A stretch of DNA of 64,000 nucleotides, taken from Acidobacteriota bacterium. Lineage in GTDB: Bacteria > Acidobacteriota > Terriglobia > Bryobacterales > Bryobacteraceae. Numbering within the stretch: position 1 is the first letter of the stretch; each line of letters begins with the position of its first letter. Below the pieces are notes generated by a model. The model did no database searches and was not told where the DNA came from. It was given only the letters and a program-made list of their open reading frames with translations. The stretch lies in assembly GCA_016213775.1 (NCBI GenBank), contig JACQZR010000073.1, forward strand, positions 1 to 64,000, read 5' to 3'. The position numbers and the translations under genes are program-made. Shown piece after piece: positions 1-64,000 of the stretch.

Positions 1-900
1 GCACGCCGGGGTGTCCCCCGACCAGCGCGGCCGGTGCCAGTGCATCCGTGGCGCGTACACCACATCGCCCTGCTCAGCATAAATCATCCCCGCGCCTTCC
101 ATCTTGTATTCCATCTTGCCCAGCAGAATCACCCAGAACTCCGCGCACTCTGGATGGAAGTGGCCTTTTTCTGCATCCGCGACTGGGGGCAAACTCTTCG
201 GATCCCCGTGAATAATGTTCGACACCGCGCGGTCATCATGAATAAACCGCCTCTGCTTCTCCGTTCCCGCCACCACCGCGTTGAAGTCGAGCCAGGGCTT
301 GTTGCCATTCTCGTACTTACCCTTACCGGTCACCGTCGTTTTCACGAAATCGAATCCCGGCAGCTTTGGAGCTTCCTCATCCGCCGGATACATCGTCTTC
401 GCCTTGGCGATGTTTACTTCAAACCGCAACGACGGTTTGTCCCCGACGTTCTCCAGTTGATAAAAGGTACGGTACGGCACCTGCACCAGATAGCCCTTTG
501 AAGCCACAAACGGTTCCTGCCCGTCGATGGTGAACCGTATTTGCCCGTCCTGAATCACCCACCACGCCCGCGTATCCGGATGCATTCTCCGCCGGGTCTT
601 GCCGCCCACCGCCATCTGGATATACGCGCCATGCAGATGCTCGTCATCGACAAGCGTCTGGCTCCAACTCGCCTGCCCTTTGTGCGATGCGAGGATGTCC
701 TTCAACCGCCACACGGGTTTGTGCACACCCGTCCAACCCGTCAACTTCTGCGATTTCGGCGACCACACCACCTGCGGCGGCGGACCCTTCTTGCCTCCGC
801 CCTTCCTGGCAGACTGCGAGGCGTCCTGCGACCACACACCAGGCAAAAACAGGCACGTCACCGCGCCGGCAAGCACAACGGGTTTCACTATGCGTTTCAT
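1..900 (-). CDS. secreted bicupin protein, 3' end cut by the window edge
   Basis: The minus-strand frame stays open from an ATG at 900 to the left edge, giving 300 residues without a stop. The N-terminus (MKRIVKPVVLAGAVTCLFLP) reads as a signal peptide, so the protein is probably exported. Two cupin-like beta-barrel segments can be seen. One is at about residues 90-165, with alternating Gly/Pro turns and the motif GGKTRRRMHPDTRAWWVIQD. The other begins near residue 243 with GHFHPECAEFWVILLGKMEY, followed by an APRMHWHRP stretch. The His/Glu pattern of the second barrel fits a metal-binding cupin; the first lacks a clear HxH. The substrate is unknown. It is divergent from the cytochrome gene at 1012, and the 111 bp between them should hold both promoters. 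Confidence 0.8.
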   Translation of the reverse strand, partial: MKRIVKPVVLAGAVTCLFLPGVWSQDASQSARKGGGKKGPPPQVVWSPKSQKLTGWTGVHKPVWRLKDILASHKGQASWSQTLVDDEHLHGAYIQMAVGGKTRRRMHPDTRAWWVIQDGQIRFTIDGQEPFVASKGYLVQVPYRTFYQLENVGDKPSLRFEVNIAKAKTMYPADEEAPKLPGFDFVKTTVTGKGKYENGNKPWLDFNAVVAGTEKQRRFIHDDRAVSNIIHGDPKSLPPVADAEKGHFHPECAEFWVILLGKMEYKMEGAGMIYAEQGDVVYAPRMHWHRPRWSGDTPAC

Positions 901-1011
901 GGCGTTGCTCAATATATCAGAATCCGGCGCGCCTGTAACCGCACCCACCCCAATCCGGTCATTACATTCTGGGATCAATGATAAACTTGATCTGCCTGGA
1001 GCCTGGGAACC

Positions 1012-4000
1012 ATGACCGTTCAAATCCAACACCGGAAGAGTGCGCAGTCACGACGTAAGATTCGCCTCGCCTTGATGCTCGTTGCCGCCGCAACCGCCAT
1101 ACTGCATTCCGGCCCCGATGCCCGAGGTGGTGACAAACCCGCCCTCGCCACGCCAGCGATGTTCAAACAGTACTGCTTCCAGTGCCACGGCAAAGCGGCC
1201 ATGGGCGGCCTCAACCTCGAACAACTCGCCGGCCATTCCTCCATCGGTGAAGGCTTCCGCCAATGGCAGAAAGTGGCACTGGTGCTGGAGCAGAAACGGA
1301 TGCCTCCACCCAAGACTCCGCACCCCACTGAAGCCGAAACCCATCAGGCGCTGATGTGGGTCCGCGGCGAATTGGACGCCTACGCAAAGAAGCACGACGG
1401 CGAACCCGGCAACGTCACTGTGCGCCGTCTCACCAGCGGCGAATACGGCTACGCAATTCAGGACCTCACGGGTCTCTCACTCGATTGGGGCATCGACGCT
1501 ACCAGCGACTCCGCTGGCGGCGAAGGCTTCACCAACTACGGCGATGTGCAGTTCATGCAGGAATCCAACGTTGAACGCTATCTCGATGCTGCCAAGCGTA
1601 TCGCTAATCATGCAGTCATCGGCGCGGGTCCGCTTCAATTCTTCACCGATCCCGGCACCACCGGACTCGAGCTTTCCGCCATCACTCGTATTCGCGACAT
1701 CTATGCCAAACACGGCTTTCGCACTGTTTCCGGCGAAGGCGGCATCCCATACGGACTCGACAAGTACGGCAAAGCATTCTACACCGCGTGGCGCTTTCAA
1801 CACCGCGCCGCGCTTGGCCAGCCCACGGCGGACATAAAGAAGATCGCCGCGCAGGAAGGCGTCAGTGCGCAGTTCGCCCAGCATATCTGGAACGTGGTCA
1901 ACCGCCCCTCGCTCGGCTATCCCGCCTCTGAGGTAGCGGCCCGCTGGAAGAAGCTTCCCGCGCCAGGTCCAGATGCCAAGGCCACAACAGTCAAGGCCCG
2001 GGCACAATGCGAAATGATCGAAAAGTACGTCGCCACCTGGCCAAGCTGGCTGTTCGCGCGTGGCGATCTTGCAGCCGGCGGTGCAGGCGACGAGAGCCCG
2101 CTCGTCATCAACGACGCCGCGCTCAAGGTGGCAGGCACGCACCACTTCGTGTTCAATAGCTTTCGCTTCGCGCGCAACCGGAGCACGCCCGTTACAGGAC
2201 CCGCCAAGATTTTCATCAGCGTGACCCCGGTAACGCAGAACCCCATCGGAAAGCCTGTCGTCGTTTGGAAGAACCCCACCATCGCGTTTCGCCGCGGCGG
2301 CTTCGGCAGACCGCCTTCCACTCCCGCAACTCCGGCAACCGCTGACGCAACTGCCACCGGCGCAGGCAACGGCGCACTCCGGCGCTTCGCCCCCGCCGGT
2401 CCAAAGGAGCCCTTGCGCTCCCTTCTCAACGAAGAAAACGCGCGCAAGCTGAACTTCGGAACCAGCCCGGACGGCACCGAAATCGGCCCCAACGACTTCG
2501 CCTCCGGCTCCTCACTCTCTTTCGAGCTGCCCGTTCCCGAAGGCGTCGCCGCCGTTGTCTTTGAAGTGGACGCCCAACTCGGCAAGGATCGCGATCAGGT
2601 CTTCCGTGTCCTCTTCTCCGATCGCGAAGACGGCAGCGTTCGCGGCATCCCTACACGCGCTCTGATCGGCGATCCGGAAAGCGCGGGCTATCGCCAGTTC
2701 AAATCCGGTGTCCTCGAACTGGCCGCCATCATGCCCCCCAACTCGCAGGTAGAGCCCACGCCGGCCGACAAGGACCCGGCCCCGCAGCCGTTCGACAGCA
2801 AGTACAACACTCCCGAGCATGATGAGTTCGTCCTCAAGGTCAAATACGTTCGCGACGACCGTTTCATCTACAACCACATGCTCGACGACGCCACCCGCCG
2901 CCAGCTCGACCACGCCTGGACCGACCTCTACTCCTCCTTCGACTATCACGACAACTACGTCCGCATGCTCGGCCAGCACTATTCACTCAACCTCAACAAA
3001 CGTGCCGCCGAAATCACACCTGCGGATCTGGAGGCTATCCCCGCCGACGCCCGTAAATACATCGCTCCGCTCGTCACCGAGTATGAGCAGGTCCAGGATG
3101 CACAATCCTCTGCGCGCCGTGGCCACGTAGAGGATTGCCTCAAGTTCGCTGTCCGTGCGTGGCGTCGTCCCCTCACCGAAAAAGAAAAGCAATCTCTCCG
3201 CGCCTTCTACGACAAATCCGTCACCACCGAGAACGATCACCGCAAGGCCATCCGCGCGCTGCTTACCCGCATCCTCGTGTCGCCAACGTTCCTCTACCGT
3301 GTCGAACAGATCGCCGGGGTCGCCCCCATCAAGCCGCTTGCCGGCACCGAACTCGCCAGCCGCCTCAGCTTCTTCCTCTGGTCCTCCATCCCCGACGAAG
3401 AACTGCTCCGCGCCTCTACCGCCGGAGAACTCGCCACCACCCAAGGGCTCCAACGTCAGGCGAAACGCATGCTGGCCGATCCCAGAGCGCGCCGCCTCTC
3501 CACCGAATTCTTCGGCCAGTGGCTCGGCTTCTATCACTTCGATCAGCATCGTGGCGTCGATACAGGACGCTTCCCCGAATTCACTGACGAAGTGAGACTG
3601 GCGATGTACGACGAAGCCATCTCGTTCTTTGAACACATCGTCCGCAACCCCAAACCTGTTCGCGATCTCCTGTTCGCCGATTACACCTTCCTCAACGCTC
3701 CGCTCGCCAAACACTACGGCGTCAAGAAGGAGCTTCCGGCATCAGGCAAAGTCACTTTCGTCGACGGCGCGAATGCCTTCCAACGCGGCGGCATGCTCCG
3801 CCTCGGCGCCTTGCTCACCGCTACCTCCGCGCCCCTTCGCACCAGTCCGGTGAAACGCGGCGATTGGCTGCTCCGCCGGGTCCTCGGCACCCCGGTTCCG
3901 CCTCCACCCGCCGACGCCGGATCCATCCCCGCCGACGACAAGTTGTTCGGCGGTCTCTCCCTGCACGAGAAACTCGAACAGCACAAACGCAACCCCACCT

Positions 4001-4383
4001 GCGCGAACTGCCACGTGCGCATCGACCCGCTCGGCTTCCCCCTGGAGCGCTACGATTCCATCGGCCGCGTGCGCGAGAAATACGCAGACGGCAAGCCCGT
4101 CTACGATTCCGGTACGCTCTCCGACAAGACCGAGGTGAACGGCGTGGAAGGTCTGCTCCGCTATCTGCAAAGCCAGGAAAAGCAGGTCATCCGCACGCTG
4201 GCGTTCAAGCTCGTTGGCTACGCCCTGGGGCGCACAGTGCAGCCCGCTGACGAAGTGCTCATCCAGCGTATGGCCGCCGCCGGAGGCAACGCAACCTTCG
4301 CGCACCTGGTTTCGGAAATCGTCGGAAGCCGACAGTTTCGCAATCATACAGGCAAAGATGAACAGCTCGCTCTCCAGAGGTAA
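1012..4383 (+). CDS. large cytochrome c-type protein of the DUF1587/1595/1592/1588/1585 family
   Basis: The protein has 1123 residues with an N-terminal basic stretch and hydrophobic signal/anchor (about residues 18-32), so it probably acts in the periplasm or on the membrane. A c-type heme motif CFQCH is at residues 55-59 and a second CANCH lies near residue 997. The order resembles the planctomycete-type cytochrome proteins: N-terminal cytochrome, DUF1587 ([18 protein letters not shown]), a long variable middle, DUF1595/DUF1592 ([19 protein letters not shown]), DUF1588 ([20 protein letters not shown]) and a C-terminal DUF1585 segment. The family has no firmly established reaction; a role in redox or polymer breakdown is inference. 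The DUF1552 gene follows 7 bp after the stop, the standard partner for this family. Confidence 0.9.
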
Positions 4384-4390
4384 TCGGACC

Positions 4391-5719
4391 ATGAACCCGC
4401 AAAAGTCCAGACGGCATTTCCTCCGTGGCGCCGGTGTGGCGCTCGCCCTTCCTTGGATGGAATCCCTCCCGCTGCTCGCGCAGAAAGCCAAGCCACCGCA
4501 GCGGTTCGCCTGCGTCTACTTCTCCAACGGCGTGGAACCCGAGCACTGGTGGGCCAAAGGCCGTGGCGCTTCCATGCAGCTTGGTGCCGCGGCGCAGCCG
4601 CTCGCGCCTATCGCAGAGGACATGGTGTTCATCCGAGGCCTCTTCAATGAGACTGCGCTCAAGTCCACCAGCCCCCACCTCGGCCGCATGAATGTGCTCT
4701 CCGGTGTCCCGGTCAGCCTCGATCCCAACGTCATCAAAGTCGGCACATCCATGGATCAGGTGCTCGCCCGCAGCATCGGCAGCCAGACCGCTGTGCCCAG
4801 CCTCGCCCTCGGCATCGAACCGAATGAGCTTCGACTGGAGGACGGCCTCTCGATGATCTACGGGTCATCCCTTTCCTGGGCCACTGCCACCAAGCCCGCC
4901 ACCAAAGAAATCTACCCCGCGCGCGCATTCGATCAACTCGTTGGCGACGGCAAAGGCCGCCAACTGGATCGCAGCGTCCTCGACGAAGTCCTCCAGGACG
5001 CCCAGAGCCTTCATCCCAAGATCAGCCATACCGACAAACGCAAACTCGACGAGTACCTCGAATCCGTCCGCGACATTGAAAAGCGCATCGACCGCGCCGC
5101 CAAGGAAGAACGTGTCGAAGGCCAGCGTCCCAAGGTGGTGAAGCCCTTGATGGAGCGTCCCGCGGACGCCCTGCCGCAAGACATCCCTACCCACATGAAG
5201 CTGATGCTCGACGTGATGGTGCTCGCCTTCCAGATGGACAAGACGCGCATCATTACCTTGATGCTCAACAATGACCTTTCGCAGATGAACTTCAAGTTCC
5301 TCGATGGCGTCCGCGGAGCGCTGCACCTCGATCTCACCCATAACGGCCGCGCGCCCGCTCTCGAGGCCATGTACCTCAAGACGAATCAATTCCACGCGCA
5401 GCAGTTCACCTACCTTGTGCAACGGCTGAAGGCAATTGACGAAGGCGGCCAGTCGATCCTCGACAACTCCGTCCTGATGTTCCTGTCGAGCCTCTTCGAC
5501 GGCGACACTCACAGCGCCGAACAACTTCCCATCGTGCTCGCCGGCAAAGGTGGCGGCGCACTCAAGACCGGCCGTGTCCTCGACTACATGGACAAAGGCA
5601 ACGACAACCGCCGCGCCTGCAGCCTCTATCTTTCCCTGATGGATCATATGGGCGTCAAACTTGACCGGTTCGGCGAAACCGGTAACCGCCTCCAAAATCT
5701 CTGGTCCGATCCGGCCTAG
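4391..5719 (+). CDS. DUF1552 family protein, Tat-exported
   Basis: The protein has 442 residues. An upstream in-frame start exists at 4214 inside the preceding gene, but ATG 4391 is preferred. It lies 7 bp after the stop of the cytochrome gene and gives a clean twin-arginine signal (RRHFLRGAG at residues 7-15, then [15 protein letters not shown]). The body carries family-typical stretches such as [27 protein letters not shown] and [23 protein letters not shown]1552 proteins are nearly always encoded next to DUF1592 cytochromes and are thought to form a periplasmic complex with them. The biochemical role is unknown. Co-transcription with the cytochrome gene is inferred from the spacing. Confidence 0.9.
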
Positions 5720-5797
5720 CGCCAATTCTCCACGAACGCTATTCGATCCTATGATGGTATGAGCCCGAGCATCCCACACCTCAAGGCAGGTGACCTA

Positions 5798-6307
5798 ATG
5801 TCGAAGCGCAATCGCGCCATGCCCGCACTTCGGTTGGACAATGCCTTTGCAGTCAGGCCGCGCAAGGCGGTTCCACACCAGTTCGTGCTCGACGCCCTCA
5901 CCGCGTTATCACCCACCACCCGCCCCATGTTCGGCTGCCTTGCAGTCTACGTAGCGGACAAGATCGTTCTCGTCCTCCGCGATAAGCGCGAGCAAACGGC
6001 AGACAACGGCGTGTGGCTGGCCACTACCGTTGATCACCACGACAGTCTGCGGCGCGAGTTTCCGAACATGCGATCCATACAGGCATTGGGGAAAGCTGTG
6101 ACCGGCTGGCAGGTCCTTCCGGCAGACGCTCCGGATTTCGAGGAGGCGGCACTGCTGGCCTGCGAGCGCATCCTCGCCAGGGATCCACGAATCGGCAGGG
6201 TTCCTGGGGCGCGGCGGACCTCGCCATCGACGGCAACGAAGGCACGAAGATCCCAGAACCTGGCGCAGGCATCCAAGGCCTCGGCGAAACGCGGCGCCGG
6301 GTCGTGA
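5798..6307 (+). CDS. TfoX N-terminal-like protein of unknown function
   Basis: The protein has 169 residues from ATG 5798, which follows the purine stretch AGGCAGG; an alternative start at 5759 would add 13 residues. The stretch RPMFGCLAVYVADKIVLVLR resembles the TfoX N-terminal core (MFGxxxVYxxxxxFAL), and the middle (DSLRREFPNMRSI, GWQVLPADAPDFEEAALLAC) fits a small globular domain. The last 40 residues are basic, low in complexity and probably disordered. TfoX is a competence regulator in Gammaproteobacteria, but nothing here supports that role. It stands alone between the cytochrome pair and a gene-poor stretch. Confidence 0.6.
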   Translation: MSKRNRAMPALRLDNAFAVRPRKAVPHQFVLDALTALSPTTRPMFGCLAVYVADKIVLVLRDKREQTADNGVWLATTVDHHDSLRREFPNMRSIQALGKAVTGWQVLPADAPDFEEAALLACERILARDPRIGRVPGARRTSPSTATKARRSQNLAQASKASAKRGAGS

Positions 6308-6830
6308 CGGCCCCGCTAGCCGACCGCGCGGGCGGATCAACGCGTCTGTCGAAAAACGATCCGTCGCAAAAACTCCAGACCTTCCGCTCGGAACCGCCAA
6401 AGAACCCTTCTTCGGTTTGGGCTCTTTGCAGCGAAGCCTCAACTTTCCTGAACGCCGTATCGAGGGAAGTTCTGCGGGAACCTCGCGCGCACCTTCACGC
6501 GGGGCGAGAGGAGATTCGGTTGCCGACTCCGGTGTTGAGTCCGCTTGACGTCCTCGACCGCATCTTCCACGCAATCGAGGCAGCTTTGTGACAGCAACGG
6601 CCCTCTAATTCTCTCGACCATGACTCAATCCGAACGGGGCCGAAGCCTTAAGCAAAGTGACCCACATGCTCTCCTCGCTCTGTTCCGCAAACAGGGGGTT
6701 TCCGGGCATAGGTGCGACCAGTATTATCGAACTCCCGGGAGGTGAATTTCTACTGCTTTGAGCCGGCATCATGAGCACAGAACCTATACCCGCGATAGCA
6801 TAGCGGAACTTGTTGCCACCCGCACCAAAC
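6308..6830. other. 523-bp stretch without a convincing gene
   Basis: Short open frames exist (for example 6304-6591 on the plus strand) but they show no recognisable domain, no good ribosome binding site and erratic composition. One weak hairpin can be drawn at 6399-6427 (AAAGAACCC, an 11-base loop, GGGCTCTTT, one mismatch). It could terminate transcription, but it has no T-run beyond it on either strand. Nothing else was recognised. Confidence 0.4.
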
Positions 6831-7856
6831 TCACCACCGGTACACCGCAACCAAACCAGCCGGCGCGTCCAATGCCATCTGCCACACATTCCCTCCGTGG
6901 CGGATCGTTTCCACCACGGCTGCATTGACCAGATCCTCGGGAATCCTCCCCGCCGTGTGTGTGCCGTTCCATTCGTCCTCCAGAAACAGATGCAGCACCC
7001 TCCCCGCGGATGCAGACTGGACAACCTCTTCCGCAACAGTGGAAACCCTCCCGGTCTCCGACGCCTCTCCGAACACAGCCAGCGCCTGACGCTCCTCCGC
7101 GCTTCTCCACCGGCTCAACACATCCCGAGCCGACCGTCCCAACTCGCGATCCGACCAGTCGCCATCGGGGCTCATCATCACGGGCTCCGCCACCGTGTTC
7201 ATATACCCGTTCACCGAGCGATAGAGCGCCACGTCCTCCCCGGTTCCCGCCAGCACGAGCGGCCATGGTTTGACGCGCAACAAGGGCTGCAAAGCCCGCT
7301 CGACGGCCTCATAACCATGCTCCGGACTCGCCGGCATTCCCGCCGGTGCCGCCACAGTCCCGCAAGCCGATTCGTTCCCTTCCAACATCCTTACATGATG
7401 CCGCGCCAGCGCCAGCACGTGGAACCGCCGCCGCGGTGAAAGAAACCGCAACAATGGCCTCACCTGAAAACGCCCTTCCACACTCCAGGAATCCTCCACC
7501 TGCCACGGCAGCCGGAACTGCAAAAACGAATGCGTCGAACGCAGCCATGCAATCGCATCCGGATGCCCGAAGTCGCGCTCCTGATCCAAATGCGCCAGCA
7601 CATGCCATAGCGGATCGAGCAGCGCCATCCGGTCCGGATCTCGCATATGGCCCGCGTGCAGATACCGGTCTACCTCTCCTAACATCGTTCGTAACCGTAC
7701 GCGGTCCGACCGGACTCCTTGACCGCCTGCATAGGGGTACGCGCCCAAGAAAATGGAAGTGCAGACGCCGTCCTCGGCACAAAGTGCCTTCAAGTCATCC
7801 CAGGTACAAACGGTGGGGGAGGATGTCAGGCTGGGATGGAATCCGACTGTCATCAC
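6831..7856 (-). CDS. eRF1-like protein of the bacterial baeRF class
   Basis: The protein has 341 residues, starting at the ATG pair 7856/7853. The overall layout resembles the bacterial archaeo-eukaryotic release factor (baeRF) families. It has an N-terminal segment with a short conserved SIFLGAYPYAGG motif, a middle eRF1 domain-2-like fold around residues 135-240 (RRRFHVLALARHHVRMLEG, then PLVLAGTGEDVALYRSV), and a C-terminal eRF1 domain-3/L7Ae-like part (GRVLHLFLEDEWNGTHT, EDLVNAAVVETIRHGGNVW). The GGQ loop of true release factors was not seen. baeRF proteins have been proposed, from comparative genomics, to act on stalled ribosomes or in conflict systems; no direct role is known here. It is monocistronic and convergent with the empty stretch to its left. 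Confidence 0.6.
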   Translation of the reverse strand: MMTVGFHPSLTSSPTVCTWDDLKALCAEDGVCTSIFLGAYPYAGGQGVRSDRVRLRTMLGEVDRYLHAGHMRDPDRMALLDPLWHVLAHLDQERDFGHPDAIAWLRSTHSFLQFRLPWQVEDSWSVEGRFQVRPLLRFLSPRRRFHVLALARHHVRMLEGNESACGTVAAPAGMPASPEHGYEAVERALQPLLRVKPWPLVLAGTGEDVALYRSVNGYMNTVAEPVMMSPDGDWSDRELGRSARDVLSRWRSAEERQALAVFGEASETGRVSTVAEEVVQSASAGRVLHLFLEDEWNGTHTAGRIPEDLVNAAVVETIRHGGNVWQMALDAPAGLVAVYRW

Positions 7857-7985
7857 CTATTGGACCTCCTGACCTCACACTTTCCGTGCAAAGCGCGGAC
7901 CATCCGCAAATCCGCCCCCTCCAGCCCCGGTTTGCTGACATTTCCAACAAAAGAGTAGAGAATCCGCCGCGCCCCTCGCGTGGCT

Positions 7986-8327
7986 TCACCCAGCTTGCGC
8001 GAACTCACTCAACTCCGTTATCGACACAATCGCAGTCCGCGGGATCGGCCCGTAGCAATGCGGAAACGGCGGCAACCCCACCTCCGACTCCTCCCACTGC
8101 ACATCCCCCGCAATCGCCTCCGCATCAATTTCCATCACCAGCAATCTGCCGGCTCCTGCAAAATGTCGCGCCGCCACAAACCCCAATTGATCCGCCGTGC
8201 ACAGATGAATGAACCCGCCAGCCGCCAGCTCCGCCGGAGCAAACCACTCTGCCCCCTCCACCCGCCGCCATTCCTCCGGGCCTAGGATCCGGTACAGACG
8301 CTTCCACGCCATCATTTCTGTGTGCAT
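7986..8327 (-). CDS. DUF952 family protein
   Basis: The protein has 113 residues, the usual DUF952 length. The family core is clear: WKRLYRILGPEEWRRVE, GGFIHLCTADQL (the conserved FIHL/ST motif), LLVMEIDAEAIAGDVQWE and the C-terminal PHCYGPIPRTAIVSI. The start could be 8327 or the internal ATG pair at 8315/8312, which would begin MAWKRLYRI as in many relatives. The fold resembles ADP-ribosyltransferase-like glutathione-S-transferase-associated proteins, but the activity is unknown. It is divergent from the beta-lactamase gene. Confidence 0.85.
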   Translation of the reverse strand: MHTEMMAWKRLYRILGPEEWRRVEGAEWFAPAELAAGGFIHLCTADQLGFVAARHFAGAGRLLVMEIDAEAIAGDVQWEESEVGLPPFPHCYGPIPRTAIVSITELSEFAQAG

Positions 8328-8365
8328 CGGTGTTTAGCAGTGGTCATAGATAGCATAATGTGAAG

Positions 8366-9208
8366 ATGCTTGTGAAAGCCTTCATCACCTGCCTCCTCGC
8401 GGCCTCCGCGCTTCTGGCACAAAACGACTGGGACGAACCCTTCCCTCCGCACCGCATCGCCGGCAATCTTTACTACGTCGGCTCCAAGGGACTCTCCACC
8501 TACCTCATCACCACCAGCAAGGGTCATGTTCTGATCAACTCCAGCTTCGAACGCACGGTTCCGCTCATCCGCACCAGCGTCGAAAAGCTTGGCTTCAAAT
8601 TCACTGACGTCAAGATCCTCCTCGCCAGCCACGCCCATAACGACCATGTTGATGGTAGCGCCCTCGTCAAGGAACTCACCGGCGCGCAGGTCTTCGTCAT
8701 GCAGGGCGACGACAAGGTCACCGAAAGCGGCGGCATAGGCCAGTACCGTTACAAGGACACCTGGAAGCCCGTAAAGGTGAGCCGCGTCCTGAAGGACGGC
8801 GAGAAGGTCACCCTCGGCGAATCCACCCTCACCGCTGTCCACACCCCCGGCCACACGAAGGGCTGCACCACCTGGACGATGCAAGTGAAGGACGGCGGCA
8901 AGACCTACAACGTCGTGATCGTCGGCAGCCCCAACGTCAACCCCGGCTTCCAACTCGTCAACAACACCGATTACCCCGAAATGGCCGCCGACTATGCCAA
9001 GTCCTTCCGCGTCTGGAAAGCCCTTCCCGTCGACATTTTCCTCGGTGCGCACGGGGCCTATTACGGCATGGAGGCCAAGTACAAACGGTTCGCGCAAGGC
9101 TCGAAAGAGAACCCCTTTATCGACCCGAAAGGCTACCACGCTTACATCGACGACCGCGAAAAGGCCTACCTGAAAAACCTCGCCGAACAGAAGCAGAAGG
9201 CCAAATGA
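8366..9208 (+). CDS. subclass B3 metallo-beta-lactamase
   Basis: The protein has 280 residues with an N-terminal signal peptide (MLVKAFITCLLAASALLAQ), so it is periplasmic. Zinc ligands can be placed: H89, H91, D93 and H94 in SHAHNDHVDG, a His near residue 158 in HTPGHTKGCTTW, and a His near residue 227 in GAHGAYYGM. The HAHxDH pattern with no Cys ligand is the subclass B3 signature, and the late LGAHGAYYGM stretch also matches B3. Such enzymes hydrolyse beta-lactams, including carbapenems, though some relatives are weak lactonase-like hydrolases. A GTG at 8360 is also possible; ATG 8366 is preferred. The permease gene starts inside its stop codon region (ATGA overlap), so the two are translationally coupled. 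Confidence 0.85.
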   Translation: MLVKAFITCLLAASALLAQNDWDEPFPPHRIAGNLYYVGSKGLSTYLITTSKGHVLINSSFERTVPLIRTSVEKLGFKFTDVKILLASHAHNDHVDGSALVKELTGAQVFVMQGDDKVTESGGIGQYRYKDTWKPVKVSRVLKDGEKVTLGESTLTAVHTPGHTKGCTTWTMQVKDGGKTYNVVIVGSPNVNPGFQLVNNTDYPEMAADYAKSFRVWKALPVDIFLGAHGAYYGMEAKYKRFAQGSKENPFIDPKGYHAYIDDREKAYLKNLAEQKQKAK

Positions 9209-10560
9209 CGCAACTGGTCCGTGGTCTCGGCCCACTCGCCGCGGCATCCGTCAACATCGCCAACATGATCGGCACCGGGGTCTTCCTGAAAGCCCGCATC
9301 ATGACGTGCAATGTCGGCTCACCCATTGAGGTGCTGGGCGTGTGGATTTTCGCTGGATTGCTGGTCACCGCGGGCGCACTCTCCTACGCCGAGCTCGCCG
9401 CCATGATGCCCAAGGCAGGCGGCGAGTACGTCTTCCTCGGCGCCACCTACGGCCGCATGGTCTCGTTCCTATACGGCTGGACATCCATCCTCGTCTCCCG
9501 CACCGCCGCGCACGCGGCGCAATCCGTCAGCACCGCCATCTTTCTGAACATCGCCACCGGCGGCGCTCTCGAAGGCAACCTCGCACTGACCTCCATCGCC
9601 GTCATCTCTCTCATGACGCTCGTCAACTGCGCACGGGTCTCCACCACCGGCATCGCTATGTCCGCCATCACCGTCATCAAGATCGCTCTCGTCGCCGCTG
9701 TCGGCGCAGCCGGCTTCCTCTTCGTCCAAGGGAACTGGGCGCACTACTCCACCACCAACCAGGGAGGTCTGTGTGCAGGCGTTTCCGCCTCCTCGATGGG
9801 AGGCTTCAGCGGGTTCGCTGCGGCGATGCTCGGCGCCCTCTGGGGCTATCAGGGATGGGCCAACTTCGCCCCCATGATCGGCGAAATCCGCGACCCCGGC
9901 CGCAACATCCCCCGCGCTTTCCTTGGCGCAATCATTGCCGTTGCCACCGTATATCTCTTCGCAAACGCGTCGTACTTCTTCGCGCTCACGCCTACTGAAG
10001 TCGCCAGCACGCCCCTGTCTTCCTCCGTCGCCACTGAAGCGCTCAGCCGCTTCTTCGGCTCCACTGCCGTGCGCATCGTTGCCGCGGGCATGACGATCTC
10101 CTCCATTGGAGCCATCTACGCCGGCATGGCTGCCACCTCACGCGTCCCCTACGCCATGGCCGGCGACGGACAGTTTTTCCGCTTCTTTGACAACCTCTCA
10201 TCCTCCACCAGCGTGCCCGTCCGGTCCGTTGTGCTGATCGGCGCGTGGATGTCCGTGCTTGCCCTCTCCGGCAATTACGACCGTCTCACCGACTACGCTG
10301 TCTTCGCCCTCTGCATCTTCTACGCGCTCAACGCCTCCGCAGTACTGATCCTGCGCCGCCGCATGCCCGATGCCGAACGGCCCTACCGAGTTTGGGGCTA
10401 CCCGTTCCTTCCTGCGCTGTTCGTTCTGTTCATGGCCGCCATCATCCTCAACACACTCATCACCTCCACCCGCAATTCCATCATCGGGCTCGCGTTCATG
10501 GCTCTCGGCCTACCTTTTTACTTCTATTGGTCGCGGCGTACGGTATCATCGCGGGAGTAG
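9205..10560 (+). CDS. APC superfamily amino acid permease
   Basis: The protein has 451 residues and about 12 hydrophobic segments, the usual size of an amino acid-polyamine-organocation transporter. It opens with LAAASVNIANMIGTGVFLKA, the conserved TM1 substrate-binding stretch (IGxGIF type). It contains YAELAAMMPKAGGEYVFLGA at TM2 and ends in the YRVWGYPFLPALFVL region typical of LAT/y+L-like members. It probably exchanges or imports amino acids across the inner membrane; the substrate cannot be told. The ATG overlaps the stop of the beta-lactamase gene by four bases. It is the last gene before the switch in strand composition. Confidence 0.88.
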   Translation: MTQLVRGLGPLAAASVNIANMIGTGVFLKARIMTCNVGSPIEVLGVWIFAGLLVTAGALSYAELAAMMPKAGGEYVFLGATYGRMVSFLYGWTSILVSRTAAHAAQSVSTAIFLNIATGGALEGNLALTSIAVISLMTLVNCARVSTTGIAMSAITVIKIALVAAVGAAGFLFVQGNWAHYSTTNQGGLCAGVSASSMGGFSGFAAAMLGALWGYQGWANFAPMIGEIRDPGRNIPRAFLGAIIAVATVYLFANASYFFALTPTEVASTPLSSSVATEALSRFFGSTAVRIVAAGMTISSIGAIYAGMAATSRVPYAMAGDGQFFRFFDNLSSSTSVPVRSVVLIGAWMSVLALSGNYDRLTDYAVFALCIFYALNASAVLILRRRMPDAERPYRVWGYPFLPALFVLFMAAIILNTLITSTRNSIIGLAFMALGLPFYFYWSRRTVSSRE

Positions 10561-10568
10561 GAGGGACG

Positions 10569-10766
10569 ATGTGCCGGTCGATTAAGGTGCTGAGGAATGC
10601 GGAGCCGCCCGCGACGCCGGAGGACGTTCACGCCGCGGCGCGGCAGTTTGTACGCAAGATCAGCGGCTATGCCAAGCCTTCGAGAAAAAACGAGGAAGCC
10701 TTCAACGAGGCGGTGCGCGAGATTACGGAATCGGCTGCAAAGCTGCTAGCGAGCCTCAACCAGTAG
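10569..10766 (+). CDS. DUF2277 family small protein
   Basis: The protein has 65 residues from ATG 10569, preceded by a strong AGGAGGG ribosome binding site. The N-terminal MCRSIKVLRNAEPPATPED and the middle RQFVRKISGYAKPS match the small DUF2277 family (MCRxIxxLxNxEPPAT, YVRKxSGxxKPS). Its function is unknown. It starts only 8 bp after the permease gene, but the base composition differs sharply from it. Its 3' end overlaps the convergent aminotransferase gene by 21 bp. Confidence 0.88.
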   Translation: MCRSIKVLRNAEPPATPEDVHAAARQFVRKISGYAKPSRKNEEAFNEAVREITESAAKLLASLNQ

Positions 10767-12086
10767 GGCCGCTTCCAAAGCAGCAGCGGCGGTTTCTATC
10801 GTGCGGTCGATTTGTTCTTCGGTATGAGCGGCGGAGATGGAAGCCTGCTTCACGGGCAGCGGGAAGAAGTAGATGCCGCGTTCGATCAACTCCTTGCGGA
10901 AGCGATCGTCGAGGGTGAAGTCGTGATGCGTGGCGAGGTCGTGCCAATCGACGGGGACGTGATCCATGAAGTAGAGGCAGAAGGCCGAGCCGATGCGCGA
11001 GACTGTGGCCTGAATGCCGAGTCGGCGCGTAACGTCGATGAGGCCTTGTTCCATGCGCGCGCCGAGCGCCTCCCCGTGACGGTAGACAGCACCGTTGTCC
11101 GCGAGGAGTCTGCGCAGCGTGGCTATGGTGGCGGCAGTAGGAACGGGGTGGGCGTTGTAGGTTCCGGCCAGGAGCACGCGTCGGATTGGATCGGGGTGGA
11201 CGAAGGCGTCCATCAACTCGCGCTTCCCCCCGACGATCGCCATAGGGAAACCGTTGGCCACCGCTTTGCCGTAGACCGCGAGATCGGGGCGGACTCCTGA
11301 GACTTCGCTGTATCCACCGAAAGCGTGACGGAATCCGGTCTTGACTTCATCAAAGATGAGAACGAATCCGTACTCGTCGGCCAGGGCGCGCAAGCCTTCC
11401 AGATAGCCGGAGAGCGGTGGAACAATACCGATGTTCTGCAACACCGGTTCAGTGATGAGCGCGGCCATTGGGTACCGTTCGCAGACCCAGCGGACCGAAT
11501 CGAGATCGTTGTAGTTGACGCTGTGAACGAGTTGCTGGTGCGCTTTGGGAATGCCTGCGGAGATGGGATGAAACGGGTACTCGCCGGGGGAGATGCGCGG
11601 GCCGAGCGTGGCGAGTGGGGTCATCAGATTGCCGGCGACATCGTTGTGCCAGCCGTTGTAGCCGCCCTGCATGATGATGATGCCGTCGCGGCCGGTGACG
11701 CCGCGGGCGCATCGGATGGCCTGTGCGGTGGCCTCGCTACCGGTGTTGACGATCTGCAGCGATTCGATCCACGGCAGGTTGGTGCAGATGAGTTCCGCGA
11801 CTTCGCCTTCGAGTGCGGTGGTGCCTGCTCCGTAGAGGCTGGCTCCGGAGCGCATCACTTCCTCGACGGCGGCGGTGACATCGAGGTCGTTGTGACCGAG
11901 GATGTAGGGCGCGAACGCAGCGTGATAGTCGATGAATTCATTGCCGTCGGCGTCCCAGAGCAGCGCGCCCCGCGCTTTGACGAATGCGATCTGCGGAGAC
12001 ACCGACCGGTTGACCGAGACTACACCGCCCGGGATGTAGCGCTTGTTGTGTTGGAGGATCTTTTCCGAGTTGGGGTAACTGCGCAC
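10746..12086 (-). CDS. class III aminotransferase (glutamate-1-semialdehyde aminomutase-like)
   Basis: The protein has 446 residues from GTG 12086. The frame is open further upstream but would run into the divergent gene, so the long form is unlikely. PLP-enzyme motifs can be seen: IVNTGSEATAQAIRCAR, LIFDEVKTGFRHAFGG and the probable Schiff-base lysine near residue 274 in VYGKAVANGFPMAIVGG. It is nearest to GSA aminomutase and related omega-aminotransferases. No other heme biosynthesis gene is nearby, and the divergent neighbour is a D-aminoacylase, so amino acid catabolism is at least as likely as heme synthesis. No hemL symbol is given for that reason. Confidence 0.85.
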   Translation of the reverse strand: MRSYPNSEKILQHNKRYIPGGVVSVNRSVSPQIAFVKARGALLWDADGNEFIDYHAAFAPYILGHNDLDVTAAVEEVMRSGASLYGAGTTALEGEVAELICTNLPWIESLQIVNTGSEATAQAIRCARGVTGRDGIIIMQGGYNGWHNDVAGNLMTPLATLGPRISPGEYPFHPISAGIPKAHQQLVHSVNYNDLDSVRWVCERYPMAALITEPVLQNIGIVPPLSGYLEGLRALADEYGFVLIFDEVKTGFRHAFGGYSEVSGVRPDLAVYGKAVANGFPMAIVGGKRELMDAFVHPDPIRRVLLAGTYNAHPVPTAATIATLRRLLADNGAVYRHGEALGARMEQGLIDVTRRLGIQATVSRIGSAFCLYFMDHVPVDWHDLATHHDFTLDDRFRKELIERGIYFFPLPVKQASISAAHTEEQIDRTIETAAAALEAALLVEAR

Positions 12087-12120
12087 CCTATCAGCATACG
12101 AAATGGGAGAAAATTGCGGT

Positions 12121-13617
12121 GTGATCCTGCTGCAGAACGGAACGCTGTTGGATGGCACGGGTGCGCCCGGCCGTCGCGAAGATGTGTGCATCGATGGAGA
12201 GCGGTTTATCGCGCCGCCTGCTGTCGTACCTCCCGGGACGGAAACGGTGGATTGCACCGGGCTCACGATTGCGCCCGGATTCATCGACACGCACAGCCAC
12301 TCGGATGTGATGGTGCTGGCCAATGATACGGCCAAGTCGCACCAGGGGGTGACGGCCGAGGTGGTGGGCAACTGCGGGTTCTCGCCCTATCCCAGCGGTG
12401 AATCGCCGGATGCGATTTACCAATACGGGCGCGGCATTCTGGCGGGCAAGGAGCGCTGGGGGTGGCCGTCGGCGGCGGCCTATCTGGAGCATGTGAAGCA
12501 GCACGCGCGGCTGGCGACGGTGTTCTCGCTGGTGGGCCATGGGAGCTTGCGCACTGCCCACATGGGGGCGCGGCAGGAGGCTGCGTCGCAGAAAGAGATG
12601 GACGCCATGGAGGGCGATCTGGCCGATGCGCTGGATGCCGGGGCCTGTGGGTTCTCCACGGGACTGATGTACGCACCGGGCTCGGGCGCACCGCGAGAGG
12701 AACTCATCCGGCTGCTGAAGGTGGTTGAGAAGAGGGGTAAGATTTACACCACTCACATGCGCAGCTACGCGTTTCAATTAATCGAATCGACCGAGGAGCA
12801 GATTGAACTGGCGCGCGAGACCGGATGCCGCCTGCAGATTTCGCACTTCCAGGCTGTAGGGCGCGCGAATTGGGCGAAACAGGCTCCGGCGATTGAGCTG
12901 ATCGAGAAGGCGCGGAAAGATGGGATCGACGTGGAGTGGGACAGCTATCCGTACCTGGCAGGGAGCACCGTGCTGACGCAATTACTGCCGCAGTGGACGT
13001 TGGACGGGGGCATTCCGGCCATGCTCGCGCGGCTTGGTGATACGGCGATGCGGAAGCAGATTGCCGAAGAGACAGTGGCGCAGCTTGCCCAACGGTGGGA
13101 GGACATTTACGTTTCCGCGACGGGATCGGCTGATGGTGCGCAGTGGGTGGGCAAGCACTTTGAACAGATCGGTGAGGCGCGTGGCCTGGCGCCGGTGGAA
13201 TGCGTGTTCCGCATTCTGGAGGAAGAGAACGGCGATGTGAACATGCTGTGCTTCAACCAGAGCGATGACAATTTGCGAAAGCTGTTGCAGCATCCGTACT
13301 GCACCGTCATCAGCGACGGGTTTTACGTGAAGGGGCGTCCGCATCCGCGCCTGTACGGAACCTTTCCGTGCCTGCTGGGGGAGATGGCGCGCGAACGGCG
13401 TTGGCTGACGCTGGAAGAGGCGGTGTATCGGATTACCGGAAAACCCGCGGCGCGGTTCCAGATGAAGGGCCGCGGGGTGATTGCACCGGGCGCGGTGGCC
13501 GATGTCGTGGTGTTCGATCCGGCCAAGATACGTGCCCTGGCCACCTACGACAATCCCGAGCAGGCGCCTGAAGGAATCACCTCTATTTATCGCAGTGGGA
13601 GCCAGTTGCTAAACTAA
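12121..13617 (+). CDS. N-acyl-D-amino-acid deacylase / D-aminoacylase family amidohydrolase
   Basis: The protein has 498 residues from GTG 12121. A GGGAGAAA ribosome binding site lies 8 bp upstream, and the product then begins MILLQNGTLLDGTGAPG as relatives do. ATG 12103 would add six residues and leave only 16 bp to the divergent gene. The metal site HSHSD is near residue 58, NCGFSPYP follows, and the C-terminal part has GRGVIAPGAVADVVVFDP, typical of Amidohydro_3 enzymes. The family hydrolyses N-acyl-D-amino acids in the cytoplasm. The divergent aminotransferase suggests a joint role in handling amino acid derivatives. Confidence 0.87.
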   Translation: MILLQNGTLLDGTGAPGRREDVCIDGERFIAPPAVVPPGTETVDCTGLTIAPGFIDTHSHSDVMVLANDTAKSHQGVTAEVVGNCGFSPYPSGESPDAIYQYGRGILAGKERWGWPSAAAYLEHVKQHARLATVFSLVGHGSLRTAHMGARQEAASQKEMDAMEGDLADALDAGACGFSTGLMYAPGSGAPREELIRLLKVVEKRGKIYTTHMRSYAFQLIESTEEQIELARETGCRLQISHFQAVGRANWAKQAPAIELIEKARKDGIDVEWDSYPYLAGSTVLTQLLPQWTLDGGIPAMLARLGDTAMRKQIAEETVAQLAQRWEDIYVSATGSADGAQWVGKHFEQIGEARGLAPVECVFRILEEENGDVNMLCFNQSDDNLRKLLQHPYCTVISDGFYVKGRPHPRLYGTFPCLLGEMARERRWLTLEEAVYRITGKPAARFQMKGRGVIAPGAVADVVVFDPAKIRALATYDNPEQAPEGITSIYRSGSQLLN

Positions 13618-13623
13618 AAAGAC

Positions 13624-14940
13624 ATGCAACCGCGCACCACGCTTCCGGTTGTGGTGATAGCCGGTCGTCCCAACGTCGGGAAATCCACACTTTTCAACGC
13701 AATTTTGAGGGACCGGCGGTCGATTGTCGGGGACGAACCCGGCATCACCCGCGACCGTATTCGCGGGCAGGCAGAACACCACGGCCGCAAATTCGAATTG
13801 ATCGACACGGGGGGAATCATCCCCAACGAGGAAGAGCTCATTCCGAGTGAGATCTTCCGGCAGGCCAGGGTTGCCTTTGAAGAAGCGGCGCACATCATTT
13901 TCGTCATCGACGGGCGCACGGAGATTACCTCCGCCGACCGGGAACTCGCGCAGCACCTGAGAAAGGCCGGTAGGCCGGTGACGCTCGCCGTGAACAAAAT
14001 CGACGCGGATGTACGTTCAGGCCTCGTACATGAATTCTATTCGCTGCGGATCCCAGAGATCTATCCGATTTCCGCCGAGCACCGGTTGGGCTTGGAAGAA
14101 CTGCTCGATCACGTTGCCGAATCGTTTCCTCCGGAAGCGGACGTCGAACAGGCCCCGGAGCCACCCAAGCGGATCAAGGTGGCTATCATCGGCCGGCCAA
14201 ACGTGGGCAAATCGACGTTGTTGAATGCGTTGGTGGGGGCGGACCGGTCCATCGTTTCGCCGATTGCGGGTACCACTCGCGATGCCGTTGACGAGACGGT
14301 AGAGCACGATGGGATCACCTACACTTTCGTCGATACGGCGGGCATCCGGCGCAAAGGCAAGACGAAGCTGATGGCGGAGAAGTTGAGTGTAGTGATGGCG
14401 CGACGGCACATTCGCATGGCCAACGTGGTGCTATTCATACTCGATGCCAGTGAAGGAGTAGTGGGGTTGGACGCGACGATCGCCGGGTACGCCTTTGAAG
14501 ATGGTTGCGCGATTGTGTTGTGCGTCAACAAGTGGGATATTACGAGTGAGAAGAACCGGAAAACTTTCACGCAGGCCGTGCGCGATGAATTAAAGTTCCT
14601 GGAGTTTGCTCCCGTTATATATTTATCAGCCAAGACAGGGCATGGAGTGAAGGCGATCTTCGCAAAGGTGAGCGAAGCTTACGACGCGGCATCGAAGCGT
14701 GTTGGGACGGGAGAACTGAATCGCTTCATGGAGACGCTGAATCTGGAAACCGACGTCCGGTTGAAGTACATTACGCAGGCTTCAATACGGCCGCCGACAT
14801 TTGTGGCGTTTTTGGGAGGACGCGGGAAGATGCACTTTTCAACGGAGCGTTTCCTGGTGAACCGGCTGCGCAAGCAGTTCGGTTTCCAGTCCACTCCTGT
14901 AGTGTTGAAGACCCGCGCCGCCGGAAAGGAACGAGACTGA
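13624..14940 (+). CDS. der: ribosome biogenesis GTPase Der (EngA)
   Basis: The protein has 438 residues, full length for the family. Two tandem GTPase domains each carry a P-loop: GRPNVGKSTLFN near residue 14 and GRPNVGKSTLLN near residue 189. G3 motifs are DTGG and DTAG, and G4 motifs are NKID and NKWD. The C-terminal KH-like domain (FVAFLGGRGKMHFSTERFL) completes the architecture. Der assists 50S subunit maturation. It starts 6 bp after the D-aminoacylase gene and overlaps the following membrane protein gene by one base (TGATG). Confidence 0.96.
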   Translation: MQPRTTLPVVVIAGRPNVGKSTLFNAILRDRRSIVGDEPGITRDRIRGQAEHHGRKFELIDTGGIIPNEEELIPSEIFRQARVAFEEAAHIIFVIDGRTEITSADRELAQHLRKAGRPVTLAVNKIDADVRSGLVHEFYSLRIPEIYPISAEHRLGLEELLDHVAESFPPEADVEQAPEPPKRIKVAIIGRPNVGKSTLLNALVGADRSIVSPIAGTTRDAVDETVEHDGITYTFVDTAGIRRKGKTKLMAEKLSVVMARRHIRMANVVLFILDASEGVVGLDATIAGYAFEDGCAIVLCVNKWDITSEKNRKTFTQAVRDELKFLEFAPVIYLSAKTGHGVKAIFAKVSEAYDAASKRVGTGELNRFMETLNLETDVRLKYITQASIRPPTFVAFLGGRGKMHFSTERFLVNRLRKQFGFQSTPVVLKTRAAGKERD

Positions 14941-15362
14941 TGCAAGTGCTAAGAAGCATGCTGGCGGTGCTGTTGGGATTCGCGACCTTCGGGATTTCGT
15001 CAAGGCTGTTCTTCCAGCTTACGGGGATTGATCTGCATCGTCCGGCGAACTTCTTTGTGATGCTGCTGGGGGTGCTCTTCAGTGCGGTGGTGGCGTTTGT
15101 GGCCGGCTATGCGGCGGGGTGGATTGCGGGCCAGAAGCCGCTGATCCATGCGATGTCGATTGCGATGCTGCTTGTGTTCGGCGTCGGAATGTCCCTGATC
15201 GTGGGTGGATCGAAATGGTCTATGGTATCGACATTAGTGGTGTCGATCCCCATGACCTTCGTCGGCGCCCTGGCGTACTCGCGAAAGCTGGCGAGCAAGG
15301 CGCCGCCCCCTCCGAAGCCGGAGGATCCTTTCCAGAATCTGGACGAGATGTTGAAAGACTAG
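14940..15362 (+). CDS. membrane protein of unknown function
   Basis: The protein has 140 residues. Four hydrophobic segments are apparent: residues about 4-22, 34-60 (FVMLLGVLFSAVVAFVAGYA), 72-92 and 96-112. A charged, Pro-rich C-terminal tail (KAPPPPKPEDPFQNLDEM) follows. Its ATG overlaps the der stop (TGATG), so it is translated with der. No family was recognised. Confidence 0.75.
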   Translation: MQVLRSMLAVLLGFATFGISSRLFFQLTGIDLHRPANFFVMLLGVLFSAVVAFVAGYAAGWIAGQKPLIHAMSIAMLLVFGVGMSLIVGGSKWSMVSTLVVSIPMTFVGALAYSRKLASKAPPPPKPEDPFQNLDEMLKD

Positions 15363-15368
15363 GGGAGG

Positions 15369-15602
15369 TCAGGCCGTCGTAACAACCTCCGCAACCTGCG
15401 GGGTTTTCATGCCGCGGAGGATCATTCGCAGTACCAGCAGATCGGACGGCTGAAAGGTAGTGGTGGGTACATTCACCATGTCTTCTTCCGCCTTGACAAT
15501 GTGGCTGCGGATCAAGGTGCGCAACTCGTTGACGGAAACGCCAAGTGCCGAGGCAGCCTCCGATTCCGAGTAGTGACTTTTGTTTGGTCTGGTAGCGGTC
15601 AT
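15369..15602 (-). CDS. small helix-turn-helix protein, MerR-like
   Basis: The protein has 77 residues from ATG 15602; a TTG at 15614 would add four. The stretch YSESEAASALGVSVNELRTL has the form of a MerR/excisionase helix-turn-helix, followed by a beta-like segment (FQPSDLLVLRMIL). It lacks an effector domain, so it is either a minimal DNA-binding protein or an adaptor. It is convergent with the small membrane protein gene, 6 bp away. The target is unknown. Confidence 0.65.
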   Translation of the reverse strand: MTATRPNKSHYSESEAASALGVSVNELRTLIRSHIVKAEEDMVNVPTTTFQPSDLLVLRMILRGMKTPQVAEVVTTA

Positions 15603-15733
15603 GCGGTTATCCAAGCCTTATAACGCCATGATAGGGCTCAACCGGCTCCCGCCCAATACGGGTTTGTTCTTAGAAGCCCGATCGAATGTCCTGACGGCGG
15701 GATCTATCCAGGGTACTAAGGCGTATATGTCCC

Positions 15734-16804
15734 TTAGTCATGCAATGATCCTTGTAAGGCCTTGCCCAGAAGCATGTGGAAGTGGTGTACTCCGTTTTCG
15801 CGCTTCACCGAATACCGTCCGCTCTGGTAGCTGCTTGAGGCGAGGCCCTTCTGCACTGATTCGCAGATGCGAATATCCTCCTGCTGGATCTCCTCGCTGA
15901 AATCGATGGTTTCCTGTGCGATCGGCTGGCCGCTGTAGGTGAACCATTCGAAGATGGTCAAGGTGCGGTTGTGCCCCAGGGGAACGATGATGTTGGCACT
16001 CAGATTGTCGGGATAGACGTTCAGCATGAGGTTGGGGAAGATCCAGAAGTAGAGCGCTGGTTTGCCCGTATCCCCCGCCCCGTAGCGGCGCGGTTCGCTG
16101 TCGCGCTGCGGACGAATAGGGGCGTACTGCGACGAGTAGTAGCGGAAGGTATCCACGCGGTATTGGGCGTAGTCGAGCTCACGAAAGAGCGACGGGTGCG
16201 CGGCCGGGAGGTGGTAGCCTTCGAGGTAGTTGTCGACGTAGACTTTCCAATTGCACTGGATCTCGTAGTCGCGGCGCGTGGAGAAGTGGAGTTGGTTGAC
16301 GGCACAGCCGATGGCGGCGATTTGACCGGGGATGGTATCCATCACGTCGTGCAATGGAGGCGCCGCGCCATCGACATTGACGAAAATGTATGGGCCCCAT
16401 TGTTCCACCGCGTACGGCGGCAGGCAGACGTCTTCGCGGTTCCAGTTCTCCACTCCTTCGAATTCAGGGGCGGCCAGCAGTCTGCCGTCGAGCGAGTACA
16501 CCCAGCCGTGATATGGGCAGCGTAGAGCCTTGACGCATTTCGGCGCACTGTCGACCAACAGAGAAGCGCGATGGCGGCAGACGTTGGCGAAAGCGCGGAG
16601 GACGTGATCGTGACCGCGAACGATGACGACCTGTTCTCCGGCGATTTCGCAGGCCGCGGTGGAGCCGGGCTCTCTCACACTCGCCGCATGACAGGCCACC
16701 TGCCACGTGTTCCAGAAGGCGCGGCTGCGTTCCTGCTCGTAGACCGCAGGGTCGGTGTAGCAGTGAGACGGTAGCGTGGATGCCTGCGAGAGTTGTGGGT
16801 TCAT
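15734..16804 (-). CDS. Rieske non-heme iron oxygenase, alpha subunit
   Basis: The protein has 356 residues. The N-terminal Rieske domain carries the [2Fe-2S] ligands C-x-H in CRHRASLL and C-x2-H in CPYHGWVYSLDG. The catalytic domain has DNYLEGYHLPAAHPSL, with the mononuclear iron histidines in an H-x4-H arrangement, and a late acidic stretch (EEIQQEDIRICESVQKGL) supplying the Asp ligand. It resembles the choline/carnitine monooxygenase and aromatic-ring dioxygenase alpha subunits. No reductase or beta subunit is adjacent, so electron transfer must come from elsewhere. It is divergent from the trans-sulfuration enzyme gene, with 55 bp between. Confidence 0.88.
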   Translation of the reverse strand: MNPQLSQASTLPSHCYTDPAVYEQERSRAFWNTWQVACHAASVREPGSTAACEIAGEQVVIVRGHDHVLRAFANVCRHRASLLVDSAPKCVKALRCPYHGWVYSLDGRLLAAPEFEGVENWNREDVCLPPYAVEQWGPYIFVNVDGAAPPLHDVMDTIPGQIAAIGCAVNQLHFSTRRDYEIQCNWKVYVDNYLEGYHLPAAHPSLFRELDYAQYRVDTFRYYSSQYAPIRPQRDSEPRRYGAGDTGKPALYFWIFPNLMLNVYPDNLSANIIVPLGHNRTLTIFEWFTYSGQPIAQETIDFSEEIQQEDIRICESVQKGLASSSYQSGRYSVKRENGVHHFHMLLGKALQGSLHD

Positions 16805-16859
16805 TCGTGGAGTATGCTAGCACGCGATCGCAGCGCTACACTCCAGGTGGGAGTGATTC

Positions 16860-18098
16860 ATGGCTGACAAACACGATCATATGCGTTCAGATACGGCGGT
16901 GATTGCGCGGGGCTACGATCCCGCGCTGTCGGTGGGTTCGGCGCGGCCTGCTGTGTTCCGCAGCTCCACCTACGTTTTTTCCAGTCCGGAAGCGGCGGAG
17001 CGGGCATTCGACATCATCGGCGGGCGCGCGCAAGCGCCGGCGGGAGAGCGGACCGACCTTGTCTATAGCCGGTTCAATCATCCGAATGCTGAGATCCTTG
17101 AGGACCAGATTGTACCGCTGGAAAAGGGCGCGCATGCGGCTGCCGTGTTCAATAGCGGCATGGCAGCCATCATGACGGCGATTGTCACGTTCGCCAAACC
17201 AGGGGATCGCATTGTGTACACGGTTCCTCTGTATGGGGGGACGCAGCATTTCATTCACGAGTTTCTGGAGCCGTTTGGCATTACGGGAACGGCCGTGCGA
17301 GCGGGGGAGACGCCGCGGCTGGAGGATGCGATCCGCAGTACGCCCGATGTGCGCATGGTACTAATCGAATCGCCGGCGAATCCGACGCTCGTGATGACGG
17401 ACATCCGGAGCGCCTGCCGTGCGGCGGCGGCGCTTATGGTGCGTCCGCTCGTGCTGGTGGACAACACGTTTCTTGGACCGTCGTTTCAGCATCCGCTGGA
17501 GTGTGGCGCCGATGTGGTTCTGTATTCGGCGACGAAGTATCTGGGCGGGTTCAGCGATTTGCTCGGAGGCGTGGCGTTGACTCGCGATCCGGAGTTGACC
17601 CGCAGGATCAAGAGCCGGCGCGGGCTGTTTGGAAATATTCTGCAGCCGGATGAGTGCTGGATTCTGGACTCGCGGCTGCCGACGGTGCATCTGCGGATGA
17701 ACCGTGCGAGCAAGAACGCGCAGCGGATCGCGGAGAAACTCGCCGGGCATGGGGCGTTGAAGCGGATCTACTATCCGTCGTTGATTGAGGACGCCGAACA
17801 ATGTCGCATACGCGATGCGCAGTGCGACTATCCGGGGGCGATCATTTCGCTGGATCTCAAGGATGGGAAGCCTGCGGCCTTTGAGTTTTTACGGCGGCTG
17901 CGGCTGGCGCGCAATGCGGTATCGCTGGGCGGTGTGGAGACTCTGGTTTGCCACCCGAAGTCCACCACGCACTCGTCTGTGTCAAAGGAGGAGTTGGAGA
18001 TCTCCGGAGTGACGGACGGGCTGGTGCGCATTTCGGTGGGCATTGAAGACTGGCGGGATTTGCTGACCGATTTTGAGCAGGCGTTGACAGGCTTGTAG
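16860..18098 (+). CDS. PLP-dependent trans-sulfuration enzyme (cystathionine gamma-synthase / methionine gamma-lyase family)
   Basis: The protein has 412 residues. Family marks are the N-terminal YSRFNHPNAEILEDQI, FNSGMAAIMT for cofactor phosphate binding, LVDNTFLGP, and the Schiff-base lysine in VVLYSATKYLGGFSDLLGG. The C-terminal VSLGGVETLVCHPKSTTHS is characteristic of the Cys/Met metabolism PLP family. The reaction (gamma-synthase or gamma-lyase on a sulfur amino acid) cannot be fixed from sequence alone. It is convergent with recA, with 15 bp between the stops. Confidence 0.88.
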   Translation: MADKHDHMRSDTAVIARGYDPALSVGSARPAVFRSSTYVFSSPEAAERAFDIIGGRAQAPAGERTDLVYSRFNHPNAEILEDQIVPLEKGAHAAAVFNSGMAAIMTAIVTFAKPGDRIVYTVPLYGGTQHFIHEFLEPFGITGTAVRAGETPRLEDAIRSTPDVRMVLIESPANPTLVMTDIRSACRAAAALMVRPLVLVDNTFLGPSFQHPLECGADVVLYSATKYLGGFSDLLGGVALTRDPELTRRIKSRRGLFGNILQPDECWILDSRLPTVHLRMNRASKNAQRIAEKLAGHGALKRIYYPSLIEDAEQCRIRDAQCDYPGAIISLDLKDGKPAAFEFLRRLRLARNAVSLGGVETLVCHPKSTTHSSVSKEELEISGVTDGLVRISVGIEDWRDLLTDFEQALTGL

Positions 18099-18113
18099 GG
18101 CGGCCAAAAACCG

Positions 18114-19172
18114 TTAAGCGCCCCGGCCCTTGCTTGCGGGGGCCGCGGGAGCGACGGCTGTTTCTTCGGCGGGCGCGCCGTTGAGGCCCAGGATGCGGCG
18201 GAGGTCGGTATCGATGGATGCAGCCGCGTCGGCGTGATCGCGCAGGAACTGGCGGGCATTCTCGCGCCCCTGACCGATGCGCTCCGTCTTGTAGCTGTAC
18301 CAGGAGCCGCTTTTCTCGACAAGGCTATTGGCGACGCCGAGGTCGAGCAGGTCGCCTTCCTTGGAGATTCCTTCGCCATAGAGGATGTCGAACTCGGCTT
18401 CGCGAAATGGCGCGGCCAACTTGTTCTTGACGATCTTGACTTTGGTGCGATTGCCGGTTACCGTCTCGCCGTCTTTGAGCGCGGCTATGCGGCGGATGTC
18501 GGCACGCACAGAAGAGTAAAACTTGAGCGCGCGGCCACCGGTGGTGGTTTCCGGATTGCCGAACATGACGCCGATCTTTTCGCGGATCTGGTTGATGAAG
18601 ATCAGACAGGTATTCGATTTGGACACTACGCCCGTGAGTTTGCGCATCGCCTGACTCATGAGGCGCGCCTGGACGCCCATGAAACTGTCACCCATTTCGC
18701 CATCCAATTCGGTTTTGGGAACGAGAGCGGCGACAGAGTCGAGGATCAGGACGTCGATGGACCCGGAGGTGATGAGGGCGTTCGTGATTTCGAGCGCCTG
18801 TTCGGCGTAGTCGGGCTGGGAGACCAGGAGGTTGTCGACATCTACGCCAAGCTTACGCGCATAGAGCGGATCGAGCGCGTGCTCCACATCGATGAAGGCA
18901 GCCATGCCGCCGACCTTCTGAGCTTCGGCCACTACCTGTAAGGCCACGGTCGTCTTACCGGAACTTTCCGGACCGAAGATTTCGGAAATCCGGCCGCGGG
19001 GGAAGCCGCCAGTGCCAAGGGCCCAATCGAGCGAGATGGAACCCGTGGAGATTGTGGCCACCGGAACGAGAGCCTCCTTGGAGCCGAGCCGCACAATGGA
19101 CCCTTTTCCGAACTGTTTCTCAATCTGGCCAAGCGTGGCGGTTAGCACGCGAAGACGTTCTTTTTCATCCAT
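18114..19172 (-). CDS. recA: recombinase RecA
   Basis: The protein has 352 residues, full length. Walker A is GPESSGKTT at residues 67-75, and Walker B ends [13 protein letters not shown]. The family signature [14 protein letters not shown] and the L2 loop region ([20 protein letters not shown]) are intact. The C-terminal tail is Ala-rich. RecA forms the strand-exchange filament and triggers SOS. ATG 19172 has an AGGAG ribosome binding site 9 bp upstream. The 110 bp up to the VWA gene should contain its promoter. Confidence 0.98.
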
Positions 19173-19224
19173 GGCGGGGTGCTCCTTTGGTCTACGAATT
19201 CTGTACGAGGGAGGTTGAAAAAGC

Positions 19225-19254
19225 TAGTGTAGCACGATAGTGTAAGAATTTACA
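19225..19254 (-). promoter_or_regulatory. repeat cluster upstream of recA, candidate operator
   Basis: About 55-80 bp upstream of the recA start there are two perfect copies of TAGTGTA (19225-19231 and 19238-19244) separated by six bases. They are followed by a palindrome TGTAA-GAAT-TTACA (19241-19254) that overlaps the second copy. The position suits an SOS or other regulator site. No match to a known LexA box could be claimed, so this is a candidate only. Confidence 0.3.
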
Positions 19255-19282
19255 GGTAGGTGCGAGAAAAATTTCCAGAACC

Positions 19283-20194
19283 CTATATTTTCGGGGCAAA
19301 ATAACCCTTGCGTGCGCGAACGACCATGTCCTTACGGTCGTGGACCTTGATGTCGATGCGGTGGAAGAGGCCGTCGGTATGGAGCGGTTCGGGGCGATAG
19401 AGGATACTGTACTGCGAGCGCAGTTCGTTGCTGATGTTTTCAAACGACTGGGCGAGATCTTCCACTTTGAACGGGAACAGCGCCAAGCCGCCTGTTTCCA
19501 CCGCGAGGTAGCGCAGCAATTTATCCCCGTCGGTTTGGATTCGAGTGATGTTGGTGGAGACGGAATAGATGACGACATCCGATTTCTGGGCCATTTCGAG
19601 GGCTTGTTCGCGAGTGACGCGGCTTTGGTTGTCCTCGCCGTCGCTCAGGATGACGATGGCGCGGCGGAACTTGTGTTTCGGCTGATCCTGAATGAGACGG
19701 TCGCGGCAGGATTTATAGATGGCATCGTAGAGGGCGGTGCCACCACCGGGACGAAGACCGCGAACGGCACGGACAAGTTTTTCGTGGTCGTCGGTGAGGT
19801 CGGAGATCATCTCGGCCTCGGTGTCGAAGCTGTAGACGAGCGCGCGGTCCTGGCGTGGACGGAGCAGGCTGTTCAGGAACTCGATGGCTGCTTCCTGTTC
19901 GAACTTGAAGCGATCGCGAACGCTGTTGCTGGTGTCGAGCAGAAGGCCGAGGCGGAGCGGCAGGTCACTCTCGGAACTGAACTCGATGATGTTCTGTTTC
20001 TTCTTGTTCTCGAAAACTTCGAAGTCGTCCTTGGTCAGGTTGGTGACAAAGCGGCCGCGTTTGTCAGAAACCGTGAAGAGTACGTTGACACGGCTGACGT
20101 CCAGCGAGATGCGGCTCTGATCTGGTTGCTGCGCCCAAGCGTACGCACCGAGAGAGGCGGCTATGATAACCAGAAACACGACGAACTTCTTCAT
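19283..20194 (-). CDS. secreted VWA-domain protein, acidobacterial VWFA-related type
   Basis: The protein has 303 residues with a signal peptide (MKKFVVFLVIIAASLGAYAW). After a short beta domain (VNVLFTVSDKRGRFVTNLT, EVFENKKKQNI) a von Willebrand A domain begins, with its MIDAS DxSxS motif near residue 90 (LLDTSNSV), a Thr in GGGTALYD and the Asp of SDGEDNQS. This arrangement, including the KDDFEVFENKK lead-in, is that of the VWFA-related family expanded in Acidobacteria, and so supports the taxonomic call. Such domains bind proteins through Mg2+. The partner is unknown. The gene is followed by recA on the same strand. Confidence 0.85.
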   Translation of the reverse strand: MKKFVVFLVIIAASLGAYAWAQQPDQSRISLDVSRVNVLFTVSDKRGRFVTNLTKDDFEVFENKKKQNIIEFSSESDLPLRLGLLLDTSNSVRDRFKFEQEAAIEFLNSLLRPRQDRALVYSFDTEAEMISDLTDDHEKLVRAVRGLRPGGGTALYDAIYKSCRDRLIQDQPKHKFRRAIVILSDGEDNQSRVTREQALEMAQKSDVVIYSVSTNITRIQTDGDKLLRYLAVETGGLALFPFKVEDLAQSFENISNELRSQYSILYRPEPLHTDGLFHRIDIKVHDRKDMVVRARKGYFAPKI

Positions 20195-20250
20195 TGTTAC
20201 CGGGGAACTCCACTCCGATTGTATCGCAGGTGTGCTGCAACCTCAGTCGC

Positions 20251-22344
20251 TTACATCTTCAACGACTCGCGGAGGAAGGCGAGCATGTCGGTCCACTCGT
20301 CGATGAGTTTGGATTTTGGTTTGCCGGCGCCGTGTCCGGCACTGGTTTCGATGCGGATGAGGATGGGGGCTTTGCCTTCCTGGGCGGCCTGGAGGGCGGC
20401 TCCGTATTTGAAGCTGTGGGAGGGGACGACGCGGTCGTCGTGATCGGCGGTCATGACGAGGGTAGGGGGATACTGCGCGCCTTTGCGGATGTTCTGCAAA
20501 GGGGAGTACTTGAGGAGAGTGGAGAAGTCCTGGGGGTCGTCGGGGTCGCCGTAGTCGGAGGTCCAGGCACGGCCGATGGTGAATTTGTGGAAGCGGAGCA
20601 TGTCCATGACGCCCACCTGGGGGATGGCTGCGCCGAAGAGATCGGGGCGCTGGTTGAGGACAGCGCCGACGAGGAGGCCGCCGTTGCTGGCACCGTTGAT
20701 GGCGAGTTTTTCGCGCGAGGTGTACTTGTTGGCAATGAGCCATTCGCCGGCGGCGATGAAGTCATCAAACACATTCTGCTTGTTTTGTTTCATGCCGGCG
20801 CGATGCCAGTCTTCGCCGTATTCGCCGCCGCCACGGAGATTGACGATGGCGACGATACCGCCCATGTCCATCCAGGCGATGTAGAGGGGAGAGAAGGCGG
20901 GCTTGAGCGAAACGGAGAATCCGCCATAGCCATAGAGGAAAGCGGGGTTGTTGCCGTTCCGCTGGAGGCCCTTACGCGCGGTAAGGAACATGGGGATTTT
21001 CGTGCCATCTTTGCTCGGATAGAAGACCTGCTGGGTTTCGTAGAGCGAGGGATCGAAGGAAAACCTGTCTTCAAAGAGCGGCGTTGCCGTATTCGACTTT
21101 GTTTCGTAGCGGTAGAGGGAAAGCGGCATTGTGTAGCCGGTATAGGCGAAATACTGATCCTGTTCCTGCTGCGGCTGTCCGCTCCACAGTACCGTCCCGA
21201 GGCCCGGCAAAGCCGCTTCGCGAACGAACTTGCCTTCGAGAGTGTATAGGGCGGCAACGTTTTTGGCGTCCCGCAGGTAGAGACAGATGAGGTGTCCGGC
21301 GGACCAGAAGGCCTGTTCCAATTTATCCTTGGATTCGGGGATGATTTCCCTCCAGTTAGCGGGGTCCGGTTGGCGCAGATCGATGGCGATGATACGGCTC
21401 TTGGGCGCGCGGTGCGTGGTGGAGAAATAGACGACGGGACCTTGATTACCGACGGGGATGTACTCCGCGGAATAATCGCCGATCAGGGTGACAAATGGGG
21501 CGCCCGGTTGGCGCAAGTCCTTATAGAAGACCTGCCGTTCGACGCCGGTGCCCTGCCGGGCGAAGACAAACAGGTAACGGCCATCCTGGCTGGTCCAGGG
21601 ATCAAAGCCCCATTCGCGCTTGTCAGGACGTTCGTAGATGAGGGTGTCCTCAGCCTGTTTGGTGCCGGTGCGATGGTAATAGAGCTTGTTGTCGGAATTG
21701 GCGGAGGTGAGGAGATTGGCGTTTTCGGGTTTTGGATAGCGGCCGTAGTAGAAGCCTTTGCTGTCGGCGCTCCATTCGGGATCGCTGAACTTGATCCACT
21801 CGATGTGATCGGCGAGCGGTTTGGCGGTGGCGACGTCGAGAACGTACCAGTCCTGCCAGTCGGAGCCGGCTTTGGCGATGCCGTAGGCGATGAGGCGGCC
21901 GTCGGGACTGGGCTGCCAGGTAGCGATGGCGGTGGTGCCTTCCTTGGACAGAAAATTCGGGTTGAGCAGTTCGCGGGTGAGTCCTGAGGATTCGCGGACG
22001 AAGAGGACGGGCTGGTTCTGGCTGGCCTGCTTGCGCTGATAGAAGAGGCGGCCTCCGCGCTTGACGACAACCGGGGCGTTGGTGGGGTAATTGGTGAGGG
22101 TATCGAGCCGGGTGCGGATGTTGTCACGGCCGGGGAGTTTCGCCAAGTGCTCTTTGGTGTGAGCCACCTGGGACTGGACCCAGGCGCGGGTTTCGGGGGA
22201 GTCGATGTCTTCCATCCAGCGGTAGGGATCGGGAACGCGCACGCCATGAACGTCGTCTATGTGTTCCAGGCGTCTGCCGGTGGGCGGAGGAGCGGCAAAC
22301 ATGTAATTGGCGTTGAGCAGGAAGGCGAGTACAGCGAACTGCAT
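20251..22344 (-). CDS. prolyl oligopeptidase family serine peptidase (S9A)
   Basis: The protein has 697 residues with an N-terminal hydrophobic stretch (MQFAVLAFLLNANYMFAA), so it is probably periplasmic. The front has the S9A lead DPYRWMEDIDSPETRAWVQ and a beta-propeller. The C-terminal alpha/beta hydrolase domain carries the catalytic Ser near residue 552 in NGASNGGLLVGA, the Asp in DHDDRVVPSHSFKY and the His in TSAGHGAG. It cleaves short peptides after proline. The length is normal for the family. The divergent neighbour is the acyltransferase/acyl-ACP synthetase, 52 bp away. Confidence 0.93.
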   Translation of the reverse strand: MQFAVLAFLLNANYMFAAPPPTGRRLEHIDDVHGVRVPDPYRWMEDIDSPETRAWVQSQVAHTKEHLAKLPGRDNIRTRLDTLTNYPTNAPVVVKRGGRLFYQRKQASQNQPVLFVRESSGLTRELLNPNFLSKEGTTAIATWQPSPDGRLIAYGIAKAGSDWQDWYVLDVATAKPLADHIEWIKFSDPEWSADSKGFYYGRYPKPENANLLTSANSDNKLYYHRTGTKQAEDTLIYERPDKREWGFDPWTSQDGRYLFVFARQGTGVERQVFYKDLRQPGAPFVTLIGDYSAEYIPVGNQGPVVYFSTTHRAPKSRIIAIDLRQPDPANWREIIPESKDKLEQAFWSAGHLICLYLRDAKNVAALYTLEGKFVREAALPGLGTVLWSGQPQQEQDQYFAYTGYTMPLSLYRYETKSNTATPLFEDRFSFDPSLYETQQVFYPSKDGTKIPMFLTARKGLQRNGNNPAFLYGYGGFSVSLKPAFSPLYIAWMDMGGIVAIVNLRGGGEYGEDWHRAGMKQNKQNVFDDFIAAGEWLIANKYTSREKLAINGASNGGLLVGAVLNQRPDLFGAAIPQVGVMDMLRFHKFTIGRAWTSDYGDPDDPQDFSTLLKYSPLQNIRKGAQYPPTLVMTADHDDRVVPSHSFKYGAALQAAQEGKAPILIRIETSAGHGAGKPKSKLIDEWTDMLAFLRESLKM

Positions 22345-22396
22345 GAGGCTTATTGTCGCAGAATTACGGTAGAATGACGGGGCTGACGCTATTCAC

Positions 22397-24547
22397 ATGT
22401 TCAAACTGATCGCGCGATGGATACTGCGGTTGATGTTCCGCCTGGAGGTGTGCGGGGAGGCGCCGAAGAAACGGCCGGAAAGGCTGCTGGTGGTGCCCAA
22501 TCACCAATCCTTTTTTGACGGGATACTGATACAGTCCTTTCTGCCCTTGCGAGTGACGTGGGTGATCCACGCACAGATCGGGGCGATGTGGCATTTCAAG
22601 ATCCTGCTGAAGTTCATTCCGCACATACTGGTGGACGCGACGAATCCGATGAGCATGAAGCGGGTGGTGCAGTTGATCGAGACAGGTGCGCCCGTAGGGA
22701 TTTTCCCAGAAGGTCGCATCACGACCACCGGCAGCCTGATGAAGATCTACGACGGGACTGCGTTTCTGGCGGCTCGCACGGGGGCGTCGATACTGCCCGT
22801 ACGGGTGGATGGCGCCAAGCATTCGATATTCGGGCGGTTGAGTGCTCCGCATCCGATTCAGGCGAGGCCGCGGGTGCGGCTGACGTATCTTCCGATGACG
22901 AAGATCGTGATTCCGGAACCGCCCGAGGGCAAGTACTTATCAGCGAAAGTGCGGCGGCGGATGGCGGGCGAATCGATGCGGCAGTTGATGCAACGCAGTG
23001 TGATGGACGCGCGGGTTCCCACCACGCTGTACGACGCGCTGCTGGATGCGGCGGAGTTGTATGGCGAAGAGCGGACCATCATTGAAGACGTGCGGCCGAA
23101 GGTGGACACCTACGCCGATCTGATGAAGGCGACGCTGGCGCTGGGGAGGCTGATCTCGCGACTGGCGGCGGAGGGAGAACACGTAGGCGTACTTCTGCCG
23201 AATGCTGGTCCGGCGGTGGCGGCGATTTTCGGGATGTTCGCGACGCGGCGTATTCCGGCGATGCTCAACTATACGGCGGGTGTGGACGGGATGCAGAGCT
23301 GCATCGAGGCGGCGCGCGTGAAGACGATCGTCAGCTCGCGCGGGTTTGTGGAGAAGGCGAAGTTAGGTGAGAAGCTGGTGCAGTTGAAGGGCGTGCGGGT
23401 TGTCTACCTGGAAGATTTGCGTGGGCAGTTCACGCTGCTGGACAAGCTATGGCTGGTGTTGTGGGCGAAGCGGCATCCGAAGACGCTGCGGCGCGATGTG
23501 AAACCGGGCGATCCGGCGATCGTGCTGTTTACATCCGGATCGGAGGGCAAGCCGAAGGGAGTGGTGCTGTCGCACGACAACATCCTGGCGAATGTGGAGC
23601 AGGCGAAGGCGATGATCGAGTTCTCGTGCAAGGACCGGTTCTTTATGGCGCTGCCGATGTTCCACAGCTTCGGGCTGACGGTGGGAACGATCCTGCCGCT
23701 GATCAACGGCGTACAGATTTTCCTGTATCCGACGCCGTTGCATTACCGCATCATTCCGGAACTCACTTACGATCGCGATTGCACGGTGCTGTTCGGGACG
23801 CCGACATTCTTGAACTACTACGCGCGGTTTGCCAACAGCTATGACTTCTACCGGGTGCGTTACGTGATCGCGGGGGCGGAGAGGCTCAGCGAGGAAGTGC
23901 GGCTGACCTACATGGACCGGTTTGGAGTGCGCATTATAGAAGGCTACGGGGCAACGGAGTGCGCTCCGATTATTGCGGCCAACAGTCCGATGGCGTACCG
24001 GGCAGGGACGGTGGGACAAATTGCGCCGTCGATGGAATCGCGGCTGGTTCCGGTGCAGGGGATCGAGCACGGCGGGCGGCTGCATGTGCGTGGGCCGAAC
24101 GTGATGCTGGGGTATTTGAAGCATGACAAGCCCGGGGTGCTGCAAGCGCCGGAATCGGAGTTCGGACCGGGATGGTATGACACCGGCGACCTTGCCGATA
24201 TTGATGCGGACGGGTATCTGCATATCCTGGGGCGGTTGAAGCGGTTCGCAAAGATCGCGGGGGAGATGGTTTCGCTGGAGGTTGTCGAGCGGATTGCTTC
24301 GGTGGCCTCGCCGAGGCATCAGCACGCAGCGGTTGCGCGCAAGGACGCCAATCGTGGCGAGGTGCTGGTGCTGTATACGGAGGACCGGGGGTTGCGGCGC
24401 GATCAGTTGGTGGAAGCGGCGCGCAGCACGGGAGCGCCGGAGGTGGCGGTGCCACGGAAGATCGAGTACATTGACAAGCTGCCGAAGCTGGGAACGGGCA
24501 AGACGGATTACGTCACGTTGAATTCGCTCGCCACAGCCGCTGCCTGA
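22397..24547 (+). CDS. bifunctional phospholipid acyltransferase / acyl-ACP synthetase (Aas-like)
   Basis: The protein has 716 residues and two enzymes in one chain. The N-terminal 200 residues form a PlsC-type acyltransferase with the H-x4-D motif in NHQSFFDG and FPEGRITTTG. From about residue 230 an AMP-binding adenylating domain follows, with the P-loop LFTSGSEGKPKGVVLSH, YGATECAPII, the YDTGDLADIDADG core and the C-terminal lysine in KLGTGKTDY. This is the E. coli Aas arrangement, which re-acylates lysophospholipids (2-acyl-GPE) using fatty acids activated on ACP. It acts at the inner membrane. It is followed 11 bp later by a UMF1 transporter. Confidence 0.9.
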   Translation: MFKLIARWILRLMFRLEVCGEAPKKRPERLLVVPNHQSFFDGILIQSFLPLRVTWVIHAQIGAMWHFKILLKFIPHILVDATNPMSMKRVVQLIETGAPVGIFPEGRITTTGSLMKIYDGTAFLAARTGASILPVRVDGAKHSIFGRLSAPHPIQARPRVRLTYLPMTKIVIPEPPEGKYLSAKVRRRMAGESMRQLMQRSVMDARVPTTLYDALLDAAELYGEERTIIEDVRPKVDTYADLMKATLALGRLISRLAAEGEHVGVLLPNAGPAVAAIFGMFATRRIPAMLNYTAGVDGMQSCIEAARVKTIVSSRGFVEKAKLGEKLVQLKGVRVVYLEDLRGQFTLLDKLWLVLWAKRHPKTLRRDVKPGDPAIVLFTSGSEGKPKGVVLSHDNILANVEQAKAMIEFSCKDRFFMALPMFHSFGLTVGTILPLINGVQIFLYPTPLHYRIIPELTYDRDCTVLFGTPTFLNYYARFANSYDFYRVRYVIAGAERLSEEVRLTYMDRFGVRIIEGYGATECAPIIAANSPMAYRAGTVGQIAPSMESRLVPVQGIEHGGRLHVRGPNVMLGYLKHDKPGVLQAPESEFGPGWYDTGDLADIDADGYLHILGRLKRFAKIAGEMVSLEVVERIASVASPRHQHAAVARKDANRGEVLVLYTEDRGLRRDQLVEAARSTGAPEVAVPRKIEYIDKLPKLGTGKTDYVTLNSLATAAA

Positions 24548-24558
24548 CGAGACAACGC

Positions 24559-25878
24559 ATGCCGGACTATTCGAAGAAAGAACAACGCGCCTGGTACATG
24601 TACGACTGGGCGAATTCAGCGTTCTACACGACTGTAGTGACGCTGTTTCTTGGCCCTTACCTGACGTCGCTGGCAAAGAACGCGGCGGACGCGCAGGGAC
24701 TGGTGTATCCGTTGGGGATTCCGGTGGCGGCGCAATCGCTGTGGCCGTACATGGTGTCGTTGAGCGTTATGGTGCAGGTGGTGATCCTGCCGGTGTTCGG
24801 AGCGGTGGCCGATTACGGGCATCGCAAACGTGAGTTGATGGGAGCGCTGGCGTTCGTGGGCGCGGGCGCGTCGATGATGATGTTTTTCCTTGAAGGCACG
24901 CGCTATCTGATGGGGTGCGTGCTGTTCCTGGTTGCGAATTCGGCATTCGGGGCGGCGAACGTAGTGTACAACTCGTTTCTGCCGGAGATTGCGCCGCCGG
25001 AGGAGCGGGACAATGTATCGTCGCGAGGGTGGGGATTAGGGTATGTCGGCGGAGGCGTGCTGCTGGTGCTGAACCTGCTGCTCTATGCCAACGCCGAGAA
25101 GCTCGGATTGAATCAGGGGCTGGCGGTGCGGATCAGCCTGCTGTCGGCGGGGCTGTGGTGGGCCGGGTTCACACTGATTCCGCTCAGCGTGTTGAAGAAC
25201 CGGAATCCGCAGAAGAAAGCGCCGGTGGGCGAGAGCTATTTGGGCGCGGCGATGAAGCAGTTGTGGTCGACGGTGAAGGAAGTGTTCCGGCTGCCGCAGA
25301 CGCTGCGGTTCCTCATTGCCTACCTGGTTTATAACGACGCGATTCAGACGATCATCACGCTGGCGTCGCAGTTTGGGCAGGAGGAGTTGAAGTTGCCGGA
25401 GCAGGCGCTGATCACGGCGATTCTGATTGCGCAGTTTGTCGGGGTGGTGGGGGCGCTGTTCTTCAACTGGATCGCGGGACGGATCGGCAACAAATACACA
25501 GTGATGCTGTCGCTGGCGATTTACTGCATCGTGTTGATCTATGTGTATGGGTTCGTTTCCACGGAGATGGAGTTTTATTTTATGGCGGGGGCGATTGGGG
25601 CGATTATGGGAGGCAGCCAGGCGCTGAGCCGGTCTCTGTACTCGTTCATGATTCCGAAGGGACATGAAGCGGAGTACTATTCGATCTACGAAATCAGCGA
25701 TAAGGGAACGAGCTGGTTGGGGCCGCTGTTCTTTGGGCTGGCGCTGCAGTTCACGGGGAATTACCGGATTTCGATTTTGTCGTTGATTCTGTTTTTTGTG
25801 GTGGGACTGGCGGTATTGTGGACGGTGAATGTGCGGGAGGCGGCGCGGGAGGCCGGGAATGCTCCGCCGCCGCGGTAG
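24559..25878 (+). CDS. MFS transporter of the UMF1/Atg22-like family
   Basis: The protein has 439 residues with about 12 membrane segments. The N-terminal RAWYMYDWANSAFYTTVVT is the signature of the UMF1 family, and GGSQALSRSLYSFMIPKGHE near residue 350 is its second signature. A large central loop (KNRNPQKKAPVGESYLGAAM) separates the halves. Bacterial members are mostly uncharacterised; the yeast relative Atg22 exports amino acids. The gene lies 11 bp after the Aas-like gene and was probably co-transcribed with it, which might point to a lipid or fatty-acid related substrate (inference). Confidence 0.88.
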   Translation: MPDYSKKEQRAWYMYDWANSAFYTTVVTLFLGPYLTSLAKNAADAQGLVYPLGIPVAAQSLWPYMVSLSVMVQVVILPVFGAVADYGHRKRELMGALAFVGAGASMMMFFLEGTRYLMGCVLFLVANSAFGAANVVYNSFLPEIAPPEERDNVSSRGWGLGYVGGGVLLVLNLLLYANAEKLGLNQGLAVRISLLSAGLWWAGFTLIPLSVLKNRNPQKKAPVGESYLGAAMKQLWSTVKEVFRLPQTLRFLIAYLVYNDAIQTIITLASQFGQEELKLPEQALITAILIAQFVGVVGALFFNWIAGRIGNKYTVMLSLAIYCIVLIYVYGFVSTEMEFYFMAGAIGAIMGGSQALSRSLYSFMIPKGHEAEYYSIYEISDKGTSWLGPLFFGLALQFTGNYRISILSLILFFVVGLAVLWTVNVREAAREAGNAPPPR

Positions 25879-25904
25879 GAGAACAGAGCCGCGAGGTATT
25901 TGGG

Positions 25905-28532
25905 TTATTCGCTGTCGCCGGTGATCACCAGACCCGAGGGGAGTTCCTCACCGAAGATGGAGGACATGTCGCGGTCAGCTTCTCCGTTGAGAATAGCGAG
26001 GGCGGATTCGTCGCTGCCCACTGCTTTTCTTGCGAAGGCGAATGAAGCTTCGGAGAGGTCGCGCGCGGCGTCGCCGGTGCGCATTGCAATCACTGCGATG
26101 GCCTCGGCGGCGGTCTTCACTTTGCCAAGCGTTTCGATCCATCGGGAAACAGTAGCCGCCGGCAACACTTGATTGATGGGGCCGTAGAACAACCTCCGCG
26201 CACCAAGCCGCGAGAGGCACCACAGCTCGCTGGCGGTAAAATCGTTGGCCCTGACGCGTTTCACCAACGCCTCGCCAAGCTCGGTCCTGGTCTGCATGGG
26301 GAGCAGTTCCAGGCTCGACGCGGTTCGCCACATCTCGCGCATCAGGCTGCTGTTGAGGCGGACCTTTTTCTGCCCACGGGGCAGCAGATTTGCTGAAAGG
26401 CGCTGGTAGATGTCTACCTGCTGATTGCGATTGAGGCCGCCGGCGAGGCGGCCCCAGATGATCCACCATTCGATTTCGCACTGCGTTTGGTTAGAGAAGG
26501 TGAGCCCTGAAGCGTAGATACGGCGAGCCTGTTCAATGCGCAGATCGTCGCCGGGGAAACCGAAGCCCGGCCTCAGACAGAAGCCCGTGAGATTGAGCCA
26601 ACGCGCCTCATAGGAAGGCCCGCGTTTACGGCCTTCCGAGTGTTCCATCAACTTGTCTGCCAGCCGCCGGATTGCGCTGGACGGCCACGAATTGCGGCCC
26701 AGCGCCATTGTCTGTTCCAGGCGCGAAGGGAGTTCCTCGGGTGCAAGCGCGCCTTGGCCGAACGTCGCCGTAATCAACTCCTCGGCCTTGGCCACCGCTT
26801 CATCGCTCACCACCGCCGCCGGCTTTTTGACAGCGGATTCGGCACGTTTGCGCAATTCGAATTGCAGGCGCCACCGCTGCTCGCTCACTTTTGATTCCGC
26901 CCAAATCTCCAGCGTCCCCACCTCAGTAAGGCGCGCGCCTAACTTCACCGGAATCAGCCGTTCTTCGATCTTCTTGCCAAACCGGATCACCGCATTGAGC
27001 GGGGCATGCTGGTGCACCGTGTCATTCACTTCCTGCGAGGTGAACTCGACGACATCGCCGATGTTGTCCTCGGTACGGGTAAGCGAACTGTAGAGGCGGA
27101 ACGACACGGGGCGGTTGGCAACAAGCTGCAGACCCTCCAGATCGAGGTCCACCGTGCTGCCCTCCTCGGTGCCGCGTGGAGCCAGACACACTGTGCGGAC
27201 CTTCTCCTCAGCGCCCCCAATACCGATGAAATAGGCGCGAGGCAACCCACCGCGCACGAGCACTCCGCTGCCGCCATGCCGGACGTAAGAGTAGTAAGCC
27301 GCGCCCACCGACACTGCGAGGTCGAGATCCTGATTCTCAAAAACAGTAGGTTCGGCGTCGTACCACTGCCCCACCACTTGCTTCACACGCTTGCGACAAA
27401 TCTCCGGGATGAAGAAGCCGCCGTTGAACAGCACGGCATCGATCTTCTCCACGCCGGACGAAGACAGGAACGAGGACAGGTGGCGCGTCACCGCGGGATC
27501 GGCAACGTAGGGCAGCCCGAGTTCGCGGAAGAGGCTCTTCTTTTCTTCCTTGGGCTGATCGCCGAGTTTGCAGAACGGCAGGAACCCCTCGAGCGCCAGT
27601 TCCAGCACTTCCTCTCGCAGAATCTCCGTGCGCAGCGTTCCACCAATGAGTGACGACCCCGACCCGAGCACCGTGATCTCGACACTCTTGCGCGTGCCGT
27701 CGGTGAGCAGTTGTTCCTTGGCACTGGCGCACTGACGCCGCAGCCCGCTCCGCTGCCTTACGGAAAGCGGCTTGCCGAGTTTCGCTTCCACCAGCCATGC
27801 CAGGGTGAGGTCGAGGTTGTCGCCGCCGAGCAGAAGGTGTTTGCCGACGGCGGTGCGGGTGAAGTTGACGCGATCGCCTTCGCGGCTGACACGGATTACG
27901 GTGAAGTCGCTTGTGCCGCCGCCAACGTCGCAAACCAGAACAGTCTGGCCGTCAAACAACGATTTGCGCGATTGCGTAAGATGGTTCGCGATCCAGGAAT
28001 AGAATGCGGCGGCGGGCTCTTCCAGGAGTGTGAGTTTCTCCAGGCCCGCTTCCCGCGCGGCCATCACAGTCAACTCGCGAGCCTCTTCGTCAAACGATGC
28101 CGGCACCGTGAGCACGACGTCCTGCTGGGCAATCGGCAGATCGGGGAAGCGCTTGTTCCATGCCTCGCCCAGATGGGCGACAATCCTGCCGGACACCTCC
28201 ACTGGCGAGAAGACGCGGCCCGCTTCCTGGGCGTCCCACGGCAGGATCTTAGCGGTGCGATCGGCCTCGGAATTCGACAGCCAGCTTTTGGCACTATGCA
28301 CTGACCGGGTGGGCACCAGCGCGCCCTGTTCGCGCGCATAGACACCGGCCACGGGAGTATCGGCGAGATAAAGGAACGACGGCAACGTACGGCGCGCTTC
28401 GGTGCGTCCTTCCGCTACCAGTTGCGGGACCTCGAGTACGTGAATCGGCGGAAACTCCGCTTCGCCCGCGTCCCTGGGATCGATGAAGGACAGGGCCGAG
28501 TTCGTTGTGCCGAGGTCGATTCCGATGTTCAC
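25905..28532 (-). CDS. Hsp70-family ATPase with long C-terminal extension (DUF3731 type)
   Basis: The protein has 875 residues. The N-terminal actin-like ATPase starts MNIGIDLGTTNSALSF, has the second phosphate loop VLVCDVGGGTSDFTVIRV and the adenosine motif FNGGFFIPEICRKRV. The substrate-binding half is replaced by a long helical C-terminal part (from about residue 600) as in DUF3731 Hsp70s; no EEVD-like tail or canonical lid was seen. The GTG start directly abuts the stop of the preceding Hsp70 gene, with no spacer, so it is translated with it. It is a specialised Hsp70, not DnaK. The client is unknown. Confidence 0.9.
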   Translation of the reverse strand: MNIGIDLGTTNSALSFIDPRDAGEAEFPPIHVLEVPQLVAEGRTEARRTLPSFLYLADTPVAGVYAREQGALVPTRSVHSAKSWLSNSEADRTAKILPWDAQEAGRVFSPVEVSGRIVAHLGEAWNKRFPDLPIAQQDVVLTVPASFDEEARELTVMAAREAGLEKLTLLEEPAAAFYSWIANHLTQSRKSLFDGQTVLVCDVGGGTSDFTVIRVSREGDRVNFTRTAVGKHLLLGGDNLDLTLAWLVEAKLGKPLSVRQRSGLRRQCASAKEQLLTDGTRKSVEITVLGSGSSLIGGTLRTEILREEVLELALEGFLPFCKLGDQPKEEKKSLFRELGLPYVADPAVTRHLSSFLSSSGVEKIDAVLFNGGFFIPEICRKRVKQVVGQWYDAEPTVFENQDLDLAVSVGAAYYSYVRHGGSGVLVRGGLPRAYFIGIGGAEEKVRTVCLAPRGTEEGSTVDLDLEGLQLVANRPVSFRLYSSLTRTEDNIGDVVEFTSQEVNDTVHQHAPLNAVIRFGKKIEERLIPVKLGARLTEVGTLEIWAESKVSEQRWRLQFELRKRAESAVKKPAAVVSDEAVAKAEELITATFGQGALAPEELPSRLEQTMALGRNSWPSSAIRRLADKLMEHSEGRKRGPSYEARWLNLTGFCLRPGFGFPGDDLRIEQARRIYASGLTFSNQTQCEIEWWIIWGRLAGGLNRNQQVDIYQRLSANLLPRGQKKVRLNSSLMREMWRTASSLELLPMQTRTELGEALVKRVRANDFTASELWCLSRLGARRLFYGPINQVLPAATVSRWIETLGKVKTAAEAIAVIAMRTGDAARDLSEASFAFARKAVGSDESALAILNGEADRDMSSIFGEELPSGLVITGDSE

Positions 28533-30353
28533 TTAAGCCACTCGCTCTCTGACGTTGAATTCCAGTTTCCAGCGCCGGCCGTCGCGCGCGACGCAGAACA
28601 GTTGCAGCATTCCGGTCTCGGTGACATCCGATTCGAGAGAGACACGGACCATCTCGCCCGATGTCCCGGCGAGCGTCACTTCCACGGGTGCGAGTTCTTC
28701 GAGATCCTCGGGCTTCCACTCGTCGAGCATCGCGCCGGCGCCGTCGTTCTTGCGTGAGGATGAACAGAAGAAGCGGAACTCGGCAGGTTCGCCAACCACC
28801 AGTCCAAACTCCCGGTCGGCAAAGCGGTGGGAGGTGCCTTCTTCCATGCCGAAGGGCACCACTGTGAGCGCCTTCATCGGAGGCGGCATACCGGGGATAG
28901 CCGGCATCGCGGTTTCGATGCCGACATAGTACGTACGCGGCACACCGCCGCGAATGCGAACGCCCTTGCCTCGCCGCGCCAATCCGTAATAAGCAGCACC
29001 GCGCGAGACTGCGTGCATCAGATCTTCGCCCAGGAGTGGCTGCGCAGTGGCCATGCCTTCTTCCGCGAGCCAGCCGTTGAGAACCGCCAGCAGCCGCTCG
29101 CGAATCACACCCGCGCGCAGCACTCCGCCGTTGAAGAGTACATGCGTGGGCGCGGCCATTCCACTAGCGGTACGCCGGACGGAGCCGTGCTCGGCGGTGG
29201 AGGCCTGCTGCCGCAGGAACCGTGCGAGCTGGCGCGTCACGGCCGCATCGGAGGCATAGGGAAGCCCAATCTCCTGAAGCGCGATTCTTCGCTGGCGGGC
29301 GGGCATTTCCTGCGAAGAGGTCTTCGGCAGGAAGCCTTCCAGGACGGTGCGCTCCACGTCGTCGCGCAGCAGCTTGGCTTTGATGGTTCCGCCTACGAGA
29401 CCCGTGCCGCGGCCGAGAATGGTGAGCGCGTGATCCTTGTCCTTGCCCCCTTCGGTTAGCAGCTTCTCCTTGCCCGCGCGGCACTGCTGCCAGAGCGCGT
29501 GAAACTGCATCATGTCGAGCTTGGTGTTCTTGGCGGCGAGTTGCTGTTCCACCAATCGTGCCAGCGCGAGATCGATGTTATCGCCGCCGAGCAGGATGTG
29601 ATCGCCGACAGCCGCGCGTTCCAGATTCAGCTCGCCGCCGCGCTCGGTGACGGCGATGAGGGTGAAGTCCGTCGTACCGCCGCCGATGTCGATCACGAGA
29701 ATCAGATCGCCCACGTTGACGCGCTCGCGCCAATCGGCATGCCGCTCCAGCCACGCGTAGAAGGCCGCCTGCGGCTCTTCAAGCAACGTGACCGTGGGGT
29801 AGCCCGCCTGCTCCGCTGCCTGCAGTGTCAGCTCACGAGCCACGGCGTCAAACGAAGCCGGCACAGTGACCAGAATCTGCTGCTCGACGAACGGCGCTTC
29901 GGGGTGCGCATGATCCCAGGCTTTGCGAATGTGCTGGAGGTAGTGCCGCGACGCTTCCAGCGGCGAAACTCTGCGCGTGCCTTCGGGCGCGTTCAGCGGC
30001 AGCAGCTCGGATGTGCGGTCCACGCCCGTGTGGGACAGCCACGATTTGGCGGAATTCACGAGGCGGTTTGACCGCTCCACGCCGCGCTTCTGCGCCAGCA
30101 TCCCGACGACGATGCCGGGCTCGGCGCCCCACGGCAGCTCCGTGGAGCCTTGGGGAAAATCCTTTTCATCGGGCAAGTAGAGCGAACTCGGCAGCAACGC
30201 TTCGGCGGCCACTTCGCCCGGGTTGACGAGTTGCGCCACCGGCTGGAGCCGCACCTCGGGCATCGAAAGCGGATCGCTGATTTGCGACGCGTCGGCATAG
30301 GCCACTCCGCAATTGGTGGTGCCTAGGTCAATTCCAATTACAAATTGGGACAT
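28533..30353 (-). CDS. Hsp70-family ATPase (second copy of the pair)
   Basis: The protein has 606 residues. The ATPase domain opens IGIDLGTTNCGVAYADAS, carries LILVIDIGGGTTDFTLIAV and the adenosine-site stretch HVLFNGGVLRAGVIRERLL. A beta-rich substrate-binding region (residues about 470-600) ends shortly after KLEFNVRERVA, without a helical lid. It lies 18 bp after the DUF2760 gene and directly before the 875-residue Hsp70. The three-gene set recurs in bacteria and is distinct from dnaK-dnaJ-grpE; no J-domain protein is present here. Confidence 0.9.
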   Translation of the reverse strand: MSQFVIGIDLGTTNCGVAYADASQISDPLSMPEVRLQPVAQLVNPGEVAAEALLPSSLYLPDEKDFPQGSTELPWGAEPGIVVGMLAQKRGVERSNRLVNSAKSWLSHTGVDRTSELLPLNAPEGTRRVSPLEASRHYLQHIRKAWDHAHPEAPFVEQQILVTVPASFDAVARELTLQAAEQAGYPTVTLLEEPQAAFYAWLERHADWRERVNVGDLILVIDIGGGTTDFTLIAVTERGGELNLERAAVGDHILLGGDNIDLALARLVEQQLAAKNTKLDMMQFHALWQQCRAGKEKLLTEGGKDKDHALTILGRGTGLVGGTIKAKLLRDDVERTVLEGFLPKTSSQEMPARQRRIALQEIGLPYASDAAVTRQLARFLRQQASTAEHGSVRRTASGMAAPTHVLFNGGVLRAGVIRERLLAVLNGWLAEEGMATAQPLLGEDLMHAVSRGAAYYGLARRGKGVRIRGGVPRTYYVGIETAMPAIPGMPPPMKALTVVPFGMEEGTSHRFADREFGLVVGEPAEFRFFCSSSRKNDGAGAMLDEWKPEDLEELAPVEVTLAGTSGEMVRVSLESDVTETGMLQLFCVARDGRRWKLEFNVRERVA

Positions 30354-30371
30354 CTTATGGGTGTTTCGCGG

Positions 30372-30896
30372 TTACTCTATTTCGATTTCGGCTGGAGCGA
30401 GAATGGAAGTGTCCTGCTTCACCCCGATGGTGGGCAGATCGATCTTTTCCGACTTCCAGCCGCGGTGGCGGAGCATTCCGCCCGACGGCGCAGGCCCGGC
30501 AGGCACGTTGCCGATGAACTTGACGTTGGCAGGGCCACCGGCGACCGAGGCTTTGGTGAAGGTGCCCTCGACCCCGTCGATGACCGGCGCGAGTTTGACA
30601 TAGCGGGTGAGCGTGGCCCGGCATTGTTCATGCATGGTGCGAACGGCCGCTCCCACCTGGTCGTCGTTGTAGGCCGAAATGTCTTCCATCAGGAAGTCAA
30701 TCAGGCGCGCGTCGCGTTGCAGAATCCCGAGCATCTGCAGCGCACCATCGCTAGGCTTCGGGGCCGGCGGTGGCGGTGGAGCAGGTTTCTCCTTTACCGG
30801 CTTGGCATATCCGAACGCGCCGGCAACAGCGGCTGGCAACTCGCCGCCGAACAGGATTCCGAAGAAACTGCTGAAGGCAAGAGAAATACGGCTCAA
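30372..30896 (-). CDS. DUF2760 family protein
   Basis: The protein has 174 residues. It has an N-terminal hydrophobic segment, a Pro-rich linker (EKPAPPPPPAPKPS) and then the DUF2760 core with ALQMLGILQRDARLIDFLME and GVEGTFTKASVAGG, ending GVKQDTSILAPAEIEIE. Genes for DUF2760 commonly precede paired Hsp70 genes, as here, and the three are taken to work together. It is the first gene of the operon; the promoter must lie in the 135 bp up to the DUF4143 ATPase gene, which is divergent. Confidence 0.88.
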   Translation of the reverse strand: MSRISLAFSSFFGILFGGELPAAVAGAFGYAKPVKEKPAPPPPPAPKPSDGALQMLGILQRDARLIDFLMEDISAYNDDQVGAAVRTMHEQCRATLTRYVKLAPVIDGVEGTFTKASVAGGPANVKFIGNVPAGPAPSGGMLRHRGWKSEKIDLPTIGVKQDTSILAPAEIEIE

Positions 30897-31021
30897 ATGA
30901 AACCTCTTGTGGTCTGGAATCGGCTTGGTGTGCCGCGCGGAAGGAGACTCTCGCAGAACGCCAAACTATTAGGATACAACGACGGGTGGCCACCGGTTAA
31001 CAGTAAAGCAGGAGATGACAA

Positions 31022-31058
31022 GTATGCAATCATGGAGTCAGGATTCATAATTGCATAC
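31022..31058. promoter_or_regulatory. 9-bp perfect inverted repeat touching the start of the DUF4143 ATPase gene
   Basis: GTATGCAAT (31022-31030) and ATTGCATAC (31050-31058) form a perfect 9+9 palindrome with a 19-base spacer, ending exactly at the ATG at 31059. The best ribosome binding site nearby (AGGAG 31010-31014) drives an 8-codon mini-ORF (ATG 31024, stop 31048-31050) that lies inside the palindrome. It could be an operator, or an RNA hairpin controlling initiation at the real gene. Confidence 0.45.
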
Positions 31059-32225
31059 ATGTTGACCCGACGACTCGCACCCCGCTTGACTGGCCTCCTT
31101 CAGCATTCGCCCGCTGTGGTCCTCATCGGTCCTCGACAAACAGGGAAAACGACGCTGGCGTTGACTATCGCAGCCGGACGCGAGGCCGTTTACCTGGACC
31201 TGGAGAACGAGGATGATCGCGCGAAGCTGGCCAATCCGGCTCTCTATCTGGCGGATCACGCAACGCGGCTGGTGATTCTGGATGAGGTGCACCGGACCCC
31301 TGAGATTTTCCAACGGCTGCGCGGTGTGATTGACGCGGGGAGGCGGCGAGGCAAAGGGAACGGACGGTTTCTGCTGCTGGGATCAGCCTCGATGGACCTC
31401 TTGCGGCAGACTGGCGAAAGCCTGGCTGGGCGAATCTCGTATCTGGAGCTTGGACCCTTCGATGCGCTCGAGGTGGGCGGCTCGGAAACGGAGCGGCTGT
31501 GGGTGAGAGGCGGATTCCCCTTGAGTTTTCTGGCAGCCTCCGACGATCTCAGCCTGGAGTGGCGGCGCAACTTTATCCGCACCTACCTGGAACGTGATAT
31601 CCCGCAGTTTGGACCCAGGATCGCCGCGGAAACGCTTCGCCGGTTTTGGACGATGCTGGCTCATAACCAATGCCAGGTTCTGAATGCGGCGAACCTGGCA
31701 CGAGGACTTGGGGTGACCGGGAAGACGATTGCGGGGTATCTCGATTTGATGGTGGATCTGTTGTTGGTTCGCCGCCTGCAGCCGTGGCATAGCAACGCTG
31801 GTAAGCGGCTGACAAAGTCACCTAAAGTGTATGTTCGGGATACGGGCATTGCGCATGCATTGCTGGGAATTCGAGATAAGGAGGCGCTGCTCGGCCATCC
31901 GGTAGTTGGGCATACTTGGGAAAGCTTCGCTATCGAGACGCTGATCGGATGCGCGCCCGAAGGGTCGGAGGCGCACTACTACCGGACCGCGAATGGAACA
32001 GAGGTTGATCTGATCGTCACGCTGCCTGGGGGGAAACTATGGGCAATCGAGGTGAAACGAAGTTCCGCGCCACACCTGGAACGAGGTTTCCGCTCCGCTT
32101 GCCAGGATCTGCGTCCTGCGAGGCAGTTTGTTGTCTATCCCGGCGAGGAGCGGTTCCCGATGGATGAATCAACGGATGCTATCGGGCTGGTGGAACTGGG
32201 GCGAGAATTGCAGGCGATGAAGTGA
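31059..32225 (+). CDS. AAA-family ATPase with DUF4143 domain
   Basis: The protein has 388 residues from ATG 31059 (MLTRRLAPRLTGLLQHSPAV), the usual start for the family; ATG 31032 in the same frame would add nine. The Walker A motif is GPRQTGKTTLAL, and Walker B is LVILDEVHRTPE. The middle contains FLLLGSASMDLL and the arginine-rich sensor stretch. The C-terminal DUF4143 has VDLIVTLPGGKLWAIEVKRS, a restriction-like nuclease-fold motif (D, then ExK). Such proteins are scattered in bacterial accessory DNA and their role is unknown. The palindrome and mini-ORF before it suggest autoregulation. Confidence 0.85.
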   Translation: MLTRRLAPRLTGLLQHSPAVVLIGPRQTGKTTLALTIAAGREAVYLDLENEDDRAKLANPALYLADHATRLVILDEVHRTPEIFQRLRGVIDAGRRRGKGNGRFLLLGSASMDLLRQTGESLAGRISYLELGPFDALEVGGSETERLWVRGGFPLSFLAASDDLSLEWRRNFIRTYLERDIPQFGPRIAAETLRRFWTMLAHNQCQVLNAANLARGLGVTGKTIAGYLDLMVDLLLVRRLQPWHSNAGKRLTKSPKVYVRDTGIAHALLGIRDKEALLGHPVVGHTWESFAIETLIGCAPEGSEAHYYRTANGTEVDLIVTLPGGKLWAIEVKRSSAPHLERGFRSACQDLRPARQFVVYPGEERFPMDESTDAIGLVELGRELQAMK

Positions 32226-32350
32226 TCTACATGTGGGAGAGGCAAAGACAATTCGAGCCCTCAGCAGCCTGGAGGCAACCGCGGGCACGATGAGAGCAAA
32301 CACTTCTGGCGTTGATGCAGGTGAGGGGACCCGCGCGCCGGAAGGGATCG

Positions 32351-32460
32351 TTACTTTACTTCGCCTGTCGCTCCGGCCCCGGCGAACTTCTTCCTGATGG
32401 TCTCCGATTCGTCTTTGTTGACGCCTGCCTTCACGGTCTTGGCAAGCGCCGACTACGAGG
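32351..32460 (-). pseudogene. second copy of the rplL 3' end, diverged fragment
   Basis: On the minus strand the stop TAA (32351-32353) is preceded by an in-frame tail ALAKTVKAGVNKDESETI.. and ..FAGAGATGEVK, closely matching the last 31 residues of the intact L7/L12 at 35602. By eye about 15 of 93 aligned bases differ. The reading frame is kept to 32449, then one extra base and a stop break it; weak nucleotide likeness runs on to 32460. No start codon or N-terminal domain remains. It is a direct repeat of the real rplL end, 3.25 kb away. Confidence 0.8.
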
Positions 32461-32506
32461 AGGATTGGGGTTGACTCGGGTAGCTCGCCGTGGCAGAATC
32501 CGGCCA

Positions 32507-33958
32507 ATGGAACTGGGAAGTGCCTTGCGGGTGATTGCGATACTGATGGTGGCCTCGCGCTGCAGCGCGGCGGACGATTCCATCCAACGAAAGGCGATAG
32601 AGAAGGCCAACGAGTGGATCACGCTGGAGCAATCCGCGCGCGGTGGGGGACCGCCACACCAACAGGTATTGAACAAAATCGAAAAATTCCTTTCCGAACA
32701 CCCGGATGAGGAGTGGGTTTACGCCGCGGTGGCGCACGGTTTCAACCGGCTGGACCGTAATCTGGAGGCGTTGGCACTGCTGCGCAAGTACCGGACTCGA
32801 TTTGCGGAAAGCGCGGCACTGGACAAGACTCTGGAGTTTTTCTATTTCACCTTCGGCGAGCTGGCTGATCTGCGCAGTCTCCCGGAACGCTTTCACACGA
32901 GCCCCCACTACTGGACAACGCTGATGCGTAAGGCGGCGAAAGCCGGTGAGCCGGAAGCAACCGTCATCGAGGCGGCACGACGCGCGTTGGACGCTATGAA
33001 CAGGGAAAACGATCCTGATGGCGATAGACACTGCGACTTGGCCGAGAGCCTGTTATCCATGAACCTTGCACCGGGACTGGCGGAGGAGGCGGCACGGCAA
33101 TCGCTGAAGAGCGGTGAAGTCACCCGGCCGATGGATCACCTGTTGCCGACACTTCCGCCGGAGACGATGAGAATGGCGCTGCGGATGTTCCGCTACAGGG
33201 TGTACCGCAGTACGTTGGCTTGGGCACTGGCCGCGCAAGGCCGCAATAAGGAGGCACGCGAGGAACTGCGGAAGGCGGTGCGGATGGTAGAGGACAAGCA
33301 TCTGCGCACGGCGAGAGTGTTCTACCGGTTGGCACAAATTCATGAGCGTCTAAACGAGAAGGATTCCGCAGTTGCGGCTTACATCCGCGAAATTGCCACG
33401 GGAGGTGACAGCGGCGCGGCACGTAAAGAGATCGCGAGACTGTCTCCGGGCGAGAGGTTCGCGGAGCGCATCAACGAGGAATCGGCGTTATGGGCATTGG
33501 CGGACCCGGACAACCTGGAAGTGGAGGAGATGAATGCAAAGCTGGGGCGATTCGAATTGAAGGATCGCGACGGTAAGGCCTATTCAGTTGACGCGCTGAA
33601 GGGCAAGATAGTCAGTCTCGATTTTTGGGCTTCGTGGTGCGTGAGTTGCCGGCCGTCGCTGGCAAGCAGCGACGAATTGCAGCGGGAGTTCCCGGAGGAC
33701 GTGGTGGTGGTGGCTCCGGCAGGCGATTCCGAGGACACACAAGACAAGGCGGTGAAGTTTCTGGCGGAGCGCGGCTACCGGCGGTTTGTGTTGCTGGTGG
33801 ACGACCCGGCGCTACGTGATCTGCCGACTCCGTGGATCCCGGTGCGGTTCGCCATTGACCGTGCAGGGAGAGTGCGGGTGAGGGAACTTGGCGCGAGCGA
33901 GCAGGGGATTGCCACCTTTGAGGAGAAGTTGCGAGCGCTGGTGCGGGAGCGGCGCTGA
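32507..33958 (+). CDS. secreted TPR protein with C-terminal thioredoxin-like (TlpA/ResA) domain
   Basis: The protein has 483 residues from ATG 32507, with a signal peptide (MELGSALRVIAILMVASRCSAAD). The middle (about residues 60-340) is alpha-helical with TPR-like repeats (ALAAQGRNKEAREELRKAVR, FYRLAQIHERLNEKDSAVAA). From about residue 345 a TlpA-like thioredoxin fold begins (FELKDRDGKAYSVDALKGK) with the active-site pair WCVSC near residue 375. It is probably a periplasmic thiol-disulfide protein. An in-frame upstream extension to 32312 overlaps the rplL fragment and is rejected. It starts 47 bp past that fragment. Confidence 0.8.
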   Translation: MELGSALRVIAILMVASRCSAADDSIQRKAIEKANEWITLEQSARGGGPPHQQVLNKIEKFLSEHPDEEWVYAAVAHGFNRLDRNLEALALLRKYRTRFAESAALDKTLEFFYFTFGELADLRSLPERFHTSPHYWTTLMRKAAKAGEPEATVIEAARRALDAMNRENDPDGDRHCDLAESLLSMNLAPGLAEEAARQSLKSGEVTRPMDHLLPTLPPETMRMALRMFRYRVYRSTLAWALAAQGRNKEAREELRKAVRMVEDKHLRTARVFYRLAQIHERLNEKDSAVAAYIREIATGGDSGAARKEIARLSPGERFAERINEESALWALADPDNLEVEEMNAKLGRFELKDRDGKAYSVDALKGKIVSLDFWASWCVSCRPSLASSDELQREFPEDVVVVAPAGDSEDTQDKAVKFLAERGYRRFVLLVDDPALRDLPTPWIPVRFAIDRAGRVRVRELGASEQGIATFEEKLRALVRERR

Positions 33959-33962
33959 GGAT

Positions 33963-35456
33963 TTACCTATAAACGCCGAGCCGAGCCAGTTCAGCGTAGA
34001 GACCCATGGTGAGGCCGCCGTTGCGGCGCATCTCGGACCGCGCGATGGCGAGCCACTCGGGAGTTGCGTCGGTTGTCCGCAACAGGCGCTTCACATGAAG
34101 CAACCACTCCGGCGGGCTTTCCTGCTGCATTGGGGACGTCTTCAAAGCTGACACGTAATCCTGGAGGACCGATTCCCGCAGCGGGCCGGAAGGAACGATG
34201 ACGAGCAATCCCCCATACATGAGGCACAACTGGTGGAAGAAGTCGGTCTCAGCCTCTTCGTGATTGCTTCGCCATTTGTCGAGGTCCCGGAGGAACTCGC
34301 GGACCCCGGCCTCCCAGGCTGGCGTGCGGCGAAGCTCTTCAGGGAGGAAATGGGCCATGCCGTCCTTGCGGCGTTCGCGCCGGTTGTACTCCTCCTGCTG
34401 CTCTTTGGTGCCGAATCGAAGTTCTTTGCCGCGCCGCATCATTTCGAGAGCGCGGCCGTCAGCCCAAAAGTCCGCGAATTTGGCTGCGCCGCCGATGGAC
34501 TTTGGCTTCAATGCGTCAAAGTCCAATGGCTCAACCCCTTCGATCTTCAGCGCCCGGAGAAGCGCGTCGTTAAATGTCTTGCCGGTGGCTTCCTTTGCGG
34601 ATGCGGCCCGCCTGGGAAGCGCGAGTTCGGCACACCGCTCCCCCTGGAGGTGGCGGCTCAGGTAGGCCCGTACGGCGCGCGCCAATGGCAACGGCGTCGA
34701 CTGACCAGTTTGCAGGACGCGGGCAAGCGGGATCACGGAGTATGCGAAGTCGTATCGTCCCTCGAACGAACGCGCGTCTGCATTCATCTGGTCGATGGCT
34801 GCGGCATAGCCGGAAGCCATGGCCGCGCGGCGTTGCGGGGGCATGGGGAATACGGCCAGCAGGGAGGCGAGGGGAGTCAGTTGCTGCGGGATCACGGCGC
34901 TGGCAGCGGCTGACGCAATCATCTCGAGGTGGCGTTCTTCCGCGCGGTCCTTGGCGGAGAAGGCGGTGTCGGCTACCTGATGCAGGGTCTGGTAGTATTC
35001 GTCGAGATTCGGCTGGAGCGGGTCACTGCACGTGAGAGCGGGAAACGGGCCGATTTGGACGCGCCGGAACAGGGAGAGTGCTTTGCTCTTGTCGAGTGGG
35101 AGCGCCAGCCGGACGGCGCGGCAGCGCAAACCGAGGGTGGACAGGCCTTCGTCGAGGACGGCCATGGCTCGAATTCCAGGGCTCGAATCGGTGTGGGCGG
35201 CGGCGTTCACGGCGGCGGACTCGGCATAGGCGAACCTGCCACCCGCGGCCAGTTCGAATGCCTGCTCGATGACTTCCAGACGGTGCTCTTTGGAGGGGAG
35301 GAATCGGCTATCCGCCAGGCGGAGGAGAATGTCGGCGGCGAGTTCTGGCGGGGCTGACTGTGCGGAACCGAGGATGGCTTGTATTTCGGGGGAGGGCATT
35401 GGACGTTCCTCCGCGAGGGTGGGCAGGGCAAGAGCGACAAGCAGGAAGAATGTCAC
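33963..35456 (-). CDS. secreted helical protein of unknown function
   Basis: The protein has 497 residues with a short signal peptide (MTFFLLVALALPTLAEE). The rest is largely alpha-helical with many Ala/Leu/Arg repeats, suggesting a solenoid (HEAT or TPR-like), though no single repeat unit could be aligned with confidence. No catalytic motif was recognised. It is convergent with the TPR/thioredoxin gene (stops 4 bp apart). Together these two make up the 3.1 kb lying between the two rplL ends. It is co-directional with rplAJL but behind their terminator. Confidence 0.6.
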   Translation of the reverse strand: MTFFLLVALALPTLAEERPMPSPEIQAILGSAQSAPPELAADILLRLADSRFLPSKEHRLEVIEQAFELAAGGRFAYAESAAVNAAAHTDSSPGIRAMAVLDEGLSTLGLRCRAVRLALPLDKSKALSLFRRVQIGPFPALTCSDPLQPNLDEYYQTLHQVADTAFSAKDRAEERHLEMIASAAASAVIPQQLTPLASLLAVFPMPPQRRAAMASGYAAAIDQMNADARSFEGRYDFAYSVIPLARVLQTGQSTPLPLARAVRAYLSRHLQGERCAELALPRRAASAKEATGKTFNDALLRALKIEGVEPLDFDALKPKSIGGAAKFADFWADGRALEMMRRGKELRFGTKEQQEEYNRRERRKDGMAHFLPEELRRTPAWEAGVREFLRDLDKWRSNHEEAETDFFHQLCLMYGGLLVIVPSGPLRESVLQDYVSALKTSPMQQESPPEWLLHVKRLLRTTDATPEWLAIARSEMRRNGGLTMGLYAELARLGVYR

Positions 35457-35541
35457 CAGACGGCCTCCTCGCGGACAGCGTTCACCCTATGAATTCAGGC
35501 TACCACGCGGAGGAATCTGGAGGTGGGGAGAAATAGCATGT

Positions 35542-35572
35542 GCCCGCGGCTGCACTTGCAGCAGCCGCGGGC
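35542..35572 (-). terminator. strong hairpin downstream of rplL
   Basis: A perfect 12-bp GC-rich stem, GCCCGCGGCTGC with GCAGCCGCGGGC, encloses a 7-base loop, 30 bp beyond the rplL stop. The following minus-strand sequence has no long T-run, so it may act as a weakly intrinsic or Rho-aided terminator, or as an RNA-stabilising 3' end. It separates rplL from whatever lies downstream, where rpoB would be expected. Confidence 0.7.
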
Positions 35573-35601
35573 AGGGAATCGCCCCACAAGACAGGAAGCA
35601 G

Positions 35602-35988
35602 TTACTTTACTTCGATCGTGGCGCCGGCATCAGCGAACTTCTTCTTGATGGACTCCGCTTCGTCCTTGTTGACGCCTTCCTTGACGGTCTTGGGGGCGCC
35701 GTCCACGAGGTCCTTGGCTTCTTTCAGGCCGAGGCTGGTGACTTCGCGAACCACCTTGATGACGTTGATCTTGTTGGCGCCGACGGCAGTGAGAACCACG
35801 GCGAACTCGGTCTTCTCTTCAACCGGAGCGGCAGCAGCAGCGGCGGCGCCACCACCAGCAGGAGCGACAGCCACAGCAGCGGCAGCCGCGGAGACGCCCA
35901 GCTTTTCTTCCAGCATCTTGACAAGCTGAGACGCTTCCAGCAGCGTCAGCCCTTGGATCTGATCGGCAATTGCGTTGATGTCAGCCAT
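35602..35988 (-). CDS. rplL: 50S ribosomal protein L7/L12
   Basis: The protein has 128 residues. The N-terminal dimerisation part ([20 protein letters not shown]) is followed by an Ala-rich hinge and the C-terminal factor-binding domain ([33 protein letters not shown]), ending in GATIEVK. It forms the ribosomal stalk that recruits translation GTPases. It lies 97 bp after rplJ and is followed by a hairpin. rpoB does not follow, unlike in most bacteria. A diverged copy of its last 32 codons lies at 32351. Confidence 0.97.
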
Positions 35989-36085
35989 AAAATCGTGAAC
36001 TCCCTTATCCTAATGTGAAAATCGAGCAGGATCCAGCCGGACGGGGCTTGGGAGCCGCAGTCCAAGGGCGAACCCACAAAAATCG

Positions 36086-36613
36086 TTACGCTTGGAACTT
36101 GTTCTCCTTGACGCCCTGATCGATGACGACGGCGATATTGCGGCCAACGCCGTTAATGGCGGTGACCAGGCGCTGCGCCGGAGCATTGATCAGGAAGAGC
36201 AGCTTGGCGAGGACTTCCTCTCGCGGAGGCATGCTGGCCAGATCGTTAATGGAACTGACCTCAATCGCGCGGCCTTCCACCATCCCGGCCTTGAACTTGA
36301 AGTTTGGGTTCGTCCTGGCGTAGGTGGTGAGCGCTTTGGCGAGACCGACCGGATCGCCCGTTGTGAAGGCGATGGAGGTCATGCCGCGCAGCTTGTCGAG
36401 AATTTTTTCGGCCGGGGTACCCTCAGCAGCCTTGCCCGCGATCTTGTTCTTCACCACGGTGTAGTCGCCGCCGGCTCCACGGATAGTCTTGCGCAGTTCG
36501 TAATCCTGCGCGACCGTCAGCTTTTCAAAGCCCGCCACGAACATATTGGGGGCGCTGAGTACGTCCTTGCGCAGGGCCTCTGCGTCTTTGCGCTTATCTG
36601 CTTTCTTCTTCAT
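36086..36613 (-). CDS. rplJ: 50S ribosomal protein L10
   Basis: The protein has 175 residues, normal for the family. The N-terminal part has FVAGFEKLTVAQDYELRKTI and VVKNKIAGKAAEG, typical of L10 rRNA binding, and the C-terminal helix that anchors L7/L12 dimers is present (LAKLLFLINAPAQRLVTAIN). L10 is the base of the stalk. It starts 18 bp after rplA, leaving no room for the usual L10 autoregulatory leader between them. It heads the rplJ-rplL pair. Confidence 0.96.
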   Translation of the reverse strand: MKKKADKRKDAEALRKDVLSAPNMFVAGFEKLTVAQDYELRKTIRGAGGDYTVVKNKIAGKAAEGTPAEKILDKLRGMTSIAFTTGDPVGLAKALTTYARTNPNFKFKAGMVEGRAIEVSSINDLASMPPREEVLAKLLFLINAPAQRLVTAINGVGRNIAVVIDQGVKENKFQA

Positions 36614-36631
36614 AAGTGCCTCCGCGAGAGA

Positions 36632-37336
36632 TTATGTCGTCTTCAAGTTGTAGCCGGTAACATCCAGACCCACACCCGGGCCCATGGTGGAGCAGAGGGT
36701 GGCACTCTTGACGTACTTGCCCTTGGCCGCGGCCGGCTTGGCGCGAACGACTGCACCGATGAGCGTGGTGGCGTTTTCCAGCAGCTTTGCCGCATCGAAG
36801 GAGATCTTGCCGACAGGAGCATGAATGACGCCACCTTTGTCGACGCGGAACTCCACCTTACCGGCTTTCACTTCCTGTACCGCCTTGGCGACATCGGTGG
36901 TGACGGTTCCCGTCTTGGGGTTCGGCATTAGGCCACGAGGACCCAGAACCTTGCCGAGACGGCCGACGGAACGCATCATGTCCGGGGTTGCAATGACCGC
37001 ATCGTAATCCATCCAGTTCTCGGCCTGGATCTTGGTAACCATTTCCTCGCCGCCGAAGAAATCCGCGCCTGCGGCTTCCGCTTCGCGGAGCTTATCACCG
37101 GAGGTGATGACGAGGACTTTCTTGGACTTGCCCAGACCATTCGGGAGCACGATGGTGCCGCGAACCATCTGGTCGGCGTGTTTGGGATCGACGCCGAGGC
37201 GCAGGTGAACCTCGACGGTCTCATCGAATTTGGCGAATTTGATTTTCTTGACGAGGTTGACAGCCTCGGGGAGTTGGTACTCGCGCGCCTCGATTTGCTT
37301 CGCGGCGGCAAGATACTTCTTGCCTACTTTTGCCAT
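36632..37336 (-). CDS. rplA: 50S ribosomal protein L1
   Basis: The protein has 234 residues, full length. The L1 signature is intact ([18 protein letters not shown] near the end; [20 protein letters not shown] and [11 protein letters not shown] in the middle). L1 forms the mobile stalk near the E site and often represses its own operon. No rplK lies upstream; the next gene is an orphan HicB on the same strand 161 bp away. A sigma70-like promoter can be drawn between them, so rplA heads its own operon. No clear Shine-Dalgarno precedes the ATG. Confidence 0.97.
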
Positions 37337-37425
37337 AATGTGACTGGTCCAAACGGCCTTGCCTGATCCGCAGATCGGCTCAGCCTCCCAAGAGATAGCG
37401 CACCTGGGAAGGCACGCAATCTATG

Positions 37426-37454
37426 AATTTAGCATGTCAGAGCGGCGGAGGCAA
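37426..37454 (-). promoter_or_regulatory. candidate sigma70-type promoter for rplA-rplJ-rplL
   Basis: On the minus strand TTGCCT (37449-37454) and TAAATT (37426-37431) are separated by exactly 17 bases, each matching four of six consensus positions. The expected transcript would have a leader of about 80 bases before rplA. The leader holds an imperfect inverted repeat (GCCTTCCCAGG with CTTGGGAGGC) that could be an L1-responsive structure; that is speculative. Confidence 0.45.
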
Positions 37455-37497
37455 GCGGAGTGCCAAAGTTTTTGGGGGTGCCGCGGAGCAGGCGCCA

Positions 37498-37923
37498 TCA
37501 AGCCGCGTCGAGAATCTGAACGGAAAGCTGCTTCCCCAGAGCGCGAAATGCCGCTTCCAACTGGTTGAGCCGCGATGCGTGCCGCAAGTCAAGCAGCCGG
37601 TCCACCTGAGGAAGATGACAATCCAGCCGTCTTGCCAGTTCGGTCTTGCTGATGCGGCCGGCGCGTAATGTGGAATAGAGTGCCAGTTTCGCTTCGGTTA
37701 GCGCGGGGAGTACGACGAACGGCCCGCGCTTTTGCCCTGTGGGCTTCGGGATAAGCAGACGGTCTTCCACGTAGCCCATGAAGGCGGTTTCGAGAGCACC
37801 CACCGCGCGGCTAAGGCACTCCTCGCGATCGTCACCGAAAGTATGTGCTTCGGGAACGTCTGGAAAGCTCACCAGGATTGTGCCGTTGGTATCGGCTTTC
37901 AATTTGATGGGATAGCGCAACAT
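37498..37923 (-). CDS. HicB-like antitoxin, orphan
   Basis: The protein has 141 residues from ATG 37923. The N-terminal half is a HicB fold (MLRYPIKLKADTNGTILVSF, PDVPEAHTFGDDREECLSRA). The C-terminal half is a helix-turn-helix of the type found in longer HicB antitoxins (ISKTELARRLDCHLPQVDRL). The protein normally neutralises HicA and represses its own operon. A full HicA is missing: only a 13-codon tail resembling its C-terminus stands just upstream. It occupies the place where rplK would be expected. Confidence 0.8.
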   Translation of the reverse strand: MLRYPIKLKADTNGTILVSFPDVPEAHTFGDDREECLSRAVGALETAFMGYVEDRLLIPKPTGQKRGPFVVLPALTEAKLALYSTLRAGRISKTELARRLDCHLPQVDRLLDLRHASRLNQLEAAFRALGKQLSVQILDAA

Positions 37924-37931
37924 GTTCCACC

Positions 37932-37973
37932 TCACCTGAGACCAAGGTCCTTCTTGATCCTGCGCGCGTTTTC
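37932..37973 (-). pseudogene. possible HicA toxin C-terminal relic
   Basis: The frame reads ENARRIKKDLGLR and then stops 8 bp before the HicB start, exactly where a hicA gene would end. The motif resembles the ARKI-x-KDLGI type ending of some HicA toxins. An in-frame stop stands immediately upstream and no HicA body could be found in any frame. It is short, so the identification is tentative. Confidence 0.35.
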
Positions 37974-38161
37974 TCAAAGTACAACACATCTGGTTTGCTC
38001 ACGACAGATGTGTTTCATCGCAGCGGTTCAGCGCGCGGATTACGTGGGATCTGGGCGGTGAAGCAAAGCGTGTCTGCGCCGCGTGGCGAACGTCCTTGCA
38101 CCGGGATCGGCTGTGCATGTGCCACACGGCAGGCGCCGCACACATGGTGTAGGTTGGTGGC

Positions 38162-38773
38162 ATGCGGATCAGCTATGAGGGGCGTACAGCGGAGTTGGTG
38201 CATGTGGCGGGCTCGGACTACGCGGAGTATCGGGGCGGCGGGTTTTTCATTGGGACAACGCCGGTGACGCAGTGGCTTTGGACTTATGTGATGGGGTCGA
38301 ACCCGTCCTGCCGGCAGGGATCGAACCTGCCAGTGGAGAATGTTTCCTGGGACGAGATAACCAGTCCCGGTGGATTTCTCGAACGGCTCAACAAGATCGA
38401 ATCGCGGGACGGTGTGTATCGGCTTCCGACAGAAAGCGAATGGGAGTATGCAGCGCGCGGCGGGCCGCATTGGAAGGACGGGTTCCGCTGGAGCGGCAGC
38501 AACAATGTCGATGCGGTGGCATGGTATGACCGCAAGCACGGCGACCATACGCAACCAGTGGCGTTGAAGGCGCCGAATCAGCTTGGCATTTACGATATGT
38601 CGGGCAATGTTTGGGAGTGGTGCCAGGATCTGAGGTCCGCGGACGGTGATGAGCGGGCGTTGCGAGGCGGGTGCTTTCATAACTGGGCGGTGCACTGCAC
38701 AGTATCGAAGCGGTATGAGATCGGGCAACAGTACAAAGACGGGTGCATCGGATTCCGGCTGGTTTTCGGATAA
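38162..38773 (+). CDS. formylglycine-generating-enzyme-like (FGE/SUMF1 domain) protein
   Basis: The protein has 203 residues, short for the family. The domain is clear: FFIGTTPVTQWLWTYVMG, LPTESEWEYAARGG, GIYDMSGNVWEWCQD, RGGCFHNWAVHC and the terminal IGFRLVFG. In true formylglycine-generating enzymes the segment reads RGGSxLC-x4-C; here the first active-site Cys position is Asn and only the second Cys position is kept, with another Cys moved to position four. It is probably not a sulfatase activator. No signal peptide is present. It is followed 9 bp later by an enolase-superfamily gene. Confidence 0.82.
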   Translation: MRISYEGRTAELVHVAGSDYAEYRGGGFFIGTTPVTQWLWTYVMGSNPSCRQGSNLPVENVSWDEITSPGGFLERLNKIESRDGVYRLPTESEWEYAARGGPHWKDGFRWSGSNNVDAVAWYDRKHGDHTQPVALKAPNQLGIYDMSGNVWEWCQDLRSADGDERALRGGCFHNWAVHCTVSKRYEIGQQYKDGCIGFRLVFG

Positions 38774-38782
38774 ACTTTGTTC

Positions 38783-39952
38783 GTGACACGACGAGGCTGG
38801 ATGACCACGAGCGCGGCCACGGGCGCGCTACCACTGGCGGGATTGGCGGCTGCCGGCGGGCGGTTGAAGGATGTCGAACTATACCGGCTCCCGGTGAACC
38901 ATCGCGGCGACTGGCTGCTGGTGCGGGTCCACACAGATCAGGGATTGGTGGGCGTGGGCGATGCCTCGCATGGGCGTGATTCCGACACCGCGGTGGCGCT
39001 GCGGGAACTCTTCGGTCAGATGCGCGGCAAGAGTTTCTCAGAGGTGGAAGCGTTGCGCGGGTTGGTGAAGGTGTCGGACAGGACGCATAGCCGCGCGGCC
39101 GCGATGAGCGCGATCGAACAAGCCATGTGGGACATTGCGGGGCAGGCGTATGGAGTGCCGGTGTATGCGCTGTTCGGCGGGGCGCTGCGGACTTCGATTC
39201 GCAACTACGCCAACATCAACCGCTGCACCACGGACCGGACGCCGGCGGGGTTTGCGAAGTGGGCCGAGCACGCCGTGCGGAACGGGTTCGATGCGGTGAA
39301 GCTTGCGCCGTACGACGGGATGCCGAGGGATCCGGCGGCGAAGGAGGAACACACGCGCAAGGGGACGGAATGCGTCAAGGCCGTGCGCGCGGCGATGGGC
39401 GACCAGCGCGAGGTGTTGATAGACGCCCATTCCCATTTCAGCGTCGATCGCGGGATACAACTGGCAGGCGAGTTGGAGCCGCTGCGGCTGTTTTGGTTGG
39501 AGGAGGTGTGTCGCGGGATTCCTGAGCTGGCGCGTGTGGATCGCGCGGCCAAGATGCCGACGGCCGGCGGGGAGAGCATCTACGGGACCAAGGGGTTCTA
39601 TCCGTACATTGCCGGCGGCGCGGTGGACATTCTGATGCCGGATATCAAGTACGGCGGCGGGTTGCTGGAGTTGAAGAAGATCGCGGCGATGGGCGACGGC
39701 GCGGGATTGCAGGTGTCGCCGCACGGGCCGGCGAGCCCCGTAGGCAATATCGCGGCGGCGCATGTGTGCGCGACCCTCTCGAATTTTCTGATTCTGGAGT
39801 TTGGGTATGGCGAGGTGGAGTGGCGGGCGGAGGTGACGGAACCCGCCGAGCAGTTGCGCAACGGACTTATTGAGTTGACTGATCGGCCGGGTTTTGGATT
39901 GCGGTTGAATGAGCGGTTTTTGAAGCAGCGGGCCGAGCGGGTGAAGTTGTAA
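38783..39952 (+). CDS. enolase-superfamily protein (mandelate racemase/muconate lactonizing type)
   Basis: The protein has 389 residues from GTG 38783 (a TTG at 38777 is also in frame). The N-terminal MTRRGWMTTSAATGALPLAG reads as a Tat-like signal, unusual for this mostly cytosolic superfamily. The barrel has the metal-ligand run VLIDAHSHFS, FWLEEVC and GGESIYG. The first Lys of the usual KxK catalytic pair is present (AVKLAPYDG), but the second position is Ala, so the classic racemase base is missing and the reaction is likely to be a dehydratase or an unknown one. Its 3' end overlaps the convergent amidohydrolase gene by 86 bp. Confidence 0.82.
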   Translation: MTRRGWMTTSAATGALPLAGLAAAGGRLKDVELYRLPVNHRGDWLLVRVHTDQGLVGVGDASHGRDSDTAVALRELFGQMRGKSFSEVEALRGLVKVSDRTHSRAAAMSAIEQAMWDIAGQAYGVPVYALFGGALRTSIRNYANINRCTTDRTPAGFAKWAEHAVRNGFDAVKLAPYDGMPRDPAAKEEHTRKGTECVKAVRAAMGDQREVLIDAHSHFSVDRGIQLAGELEPLRLFWLEEVCRGIPELARVDRAAKMPTAGGESIYGTKGFYPYIAGGAVDILMPDIKYGGGLLELKKIAAMGDGAGLQVSPHGPASPVGNIAAAHVCATLSNFLILEFGYGEVEWRAEVTEPAEQLRNGLIELTDRPGFGLRLNERFLKQRAERVKL

Positions 39953-41129
39953 GGCGCCCGCGAAGGATCACCGCGGCAATGCGGCGCGTGTTGGAGATGT
40001 TCTCGATCGGGTTGGCATCCAGCAGGACGAGGTCGGCGGCTTTGCCTTTGGATATGGAACCGTAGTCTTTCGTGAGTCCGAGGAATTCGGCGGGATTCCA
40101 GGTGGCCGTTTGCAGCGCCTCCATGGGCGAGAGGCCGGCTTCGACGAGCAGCTCCAATTCGTGATGGAGACTTTCGCCAGGCTCGATGTTGATGGAGCCG
40201 CCATCGGTACCAGCGAGCAACTTCACGCCCATCTCGTGCATCTGGTGGACAGCGTTTAGGCCGTAGGGCTGCAATTGATTGAGCACTACCAACGTGGGGC
40301 ACTGCCAGACGCCGCGCTCCACAAAGAGTTGATAGAGCGAACGGCACGCGCCGGCGTCGTAGGTGGCGGCCGCCGATTGCACGACAGCCTGCATTTGCCG
40401 CGCGGCTTCGCGGCGGCTGATTTGCCACAAATTCGCCGCCCGCTTGAGATCGCCATCCAGAGCCGGGTTGGAGGTGCATGCTTCAAAGATCCCGCTCAGA
40501 TGTTCGATGGAACGCTGGCCGCTGCGCGCGGCCTCCTCCGCGGAGACCGAGATGGGCACGTGTCCGGCGAGCGGGATGCGGAAACGCGCGGCATCCCTGG
40601 CGAGCGCAAAGTACGCCTCGCGCGGGAGAAAATCGTAGACTTTGACGAACGCGGCGCCGGCCTTTTTGAGCGTGGCGATGGCCTGGCGTGCTTCTCGCGC
40701 ATCGGCGGCGCGGAGCGAGGTGGCCCACATCGGCATGGGGCCATCGACGATCTGCCCCCATGCGGCGATGCGCGGACCAATGAGGGATTGCTGATCGAGG
40801 CGGCGCCTGGTGCGGGCGGCCGTTGCGAGCGCATCCGGCGCTTCGAGATGCATGTTGCGAATGCCGGTGATGCCGCTGGCGAGCAGCTTTGGGAATTGCT
40901 CTTCCGGTTTCGCGAGCACGTGGACATGCATGTCCCAAAGGCCGGGGATGAGGAACTTGCCCGTGCCATCGATGGTCTCGGCGCCGCGCGGCAGCGCGAT
41001 GTTCGCGCCCATCTCGGCGATGCGTCCGGCGCGGATCAGCACCGTTTGACCGTGCCGCGGCGGGGCTCCTGTTCCATCGATGAGTGTGACGTTGGTGATG
41101 GCAAGAGCGAGTGCGGCAAGTGGGATCAA
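39867..41129 (-). CDS. secreted amidohydrolase family protein
   Basis: The protein has 420 residues if it starts at TTG 41129, which overlaps the stop of the upstream gene (TTGA) and gives a short signal peptide (MIPLAALALAITNVTLIDG). Upstream in-frame codons reach 41282 but would run inside the previous gene. Metal-site motifs are visible: LWDMHVHVL, the Lys in FVKVYDFL, AGHVPISV, SIEHLSG and the Asp in LLAGTDGG. It belongs to the imidazolonepropionase-like amidohydrolases. The substrate is unknown. Its last 28 codons lie over the end of the enolase-superfamily gene on the other strand. Confidence 0.82.
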   Translation of the reverse strand: MIPLAALALAITNVTLIDGTGAPPRHGQTVLIRAGRIAEMGANIALPRGAETIDGTGKFLIPGLWDMHVHVLAKPEEQFPKLLASGITGIRNMHLEAPDALATAARTRRRLDQQSLIGPRIAAWGQIVDGPMPMWATSLRAADAREARQAIATLKKAGAAFVKVYDFLPREAYFALARDAARFRIPLAGHVPISVSAEEAARSGQRSIEHLSGIFEACTSNPALDGDLKRAANLWQISRREAARQMQAVVQSAAATYDAGACRSLYQLFVERGVWQCPTLVVLNQLQPYGLNAVHQMHEMGVKLLAGTDGGSINIEPGESLHHELELLVEAGLSPMEALQTATWNPAEFLGLTKDYGSISKGKAADLVLLDANPIENISNTRRIAAVILRGRLTTSPARPAASKTAHSTAIQNPADQSTQ

Positions 41130-41959
41130 TGCGAGGCCTCGCGATAGAGGAAGTCGCGAACCTTGAGGTACCATTCGGGTCCCATCGGCGAGGGGATGGG
41201 GGACTGGCTTGCGCAGAAGGCGGCGCCGGTCTCGGCCCCGGCTGTTTGCGCCAGGCGTTCGGTGAGTTTCTCGCGAGTCCACTTCAGTTGAAGGGAGCGT
41301 GCGAGGGCGACGTCCTGCTGCGCATTGCGATAGATGAAGCTGCGCGCGTTGACGCCGGCGGGGGTGGTTCTGGGCTTCTCTTCGCAGAGGTATTCGCGAA
41401 GCGCGAGGCGGGCGGCGGTGTCGGAGGAGGCCGCGGGCGGCGGGGCTTGCACGCCGTTGGTACGCACTCGCGGCACAATGCCCGCCAGGACGCGAACCTC
41501 CATCGGGTAGATGATCCAGCCGTTGCCATCGTGAACCTGGGCTTCAATGCGAACGCGCTGCACCTTGGCGTCGGCGGGCGTGAAGAGATCGAGCCAGAAG
41601 ACGTGGACCGCGGCGCCGTCCCATTCGAACGGGGATTTCGTTACGAGGTCGAGTTTGTCAGGCACCGAGACGCCGGGGGCCGGTGGGAGTTCACGGTAGA
41701 GCTTCATCTGTATGGAGTTCTCGGGATTCTGCGCGAGCATCATGGCGTAGTGGCCGTTCCTGGGCGGGCGCACGACAATCCGCAGCGAGTGATATCCGCC
41801 GCGGATCAGGCCCGGCGAAAGGACTTCGCGCGGCTTGCCTTCCGCGTCAGCGGCAACGACGTTGCCCTTGACATCCAGTCGACGGAACTCCGTGTAGATC
41901 TGGAGCGGCTCGGCGGCGTAACAGGGAAGTAGAAACGTGAGAATCCAGAGGAGGCCCAT
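41126..41959 (-). CDS. secreted protein of unknown function
   Basis: The protein has 277 residues with a signal peptide (MGLLWILTFLLPCYAAE). The N-terminal half looks like a beta sandwich (LRIVVRPPRNGHYAMML, FWLDLFTPADAKVQRV), and the C-terminal half is helical. No family was recognised. It stands between the MFS gene (6 bp upstream) and the amidohydrolase, whose start overlaps its stop, so the three genes form an operon on the minus strand. Confidence 0.65.
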   Translation of the reverse strand: MGLLWILTFLLPCYAAEPLQIYTEFRRLDVKGNVVAADAEGKPREVLSPGLIRGGYHSLRIVVRPPRNGHYAMMLAQNPENSIQMKLYRELPPAPGVSVPDKLDLVTKSPFEWDGAAVHVFWLDLFTPADAKVQRVRIEAQVHDGNGWIIYPMEVRVLAGIVPRVRTNGVQAPPPAASSDTAARLALREYLCEEKPRTTPAGVNARSFIYRNAQQDVALARSLQLKWTREKLTERLAQTAGAETGAAFCASQSPIPSPMGPEWYLKVRDFLYREASH

Positions 41960-41965
41960 TCCTCT

Positions 41966-43312
41966 CTATGCTACGGCTTTCGCTGCTGCTGCCGCCGCTG
42001 CCGCTTCGCGCCGCTGCATGTCATTGGAGACGGTTCGCAATCCGGCCCAGAGCACGAGAGCCAAGCCCAGCGACAGCACGGGAATGATGAGCATTGCCTC
42101 CTGCAGACCGATGGCGCGAAACTGATCGGTGATTTTCAGGGCTCCGGCGGCTTCGGCGGCAACACGCGCACGCCAGTCGCTGAGAAAGCCGGTGAGGAGC
42201 GGTCCCAGGCTGGCGCCCATCATATACATGAACATGAAATAGATGGCCATGGCGGTGGCGCGCAGCGACGGCGGCACAATGTCCTGAATGGAGGAATAGA
42301 CAAAACCGTAGTAGGTGTTGCAGCCTGCGTAGGCGAGCGTGAGCAGAGGCAATGCCATCAGAAAAGCACCGGCCGATTGTTGGATTCCAAAGAACGCAAA
42401 GGGCGCCGTGGCGAGGGCAAACACAGCGGCGGCGAGCATGCGGCCATCTTTGCGTTTGTGCACGATGCTGTCTCCGATCTTACCGGCGAGGAGCCCACCG
42501 CCGATGCCTCCGATGAGGTAGGCGACTCCGGTGGCGATACCGGATTGGGCGAGGGTGAGTCCATGGACACGGGCGAAGAACGCGGGAAGGAATGTCCCGA
42601 ACGCGTACATGTTGAAGTTGAGCAGAGCGCCGGAGAGGATGATCCACCACATGGTGGGGATGCGAAGGACGCTCCACATGGACTGGCTGCTGGAGCCCTC
42701 CTTATGTACTTCCGTTGCGCCGCGGGCGGGTTCGGGCAATCGCCACAGAAGTGGAAGCAGGATGAGCGAAGGCAGTGCGGCCACCATCATGGCCTGCCGC
42801 CATCCGAACGCTTGCGCAATGGGACCGCTGAAGAAGTAGCTCATCGCGCCCCCGATGGGGACACCGAGCATGAAGATGGCAAGCGCTCTGGCGCGCTTTT
42901 CGGCGGCGAAGAGATCGCCGATCCATGTGGTTGCGGTGGGTGCGCAGGCGGCTTCTCCCACCGCGACTCCGAGCCTCGCCACCATCAACATCCAGTAAGT
43001 CCGCGCGAGTCCGTTGAAGCCAGTCCAGACGCTCCAGATGAGCAGACCGAAGGCGAGCACACGTTTGCGCGACCACTTGTCGGCCAGCCTTCCGATGGGC
43101 ACTCCCACGAATGCGTAGAGCCAGATGAAGCCCGAGCCCAGCATCCCGATTTGGGTGTCACTGAGGCCGAACTCGCGGCGAATGGGTTCGGCCAGTGCGC
43201 CCGCGATGTTGCGGTCGTAGAAGTTCATGATGTTGACCGCGAACAGGACCCAGAGGGCGACTTGCGGACGATTGGTGGGGGCCACAGCGGGAGATGGTAT
43301 CACACCGCGCAA
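41966..43312 (-). CDS. MFS transporter (spinster-like)
   Basis: The protein has 448 residues and 12 membrane segments. Family features are the TM1 NIMNFYDRNIAGALAEPIRR stretch, the loop 2-3 motif PIGRLADKWSRKRVLAFG, and GEAACAPTATTWIGDLF in TM4-5. It resembles spinster-type major facilitator proteins that carry organic acids, sugars or lipids; the substrate cannot be told. It heads the operon with the secreted unknown and the amidohydrolase, hinting that it imports the amidohydrolase product (inference). The C-terminus is a run of alanines. Confidence 0.87.
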   Translation of the reverse strand: MRGVIPSPAVAPTNRPQVALWVLFAVNIMNFYDRNIAGALAEPIRREFGLSDTQIGMLGSGFIWLYAFVGVPIGRLADKWSRKRVLAFGLLIWSVWTGFNGLARTYWMLMVARLGVAVGEAACAPTATTWIGDLFAAEKRARALAIFMLGVPIGGAMSYFFSGPIAQAFGWRQAMMVAALPSLILLPLLWRLPEPARGATEVHKEGSSSQSMWSVLRIPTMWWIILSGALLNFNMYAFGTFLPAFFARVHGLTLAQSGIATGVAYLIGGIGGGLLAGKIGDSIVHKRKDGRMLAAAVFALATAPFAFFGIQQSAGAFLMALPLLTLAYAGCNTYYGFVYSSIQDIVPPSLRATAMAIYFMFMYMMGASLGPLLTGFLSDWRARVAAEAAGALKITDQFRAIGLQEAMLIIPVLSLGLALVLWAGLRTVSNDMQRREAAAAAAAAKAVA

Positions 43313-43327
43313 GCGAGAGGCGCGGAG

Positions 43328-43912
43328 CTACATCTCTGTTTTGCCCTTATAGACAAGGTCCTTGATCCGGAACGATGCCTGGCGGTATGGTCCAGTGAAG
43401 CCGGGCATGTAGAGTTCGAAAGTGATTTCCTTCACCGGCCCCTGAGGCCGCGGAAAAATGAGGCGCAGCACCGGGTCTCCGGGCGTCGGCGGAAAGTGGC
43501 CGGACATTTTGAGTTTCTTGCGGCCCGCCTTGAGGTACGATTCGTTCTCCATCAGTCTGCCTTCCGCCGCCTCCGCGAGAATCTTCAGATTCAGGTTGCG
43601 AATGGCGATCACCACCACTTTTCCCTCGTTCTCACTGAGGAACTCTTCGTACTCCCTGCGCGATGCGCTGTCGGGCATGTTCTGCGTACCGATCTTGAGC
43701 GTGTAACGGCGCAGCAACTCAGCCTCGGCCTCGCGCATCGGTTTCGCGCTGGCGAGGTAGACAGGCGCGGGATTGCCGTCGCGGAACGTGGTGGTTTGCG
43801 CCCACGGGGAATCGTTGATCATCTGGGTGAGTTGCTCATCGTTCCACTCGCGCGGGGCCAAGGTCTCCCAGAACGGAGCGGCCAGCATCAGAAGAAAAGT
43901 GAAGACGTGCAT
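43328..43912 (-). CDS. secreted protein of unknown function
   Basis: The protein has 194 residues from ATG 43912, which gives a signal peptide (MHVFTFLLMLAAPFWE). The frame is open to 44062, but that part overlaps the divergent gene and lacks a signal. The mature part is mixed alpha/beta (KVVVIAIRNLNLKILAEAA, GPVKEITFELYMPG) with no recognised domain. Proteins of this size and build with a WNDEQLTQMINDSPWA-like opening recur in acidobacterial genomes, but none has a known role. It is divergent from the epimerase-like gene. Confidence 0.65.
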   Translation of the reverse strand: MHVFTFLLMLAAPFWETLAPREWNDEQLTQMINDSPWAQTTTFRDGNPAPVYLASAKPMREAEAELLRRYTLKIGTQNMPDSASRREYEEFLSENEGKVVVIAIRNLNLKILAEAAEGRLMENESYLKAGRKKLKMSGHFPPTPGDPVLRLIFPRPQGPVKEITFELYMPGFTGPYRQASFRIKDLVYKGKTEM

Positions 43913-43957
43913 CGCGGGACTTGATTTGATTATATTGGCGGTACAGGCAACAGCACC

Positions 43958-45031
43958 ATGGCGGAAACAACATATCGAGGCCGGCGCGTCTGGCAGATCG
44001 AAAACGACACCATCCGGATCACCTTGACGGTGGAGGGCGGCCATCTCGCCGAACTGCTCCACAAGCCCACGGGCGTCAATCCGATGTGGGCGCCGCCGTG
44101 GCAGTCCATCGAGCCGTCATCGTTTGATCCCGCCAAACATGGAGACACTTACGGGACGCATGGGGAGAGCCGTCTGCTGGCGGGGATCATGGGGCACAAC
44201 CTGTGCATGGATATTTTCGGCGGGCCCAGCGAGGCTGAAGCCGCGGCGGGAATGACGCCGCATGGCGAGGGGTCGATTGTGCCCTACAGGATGAGCATGC
44301 AGGGTGGTGCGCTTGTCGCGGAGGCGGAGTTCCCGATGGCGCAACTTTCCTTCACGCGGCGTGTGCGGTTGCACGGACACGTGGCGGTGATCGAGGAGAC
44401 GGTTCGGAATCTGGCAGCCACGGACAAGCCGGCCGCATGGACGCATCATGTCACGCTCGGGCCGCCCTTCATTGAAAAAGGGCAGACGCAGTTTCGGGTG
44501 ACGGCCACCAAGTCGCGCGTGTATGAGACTGACTTCGGCGGGGAGTTCGGACGGTATCTGACGGGTGCGGATTTCGATTGGCCGCTGGTGCCATTGAAGC
44601 AGGGCGGATCGCTCGATTTGCGCACCATGCCGGATGCGTCGGCAAGCAGCGGGTATACGGCGCACTTGATGGATCAGCGGCGGGAGCACTCGTTTTTCGT
44701 GGCGTGGACGCCATCGGCGAAGGTGGCATGCGGGTACGTGTGGCGCCGCGAGGATTTTCCGTGGCTCGGATTGTGGGAAGAGAATCATGCGCGAGCCGCG
44801 GCGCCATGGAACAGCCAGACTCTGACGCGTGGGATGGAGTTCGGCGTGTCGCCAATGGCGGAGTCGCGGAGGCAGATGATCGAGCGCGGGTCGATGTTCG
44901 GCGTCCCCGGCTACCGCTGGATCCCCGCCAAAGGCGAAGTACGCGTGGTGTATGCGGCCTTCATCACAACCGCTGATGCAGTGCCGGAAGAAGTGGAGTG
45001 GGATGAGGCTGGGAAAGTCGCGCTTTCCTAA
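43958..45031 (+). CDS. aldose 1-epimerase-like protein (DUF4432-type)
   Basis: The protein has 357 residues, cytosolic. It has the galactose-mutarotase beta-sandwich layout, with IRITLTVEGGHLAELLHKP at the start, WTHHVTLGPPF in the middle (conserved His) and HSFFVAWTPSAKVACGYVW later. Related families act on sugars or sugar lactones. The specific substrate is unknown. It is followed 9 bp later by the orphan gluconate dehydrogenase subunit 3-like gene, with which it may form an operon. Confidence 0.7.
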   Translation: MAETTYRGRRVWQIENDTIRITLTVEGGHLAELLHKPTGVNPMWAPPWQSIEPSSFDPAKHGDTYGTHGESRLLAGIMGHNLCMDIFGGPSEAEAAAGMTPHGEGSIVPYRMSMQGGALVAEAEFPMAQLSFTRRVRLHGHVAVIEETVRNLAATDKPAAWTHHVTLGPPFIEKGQTQFRVTATKSRVYETDFGGEFGRYLTGADFDWPLVPLKQGGSLDLRTMPDASASSGYTAHLMDQRREHSFFVAWTPSAKVACGYVWRREDFPWLGLWEENHARAAAPWNSQTLTRGMEFGVSPMAESRRQMIERGSMFGVPGYRWIPAKGEVRVVYAAFITTADAVPEEVEWDEAGKVALS

Positions 45032-45040
45032 GCTGCTACG

Positions 45041-45544
45041 ATGACTGCTATGCATCGCCGCGATCTGTTGATCCTCACGGCCGCAGTGCCCGCGCTGGCA
45101 CAAAACACGTCATGGAAGCCGCAGGTCTTTGACGCGCATCAGAACGAAACCGTGGTGGCGCTGACGGAATTGATCATCCCCGCGACGGACACGCCCGGCG
45201 CAAAGGCGGCGCTAGTGAATCGCTACATCGACCTGTTGTTGCTGGAAGGTCCAGCGGCGGAGCGCGAGCGTTTCTTGGAGGGACTGGCGTTTCTCGACGG
45301 GTATTGCATTCGCCGCTTTGCAGCGCCGTTTGTTAAGTGTCCGGTGGCCGATCAGACAACCGTGCTGGAGGCGTTCGATGCGAACACCACCGGCGATACG
45401 GCTCCGGGGCACAGGTTCTTTCGCATGGCGAAACAACTCACTTCGCGGATCTATTATTCGACGCAGATTGGATACGCGGAGCTGAACAAGGGCGGGCGCG
45501 TGCCGATTGCGTACGGATGCACGCATCCCGAACACCAGGCTTGA
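45041..45544 (+). CDS. gluconate 2-dehydrogenase subunit 3-like protein, without its catalytic partner
   Basis: The protein has 167 residues; ATG 45050 (MHRRDLLILTAAVPALAQ) is an alternative start. The N-terminus looks like a Tat-type signal. The core matches the small subunit 3 family (VALTELIIPATDTPGAKAAL, RYIDLLL). Such subunits normally sit beside a GMC-type flavoprotein, as at 58193-60476 in this window; here the neighbours are an epimerase-like gene and folC. Either the partner lies elsewhere or the gene has been captured for another use. Confidence 0.78.
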   Translation: MTAMHRRDLLILTAAVPALAQNTSWKPQVFDAHQNETVVALTELIIPATDTPGAKAALVNRYIDLLLLEGPAAERERFLEGLAFLDGYCIRRFAAPFVKCPVADQTTVLEAFDANTTGDTAPGHRFFRMAKQLTSRIYYSTQIGYAELNKGGRVPIAYGCTHPEHQA

Positions 45545-45555
45545 AGCTGTAGCGC

Positions 45556-46821
45556 ATGAATACTTATCCGGACTCGGTCCGGTTTCTTTATTCCCTGGGG
45601 AACGAGATCAAGGCGTTCAAGTTTGGCCTCGATACGATTGCGCGCGTTCTGGCGGAGCTGGGCCATCCGGAGCAGGCGTGCCGCGTGGTACACGTGGCGG
45701 GTACGAACGGGAAGGGGTCGACGTGCGCGATGATTGCGTCGGTGCTGCGGGAGGCGGGGCATCGCACGGGGTTGTATACGTCGCCGCACCTGGTGGAGCC
45801 AACCGAGCGCATCCAGATTGACGGCGAGCGCGTGACGGAGGCCGATTTTGCGAGGGCTTTCGATGTGGTGCATGCGGCAGCCGAGCGGTTGGTGGCGGAT
45901 GGCGAGATTGAGAATCACCCGACTTATTTTGAGACTGTGACGGCGATGGCGTTCGTATTGTTTCGCGAACGCGCCTGTGACTGGGTGGTGTTGGAAGTGG
46001 GGCTGGGCGGCAGGCTGGATGCGACCAATGTTGTGATGCCGGAACTGTGCGTGATCACGCCGGTGGATTATGACCACGAGGCGTGGTTGGGGCCGTCGAT
46101 TGAAGCGATCGCCGCGGAGAAGGCCGGGATACTCAAGGCGGGCGTTCCTGTGGTGATGGCGAAGCAGCGCGCGGACGCGGAGGCGGTGATTACGGCGTGC
46201 GCCGAAGAGGTGGGAGCACGGGTTCTGCGTGCGGCCGATGCGATGCCGTCGTCGTTTGTGGATGAAGCGTACGGGAGCACGCTGCAATGGGGTGCGCTTG
46301 CGGTGCGGTGTCCTTTCGCGGGGCTGCATCAGGTGGACAACACCGTGACGGCTCTGGTGGCCTTACGCGAACTCGGCGTCGCCGATGAGTCGATGGTGCG
46401 CGGCATTGCGGCGGCCCAGTGGCCGGGCCGGCTGGAGCGGATTCGCGAGGCGCCCGAAGTGATCCTCGATGGCGCCCATAATCCGGCGGGTGTTCGCGCA
46501 TTGGCGGCCCATATCCGCAGACATTACGCGGCCCGCAAGGTCTGGCTGATCTACGGGACGATGCGCGATAAGAGCGTCGGGGAAATTTGCGAGGAGTTGT
46601 TTCCACTGGCGGCGGAGTTGATTCTCACTGCACCGGATTCGCCGCGCGCGCTCGCGCCGGAGAGTCTGTTGGCGATTGCGGGGCATCCGAGGGCCCGGGT
46701 GGCTGCGACGCTCGGCGAGGCGTGGGACGTAGTCGTGGCGGAAGCTGCGCCCGGCGACGTGGTGTTTATCAGCGGGTCGTTGTATCTGGTGGGTGAGGCG
46801 CGGGCGATGCTCGTACAATAG
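45556..46821 (+). CDS. folC: bifunctional folylpolyglutamate / dihydrofolate synthase
   Basis: The protein has 421 residues, full length. The ATP loop is GTNGKGSTCAMIASVLREAG near residue 54. Further marks are GLYTSPHLVEPTERIQID, the metal-binding ETVTAMAF, LGGRLDATNV and the Mur-ligase C-terminal stretch ILDGAHNPAGVRALAAHI. It adds glutamate to dihydropteroate and folates in the cytosol. It lies 11 bp after the orphan subunit 3-like gene and 9 bp before plsC. Confidence 0.95.
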   Translation: MNTYPDSVRFLYSLGNEIKAFKFGLDTIARVLAELGHPEQACRVVHVAGTNGKGSTCAMIASVLREAGHRTGLYTSPHLVEPTERIQIDGERVTEADFARAFDVVHAAAERLVADGEIENHPTYFETVTAMAFVLFRERACDWVVLEVGLGGRLDATNVVMPELCVITPVDYDHEAWLGPSIEAIAAEKAGILKAGVPVVMAKQRADAEAVITACAEEVGARVLRAADAMPSSFVDEAYGSTLQWGALAVRCPFAGLHQVDNTVTALVALRELGVADESMVRGIAAAQWPGRLERIREAPEVILDGAHNPAGVRALAAHIRRHYAARKVWLIYGTMRDKSVGEICEELFPLAAELILTAPDSPRALAPESLLAIAGHPRARVAATLGEAWDVVVAEAAPGDVVFISGSLYLVGEARAMLVQ

Positions 46822-46830
46822 ATAAACCGC

Positions 46831-47562
46831 ATGCTGAGCTGGATTCGTACACTTCTCTGGACAGGCCCCATGGTGCTGCTGCTGACCGTGTTTTGGGGGA
46901 CCTTGGATTTGATTGCGAGTTTTCTCGATGGGTCGGGCAACTGGCAGCACAGCATTGCGCAGCGATGGTCGCGGGCGCTGCTGTTCATCGGCGGCGTGCG
47001 CGTGACACGGCGCGGGATGGAGAACATTGAAGTGAACGGCAGCTACGTGTTCGCGTCCAACCATCTCAGCTTCGCGGACACGCCGCTCATGCTTGCCCAC
47101 ATCCCTTGCCAGTTCCGTTTTTTCGCCAAGCATGGGTTGTTCAATGTGCCGTTCATCGGATTTCACTTGCGGCGCGGCGGACATATCCCGGTGCCGCGTG
47201 AGAATACGCGCGCGGCGGTGCGGGCCATTCACGACGCGGGTAAGATCGTCAAGGAGAAGAAGATCTCGCTGCTGTTGTTTCCCGAGGGCGGACGGTCTCA
47301 CGGGGTGTTGCGGGAGTTCAAGGAAGGGGCGGCATTGATTGCCATTTCGGCTGGTGTGCCAATTGTTCCGGTAGCGATCAAGGGAACACGCGAGATTATT
47401 CCGATGGGTTCGATTCGAATGGTGCCGGGAAAGGTGCAGTTGCGAATCGGGAAGCCGATTACTACGGCGGACCTGACCACCAGGGATCGCGGCAGTCTGA
47501 ACGATCAGTTGCGGGCGGCGGTGGAGGCGATGCTTGCGGAGATCGAGCGTGAGGGGCTGTGA
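46831..47562 (+). CDS. plsC: 1-acyl-sn-glycerol-3-phosphate acyltransferase
   Basis: The protein has 243 residues with an N-terminal membrane segment (VLLLTVFWGTLDLIASFL). Catalytic H-x4-D is in SNHLSFADTPLML, and the second block FPEGGRSHGVLREFKEGA and the VPIVPVAIKGTREI stretch complete the PlsC signature. It makes phosphatidic acid at the inner membrane. It lies 9 bp downstream of folC. The next small gene begins with a GTG inside its stop region, so translation is coupled. Confidence 0.93.
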   Translation: MLSWIRTLLWTGPMVLLLTVFWGTLDLIASFLDGSGNWQHSIAQRWSRALLFIGGVRVTRRGMENIEVNGSYVFASNHLSFADTPLMLAHIPCQFRFFAKHGLFNVPFIGFHLRRGGHIPVPRENTRAAVRAIHDAGKIVKEKKISLLLFPEGGRSHGVLREFKEGAALIAISAGVPIVPVAIKGTREIIPMGSIRMVPGKVQLRIGKPITTADLTTRDRGSLNDQLRAAVEAMLAEIEREGL

Positions 47563-47744
47563 GGTGCACCTTGCCGCCTGAGGATTTCCGGCGACTCGCC
47601 AAGTGGCTCCGTGAGCTGGAGCAATCGCGCTGGGATGAGCAAATGGACCGCGATTCGATCCGCGGCAAGTTGGATTTTCTTTTCCAGGAGGCTGAGGATG
47701 AGGTTGCGCGGGGCCTGACGCGCAAATGGCCGGCGGCGGAATGA
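47559..47744 (+). CDS. small protein of unknown function, coupled to plsC
   Basis: The protein has 61 residues. GTG 47559 overlaps the plsC stop (GTGA). The sequence is charged and helical (PPEDFRRLAKWLRELEQSRW, LDFLFQEAEDEVARG) and keeps the host's codon style; a helical hairpin or a DNA/RNA-associated adaptor is possible. No family was recognised. The end lies just before a 280-bp gene-poor stretch. Confidence 0.6.
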   Translation: MRCTLPPEDFRRLAKWLRELEQSRWDEQMDRDSIRGKLDFLFQEAEDEVARGLTRKWPAAE

Positions 47745-48023
47745 CATCATCGGCCACTTGCCGCTTCTGGGTCTTGTTCCATGCGCTCCCTGGCGACATC
47801 CAGTCGCTTGCGATCAAGAGCTACCATTGTGGCTCAAGTCGGAATCATGTCGTCTGGGCCTTCATGTCGATGTGGTAGACGATTCCGTTCCTGAGCAACC
47901 AGAATTCGACTTGGCCAACGGAGCGGTACTCATTTCGTAATCCGCCCCCAAAGCTCGCCCCGCCGGGTGTTCAGATCGTCATCTCCCGCGGCGCCTTCGC
48001 ATGCCAGGTGCGGCTCGGTATGT
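47745..48023. other. gene-poor stretch ahead of the HigBA relic
   Basis: No convincing gene was seen. Two small minus-strand frames (47747-47827, and one ending near 47858 that is interrupted by a stop around 47971) read like ordinary protein but are too short and broken to name. The stretch is best read as old accessory DNA that has decayed. Confidence 0.4.
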
Positions 48024-48295
48024 CATATTGGACATAGGGCGCCGTGGCCCGCGCTGTCGACGCTGCCGTTCCAGGCGGAAGCCCGTCTGGAGCTTGATTC
48101 CTGCTCAGAAGGCTGCAACAAGGTGAGAGTCTGAGCTTGCCACATTCCAGGCCGATGCCTGTGATCGGAGTGCAATGCCACGAACTCCGGATCAATGACG
48201 AGAATCAGACATGGCGGATCGTTTACTATTTGGCTGCGGACGCCGTGGTGATTCTCAATGTGTTCAGCAAGAAGACGACGGAGGGGACGCGGTGA
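48024..48295 (+). pseudogene. HigB/Gp49-family (RelE-like) toxin, frameshifted
   Basis: Two frames join into a toxin of the Gp49/HigB family. The first reads LSTLPFQAEARLELD up to about 48098; then, one base out of phase, FLLRRLQQGESLSLPHSR, PMPVIGVQCHELRINDENQ, TWRIVYYLAADAVVILNVF and SKKT, ending at a TGA that overlaps the antitoxin GTG. A single lost T in a TTT run near 48097 would explain the break. The C-terminal 'TPK.VI..CKRRL' part of relatives is also missing after SKKT. The N-terminal start is not resolved. The toxin is probably inactive. Confidence 0.75.
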
Positions 48296-48624
48296 ACAAT
48301 GCTAAGAAGGCCCGGCTCGAAGAGGCAGGATGGAAGGTTGGGGACGCATCCGAGTTCCTCAATCTGGAACCGAAGGAAGCTCAATTCGTTGAACTGAAAC
48401 TGGCGCTTGCCACCGGGGTTCGGCAACTCCGCGAACGAAGCGGACTGACTCAAGTCGCGCTGGCGGAGAAACTGGGTTCCAGCCAGTCACGCGTGGCGAA
48501 GATGGAAGCCGCGCACCGTTCTGTCACGCTTGATCTGATGTTGCGTTCGCTGCTGGCAATTGGTGCAACACCGGGTGACATAGCGAAACTGATCAAGCGG
48601 GCGGAGACGCATCGGGCAGCGTAG
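48292..48624 (+). CDS. HigA-family antitoxin (XRE helix-turn-helix)
   Basis: The protein has 110 residues from GTG 48292, overlapping the stop of the toxin relic (GTGA), the usual HigBA coupling; an in-frame ATG at 48211 lies within the toxin region. The opening NAKKARLEEAGWKVGDASEF and AQFVELKLALATGVRQLRE are typical of HigA, followed by a Cro/CI-type helix-turn-helix (LTQVALAEKLGSSQSRVAKM). It should still bind its operator even though the toxin is broken. Confidence 0.85.
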   Translation: MNNAKKARLEEAGWKVGDASEFLNLEPKEAQFVELKLALATGVRQLRERSGLTQVALAEKLGSSQSRVAKMEAAHRSVTLDLMLRSLLAIGATPGDIAKLIKRAETHRAA

Positions 48625-48687
48625 CGCTTGTCCGGTGAGGCCGCTGTCCAAGCGCAGTAGTCCACGGTGTGGATTTGGATTGGCACC

Positions 48688-49071
48688 TCAGCTCGTCCGC
48701 GAAGTGAGCTTGATGAGGTGGTAGGCGATCAGTGACAAAGCCGGCACGGCCGCTGTGAGGAACATCGCGGCAAGCGTGGGATCGGCGGGGTATTTGGGGT
48801 GAAGCGCCGATTGTATTGCCGCTGCCGTGAAGAGGAGCATCAGGAGGGCAGTGCTCGCAAGCCAAGCGAGTTTCCCTCTCCTGGTGAGGTGGCGGAGGGC
48901 CAGATGGTAGAGCAGGGCGAACGCGGGCGGAATGAGTAGAAGGACCAGGTATTCCAGGGTTGTGTCGCTCTCGCGGGCGATATCGTGCATGGCCGCCCAG
49001 GTGAGATAGAAGAGGACTAGCGTTCCGATGGCGGTGGCGGGAAGGCAACCGAAGCTGTTGCGGCGTTCCAT
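48688..49071 (-). CDS. small membrane protein of unknown function
   Basis: The protein has 127 residues from ATG 49071 (MERRNSFGCLPATAIGT). The frame continues upstream to 49164, but that part would overlap the VapB gene and is rejected. Four hydrophobic segments are apparent (about residues 12-28, 43-60, 75-92, 103-120). No family was recognised. It stands between two toxin-antitoxin loci. Confidence 0.65.
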   Translation of the reverse strand: MERRNSFGCLPATAIGTLVLFYLTWAAMHDIARESDTTLEYLVLLLIPPAFALLYHLALRHLTRRGKLAWLASTALLMLLFTAAAIQSALHPKYPADPTLAAMFLTAAVPALSLIAYHLIKLTSRTS

Positions 49072-49144
49072 GTCAGGAGTATAGCGAGCGTTATCATGCG
49101 TGGGGAGGACTGGTTTGCTGCTATGTTGAGAGGAGAGGAATCCG

Positions 49145-49423
49145 ATGGCGAAGGTTTCATCCAAATTTCAAGTGACCGTTCCCAAGGCGATCGCGGAGAA
49201 GTACAGTATTCGTCCAGGTGATACGGTTAACTGGATTGCCTCGGGAAATGTAATTCAGTTAGTTCCTGTGAGCGAGTCCTCGACTGCCTCCCGCGAGGCT
49301 CGACTCCGTTCCTTTGACCTGGTAACGAAACGAATCGCCGCCCGTCGAAGGTCAGCCAAGGCGGAGGTAAGCGATCGCGGTTGGCGCCGGGAGGATCTCT
49401 ACCAACGTGGTTTCCCTCGTTGA
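49145..49423 (+). CDS. vapB: AbrB/SpoVT-family antitoxin of a VapBC pair
   Basis: The protein has 92 residues. The first 45 form a swapped-hairpin AbrB fold (SSKFQVTVPKAIAEKYSIRP, GDTVNWIASGNVIQLVPV). The C-terminal tail (from about residue 55) is basic and ends WRREDLYQRGF, the type of segment that wraps the toxin. An AGGAG-like ribosome binding site precedes it. The toxin gene starts 17 bp inside its end, the usual order and overlap for VapBC. It probably represses its own operon. Confidence 0.85.
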   Translation: MAKVSSKFQVTVPKAIAEKYSIRPGDTVNWIASGNVIQLVPVSESSTASREARLRSFDLVTKRIAARRRSAKAEVSDRGWRREDLYQRGFPR

Positions 49424-49841
49424 CACGAATGTACTCGTTTACCGCTTCGATTCGAGATTTCCCGAAAAGCAGCGGATCGCGACAGAGGTACTCCGTCAAG
49501 GCTTATTGACTGACTCGCTTCGGATTCCGCACCAGTGCATTATCGAGTTCGTGGCAGTGGTGTCCAGACCTGTTCGAGGTCACTTGATCCTGGGGATGAG
49601 TGAAGGTCTTCGCCAAGCCAACCGGATATTGAGTCAGTTCACGATTCTGTATCCGACAGAAGCGCTCGTGCGGATCGCGATTGAGTGTTGCACCCGACAC
49701 CAATTGAATTGGTTTGACGCGCAAATCCTGGCTTATGCTCTCCATTATGACGTCAAGGAGATCATCACGGAGGACTTTACGCATGATCGCGTTTATGGTG
49801 GTGTGCGCACGGTGAACCCGTTCCCAGCGGCGCGCGAATAG
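49407..49841 (+). CDS. vapC: PIN-domain ribonuclease toxin VapC
   Basis: The protein has 144 residues from GTG 49407. The PIN acidic residues are visible: Asp in VDTNVLVYRFD near residue 6, Glu in IIEFVAVV, Asp in NWFDAQILAYA and Asp in TEDFTHDR. The layout is complete, so this is the one TA locus of the window that looks intact. VapC toxins cut tRNA or rRNA when freed from VapB. Confidence 0.9.
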   Translation: MVSLVDTNVLVYRFDSRFPEKQRIATEVLRQGLLTDSLRIPHQCIIEFVAVVSRPVRGHLILGMSEGLRQANRILSQFTILYPTEALVRIAIECCTRHQLNWFDAQILAYALHYDVKEIITEDFTHDRVYGGVRTVNPFPAARE

Positions 49842-49893
49842 ATCTGATCAAGGCCGAGGATTGCAGGGAGTGTTATGATCGTCATCTCCCGCC

Positions 49894-52362
49894 ATGCTGA
49901 GTTTTTTCTGGGTCCTCTGTGCACTGGTTTCGGCTGCCGACCGCGATACTATCATTCAGAATCCCGTGGAGTCGCGGACGTTCAAGGCGAAGTACGTCGC
50001 GCTGACGGATTCGTGGGTGAAAGGCATCGTGTTCACCGTTGCGGAAGAGCGGGCGATGCAGGAGGGCAAGCAGCGCGAGGCCGAGATGGACAAGGGCCCC
50101 GACGACCCTGTTGCCAAACGGATTCGCGCCAAGGGGGAGGCCTCGTGGGAGGCGCTGGCGGCGGCATATCCGGCGAAGATTCTCGACCGCACGATACTGG
50201 GCACGTATTCCGATCCGAGGGACACGGGTGGGATTCACGACGAGTTTGCCATTTATTGGAACGGTGCGATTGGGGCGAACCTGATCAAGGGCCGGCTGAC
50301 CGATGCATACGGAGCGACGGGAGTTTCGCCGCTGGCGTTCAACACGGCGGTTGAGTTCCGTACGGGTGCGGATGGCGAGTTGTTCGGGCAGGATCGCAAC
50401 CATTATTCGAGCATCGGCTATGAGAACGGCTATCTGCCGATCGTCACGGCGACGTATACGCGCGACGGAATCCGGTACCGGCAGGTGGCGTTTGCGCACC
50501 GTCCGGCGGGGGAATGGGCGGGCTCGGACATTGCGTACGTGCGGTTCGAGATTACGAATACCAGCGCCGCGCGGCAGACGACGCGTTTCTCAGAGCGCAT
50601 TGTTTTGAACGACGGTGGTGCGTTGCGGTTCGAGCGCGGGATGGTGATGGATCCGAGCGGCGCCGTGCTGCTTGCAGTGGATGATACGCGGGTTCGGTTC
50701 GATGCCGCTTCCGGCACGCTGTCACACGAATTTGCGCTGGCCCCGGGCACCACCGCGCAACTCCACATCAAGATGCCGTATCTGCCCGACAAGAAGCGGT
50801 TGATGAAAGCGCCTACCGCCGCGGACTTCGATTCCGCCCACGCGACGCAGAAGGATTTCTGGGAGGCGCTGCTGTCGAAAGCGTCACGGATTGAAGTGCC
50901 GGACCCACGCATCAACAGCATGTACCGCGCGCTGCTGGCGCAGAATTTTGTCCTCGCTGACGGGCCGAAATACACGTACGGATCGGGGCTTCGCTACAAC
51001 GATTCCACCTACCCTTACGAGAGCGGATTCGCGACTCATGTATTCGCGGCGTATGGCTACAAGGACTATGCCGGCGCGATGCAGCGCGGCTTTCTGCCGA
51101 TGACGGTGACGCCGGCTGGCGCGGGGCGGAAGTATCAGAACCGCCGCGCGATGGTGCTGCATCATCTGCTGGAGAACTACCGTCTCACCGGCAAGACCGA
51201 TTTGTTTGAGCGCTACAAGACGGACTATTACCGGGTGGCGGATGAGATTGTGAAGGACCGGCGCAGCACGATGACACCGGGCGAGAAGCCGCTGCACTGG
51301 GGTCTGCTGCCGCCGGATAAGCCGGGCGTGGATGTGCAGGCGAGCACACAGCGTGTCTACGTGCTGGGACACAACGTTACGAACTGCGCGGGTTTGCAGG
51401 CGTTTGGGCATTTTCTGGTGAAGACGGGTCTCGACCGCGACAACGGCGAGAAGTACTTGCGCGAGGCTGCGGATTTTCGCAAGACACTGATGAGCGCGAT
51501 GGAGCGGGCGGCGATTCGGCTGCCGGACCGTCCTCCGTTTGTCGATTTGCAGACCTTATATTTCCGGCAGACCCCGGATTACGGCCCCGAGCCGTACGAC
51601 GATCTCGCGCTTGGACGGCTGCAGGGCGCCTACTTCCATTACTGGGTGGACATGGAGTTCCACTACAACTTCTTCAATCCGGAAGATGCGGTAGGGCAAT
51701 GGCTGGCCGATTACGTTCTGGCGCGCAACGGCAAGGTGCTGGGCTTAACGCGCGCGCGCAGGCAAGACGGCCGCATCGGCGCCTGGATCAACAATGTCTA
51801 TGACGCGGGCTATTACAACTACCGGCTGCGGCAGGGCAACGTCAGCGAGTTTGTCTTCGGCCTCTACAGCAAGTTCGTGTTCGGACATTCGCGGTATACG
51901 CAGGTTGCGTCGGAGGGGTCGCCGTTCCTTTTCTACAACACGGTGAATGGCGGTTACGTGGGCGCGGATTACTCCTTTCCCAATTCAGCGGCGAACGCGG
52001 ACACGCTGCTCATGCTGCGCAACGCACTCGTCTATGAAGACCTGCGCGAAAACGTGGAGACGGGGAAACTGCTGTTGTTGAAAGGCGCGCCGCGGGCGTG
52101 GTTGGGGGCCGGCAAGCAGATCCGCGTGGAACGGTTATCCACGTATTATGGCGACCTCGGCTTCACGGTGAATGCCTACGCGCGCACGGTGCGGGCAAAG
52201 ATCGACGCGCCGCGCGGGCAATGGAAGATTCTGGAGATCGCGCTGCGAAGCGCACCACGCGCAGTGAAAGTGAATGGCAAGCCGCACACGGATTTCGACG
52301 CCGGCGGCAACGTCCGGCTGAGCCCGGGAGCGGCGTCCTACGTGGTGGAAGCTCAATACTGA
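49894..52362 (+). CDS. secreted six-hairpin glycosidase-like protein
   Basis: The protein has 822 residues with a signal peptide (MLSFFWVLCALVSAAD). The first third is beta-rich, and from about residue 330 a helical (alpha/alpha)6-like barrel begins (DPRINSMYRALLAQNFVLAD, HVFAAYGYKDYAGAMQRGF, RAMVLHHLLENYRLTGKTDL). A C-terminal beta domain follows (GLGF-like, VKVNGKPHTDF). Architecturally it resembles GH families with a six-hairpin barrel, but the family and catalytic acids could not be fixed. It opens a four-gene operon, and the downstream stop/start is TGATG with the symporter. Confidence 0.7.
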   Translation: MLSFFWVLCALVSAADRDTIIQNPVESRTFKAKYVALTDSWVKGIVFTVAEERAMQEGKQREAEMDKGPDDPVAKRIRAKGEASWEALAAAYPAKILDRTILGTYSDPRDTGGIHDEFAIYWNGAIGANLIKGRLTDAYGATGVSPLAFNTAVEFRTGADGELFGQDRNHYSSIGYENGYLPIVTATYTRDGIRYRQVAFAHRPAGEWAGSDIAYVRFEITNTSAARQTTRFSERIVLNDGGALRFERGMVMDPSGAVLLAVDDTRVRFDAASGTLSHEFALAPGTTAQLHIKMPYLPDKKRLMKAPTAADFDSAHATQKDFWEALLSKASRIEVPDPRINSMYRALLAQNFVLADGPKYTYGSGLRYNDSTYPYESGFATHVFAAYGYKDYAGAMQRGFLPMTVTPAGAGRKYQNRRAMVLHHLLENYRLTGKTDLFERYKTDYYRVADEIVKDRRSTMTPGEKPLHWGLLPPDKPGVDVQASTQRVYVLGHNVTNCAGLQAFGHFLVKTGLDRDNGEKYLREAADFRKTLMSAMERAAIRLPDRPPFVDLQTLYFRQTPDYGPEPYDDLALGRLQGAYFHYWVDMEFHYNFFNPEDAVGQWLADYVLARNGKVLGLTRARRQDGRIGAWINNVYDAGYYNYRLRQGNVSEFVFGLYSKFVFGHSRYTQVASEGSPFLFYNTVNGGYVGADYSFPNSAANADTLLMLRNALVYEDLRENVETGKLLLLKGAPRAWLGAGKQIRVERLSTYYGDLGFTVNAYARTVRAKIDAPRGQWKILEIALRSAPRAVKVNGKPHTDFDAGGNVRLSPGAASYVVEAQY

Positions 52363-53993
52363 TGAATAGCGGACGCGTCGATCTCGACATTTACGAGCTG
52401 ATCATTTTCGCGGGATACCTGCTGCTGACGGTGGCGATCGGGTTCCTTGTTTCGCGCGGCGGACGCAAATCGTCCAAAGACTATTTCATGGGCGACAAGC
52501 GGCTGCCGTGGTACGTAGTGGGCACGTCGATGGTGGCGACGTCGATCAGCAGCGATCACTTCATCGCTCAGGTGGGCGCGGGCTATACGCATGGCATTGT
52601 GATTTCTGCGTTCGGTTGGAATGCCTGGCTGGTGTACTCGCTGCTGATCTGGATTTTTCTTCCGTACTATATGCGGACGGGGCTGTACACGATGCCGGAG
52701 TTTCTGGAGCGGCGCTATAACGTAACTGCGCGCTACCTGTTCGCCATCTTCTGCGTGATCGGCTATGTCGTGTCACTGATTGCCGGTCCGCTGTACGCAG
52801 GCGGGCTGGCGCTGCAGACCATGTTCGGCATGAACCTGGTGTGGGCGATCGTGCTGCTGGGAGTGCTGACGGGCGCATACACAATTTATGGCGGGTTGAA
52901 GTCGGCGGCGTGGACGGACTTCATGCAGATCGGCGTGCTGTTGATTGGCGGGATTCTGGTGCCTGTGATCGGGCTGGCGAAGGTTGGCGGATTGGCGCAA
53001 CTGGTGCATGATTATCCGCAGAAGTTCCAGGTTTTTCACGGGCCGCGGCATGAGCTGTTTCCAGCCACCGGCGTCTTTACCAGTTTCCTGAGCGCGGGCA
53101 TCTGGTACAACTGCACCAGCCAGCATATTGTGCAGCGCTGCCTCGGCGCCAAGGATGAGTGGAACGCGCGCATCGGCGTCATCACCGCCGGGTTCCTGCA
53201 TGTGATCATGCCGCTGTTGTTTGTGATTCCCGGCATCATCGCGTTCAAACTGTTTCCCGGGTTGGAGCGGCCGGACCATTCCTACATTCTGCTGGTGAAA
53301 TCGCTTGTGCCGCAGGGGCTGCGCGGGCTCATCCTGGCGGCGATTGCGGCGGCGTTGATGTCGCACCTTTCGGCGATGCTGAATTCCACCTCCACTATCC
53401 TCACCATGGACCTTTACCGCAAACTGTGGAGGCGCGATGCGAGTGAACACCAACTGGTGATCTTCGGGCAGTGGAGCGGAGTGTTCGTGATGCTGATCAG
53501 TATTGTGATTGCGCTGCTGTTCAGCACCTCGCAGAAGTCGCTGTTCGTTCTTATCCAGGAAGGGTTTTATTATATTGCGCCGCCGTTCGCGGTGATTTTC
53601 ACGCTGGGACTGTTGTGGCGCAGGGCGAACGGGACCGCTGCGCTGGCCACGATATTTCTCGGCTTCGCGTTCACGTTGTTTTTGCAGTTCTATTTGTTCA
53701 AAAACGTCTCGTTCCTGATTCCGTACGCAAACTACCTGCACCGCGCCGTGATCTCGTGGGCGTTCTGCATGGTGGTGATGATCACGACTTCGCTGTTGAC
53801 GGCTGCGCCGGCGGCGGTGAAAACGGATGGAATCATCTGGAGCCGGTCCTATTCGGCGCTCCCGGCCGAGGAACAGGCGCGCTACAGCGGATGGAAAGAC
53901 CTGCGGCTCTGGTGGCTGATCTTCATCAGTACGGTGTTGTCGATTTACGGGTTCTTTCTGTGGTACCGGTTCGAGCATCCGGAGATTCCGTAA
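52362..53993 (+). CDS. sodium:solute symporter (SSS family)
   Basis: The protein has 543 residues from ATG 52362, whose first base is the last of the previous stop (TGATG); an upstream in-frame extension to 52098 lies inside the preceding gene and is rejected. About 13 membrane segments are seen. Family marks are SKDYFMGDKRLPWYVVGTSM, TSISSDHFIAQVGAGYTHG and YGGLKSAAWTDFMQIGVLLI, with the sodium-site region ALMSHLSAMLNSTSTILTMD. It imports an organic solute, presumably released by the secreted enzyme before it. Confidence 0.9.
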   Translation: MNSGRVDLDIYELIIFAGYLLLTVAIGFLVSRGGRKSSKDYFMGDKRLPWYVVGTSMVATSISSDHFIAQVGAGYTHGIVISAFGWNAWLVYSLLIWIFLPYYMRTGLYTMPEFLERRYNVTARYLFAIFCVIGYVVSLIAGPLYAGGLALQTMFGMNLVWAIVLLGVLTGAYTIYGGLKSAAWTDFMQIGVLLIGGILVPVIGLAKVGGLAQLVHDYPQKFQVFHGPRHELFPATGVFTSFLSAGIWYNCTSQHIVQRCLGAKDEWNARIGVITAGFLHVIMPLLFVIPGIIAFKLFPGLERPDHSYILLVKSLVPQGLRGLILAAIAAALMSHLSAMLNSTSTILTMDLYRKLWRRDASEHQLVIFGQWSGVFVMLISIVIALLFSTSQKSLFVLIQEGFYYIAPPFAVIFTLGLLWRRANGTAALATIFLGFAFTLFLQFYLFKNVSFLIPYANYLHRAVISWAFCMVVMITTSLLTAAPAAVKTDGIIWSRSYSALPAEEQARYSGWKDLRLWWLIFISTVLSIYGFFLWYRFEHPEIP

Positions 53994-55411
53994 TGGCCGC
54001 GAACATCATCGCCACCGAGCCGCTGGCGGCGCGGGCGGCGGAAGTGATCTTCGCCCGCGGCGGCAATGCGGCCGATGCAGCAGCGGCGGCGTCGCTAGCC
54101 TGCACCGTGCTGGAGCCATCGGCGGTGGACATCGGCGGCTATGTCGCGGCAGGCGTGATCCTGGAAGGCGCGACAGACCGTGTGTGGTCATTGGATGCGA
54201 ACTCCGTGGCTCCAGCAGCGGCATCGGAAACGATGTACGAAGTACTTGGCGCCCGCACGGCGCCTCGCGGCATCAACGAGCTTGAGTACGACTGCACCGT
54301 ACGCGACGACGCCAACGTGTATGGGGCTTTGTCGGTAGGCGTGCCGGGCTTCCTCGCAGGCGTTGGCACATTGTGGGAACGGTGGGGATCACTCCCGTGG
54401 GTCGAAATTGTACGGCCGGCTTTGGAATGCTGCGCGAATCTGCACTACGGGCTCGTGCGCAAAGAGATCCTCTTCAAGCAAGACGTGATTGCACGGTTTC
54501 CCGAGACTGCTCGGATTCTGCTCCCAGGTGGGCGCGTGCCCGATGCGGATGCACAGTGGGACCGGCCGGATCTGGTGAACACGTTGGAGCAGATCGCCAC
54601 TGCGGGTTGGCGCGATTTGTACACCGGCGAACTGGCGCGGACGCTTGTGGACTACGTGCGCGCGGAGGGCGGCATTCTCACAATGGAGGACATGGCCGGG
54701 TTCGCTCCTCGCATTACGGAGCCGCTCACGGGGCGCTATCGCGAGGCGACGCTGCATACGGCGATCGCGCCCAATGGCGGGTTCACGGTGTTGGACGCAC
54801 TGCACCAATTTGAGACGCCGCATGCGCCGTTGAGGTACGAGCAAGCGGAGGACTGGGTGCGGTTGATCGAGGTGCTTCGCGCAAGTTGGGCGGGCCGGCT
54901 GGACACACGTTCGCCGCATGCCACGCCAGGCACTGTTCACGTGGCCGCCAGCGATTTGAGCGGCACTCTGATTTCGATGACGATTTCGCAGGGCGGATGG
55001 TTTGGGTCCTGCATGGCGGTTCCTGGGACGGGCATCATTCCCGGGCATGGGATGTGCCGGTTCGATCCGCATCCAGGTCTGGCGAATTCGCCGGGTCCTG
55101 GCAAGCGACCGCTGAACAACGTGTGCCCGATGATCCTGCGGCAGCCGCATCGCGACGTGGCCATCGGACTACGCGGCGGCCGGCGCATTGTCAGCGTGGC
55201 GCTACAAATGGCCCAGCGCCTGATCGATCTGGATGCGTCGGTGGAGGACGTGTTGCGCGTACCAAGGCTGCACACCATTGATGGCAGTACTGTCGAGGTT
55301 TCGCGCGATTTTGCGGTGGAGATGCGAGATGCATTGCGCGCGCGCGGGTACAACATAGTGACACCGGACGAAGTGGGGGGCGCGGCTTACGGCGTCGAGA
55401 TTCGGAGGTAG
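53993..55411 (+). CDS. gamma-glutamyltransferase-family N-terminal nucleophile hydrolase, cytosolic and short
   Basis: The protein has 472 residues from ATG 53993, overlapping the symporter stop (TAATG). Family marks are ARGGNAADAAAAASLACTVL, YGALSVGVPGFLAGV, GGILTMEDMAGFAPRITEP and PGTGIIPGHGMCRFDPHPG. The nucleophilic Thr at the expected autocleavage point is in HATPGTVHVAASD. There is no signal peptide and it is shorter than typical GGT (about 550-580), so a cytosolic amide hydrolase, such as the oxamate-type members, is as likely as glutathione turnover. It works between a symporter and an enolase-superfamily enzyme. Confidence 0.82.
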   Translation: MAANIIATEPLAARAAEVIFARGGNAADAAAAASLACTVLEPSAVDIGGYVAAGVILEGATDRVWSLDANSVAPAAASETMYEVLGARTAPRGINELEYDCTVRDDANVYGALSVGVPGFLAGVGTLWERWGSLPWVEIVRPALECCANLHYGLVRKEILFKQDVIARFPETARILLPGGRVPDADAQWDRPDLVNTLEQIATAGWRDLYTGELARTLVDYVRAEGGILTMEDMAGFAPRITEPLTGRYREATLHTAIAPNGGFTVLDALHQFETPHAPLRYEQAEDWVRLIEVLRASWAGRLDTRSPHATPGTVHVAASDLSGTLISMTISQGGWFGSCMAVPGTGIIPGHGMCRFDPHPGLANSPGPGKRPLNNVCPMILRQPHRDVAIGLRGGRRIVSVALQMAQRLIDLDASVEDVLRVPRLHTIDGSTVEVSRDFAVEMRDALRARGYNIVTPDEVGGAAYGVEIRR

Positions 55412-55414
55412 CAC

Positions 55415-56542
55415 ATGAACGAGACACTGAAGATCACACAGGTGGAAACGATTCCAGTGCGGGTGCCCATCCGGCCCGATCGAGCCATTCGCGCCAAGGG
55501 GGGACTGCACAACGTCTCTCCATTCCTGATCGTGCGCATCCACACCGATGCCGGGATCGACGGGCTGGGCGAAGTCTCGTGCACGCCTCGCTGGAGCGGA
55601 GAGGATCAGGTGACGGCGGCGCACTTCATCGCCACCATTCTCGGGCCTGCTATCACGGGGCAGAACGCCTGGGACATCGAACGGCTCACCATCGTGATGC
55701 AGAAGGCGCTGTTCGCACATCCCTTCACCAAGGCCGCCATCGAGATGGCGCTGTGGGACATATGCGGAAAGGCGTGCGGATTGCCGGTGTACAAGATGCT
55801 CGGTGGCGCGGTGCGCGATTTTGTGACCACCAAATGGTCGATCTCGGGACTGGAGCCGGAGCGCGCCGCTGAGATCGCCAGTTGGGCCGTGAGCGCCGGC
55901 TTTCGCGCGATGAAAGTGAAGATTGGAATGGACCCGGATGAGGATGTGGCGCGTGTGAAGGCGGTGCGCGCGGCGATTGGGCCGAACATCCGGCTCGGTG
56001 TGGATGCGAATGGCGGATACAATCCCGCCACTGCGGTGCGCGTGCTGCGGCAGTTGGCTGACTGCAATTTGTTTTTCGCTGAACAGCCCGTCCCTCCGGG
56101 CGAGCCCCTGTGGCTCACCGATGTACGCAATCGCACAGGCATGACGGTGCTGGCCGATGAGAGTGTGTACACAGTGCAGGATGCGCTTGGGCTGGTGCGC
56201 GCGAACGCCGTGGATGCCTTGTCGATCTACGTGGGCAAGTCCGGTGGTATCGCACCCGCGCGAAAAATTGCAGCGGTGGCGGAAGGCGCGGGGTTGGGCT
56301 GCACCATCGGAAGCAATCTGGAAATGGGGATCGGAAGCGCCGCGATGATTCACCTTGGCATGTGCACGCCGGGCGTCACGGCGGAGGCGTTTCCTTGCGA
56401 CATCATCGGACCGTTCTATTACACCGATGAACTCCTCACGGAACCGCTGCCGATCAAGCCCGGCGAGGCCCGGCCTCATGAACGTCCAGGCTTGGGCGTC
56501 GAGTTGGATTGGGAGAAGGTGGAGCGGTACCGGGTAGCCTGA
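55415..56542 (+). CDS. enolase-superfamily enzyme (mandelate racemase/muconate lactonizing group)
   Basis: The protein has 375 residues. The catalytic barrel has the KxK pair in MKVKIGMDPDEDVARV, metal ligands in GVDANGGYN, FFAEQPV and VLADESVYT, and a late IYVGKSGGIAPA stretch that matches the muconate-cycloisomerase group. The N-terminal capping domain is intact (HTDAGIDGLGEVSCTPRW). It closes the operon 3 bp after the gamma-glutamyltransferase-like gene. Its role is probably racemisation, dehydration or cycloisomerisation of the imported substrate. Unlike its homologue at 38783 it keeps the complete KxK and has no signal peptide. Confidence 0.87.
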   Translation: MNETLKITQVETIPVRVPIRPDRAIRAKGGLHNVSPFLIVRIHTDAGIDGLGEVSCTPRWSGEDQVTAAHFIATILGPAITGQNAWDIERLTIVMQKALFAHPFTKAAIEMALWDICGKACGLPVYKMLGGAVRDFVTTKWSISGLEPERAAEIASWAVSAGFRAMKVKIGMDPDEDVARVKAVRAAIGPNIRLGVDANGGYNPATAVRVLRQLADCNLFFAEQPVPPGEPLWLTDVRNRTGMTVLADESVYTVQDALGLVRANAVDALSIYVGKSGGIAPARKIAAVAEGAGLGCTIGSNLEMGIGSAAMIHLGMCTPGVTAEAFPCDIIGPFYYTDELLTEPLPIKPGEARPHERPGLGVELDWEKVERYRVA

Positions 56543-56544
56543 GT

Positions 56545-57732
56545 CTAGCGGAGGAAGAACGTACTCTTGTCCGTGTCCGCGGGTACGGCGACATCAAAGA
56601 AGCCGACCATCATCTCGTCGCTGCTGGCTTCCCCATAGCGAACGTCGGCGGTGGGGTCGGGGTTGCGCGCGTTGTTGAGCGAATTGTCATACCAGGCGGT
56701 GCAGCGGAGGCGAGTACCTTTTTTGAGCAGGCGAGGTTCAGCGAGTTGGTACGAGAGCTGCCAGTGAAACTGGTAGGGCTTGACGAGGAGAAGCGTTTCG
56801 ATCCTGCCGCCCGGTTCGACGATCGCGTATTCAAAAGCGGCCCCGCGCAGGTGCATGTGCGGGAAGAGGCTGAGCAACAGGGTGTCGTTGGGGAGTGTGC
56901 CCGCCGCCGAAACACGCACTCCGGATTCTCCGGCAGGGATGAGGAAGTTTGTCGTGTCGATTTGCAGCGTGAGGACGCGGCGTTCCGGGACGCGCGTGCT
57001 GAAGCGGAGCGCGACAGCCGTGCGGTCTTGGGTGGGACGGCCGTTGGGCGTGTAGTGAAGTTGCAGCACGATGTCGGCGCCTGCGGGGATCTTCTTTGCC
57101 ATCCCCGCCGGGAAGATGGACGGCGGCTGTCCAGGCGCATACACCGCGAGGATGTCGCTCTTGGTGGCGCCTGGCATCGCAAACGGTTTCCCCACCGCCT
57201 TGCCCGCAAGCCAGGGAGAGCCTTTCTCGCGCACGTACACAACCACGTGATGCACGACACCGCGTGAGGCGGGACGAACCTCGATGGCGTCCACCCACCG
57301 ATCGTGCGGGAAGGATTGCGGGAGGATGACGAACTGGTATGGCATCTCGCCCTTGGCCGGCACAGCCACGGGTTGAGGCATTGTCAACACCAGGTCGGCA
57401 GCATGCGAAGGCGGCGCTTGCGCTAAGGGTTGTCCACGCCGCGGGCCTTCTACCGCGCCCTGTTTCACCCATTCGTCGATCAGCGCGATTTCGTTCGCAG
57501 AGAGCGAAGCATCGTTAGCAAACTTCACTGAGGTGGAAGCGACGAACCACGGCGGCATGGCACGCTTGACCACTGCCTCGCGGATGGCTTTCGCCCACGG
57601 ACGCACTTGCGCGTAGGTCCGCAGCGGCATGGGCGCAATGCCCGATTCCGTGTGGCAGCCGAGACAGCGTTGTTCCAGGATCGGCGCAATGTCGTTGTAG
57701 GTGACCAGTGCTGCGAGCGCCGCTAGCAGCAT
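56545..57732 (-). CDS. secreted cytochrome c / copper type II monooxygenase-like fusion
   Basis: The protein has 395 residues with a short N-terminal signal (MLLAALAALV). A heme c motif CLGCH stands at residues 23-27 with a possible Met ligand later (IAPMPLRTYA). The rest looks like the two-domain ascorbate-type copper monooxygenase fold: VVHHVVVYVREKG near residue 157 supplies a His pair, LQLHYTPNG lies near residue 225, and SLFPHMHLRGAAFEY near residue 293 has the HxH motif of the second copper site. The chemistry is inferred. It is the last gene of the GMC operon (3 bp after the lipoprotein). Confidence 0.78.
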   Translation of the reverse strand: MLLAALAALVTYNDIAPILEQRCLGCHTESGIAPMPLRTYAQVRPWAKAIREAVVKRAMPPWFVASTSVKFANDASLSANEIALIDEWVKQGAVEGPRRGQPLAQAPPSHAADLVLTMPQPVAVPAKGEMPYQFVILPQSFPHDRWVDAIEVRPASRGVVHHVVVYVREKGSPWLAGKAVGKPFAMPGATKSDILAVYAPGQPPSIFPAGMAKKIPAGADIVLQLHYTPNGRPTQDRTAVALRFSTRVPERRVLTLQIDTTNFLIPAGESGVRVSAAGTLPNDTLLLSLFPHMHLRGAAFEYAIVEPGGRIETLLLVKPYQFHWQLSYQLAEPRLLKKGTRLRCTAWYDNSLNNARNPDPTADVRYGEASSDEMMVGFFDVAVPADTDKSTFFLR

Positions 57733-57735
57733 GGT

Positions 57736-58196
57736 TCAGTCGAGCCGCGAGGCGAAGTCGCGGGCGATGGCGTCGGCGTCTTTTTCAGCCAGGCCAGCGA
57801 CACCGGCGATCCATGCGCCTTTGCTGAAGACGAAGATGTCGCGGTTGCCGTCTTTGCCGAAGTAGCCTCCGAAGTGGGGGATGAACTTCGGGCCGGTAAG
57901 CGCCTTCTTATAGTCGAAGAGCACGAGAGCCGCGGCCTCGGCGCCCGTGCTCTTGCCGAGAAAGAGGTCAAACTCCGTTTTGCCTCGTTTGTAGTGTGCG
58001 AGGTTGCCCCGCCAAGGAAGGCCTTGCCCATCAGCGCCTCGTCCACCTGCTTCACCTCAACCAGATCCTGTTTGGGGAAGCGCATGGACTCGTCCTTTAC
58101 GGCCGCCTTTTTCACCACCGTCACGGGCGCAGGTGCGGGCTTCTGTTCGCTACAGGCAACCAGCAGCAATGCGGCGGCGAGCGCAACGTATCTCAT
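57736..58196 (-). pseudogene. lipoprotein of unknown function, frameshifted
   Basis: From ATG 58196 the frame gives MRYVALAAALLLVACSEQ, a lipobox (LVAC) signal, then reads normally to EALMGKAFLGG. Beyond that the true sequence continues one base out of phase (NLAHYKRGKTEFDLFLGKS, ALVLFDYKKALTGPKFIPH, FGGYFGKDGNRDIFVFSKG), ending at 57736. One base is missing in a G-run near 58007-58010. It may be a genuine mutation or a sequencing error. Joined up, the protein is about 153 residues, resembling the DUF6599-type small lipoproteins. The ATG overlaps the upstream stop by 4 bp. Confidence 0.72.
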
Positions 58197-58771
58197 GCAA
58201 AGGGGCTCCGTTTCACGGCGTATTGGAGCGATTCCAGCGGCACCTGGAATTCCGACATGCTGGAGTTGCCTTTGAAACCGAGTTCGGCAATGCCTTCCTT
58301 GCTGGTGAAGTAGGCATCGACGGCCATACGCCGCGCCCAATCGAAGAACGCGATCCCCGGATTGCGTTCCGCTGAAGCGTTCTTGCGGTAGGCGATCAGG
58401 TCGAGCAGTTGCACGCGCTGATCTGCCTTCGCTGCGAGGAAGTCCGCCTCATAGCGGCGGCGCATCTCCGCGTCCAACCACGCGATACCGGCCGTAAAGA
58501 TGGCGAGCATCTGTTTGCTTCCCGTCGAGAGCACATCCACGAATTCGGCGCACCCGGCCTTGCGGGCGCCGGGCATAATGATCTCGGAAAGCACCTGCAG
58601 CGTCTCGAATTCGTGCGCCGTGAGCGCCTTCGGTTTGTACACTCCGCCGGTCGTCTTGGCGGATGCGGCGGCTGTGTCATGAACGTGCTGCGCTGCTTCG
58701 GCGGCTAGCGGCCCAAGCAGCGCGGCTGCCGCGGCTTCGCGTAACATCGTGCGGCGTGTTCGTCTAGACAT
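58193..58771 (-). CDS. gluconate 2-dehydrogenase subunit 3-like protein
   Basis: The protein has 192 residues with a Tat-type N-terminus (MSRRTRRTMLREAAAAAL). The family core is LTAHEFETLQVLSEIIMPG, AGCAEFVDVLSTGSKQML and the helical GIAWLDAEMRRRYEADFL. It is the small subunit that accompanies GMC-type flavoproteins; its start overlaps the end of the GMC gene by 8 bp. It is thought to aid export or assembly of the complex. Confidence 0.87.
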   Translation of the reverse strand: MSRRTRRTMLREAAAAALLGPLAAEAAQHVHDTAAASAKTTGGVYKPKALTAHEFETLQVLSEIIMPGARKAGCAEFVDVLSTGSKQMLAIFTAGIAWLDAEMRRRYEADFLAAKADQRVQLLDLIAYRKNASAERNPGIAFFDWARRMAVDAYFTSKEGIAELGFKGNSSMSEFQVPLESLQYAVKRSPFA

Positions 58772-60476
58772 TGCCTTTCCTCATTTCTTCGGCGATGTAA
58801 TCCGACGTCCGCCACGCCATCGCGCAGATGGTGAGGGTCGGGTTCTTGTCAGGATTGCTCACAAAGGGCGCGGCATCGGCCACAAACAGATTCTTCACTT
58901 CGTGCGATTGCATGAAGGCATTCAGTGCGCTCGAGCGCGCATCGTTGCCCATCCGCACTGTGCCCAGCTCGTGAATGATGCTGCCGCCCATCGAAATTCC
59001 TCCGTCCTCGCGCTCCGGATTGCGCAGACCGAGAACGCGCCCGCCCATTCCTTCAATGATGTCGACGAAGGTCCGGTGCATATGCTTTGCCTGCTTGATT
59101 TCGTGCTCGCTCCAGCGGAAGTGGAAGCGAAGCACCGGGATGCCAAACCGGTCAGTGACGTTGGGGTCGATCTCGCAATAGCTGTGCTCGTTGGGGATCA
59201 TTTCGCCGCGCCCGGAGAGTCCCACGACGCAACCATATTCCTTCAAAATGGTCTCTTTGAGCGATGCTCCGTAGCCTTCCACGCGCCGGGCAACACCAGC
59301 GTGGCTGCCAAGCAGCGGCATGCCGTAGCCGCCGCCGAGTTCCACGTGATAGCCGCGCGGGAACTCTTTGTTCTTCTTGTCCAGTTCCCACCAGGGAATG
59401 TACAGATGGCCTCCGCTATAGCCGTCGCTGTTGTATTTGGGCATGCCCTCCAGGTAGGGGATGTAGCCCGACAATCCATAGCCGACAGTGTCGGTGAGGT
59501 AGCGGCCAACAACGCCAGAGGAATTGGAGAGCCCGTTCGGATGCCTGGACGACTTGGAGTTCAACAGCAGCCGTGCCGATTCGCACGCGCTGGCGGCCAC
59601 CACAACGATGCGCGCGCGAATCTGGGTCTCCTGGCGCGTGCGCGTATCAATATAGCTGACCCCGGTGACCTTGCCTGTGGCGTCGGTGAGCAACTCGCGC
59701 ACCATCGCGTTGGCGATAATGTTCAGTTTTCCGCTCTTGAGGGCCGGCAGGATCTGGACCTGCGAGGACGAGTAATTGGAGGCCGTAATACAGCCGCGGC
59801 CGCACTGGCCGCAGTAATGACAGGCGGGCCGGCCGTTCACCGGCTTGGTGAGGATCGCCATGCGCGAGGGAATCACGCGGATGCCAAGCTTGGCAGCGGA
59901 CTTCTGCATGAGGACCTCGTGCACGCGGGGCGCGGGGGCCGGCAGAAACTGTCCGTCAGGCGCGGAACGGATGCCTTCTTTGGTGCCGCAGATGCCGATG
60001 AAGCGTTCGGCTTTGTCGTAGTAGGGCGCCACTTCGTCGTAGCGCACCGGCCAATCGGTGCCGAGCCCATCAAAGGAGTAGGGCGCGAAGTCGTAATCGG
60101 AAAACCGCAGCGATATGCGGCCGTAGTGGTTCGTACGCCCACCGAGAATCCGCGAACGGTGCCATTGGAACTGGCTACCCGGCGCAACGGTGTAAGGCTC
60201 CCCTTCGATGTCCCAGGCGCAGTTCGGGGCGCTCCAGTAGCCCCAATTCTTGCGCCCGAAGTATTGTTCGGCGTCCGCGCCTGCGCCGCGGTGCGGGACC
60301 TGATGCGGCCAGACATGCTCTTTGAAATCCTTCGCGGGATTGAGCATGGGACCCGCTTCCAGCAGCGTAACCTTCACCCCTAGAGCTGTCAGAACCTGCA
60401 CCACCGTGCCGCCCCCGGCGCCGCTTCCAATGACGACAACGTCATGGACCGGGGCGGATCGCTTGACTTGAAACAT
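58764..60476 (-). CDS. GMC-family oxidoreductase (FAD-dependent sugar/alcohol dehydrogenase)
   Basis: The protein has 570 residues. The FAD-binding dinucleotide fold is VVVIGSGAGGGTVVQVLTAL. The family also shows CHYCGQCGRGC, a Cys cluster often found in membrane-bound sugar dehydrogenase large subunits. The C-terminal substrate domain has GSIIHELGTVRMG with the catalytic His and the later His/Asn region (VSNPDKNPTLTICAMAWRTS). No signal is apparent; export may rely on the partner subunit's Tat signal. With subunit 3 and a cytochrome-domain protein it forms a periplasmic electron-donating dehydrogenase complex (inference). Confidence 0.9.
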   Translation of the reverse strand: MFQVKRSAPVHDVVVIGSGAGGGTVVQVLTALGVKVTLLEAGPMLNPAKDFKEHVWPHQVPHRGAGADAEQYFGRKNWGYWSAPNCAWDIEGEPYTVAPGSQFQWHRSRILGGRTNHYGRISLRFSDYDFAPYSFDGLGTDWPVRYDEVAPYYDKAERFIGICGTKEGIRSAPDGQFLPAPAPRVHEVLMQKSAAKLGIRVIPSRMAILTKPVNGRPACHYCGQCGRGCITASNYSSSQVQILPALKSGKLNIIANAMVRELLTDATGKVTGVSYIDTRTRQETQIRARIVVVAASACESARLLLNSKSSRHPNGLSNSSGVVGRYLTDTVGYGLSGYIPYLEGMPKYNSDGYSGGHLYIPWWELDKKNKEFPRGYHVELGGGYGMPLLGSHAGVARRVEGYGASLKETILKEYGCVVGLSGRGEMIPNEHSYCEIDPNVTDRFGIPVLRFHFRWSEHEIKQAKHMHRTFVDIIEGMGGRVLGLRNPEREDGGISMGGSIIHELGTVRMGNDARSSALNAFMQSHEVKNLFVADAAPFVSNPDKNPTLTICAMAWRTSDYIAEEMRKGNV

Positions 60477-60573
60477 GCTTACCTGGATACCACATTTCGC
60501 GGGGCATCCGAGTGTAATGTGTGATACTCTATACCGTCTGAGCGAAGCTCAGTTCTCGAAGTTGGGAGGCACT

Positions 60574-60990
60574 ATGCTGAAAGAATTCAAAGAGTTTGCC
60601 GTTAAAGGCAACGTGCTCGACATGGCTGTGGGCGTCATCATGGGCGCATCGTTCGGCAAGATTGTGAGTACTTTCACGGACGGCATCATGATGCCGCCGA
60701 TTGGGAAGGCCATGGGGAATTTCGATTTCGCCTCCTGGATCATCAACCTGTCGGACACCCCAGTGAAGTCAGTGGATGAAGCCAAGAAACTGGGGATCGC
60801 GGTGATGACCCCGGGATTGCTCGCCAACGCCCTCATTGATTTCGTGATCGTGGCCTTTGTGCTGTTCCTCATGGTGAAGCAGATCAACAAACTGAAGAAG
60901 GAAGAAGCAGCCGCGCCGCCGCCACCGCCGGGCCCCACCAAGGAGCAGGAGCTCTTGATCCAGATCCGCGACCTGCTGGCGAAACGCTAG
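60574..60990 (+). CDS. mscL: large-conductance mechanosensitive channel MscL
   Basis: The protein has 138 residues from ATG 60574, preceded by GGGAGG; the frame extends to 60475 but without a plausible start. The N-terminal helix and TM1 (FKEFAVKGNVLDMAVGVIMG, ASFGKIVSTFTDGI) and TM2 (LANALIDFVIVAFVLFLMVK) are typical, with the charged cluster KQINKLKKEE. The C-terminus carries a Pro-rich linker (APPPPPGPTKEQELLIQIRD). It releases solutes on osmotic downshock. Confidence 0.95.
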   Translation: MLKEFKEFAVKGNVLDMAVGVIMGASFGKIVSTFTDGIMMPPIGKAMGNFDFASWIINLSDTPVKSVDEAKKLGIAVMTPGLLANALIDFVIVAFVLFLMVKQINKLKKEEAAAPPPPPGPTKEQELLIQIRDLLAKR

Positions 60991-61039
60991 CCTAGGATTC
61001 CTTTGCACGTTCCCGCTCCATCCAGCGTCCATGTAACTG

Positions 61040-62266
61040 ATGGCGGAGTTTCTACTCAAGTACGCCGATTCCCGGGGGCAGATCAAGGAACAGGTTGCGG
61101 AGGCCGATTCCGAAAAAGACCTGCGGGACCGGTTTGCCCAGCAGGGCTTTTTGATCTACTCGATCAAGTCGGCGAATAAGGCGATAGTCCCGGGGCTGGC
61201 TGGCGGCAGGAGCGGTAAGAAGGGCGTTAACCTCGAAAAATTCCTCATTTTCAACCAGCAGTTCCTCACGCTGGTGAAAGCCGGTCTGCCGATTCTCAAG
61301 TGCCTTGACCTGCTCGCTGACCGCCTCACCGATCCCAAGCTCTCGAAACATATTCAGACTGTCCGAGGCGAAGTGCGCAACGGCGCGCTACTATCCGACG
61401 CCTTCGCCGCCGCAGGCGTGTTTCCCCCGATTTACGTCACCTCGATCATGGCTGGGGAGAAATCGGGAGCGCTTGTAGAAGTACTGGAACGCTACCTCGC
61501 CTATCAGCGGCTGTCGCAGTCGGTAAAGAAGAAACTGCTACTGGCTTTGATCTATCCGTGCGTGCTGATCGTGCTCGTGACAGCGCTCATCATTTTCATG
61601 GTGACCTATGTCGTTCCGCAATTCGCCACCCTGTATTCCGGGCTGGGAGCGCAGTTGCCCGGAATCACGTCGTTCCTGATCGCGGTGGGCACGGTGGCCA
61701 GCGAGTACTTGTTTGTGTTCGTGCTGGGGATTGCGGGATCGGTGTTCGGGGCGCGCCTGTGGGCACGAACGGAAGGCGGCAAGTCGCGGCTGGACGCCTG
61801 GAAGATGCGCACTCCCATTCTCGGCATCATCTGGATGAAGTATCAGGTGGCGCAGTTGGGCCGGGTGTTGAGCACACTGCTGATGGGTGGGATCCCGCTG
61901 ATGCAGGCTCTGGAGACGGCATTCACATCACTCGAATCCCGGCTGCTGCGCAAATCCCTGGAGAACGCCCGGCAATTGGTGAAAGAGGGCCAGCCGCTGT
62001 CCCGTTCATTGGAAGCAAGCAAGATTTTTCCCCCGCTGGCGATTGACATGATCGAAGTGGGCGAGTCCACTGGCGCACTGCCGGCCATGTTGAACAGCGT
62101 CGCTGAGTTCTACGAAGAGGACGTCACCACGCAAATGACGGCCACGCTGAGTTTGATCGAGCCGGCGATCATGATCTTCATGGGCACCTTTGTGGCGTTC
62201 GTGCTGGTGGCGCTCTATCTGCCTATTTTCTCGCTATCGGACACGCTGGGCGGCCCCGGGGGGTAG
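61040..62266 (+). CDS. type IV pilus / type II secretion inner-membrane platform protein (PilC/GspF)
   Basis: The protein has 408 residues, the usual length. Two GspF domains are present (LEKFLIFNQQFLTLVKAGLP, then VAQLGRVLSTLLMGGIPLMQ) with three membrane segments: about residues 175-205, 225-245 and 375-400. The motif EVGESTGALPAMLNSVAEFY is characteristic. It is the platform on which the pilus ATPase works. No other pilus genes are in the window, so it lies apart from its cluster. Confidence 0.92.
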   Translation: MAEFLLKYADSRGQIKEQVAEADSEKDLRDRFAQQGFLIYSIKSANKAIVPGLAGGRSGKKGVNLEKFLIFNQQFLTLVKAGLPILKCLDLLADRLTDPKLSKHIQTVRGEVRNGALLSDAFAAAGVFPPIYVTSIMAGEKSGALVEVLERYLAYQRLSQSVKKKLLLALIYPCVLIVLVTALIIFMVTYVVPQFATLYSGLGAQLPGITSFLIAVGTVASEYLFVFVLGIAGSVFGARLWARTEGGKSRLDAWKMRTPILGIIWMKYQVAQLGRVLSTLLMGGIPLMQALETAFTSLESRLLRKSLENARQLVKEGQPLSRSLEASKIFPPLAIDMIEVGESTGALPAMLNSVAEFYEEDVTTQMTATLSLIEPAIMIFMGTFVAFVLVALYLPIFSLSDTLGGPGG

Positions 62267-62270
62267 TGCC

Positions 62271-62489
62271 ATGCAAAACTACGGTCTAATCGTCTCAAAC
62301 CCGAAGGTCATGATGGGGAAACCGGTCATTCGCGGAACGCGGATTACCGTTGAACTTGTCCTGGAGAAGTTCGCGGCTGGCCAAACCGAAGAACAAATCC
62401 TCCGCGCACATCGTCACATCACCCGCGAAGGCATCCGGGCAGCTCTGGCGTTCGCGGCGACGCTGGCGGGCCCTAGAGGACAGCTTTAG
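62271..62489 (+). CDS. DUF433 family protein, antitoxin-like
   Basis: The protein has 72 residues, 4 bp after the pilC stop. The core is typical (IVSNPKVMMGKPVIRGTRIT, VELVLEKFAAGQTEEQIL). DUF433 proteins are usually paired with a DUF5615 PIN-like toxin, encoded immediately after. No such partner is found downstream, so this is a solitary antitoxin-like protein. Confidence 0.87.
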   Translation: MQNYGLIVSNPKVMMGKPVIRGTRITVELVLEKFAAGQTEEQILRAHRHITREGIRAALAFAATLAGPRGQL

Positions 62490-62496
62490 AAAATCA

Positions 62497-62744
62497 TGAC
62501 GCGCAAAACGGCGACCACCGATCGGCTCGCCGCCCAAACACAAACATATCCTGGCCTTTGCCTTCGTACATCCTGCGACTCCGCACCCAGGTTATCCACC
62601 AGTCGAACCCCGTCACGGCCGGGTTCTTTTGAGCCCTGGGCCCTTCATGACGATGTGCTCGTCGAGGTGTTGCTCCAGCAGATCGAAGCGTCGCGTCCTC
62701 CATGCCTGATTCAAGCCGTCCAGGGTTTGGCAAACCTCGTTGAT
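62497..62744 (-). pseudogene. SnoaL/NTF2-like (DUF4440-type) gene remnant
   Basis: Pieces of a small NTF2-like enzyme fold are scattered over frames: INEVCQTLDGLNQAWRTRRF and DLLEQHLDEHIVMKGPG in one frame (62744 downwards), then MYEGKGQDMFVFGRRADRW in another, with the tail VAVLRVMI in a third near 62505. These match the two ends of such a protein, but about 50 residues of the middle are missing and several frameshifts separate the pieces. No intact start remains. Confidence 0.5.
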
Positions 62745-62762
62745 GCCACATCTCGTTGTTGA

Positions 62763-63428
62763 TCAATTCCGCAAATGGGCGCGGTTCTTTCGTCCCGTCG
62801 TGAGCTTGTTCCGGACCTCACGGCGCACCAGTGCGGGCAGCCGGTCTTGGTTTGCCTGCACGAATTGCCGCACTGCCACCGGATCCCTTTGGGCGAGAGC
62901 ACGGAGCGCCCACGACAGTGCCTTCACAACCATGTCATCCCGATCGTCTCTCAGCAGTGTGCAGACCAGCAGCGTGCGCCGCGTATCGCCCTGGCCGCCT
63001 CTTGCCTTGGCGTTCAGCGGCACTGTGCTCACCAGTGCGGCCCTCCGCCACCAACGGTCATTAGACATCGCCCAATCAACCACCGTGTTGTCATCAATCA
63101 ACCCCTCGCGCCAGGCGGGGCCGGAGAGACAGATCGCGAAGCAATCCACCTGATCCCAGCTCGAAATGCCGAAGCCCAGGCGTTCGAGTTGCGCGCGATC
63201 GAGCGTTCGCAGAGCATCCGGCCGAACGGCGATGAGTTCATCCCCAAGGAAGCGATGCACCCTGCGGTTGGCGATCAGCGCCGCGGCGAATCTGACCACG
63301 TCTTGCCCGGGCGCCGACTTCAGCCGCTTCGAGTATTCCCGGCGCAATGCCCGTAGCGCTACGGCATTGCGAACCGCCATGCTCTGCACCCGCGTTTCAA
63401 TTTCCTCGATGAGTGCTTGGACGTTCAT
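62763..63428 (-). CDS. DNA alkylation repair protein (AlkD-like HEAT repeat)
   Basis: The protein has 221 residues from ATG 63428; the frame continues to 63494 but overlaps the upstream gene. AlkD features are RREYSKRLKSAPGQDVVRFA, the conserved SWDQVDCFAICLSGPAW region and DRWWRRAALVSTVPLNA with the aromatic/Asp pair that grips the alkylated base, and helical HEAT repeats in the second half. It would remove N-alkyl purines. The start overlaps the stop of the VOC gene (ATGA). Confidence 0.87.
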   Translation of the reverse strand: MNVQALIEEIETRVQSMAVRNAVALRALRREYSKRLKSAPGQDVVRFAAALIANRRVHRFLGDELIAVRPDALRTLDRAQLERLGFGISSWDQVDCFAICLSGPAWREGLIDDNTVVDWAMSNDRWWRRAALVSTVPLNAKARGGQGDTRRTLLVCTLLRDDRDDMVVKALSWALRALAQRDPVAVRQFVQANQDRLPALVRREVRNKLTTGRKNRAHLRN

Positions 63429-63889
63429 GGCGAGCCCGGGACGACGCATTGCAGTTCCACGATGTTGCCCTCGGGGTCGCTCACGTAACACCACTCCACC
63501 CGGCGGCCGTCGTTCAGCGAGAGTGTCACGATCTCTCCAACAGGCTTTCCGCCGGCGACCAACACGGCATAGCGCGCTTTTGCGACAGAATCGACGGCGA
63601 AGGCGATGTGTCCGAAACCGGTGCGATTGGGAGCAGGCACAGCGCCCTGCTGTAGCGGCGAATAGGTGAAGATTTCGAGCGTCGGCCCTCCCTCGTCATA
63701 CCCGGGCAGTGCCAGGTGGACGCCTTCCAGCGCTGCTCCCGCGACGCCCGTTCCGCGCTCCAGCGCCTCACCGGAGTACTTACGTTCCGGAGGAACCGGC
63801 CGGCATCCAAACACCGCGCAGTAGAAAGCTGCCAACTCACGCCAGTCTCTCGCCACCAAGTTGGTGTGCACATAGCGCGCGACTATCAT
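63425..63889 (-). CDS. VOC-superfamily (glyoxalase/bleomycin-resistance-like) protein
   Basis: The protein has 154 residues from ATG 63889 (MIVARYVHTNLVARDWRELA); the frame extends to 63949 but without a good start. Two beta-alpha-beta-beta-beta units are apparent, with GVHLALPGYDEGGPTLEIFT, GFGHIAFAVDSVAKARYAVL and YVSDPEGNIVELQ, including the metal His/Glu positions. It may be a glyoxalase, a dioxygenase or a resistance protein; the substrate is unknown. It is translationally coupled to the AlkD-like gene. Confidence 0.87.
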   Translation of the reverse strand: MIVARYVHTNLVARDWRELAAFYCAVFGCRPVPPERKYSGEALERGTGVAGAALEGVHLALPGYDEGGPTLEIFTYSPLQQGAVPAPNRTGFGHIAFAVDSVAKARYAVLVAGGKPVGEIVTLSLNDGRRVEWCYVSDPEGNIVELQCVVPGSP

Positions 63890-63958
63890 AGGTTCCAGTC
63901 TACGGTCTGGGCTTCCACTTTGGTTTACGCTGGAAGAGAGGAAGATCAAGGAGGTGCG

Positions 63959-64000
63959 ATGGCAGCGTTCGCCGCGCGCAGTCTGGACGCGCCCCCAGTG
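63959..64000 (+). CDS. start of a further gene, cut by the right edge
   Basis: ATG 63959 is preceded by a strong AAGGAGGTG ribosome binding site and gives MAAFAARSLDAPPV before the window ends. It is divergent from the VOC gene with about 70 bp between. Nothing can be said about the product from 14 residues. Confidence 0.5.
   Translation, partial: MAAFAARSLDAPPV

Follow-up and report, generated by a model that had tools for sequence, protein, structure and literature searches.

A DUF2760–Hsp70–Hsp70 gene trio with a kept ATPase centre and a changed J-docking site, a possible Hsp70 machine with another driving partner

The catalytic residues of the Hsp70 ATPase domain are K70, E171, D194, T199 and D201. 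The helical lid is absent from some proteins of the Hsp70 fold, and a lidless state is compatible with the Hsp70 superfamily. In eukaryotes, Hsp110 is the nucleotide-exchange partner of Hsp70, the two being a pair of unequal Hsp70-fold proteins of which one has an extended C-terminal part. PMC7289447 calls J-proteins obligatory partners of Hsp70, and gives R167 as the residue toward which the HPD of the J-domain points and D393 as its linker partner. According to PMC8215388, the specialised Hsp70 HscC works with the dedicated, tail-anchored partners DjlB and DjlC and has no GrpE. Here, we describe a trio of genes encoding a DUF2760 protein (D), a lid-less Hsp70 (H1) and an Hsp70 with a DUF3731 tail (H2). 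Pfam lists DUF2760, without a function, and DUF3731 ('DNA-K related protein') as separate families, and neither is named in the literature searched; in this locus they are parts of one unit. The trio shares with DnaK/DnaJ/GrpE the ATPase fold, the catalytic residues and, it appears, an SBD-beta-like domain, but its J-docking and linker residues are rewritten, H1 has no lid, H2 has DUF3731 instead, and the contig has no J-protein or GrpE. It resembles the HscC system as a specialised Hsp70 without GrpE and, if D is indeed attached to the membrane, with a dedicated membrane partner; however, E. coli HscC keeps R167, N170, T173 and D393 and its partners are J-proteins, whereas D has no J-domain match and carries its hydrophobic part at the N-terminus. 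HscA, of the Fe-S chaperone pair HscA/HscB, is the best NCBIfam resemblance of H1 and H2 (80 and 93–95 bits), but the cut-offs of 620–709 bits are missed, the identified flanking genes are not isc, and the J-docking site is changed. The reading that we favour, with confidence falling just short of even, is that the trio forms a single ATP machine of the Hsp70 type that works without J-proteins, and that D takes the J-protein's place, perhaps at the membrane.

The window (the whole stretch of DNA that was analysed, 64,000 nucleotides) carries the trio on the minus strand. D (30372..30896, 174 amino acids, TTG start) has a Shine-Dalgarno-like AAGAGG just 5' of it. H1 (28533..30353, 606 amino acids; PF00012 57 bits) follows after 18 nt and scores 992 bits against an H1 profile that was built partly from this very protein. 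H2 (25905..28532, 875 amino acids; PF00012 72 bits) begins with a GTG right after the H1 stop, leaving 0 nt between them. The two PF families are matched well over the Pfam cut-offs used for membership, which are 25 bits for each: PF10816 with 131 bits in D, and PF12531 with 216 bits in H2. On the D side lies a divergent plus-strand frame, beginning near 31062 and containing a Walker-type motif, and on the H2 side a convergent MFS gene ends at 25878 on the plus strand; because of these flanks D-H1-H2 reads as a three-gene unit. In a search for promoters and terminators none stood out, with 0 sigma-70-like promoters and 7 terminator-like sites against 4.6 in shuffles. HrcA/CIRCE heat-shock sites (consensus from general knowledge, up to 3 mismatches allowed) numbered 0 in the window.

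The three genes are found together beyond this genome, in scattered soil and water bacteria of several phyla. In Acidobacteriota, DUF2760 over the Pfam cut-off and DUF3731 occur in the same 6 of 247 genomes, and the trio is therefore more than chance; a seventh DUF2760 match (G119; E 3.1e-4, 22.3 bits, in a 1021-aa frame) lies below the cut-off and was set aside as chance. In Burkholderiales, all 14 genomes with DUF3731 (among 300) also have DUF2760, which is found in 15; in the fifteenth, D sits on a contig of 3,078 bases that breaks off shortly past H1. The distribution is patchy, with D present in 2–5% of genomes in the two surveys, and yet 20 of the 21 DUF2760 genomes in these (247 + 300) also have DUF3731. 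The earlier note, made from the sequence alone, had proposed that the trio recurs and had named unrelated partners in most genomes as an outcome that would speak against it; the recurrence holds, and the contrary outcome is not seen. At 80 loci found via D, the full D+H1+H2 set is present in 46, D+H1 in 19, D+H2 in 11 and D alone in 4. Rows L023–L025, duplicates of L076, L051 and L061, and row L027 were dropped. Where only D and H1 adjoin, H2, recognised by DUF3731, is found elsewhere in 9 of 10 genomes tested from these 19 loci, and one genome is without DUF3731. H2 is thus usually kept when it is unlinked from D+H1. For D+H2-only genomes, H1 is found elsewhere in only 4 of 11, and the other 7 assemblies have no H1; in one of these seven (L053) both partial matches seem to come from the two ends of a single H2 that was cut. 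A Gemmataceae MAG (L066) has no Hsp70 adjoining D, with one H1 and one H2 elsewhere in the assembly, and another MAG (L111) has its D at a contig end and no H1-type match in the assembly. Some genomes keep one Hsp70 only, and the full trio is not obligatory. Spacing is short where the genes adjoin, at most 30 nt between D and H1 in 52 of 70 loci (in 32 of these the two genes overlap by 4 nt) and between H1 and H2 in 37 of 48, counts that are biased to short gaps by the choice of the start codon closest to the stop before it. Linkage of D, H1 and H2 is well supported. An apparent fusion in a Burkholderiales genome (G445, L126), with a frame joining H1 to H2 and a DUF3731 match in two pieces, was rejected as decay or assembly error, since the H2 match starts at profile position 73 and the tail is split over two frames.

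H1 and H2 are a paralogue pair, with 37% identity over 610 amino acids. H1 ends directly after an SBD-beta-like part, and that domain seems to be retained in it, judging from the region it has in common with H2. In H2 the same domain is predicted from the AlphaFold2 model, which superposes on DnaK and BiP with Z scores of 37–40, over 460–466 residues for chains that include SBD-beta; residues 1–562 align to such chains with an rmsd of 3.7–5.1 Å (8.9 Å for one chain). Where the lid (SBD-alpha) would be, H2 has DUF3731 (residues 640–869, 25926..26615, minus strand). Considered as a possible HEAT/ARM solenoid, this tail is all-helical in the full-length model and has only weak sequence matches, the best being an engineered protein (E 0.08) and FliG (E 0.2). 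The earlier note had given the spacers as 18 bp and none and the first Hsp70 as lacking a helical lid, and both agree with what was measured here; it had also given the second a long, unrelated C-terminal half, and while the extra tail is real, it makes up about a third of the protein, being all-helical from about residue 577 of the model. Neither protein reaches an equivalog cut-off. Against the NCBIfam DnaK equivalog (TIGR02350, cut-off 822.55 bits) H1 and H2 score 56.6 and 77.9 bits, far below, and against the HscA equivalog (TIGR01991, cut-off 708.55 bits) 80.3 and 93.3 bits. In a tree that includes one HscC, a split of local support 1.0 sets H1 and H2 together apart from DnaK, HscA, HscC and five further Hsp70s of this genome. 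In the unrooted trees support is 1.0 for each of three splits: that of H1, that of H1+H2, and that between H1 and H2. Supports were taken from these files, as labels are shifted in the re-rooted trees (0.906 for H1+H2 and 0.248 for H1 in one, 0.863 in another). The H2 alignment holds the window's protein and 51 of 55 H2 references. In the tree with references H2 is not a clade and the root falls inside it, so the tree gives no order of duplication. A Photobacterium 'DnaK-related protein' was considered as a relative, and nothing in the searched passages of PMC3706606 ties it to H1 or H2.

A pair of this kind brings Hsp110 to mind, being unequal and C-terminally extended in one member. H2 might then be the nucleotide-exchange partner of H1, its DUF3731-tailed form driving ADP release from the lid-less protein in a heterodimer with D as adaptor. 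The close spacing, the identity and the 1.0 split of the two paralogues would fit, as would the absence of GrpE from the contig and the appearance of yeast Hsp110 Sse1 among the Foldseek matches of H2 (ranks 46–47). Still, DnaK structures rank above Sse1 in that list, the extension is DUF3731, the catalytic residues are fully kept in both proteins, and either member can be absent from an assembly, H1 from 7 of 11 with D+H2 and DUF3731 from one genome with D+H1; we regard this reading as unlikely.

The favoured reading, a machine without J-protein use, rests first on the residues of the ATPase domain. After removal of sequences shorter than 500 aa (one H1, three H2), D8, G10, T11, K70, P143, E171, D194, G196–198, T199, D201 and K270 (DnaK numbering) are invariant in 71 of 71 H1 and 58 of 58 H2. 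The catalytic residues are thus intact, and the J-docking and linker residues are changed. The RIINEPTA of DnaK (R167/N170/E171/T173) has become TLLEEPQA in the window's H1 (29766..29789, minus strand) and TLLEEPAA in its H2 (28008..28031, minus strand), as seen both in the alignment and in an alignment-free check. R167 is found in no H1 (0/71) and in 20 of 58 H2, N170 is E in all 129 proteins, T173 is changed in both families, and D393 is absent throughout (0/71, 0/58). The aligned linker equivalents are GVRIRGGVPR in H1 (28935..28964, minus strand) and GVLVRGGLPR in H2 (27237..27266, minus strand); L392 is G in all 129, and L391 is G in 62 of 71 H1 and 47 of 58 H2. The docking and linker set of the DnaK/HscA/HscC type (R167, N170, T173, VLLL, D393) is therefore missing from both, except for R167 in those 20 H2, in which N170 and D393 are changed too; some of these H2 could still be J-responsive. 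E. coli DnaK, HscA and HscC and this genome's three DnaK-type proteins keep R167, N170, T173 and D393. Two other Hsp70-like genes of the genome (C175:51108 and C230) lack some of these docking or linker residues, and such changes are therefore not unique to the trio.

On the trio's contig (C272, 81,459 bases) no J-domain or GrpE match was found; elsewhere in the genome, every time on a different contig, there are 7 J-domain places and 2 GrpE places. Each of its three DnaK-type genes adjoins a J-domain gene, and the trio has none beside it. The claims that the trio comes without J-protein or GrpE and that it is separate from the housekeeping DnaK system are both borne out: the three DnaKs lie elsewhere, with J genes adjoining and docking residues kept. 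The places elsewhere would allow H1 and H2 to be ordinary, client-specialised Hsp70s that general J-proteins and GrpE serve in trans, D only bringing clients, and the 20 H2 that keep R167 speak for this. The absence of R167 from all H1 speaks against it, as do the changes of N170, T173, linker and D393 in both families, which the equally specialised HscA and HscC do not have, and we find this account doubtful, a little more so than the Hsp110-like one.

In the J-protein-independent machine, D would be the dedicated partner standing in for the J-protein. D has no convincing match among Pfam, PDB sequences or folds beyond its own family; PF10816 matches 77 of 77 aligned members (the window's D and 76 of 86 references), and neither the J-domain (PF00226) nor GrpE (PF01025) appears in the list of 19 families that one or more of these match at E ≤ 1. 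The core (residues 50–172, 30381..30749, minus strand) is predicted to be a helical hairpin with small strands, and this model too has no convincing structural relative; fold matches with Z up to 5.0 cover 50–70 residues and were disbelieved, and a missing match is no proof of a new fold. Ahead of the core, a Pro/Ala/Lys-rich tether (residues ~28–47, 30756..30815, minus strand) includes the lowest pLDDT block of the model (31–40), and before it lies a predicted hydrophobic N-terminal helix (residues 3–17, 30846..30890, minus strand, in RISLAFSSFFGILF). In some D relatives transmembrane segments precede the tether, mostly followed by Arg/Lys, and the core would therefore lie inside the cell. 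Among the 87 N-termini read, 12 have segments with Kyte-Doolittle ≥1.6. In the profile-aligned part, for which 72 of the 87 are long enough and 15 too short, 1.6 is reached in only 4 of 72 and a hydrophobic moment of 0.4 in 0 of 72. Because the segment is short in most D and the window's own scores 1.52, membrane attachment of this D is only weakly indicated.

Taken as a mechanism, the hydrophobic or transmembrane segment and the Pro-rich tether would keep the core at the cytoplasmic face of the membrane, and the core might recruit or trigger H1 and H2 on clients. H1 and H2 would each bring an ATPase centre that is still intact and a beta domain that binds substrate, H1 being without a lid and H2 having DUF3731 in its place. 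Since the ATPase machinery is kept and the J-docking site changed, the trio is probably an Hsp70 machine with a different driving partner; a physical D/H1/H2 complex, D as its trigger, a membrane location for most members and a chaperone output are what we infer from this. The stronger form, a J-independent bacterial Hsp70 system with an asymmetric pair whose ATPase is triggered and membrane-placed by DUF2760 as a co-chaperone class unrelated to J-proteins and GrpE, we hold more tentatively. If true, this would show that something other than a J-protein can drive the Hsp70 motor, in a module that in several phyla keeps the ATPase centre and rewrites the J-docking site and linker, and two families of uncertain function gain a common, testable role. 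The earlier note's dedicated chaperone or signalling machine was too vaguely worded; of its two options the findings favour the chaperone, with the altered docking site as an addition. A further alternative is an ATP switch built on the Hsp70/actin fold, with D, H1 and H2 as a sensor or scaffold at the membrane that folds no proteins. The parts by which DnaK links ATP to the trapping of clients, linker and lid, are rebuilt here, and the patchy distribution and the absence of a neighbour common to many loci that points to a client are consistent with this; however, the SBD-beta-like domain, apparently kept in both proteins (by the model for H2, by sequence for H1), argues against it, and we think it improbable. 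A mobile accessory or defence module is very improbable, for although the trio was seen next to trb/tra genes on a conjugative plasmid of Bradyrhizobium, D+H1 close to annotated anti-phage genes on a plasmid of Thiodictyon, and D in so few surveyed genomes, D had no match in phage records (tblastn, E 1e-5), viral contigs gave 78 pattern matches of which none is a relative, PADLOC matches were weak and via the ATPase domain only, and no defence family recurs among the 25 commonest families listed from the 128 flanking frames scanned.

These 128 frames came from the 149 nearest, which were picked mechanically; the remaining 21 were removed manually because of their length or because they are probably spurious. 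No client was named by the neighbours: with the trio and its antisense frames set aside, clusters of flanking frames cover at most 10 loci each, mostly in Bryobacterales, along with widespread families, kinases and transporters for example. The commonest Pfam family in the scanned frames, TPR, occurs in 5 of them.

The genes for the DUF2760 (PF10816) protein, D, the lid-less Hsp70, H1, and the Hsp70 with a DUF3731 (PF12531) tail, H2, lie together on the minus strand. D is encoded at 30372-30896 (Pfam DUF2760, 131 bits), H1 at 28533-30353 (Pfam HSP70, 57 bits) and H2 at 25905-28532 (Pfam HSP70, 72 bits, and DUF3731, 216 bits). The tight packing described in the earlier note was borne out, with 18 nt between D and H1 and 0 nt between H1 and H2. 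The unit is limited to these three genes because it is flanked on one side by a divergent plus-strand frame carrying a Walker-type motif, GPRQTGKTT (about 31062-32225), and on the other by a convergent gene for an Atg22-like MFS transporter (Pfam; 24559-25878, plus strand), with 26 nt between the stops. This transporter gene follows an acyltransferase/AMP-ligase fusion (Pfam; 22397-24547, plus strand), an arrangement reminiscent of a lysophospholipid recycling pair. H1 and H2 share 37% identity over 610 residues. A tree built from 71 H1 and 66 H2 proteins parts the two families at a single split with support 1.0, which traces them to a duplication predating the genera compared.

Eight genes of the source genome (10.96 Mb in 314 contigs) account for its nine matches to the Hsp70 profile. 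Three of these genes are of the DnaK type (on contigs C213, C175 and C17); each has an adjoining J-domain gene, and GrpE is also present on C17. A profile search of the genome found neither a J-domain gene nor GrpE on C272, the contig of the window. The trio is thus set apart from the housekeeping DnaK systems and has no local J-protein or GrpE, as had been proposed from the sequence.

The catalytic centre of both Hsp70s is intact: D8, G10, T11, K70, P143, E171, D194, G196-198, T199, D201 and K270 (DnaK numbering) are invariant in 71/71 H1 and 58/58 H2. The J-docking site and the linker are altered. N170 and T173 are J contacts; E stands in place of the former in all 129 proteins, and the latter gives way to Q in every H1 and to Q, A or L in H2. 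In most H1 the linker D388-VLLL-D393 has become R-I-R-G-G-T/V, and in most H2 (R/L)-(I/V)-(G/R)-G-G-(S/L/A); D393 is kept in none of the 129. R167 is found in 0/71 H1 (T in 56) and in 20/58 H2, mainly proteobacterial, so that contact with J-proteins may have been given up last in H2. In an alignment-free check, the references read RIINEPTA (DnaK), RLLNEPTA (HscA) and RLINEPTA (HscC); TLLEEPQA occurs in 49/71 H1, and TLLEEPAA and RLLEEPQA in 19 and 17 of the 58 H2, respectively, with three H1 and one H2 not fitting the pattern. The genome's three DnaK-type proteins keep R167, N170, T173 and D393. PMC7289447 gives R167 as the residue to which the J-domain HPD motif points, and D393 as its partner in the linker. 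According to PMC8215388, HscA and HscC work with specialised J-proteins and can dispense with an exchange factor. From these clear residue changes, we claim that the Hsp70s of the trio would have left the J-protein system.

In this scheme D would be a substitute for the J-protein, placed at the membrane. This is the best inference available, and we give it a little less than an even chance; the estimate was lowered slightly because two other divergent Hsp70-like genes of the genome (C175:51108-51827 and C230:12630-13628) also lack part of the docking or linker residues, and the change is therefore not confined to the trio. In the AF2 model of D (pLDDT 88.6), residues 48-70 and 78-99 pair as a helical hairpin, and the small end part contains strands; no PDB structure matches it convincingly (best Foldseek E 0.56, best Z 5.0). 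In the H2 model (pLDDT 84.4), the ATPase and beta domains align with DnaK and BiP (Z 37-40), and about 15 helices follow the beta domain (residues 577-848). Many D proteins open with a motif like R-x-S-x-A-F-x-x-F-F-x-x-L and then a Pro-rich stretch. Transmembrane-like segments precede this tether in D of Desulfobacterales, Methylothermaceae, Gemmataceae, Salinibacteraceae and a Bradyrhizobium plasmid; they were seen in 9 of 23 re-read D, where gene starts are uncertain, and a Kyte-Doolittle value of at least 1.6 is reached at the N-terminus in 12/87 in all. Most of the segments in the re-read D are followed by Arg/Lys, which would leave the core in the cytoplasm. Within the profile-aligned part, 1.6 is reached in 4/72 D (15/87 being too short) and a hydrophobic moment of 0.4 in 0/72, and for this reason membrane attachment of the window's own D (Kyte-Doolittle 1.52) is a guess by homology. 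At the other end of the protein (window 30375-30398), the family closes with a nearly invariant PAE(V/I)E, faintly similar to the EEVD tail of eukaryotic Hsp70.

Within the scope of the surveys, D, H1 and H2 form a firm grouping. Among 247 Acidobacteriota genomes, DUF2760 exceeds the cut-off in six and DUF3731 is found in those same six, one of which (G187) has D adjoining H2 without H1. In 300 genomes of Burkholderiales, the order of Noviherbaspirillum, DUF2760 occurs in 15 and DUF3731 in 14, all 14 being common to both; in the fifteenth, D and H1 lie on a 3,078-base contig that stops there. If the families were independent, about 0.15 and 0.7 genomes, respectively, would be expected to hold both, figures uncorrected for kinship. 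Neither family was found in 14 control genomes. A wide scan with D as query (one genome per species, 84,980 species) gave at least 554 relatives among at least 591 stretches, and the neighbourhoods of the best 80 loci were read. This survey of which genomes keep the trio together, suggested in the earlier note, gave 46 loci with D+H1+H2, 19 with D+H1, 11 with D+H2 and four with D alone, three of the last cut by a contig end. As these loci were found through D and are the best 80 of the matches listed, they are uninformative on the frequency of H1 or H2 in the absence of D, which can be read from the 247- and 300-genome surveys for DUF3731 only. The trio of the acidobacteriotal genome G196 is divided between the ends of two contigs, and a flanking frame resembles, by eye, a proteobacterial PHB-synthesis regulator; this looks like contamination or transfer.

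For ten of the 19 D+H1 loci the rest of the genome was searched as well, and DUF3731 is present elsewhere in nine, the tenth being an Alteromonadaceae MAG from which it is absent; at the eight of these nine places that were read (six planctomycete), neither D nor H1 adjoins H2. An H1-like gene is found elsewhere in four of the 11 D+H2 genomes, with no H1 in the assemblies of seven. The core thus looks like D plus at least one Hsp70, with H2 (9/10) retained more often than H1 (4/11). The D-alone locus with room downstream (Gemmataceae) has one H1 and one H2 elsewhere in its assembly; for another, L111, where the contig ends at D, the 2.7-Mb MAG gives no H1-type match. At L126, H1 and a damaged H2 share one long frame, with the tail of H2 divided between two frames, which reads as decay or an assembly error.

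The D-H1 gap is at most 30 nt in 52/70 loci, with a 4-nt overlap in 32, and the H1-H2 gap in 37/48, although choosing the start nearest the preceding stop biases these values toward short gaps. In the 47 complete trios, the pairwise distances of each member track those of the other two, with correlations of 0.90-0.91 (species tree not subtracted), as would be the case for genes inherited together. The conjugative Bradyrhizobium barranii plasmid pCC829_3 carries a complete trio between trb genes and a topoisomerase gene, with a MarR-type gene adjoining D. In Candidatus Thiodictyon syntrophicum plasmid pTs485, genes with an anti-phage annotation (DUF1156, phospholipase D-like) and then a Uma2-family gene stand upstream of D+H1.

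In the papers searched there is no mention of DUF2760, DUF3731, PF10816 or PF12531, nor of two InterPro numbers, the papers matched by the latter carrying cd10170. According to PMC8265645, Myxococcus xanthus has 15 Hsp70 genes, all but one deletable. In a Burkholderia pseudomallei proteome study (PMC7085900), a 65-kDa 'Hsp70 family protein' is reported as present in the wild type and undetected in a dehydrogenase mutant, and one reading frame of its forward primer gives GEHILL. This protein is probably an H1, since that string occurs in 32/72 H1, 0/61 H2 and 0/5 reference Hsp70s and an H1 of Burkholderia multivorans is 65.5 kDa.
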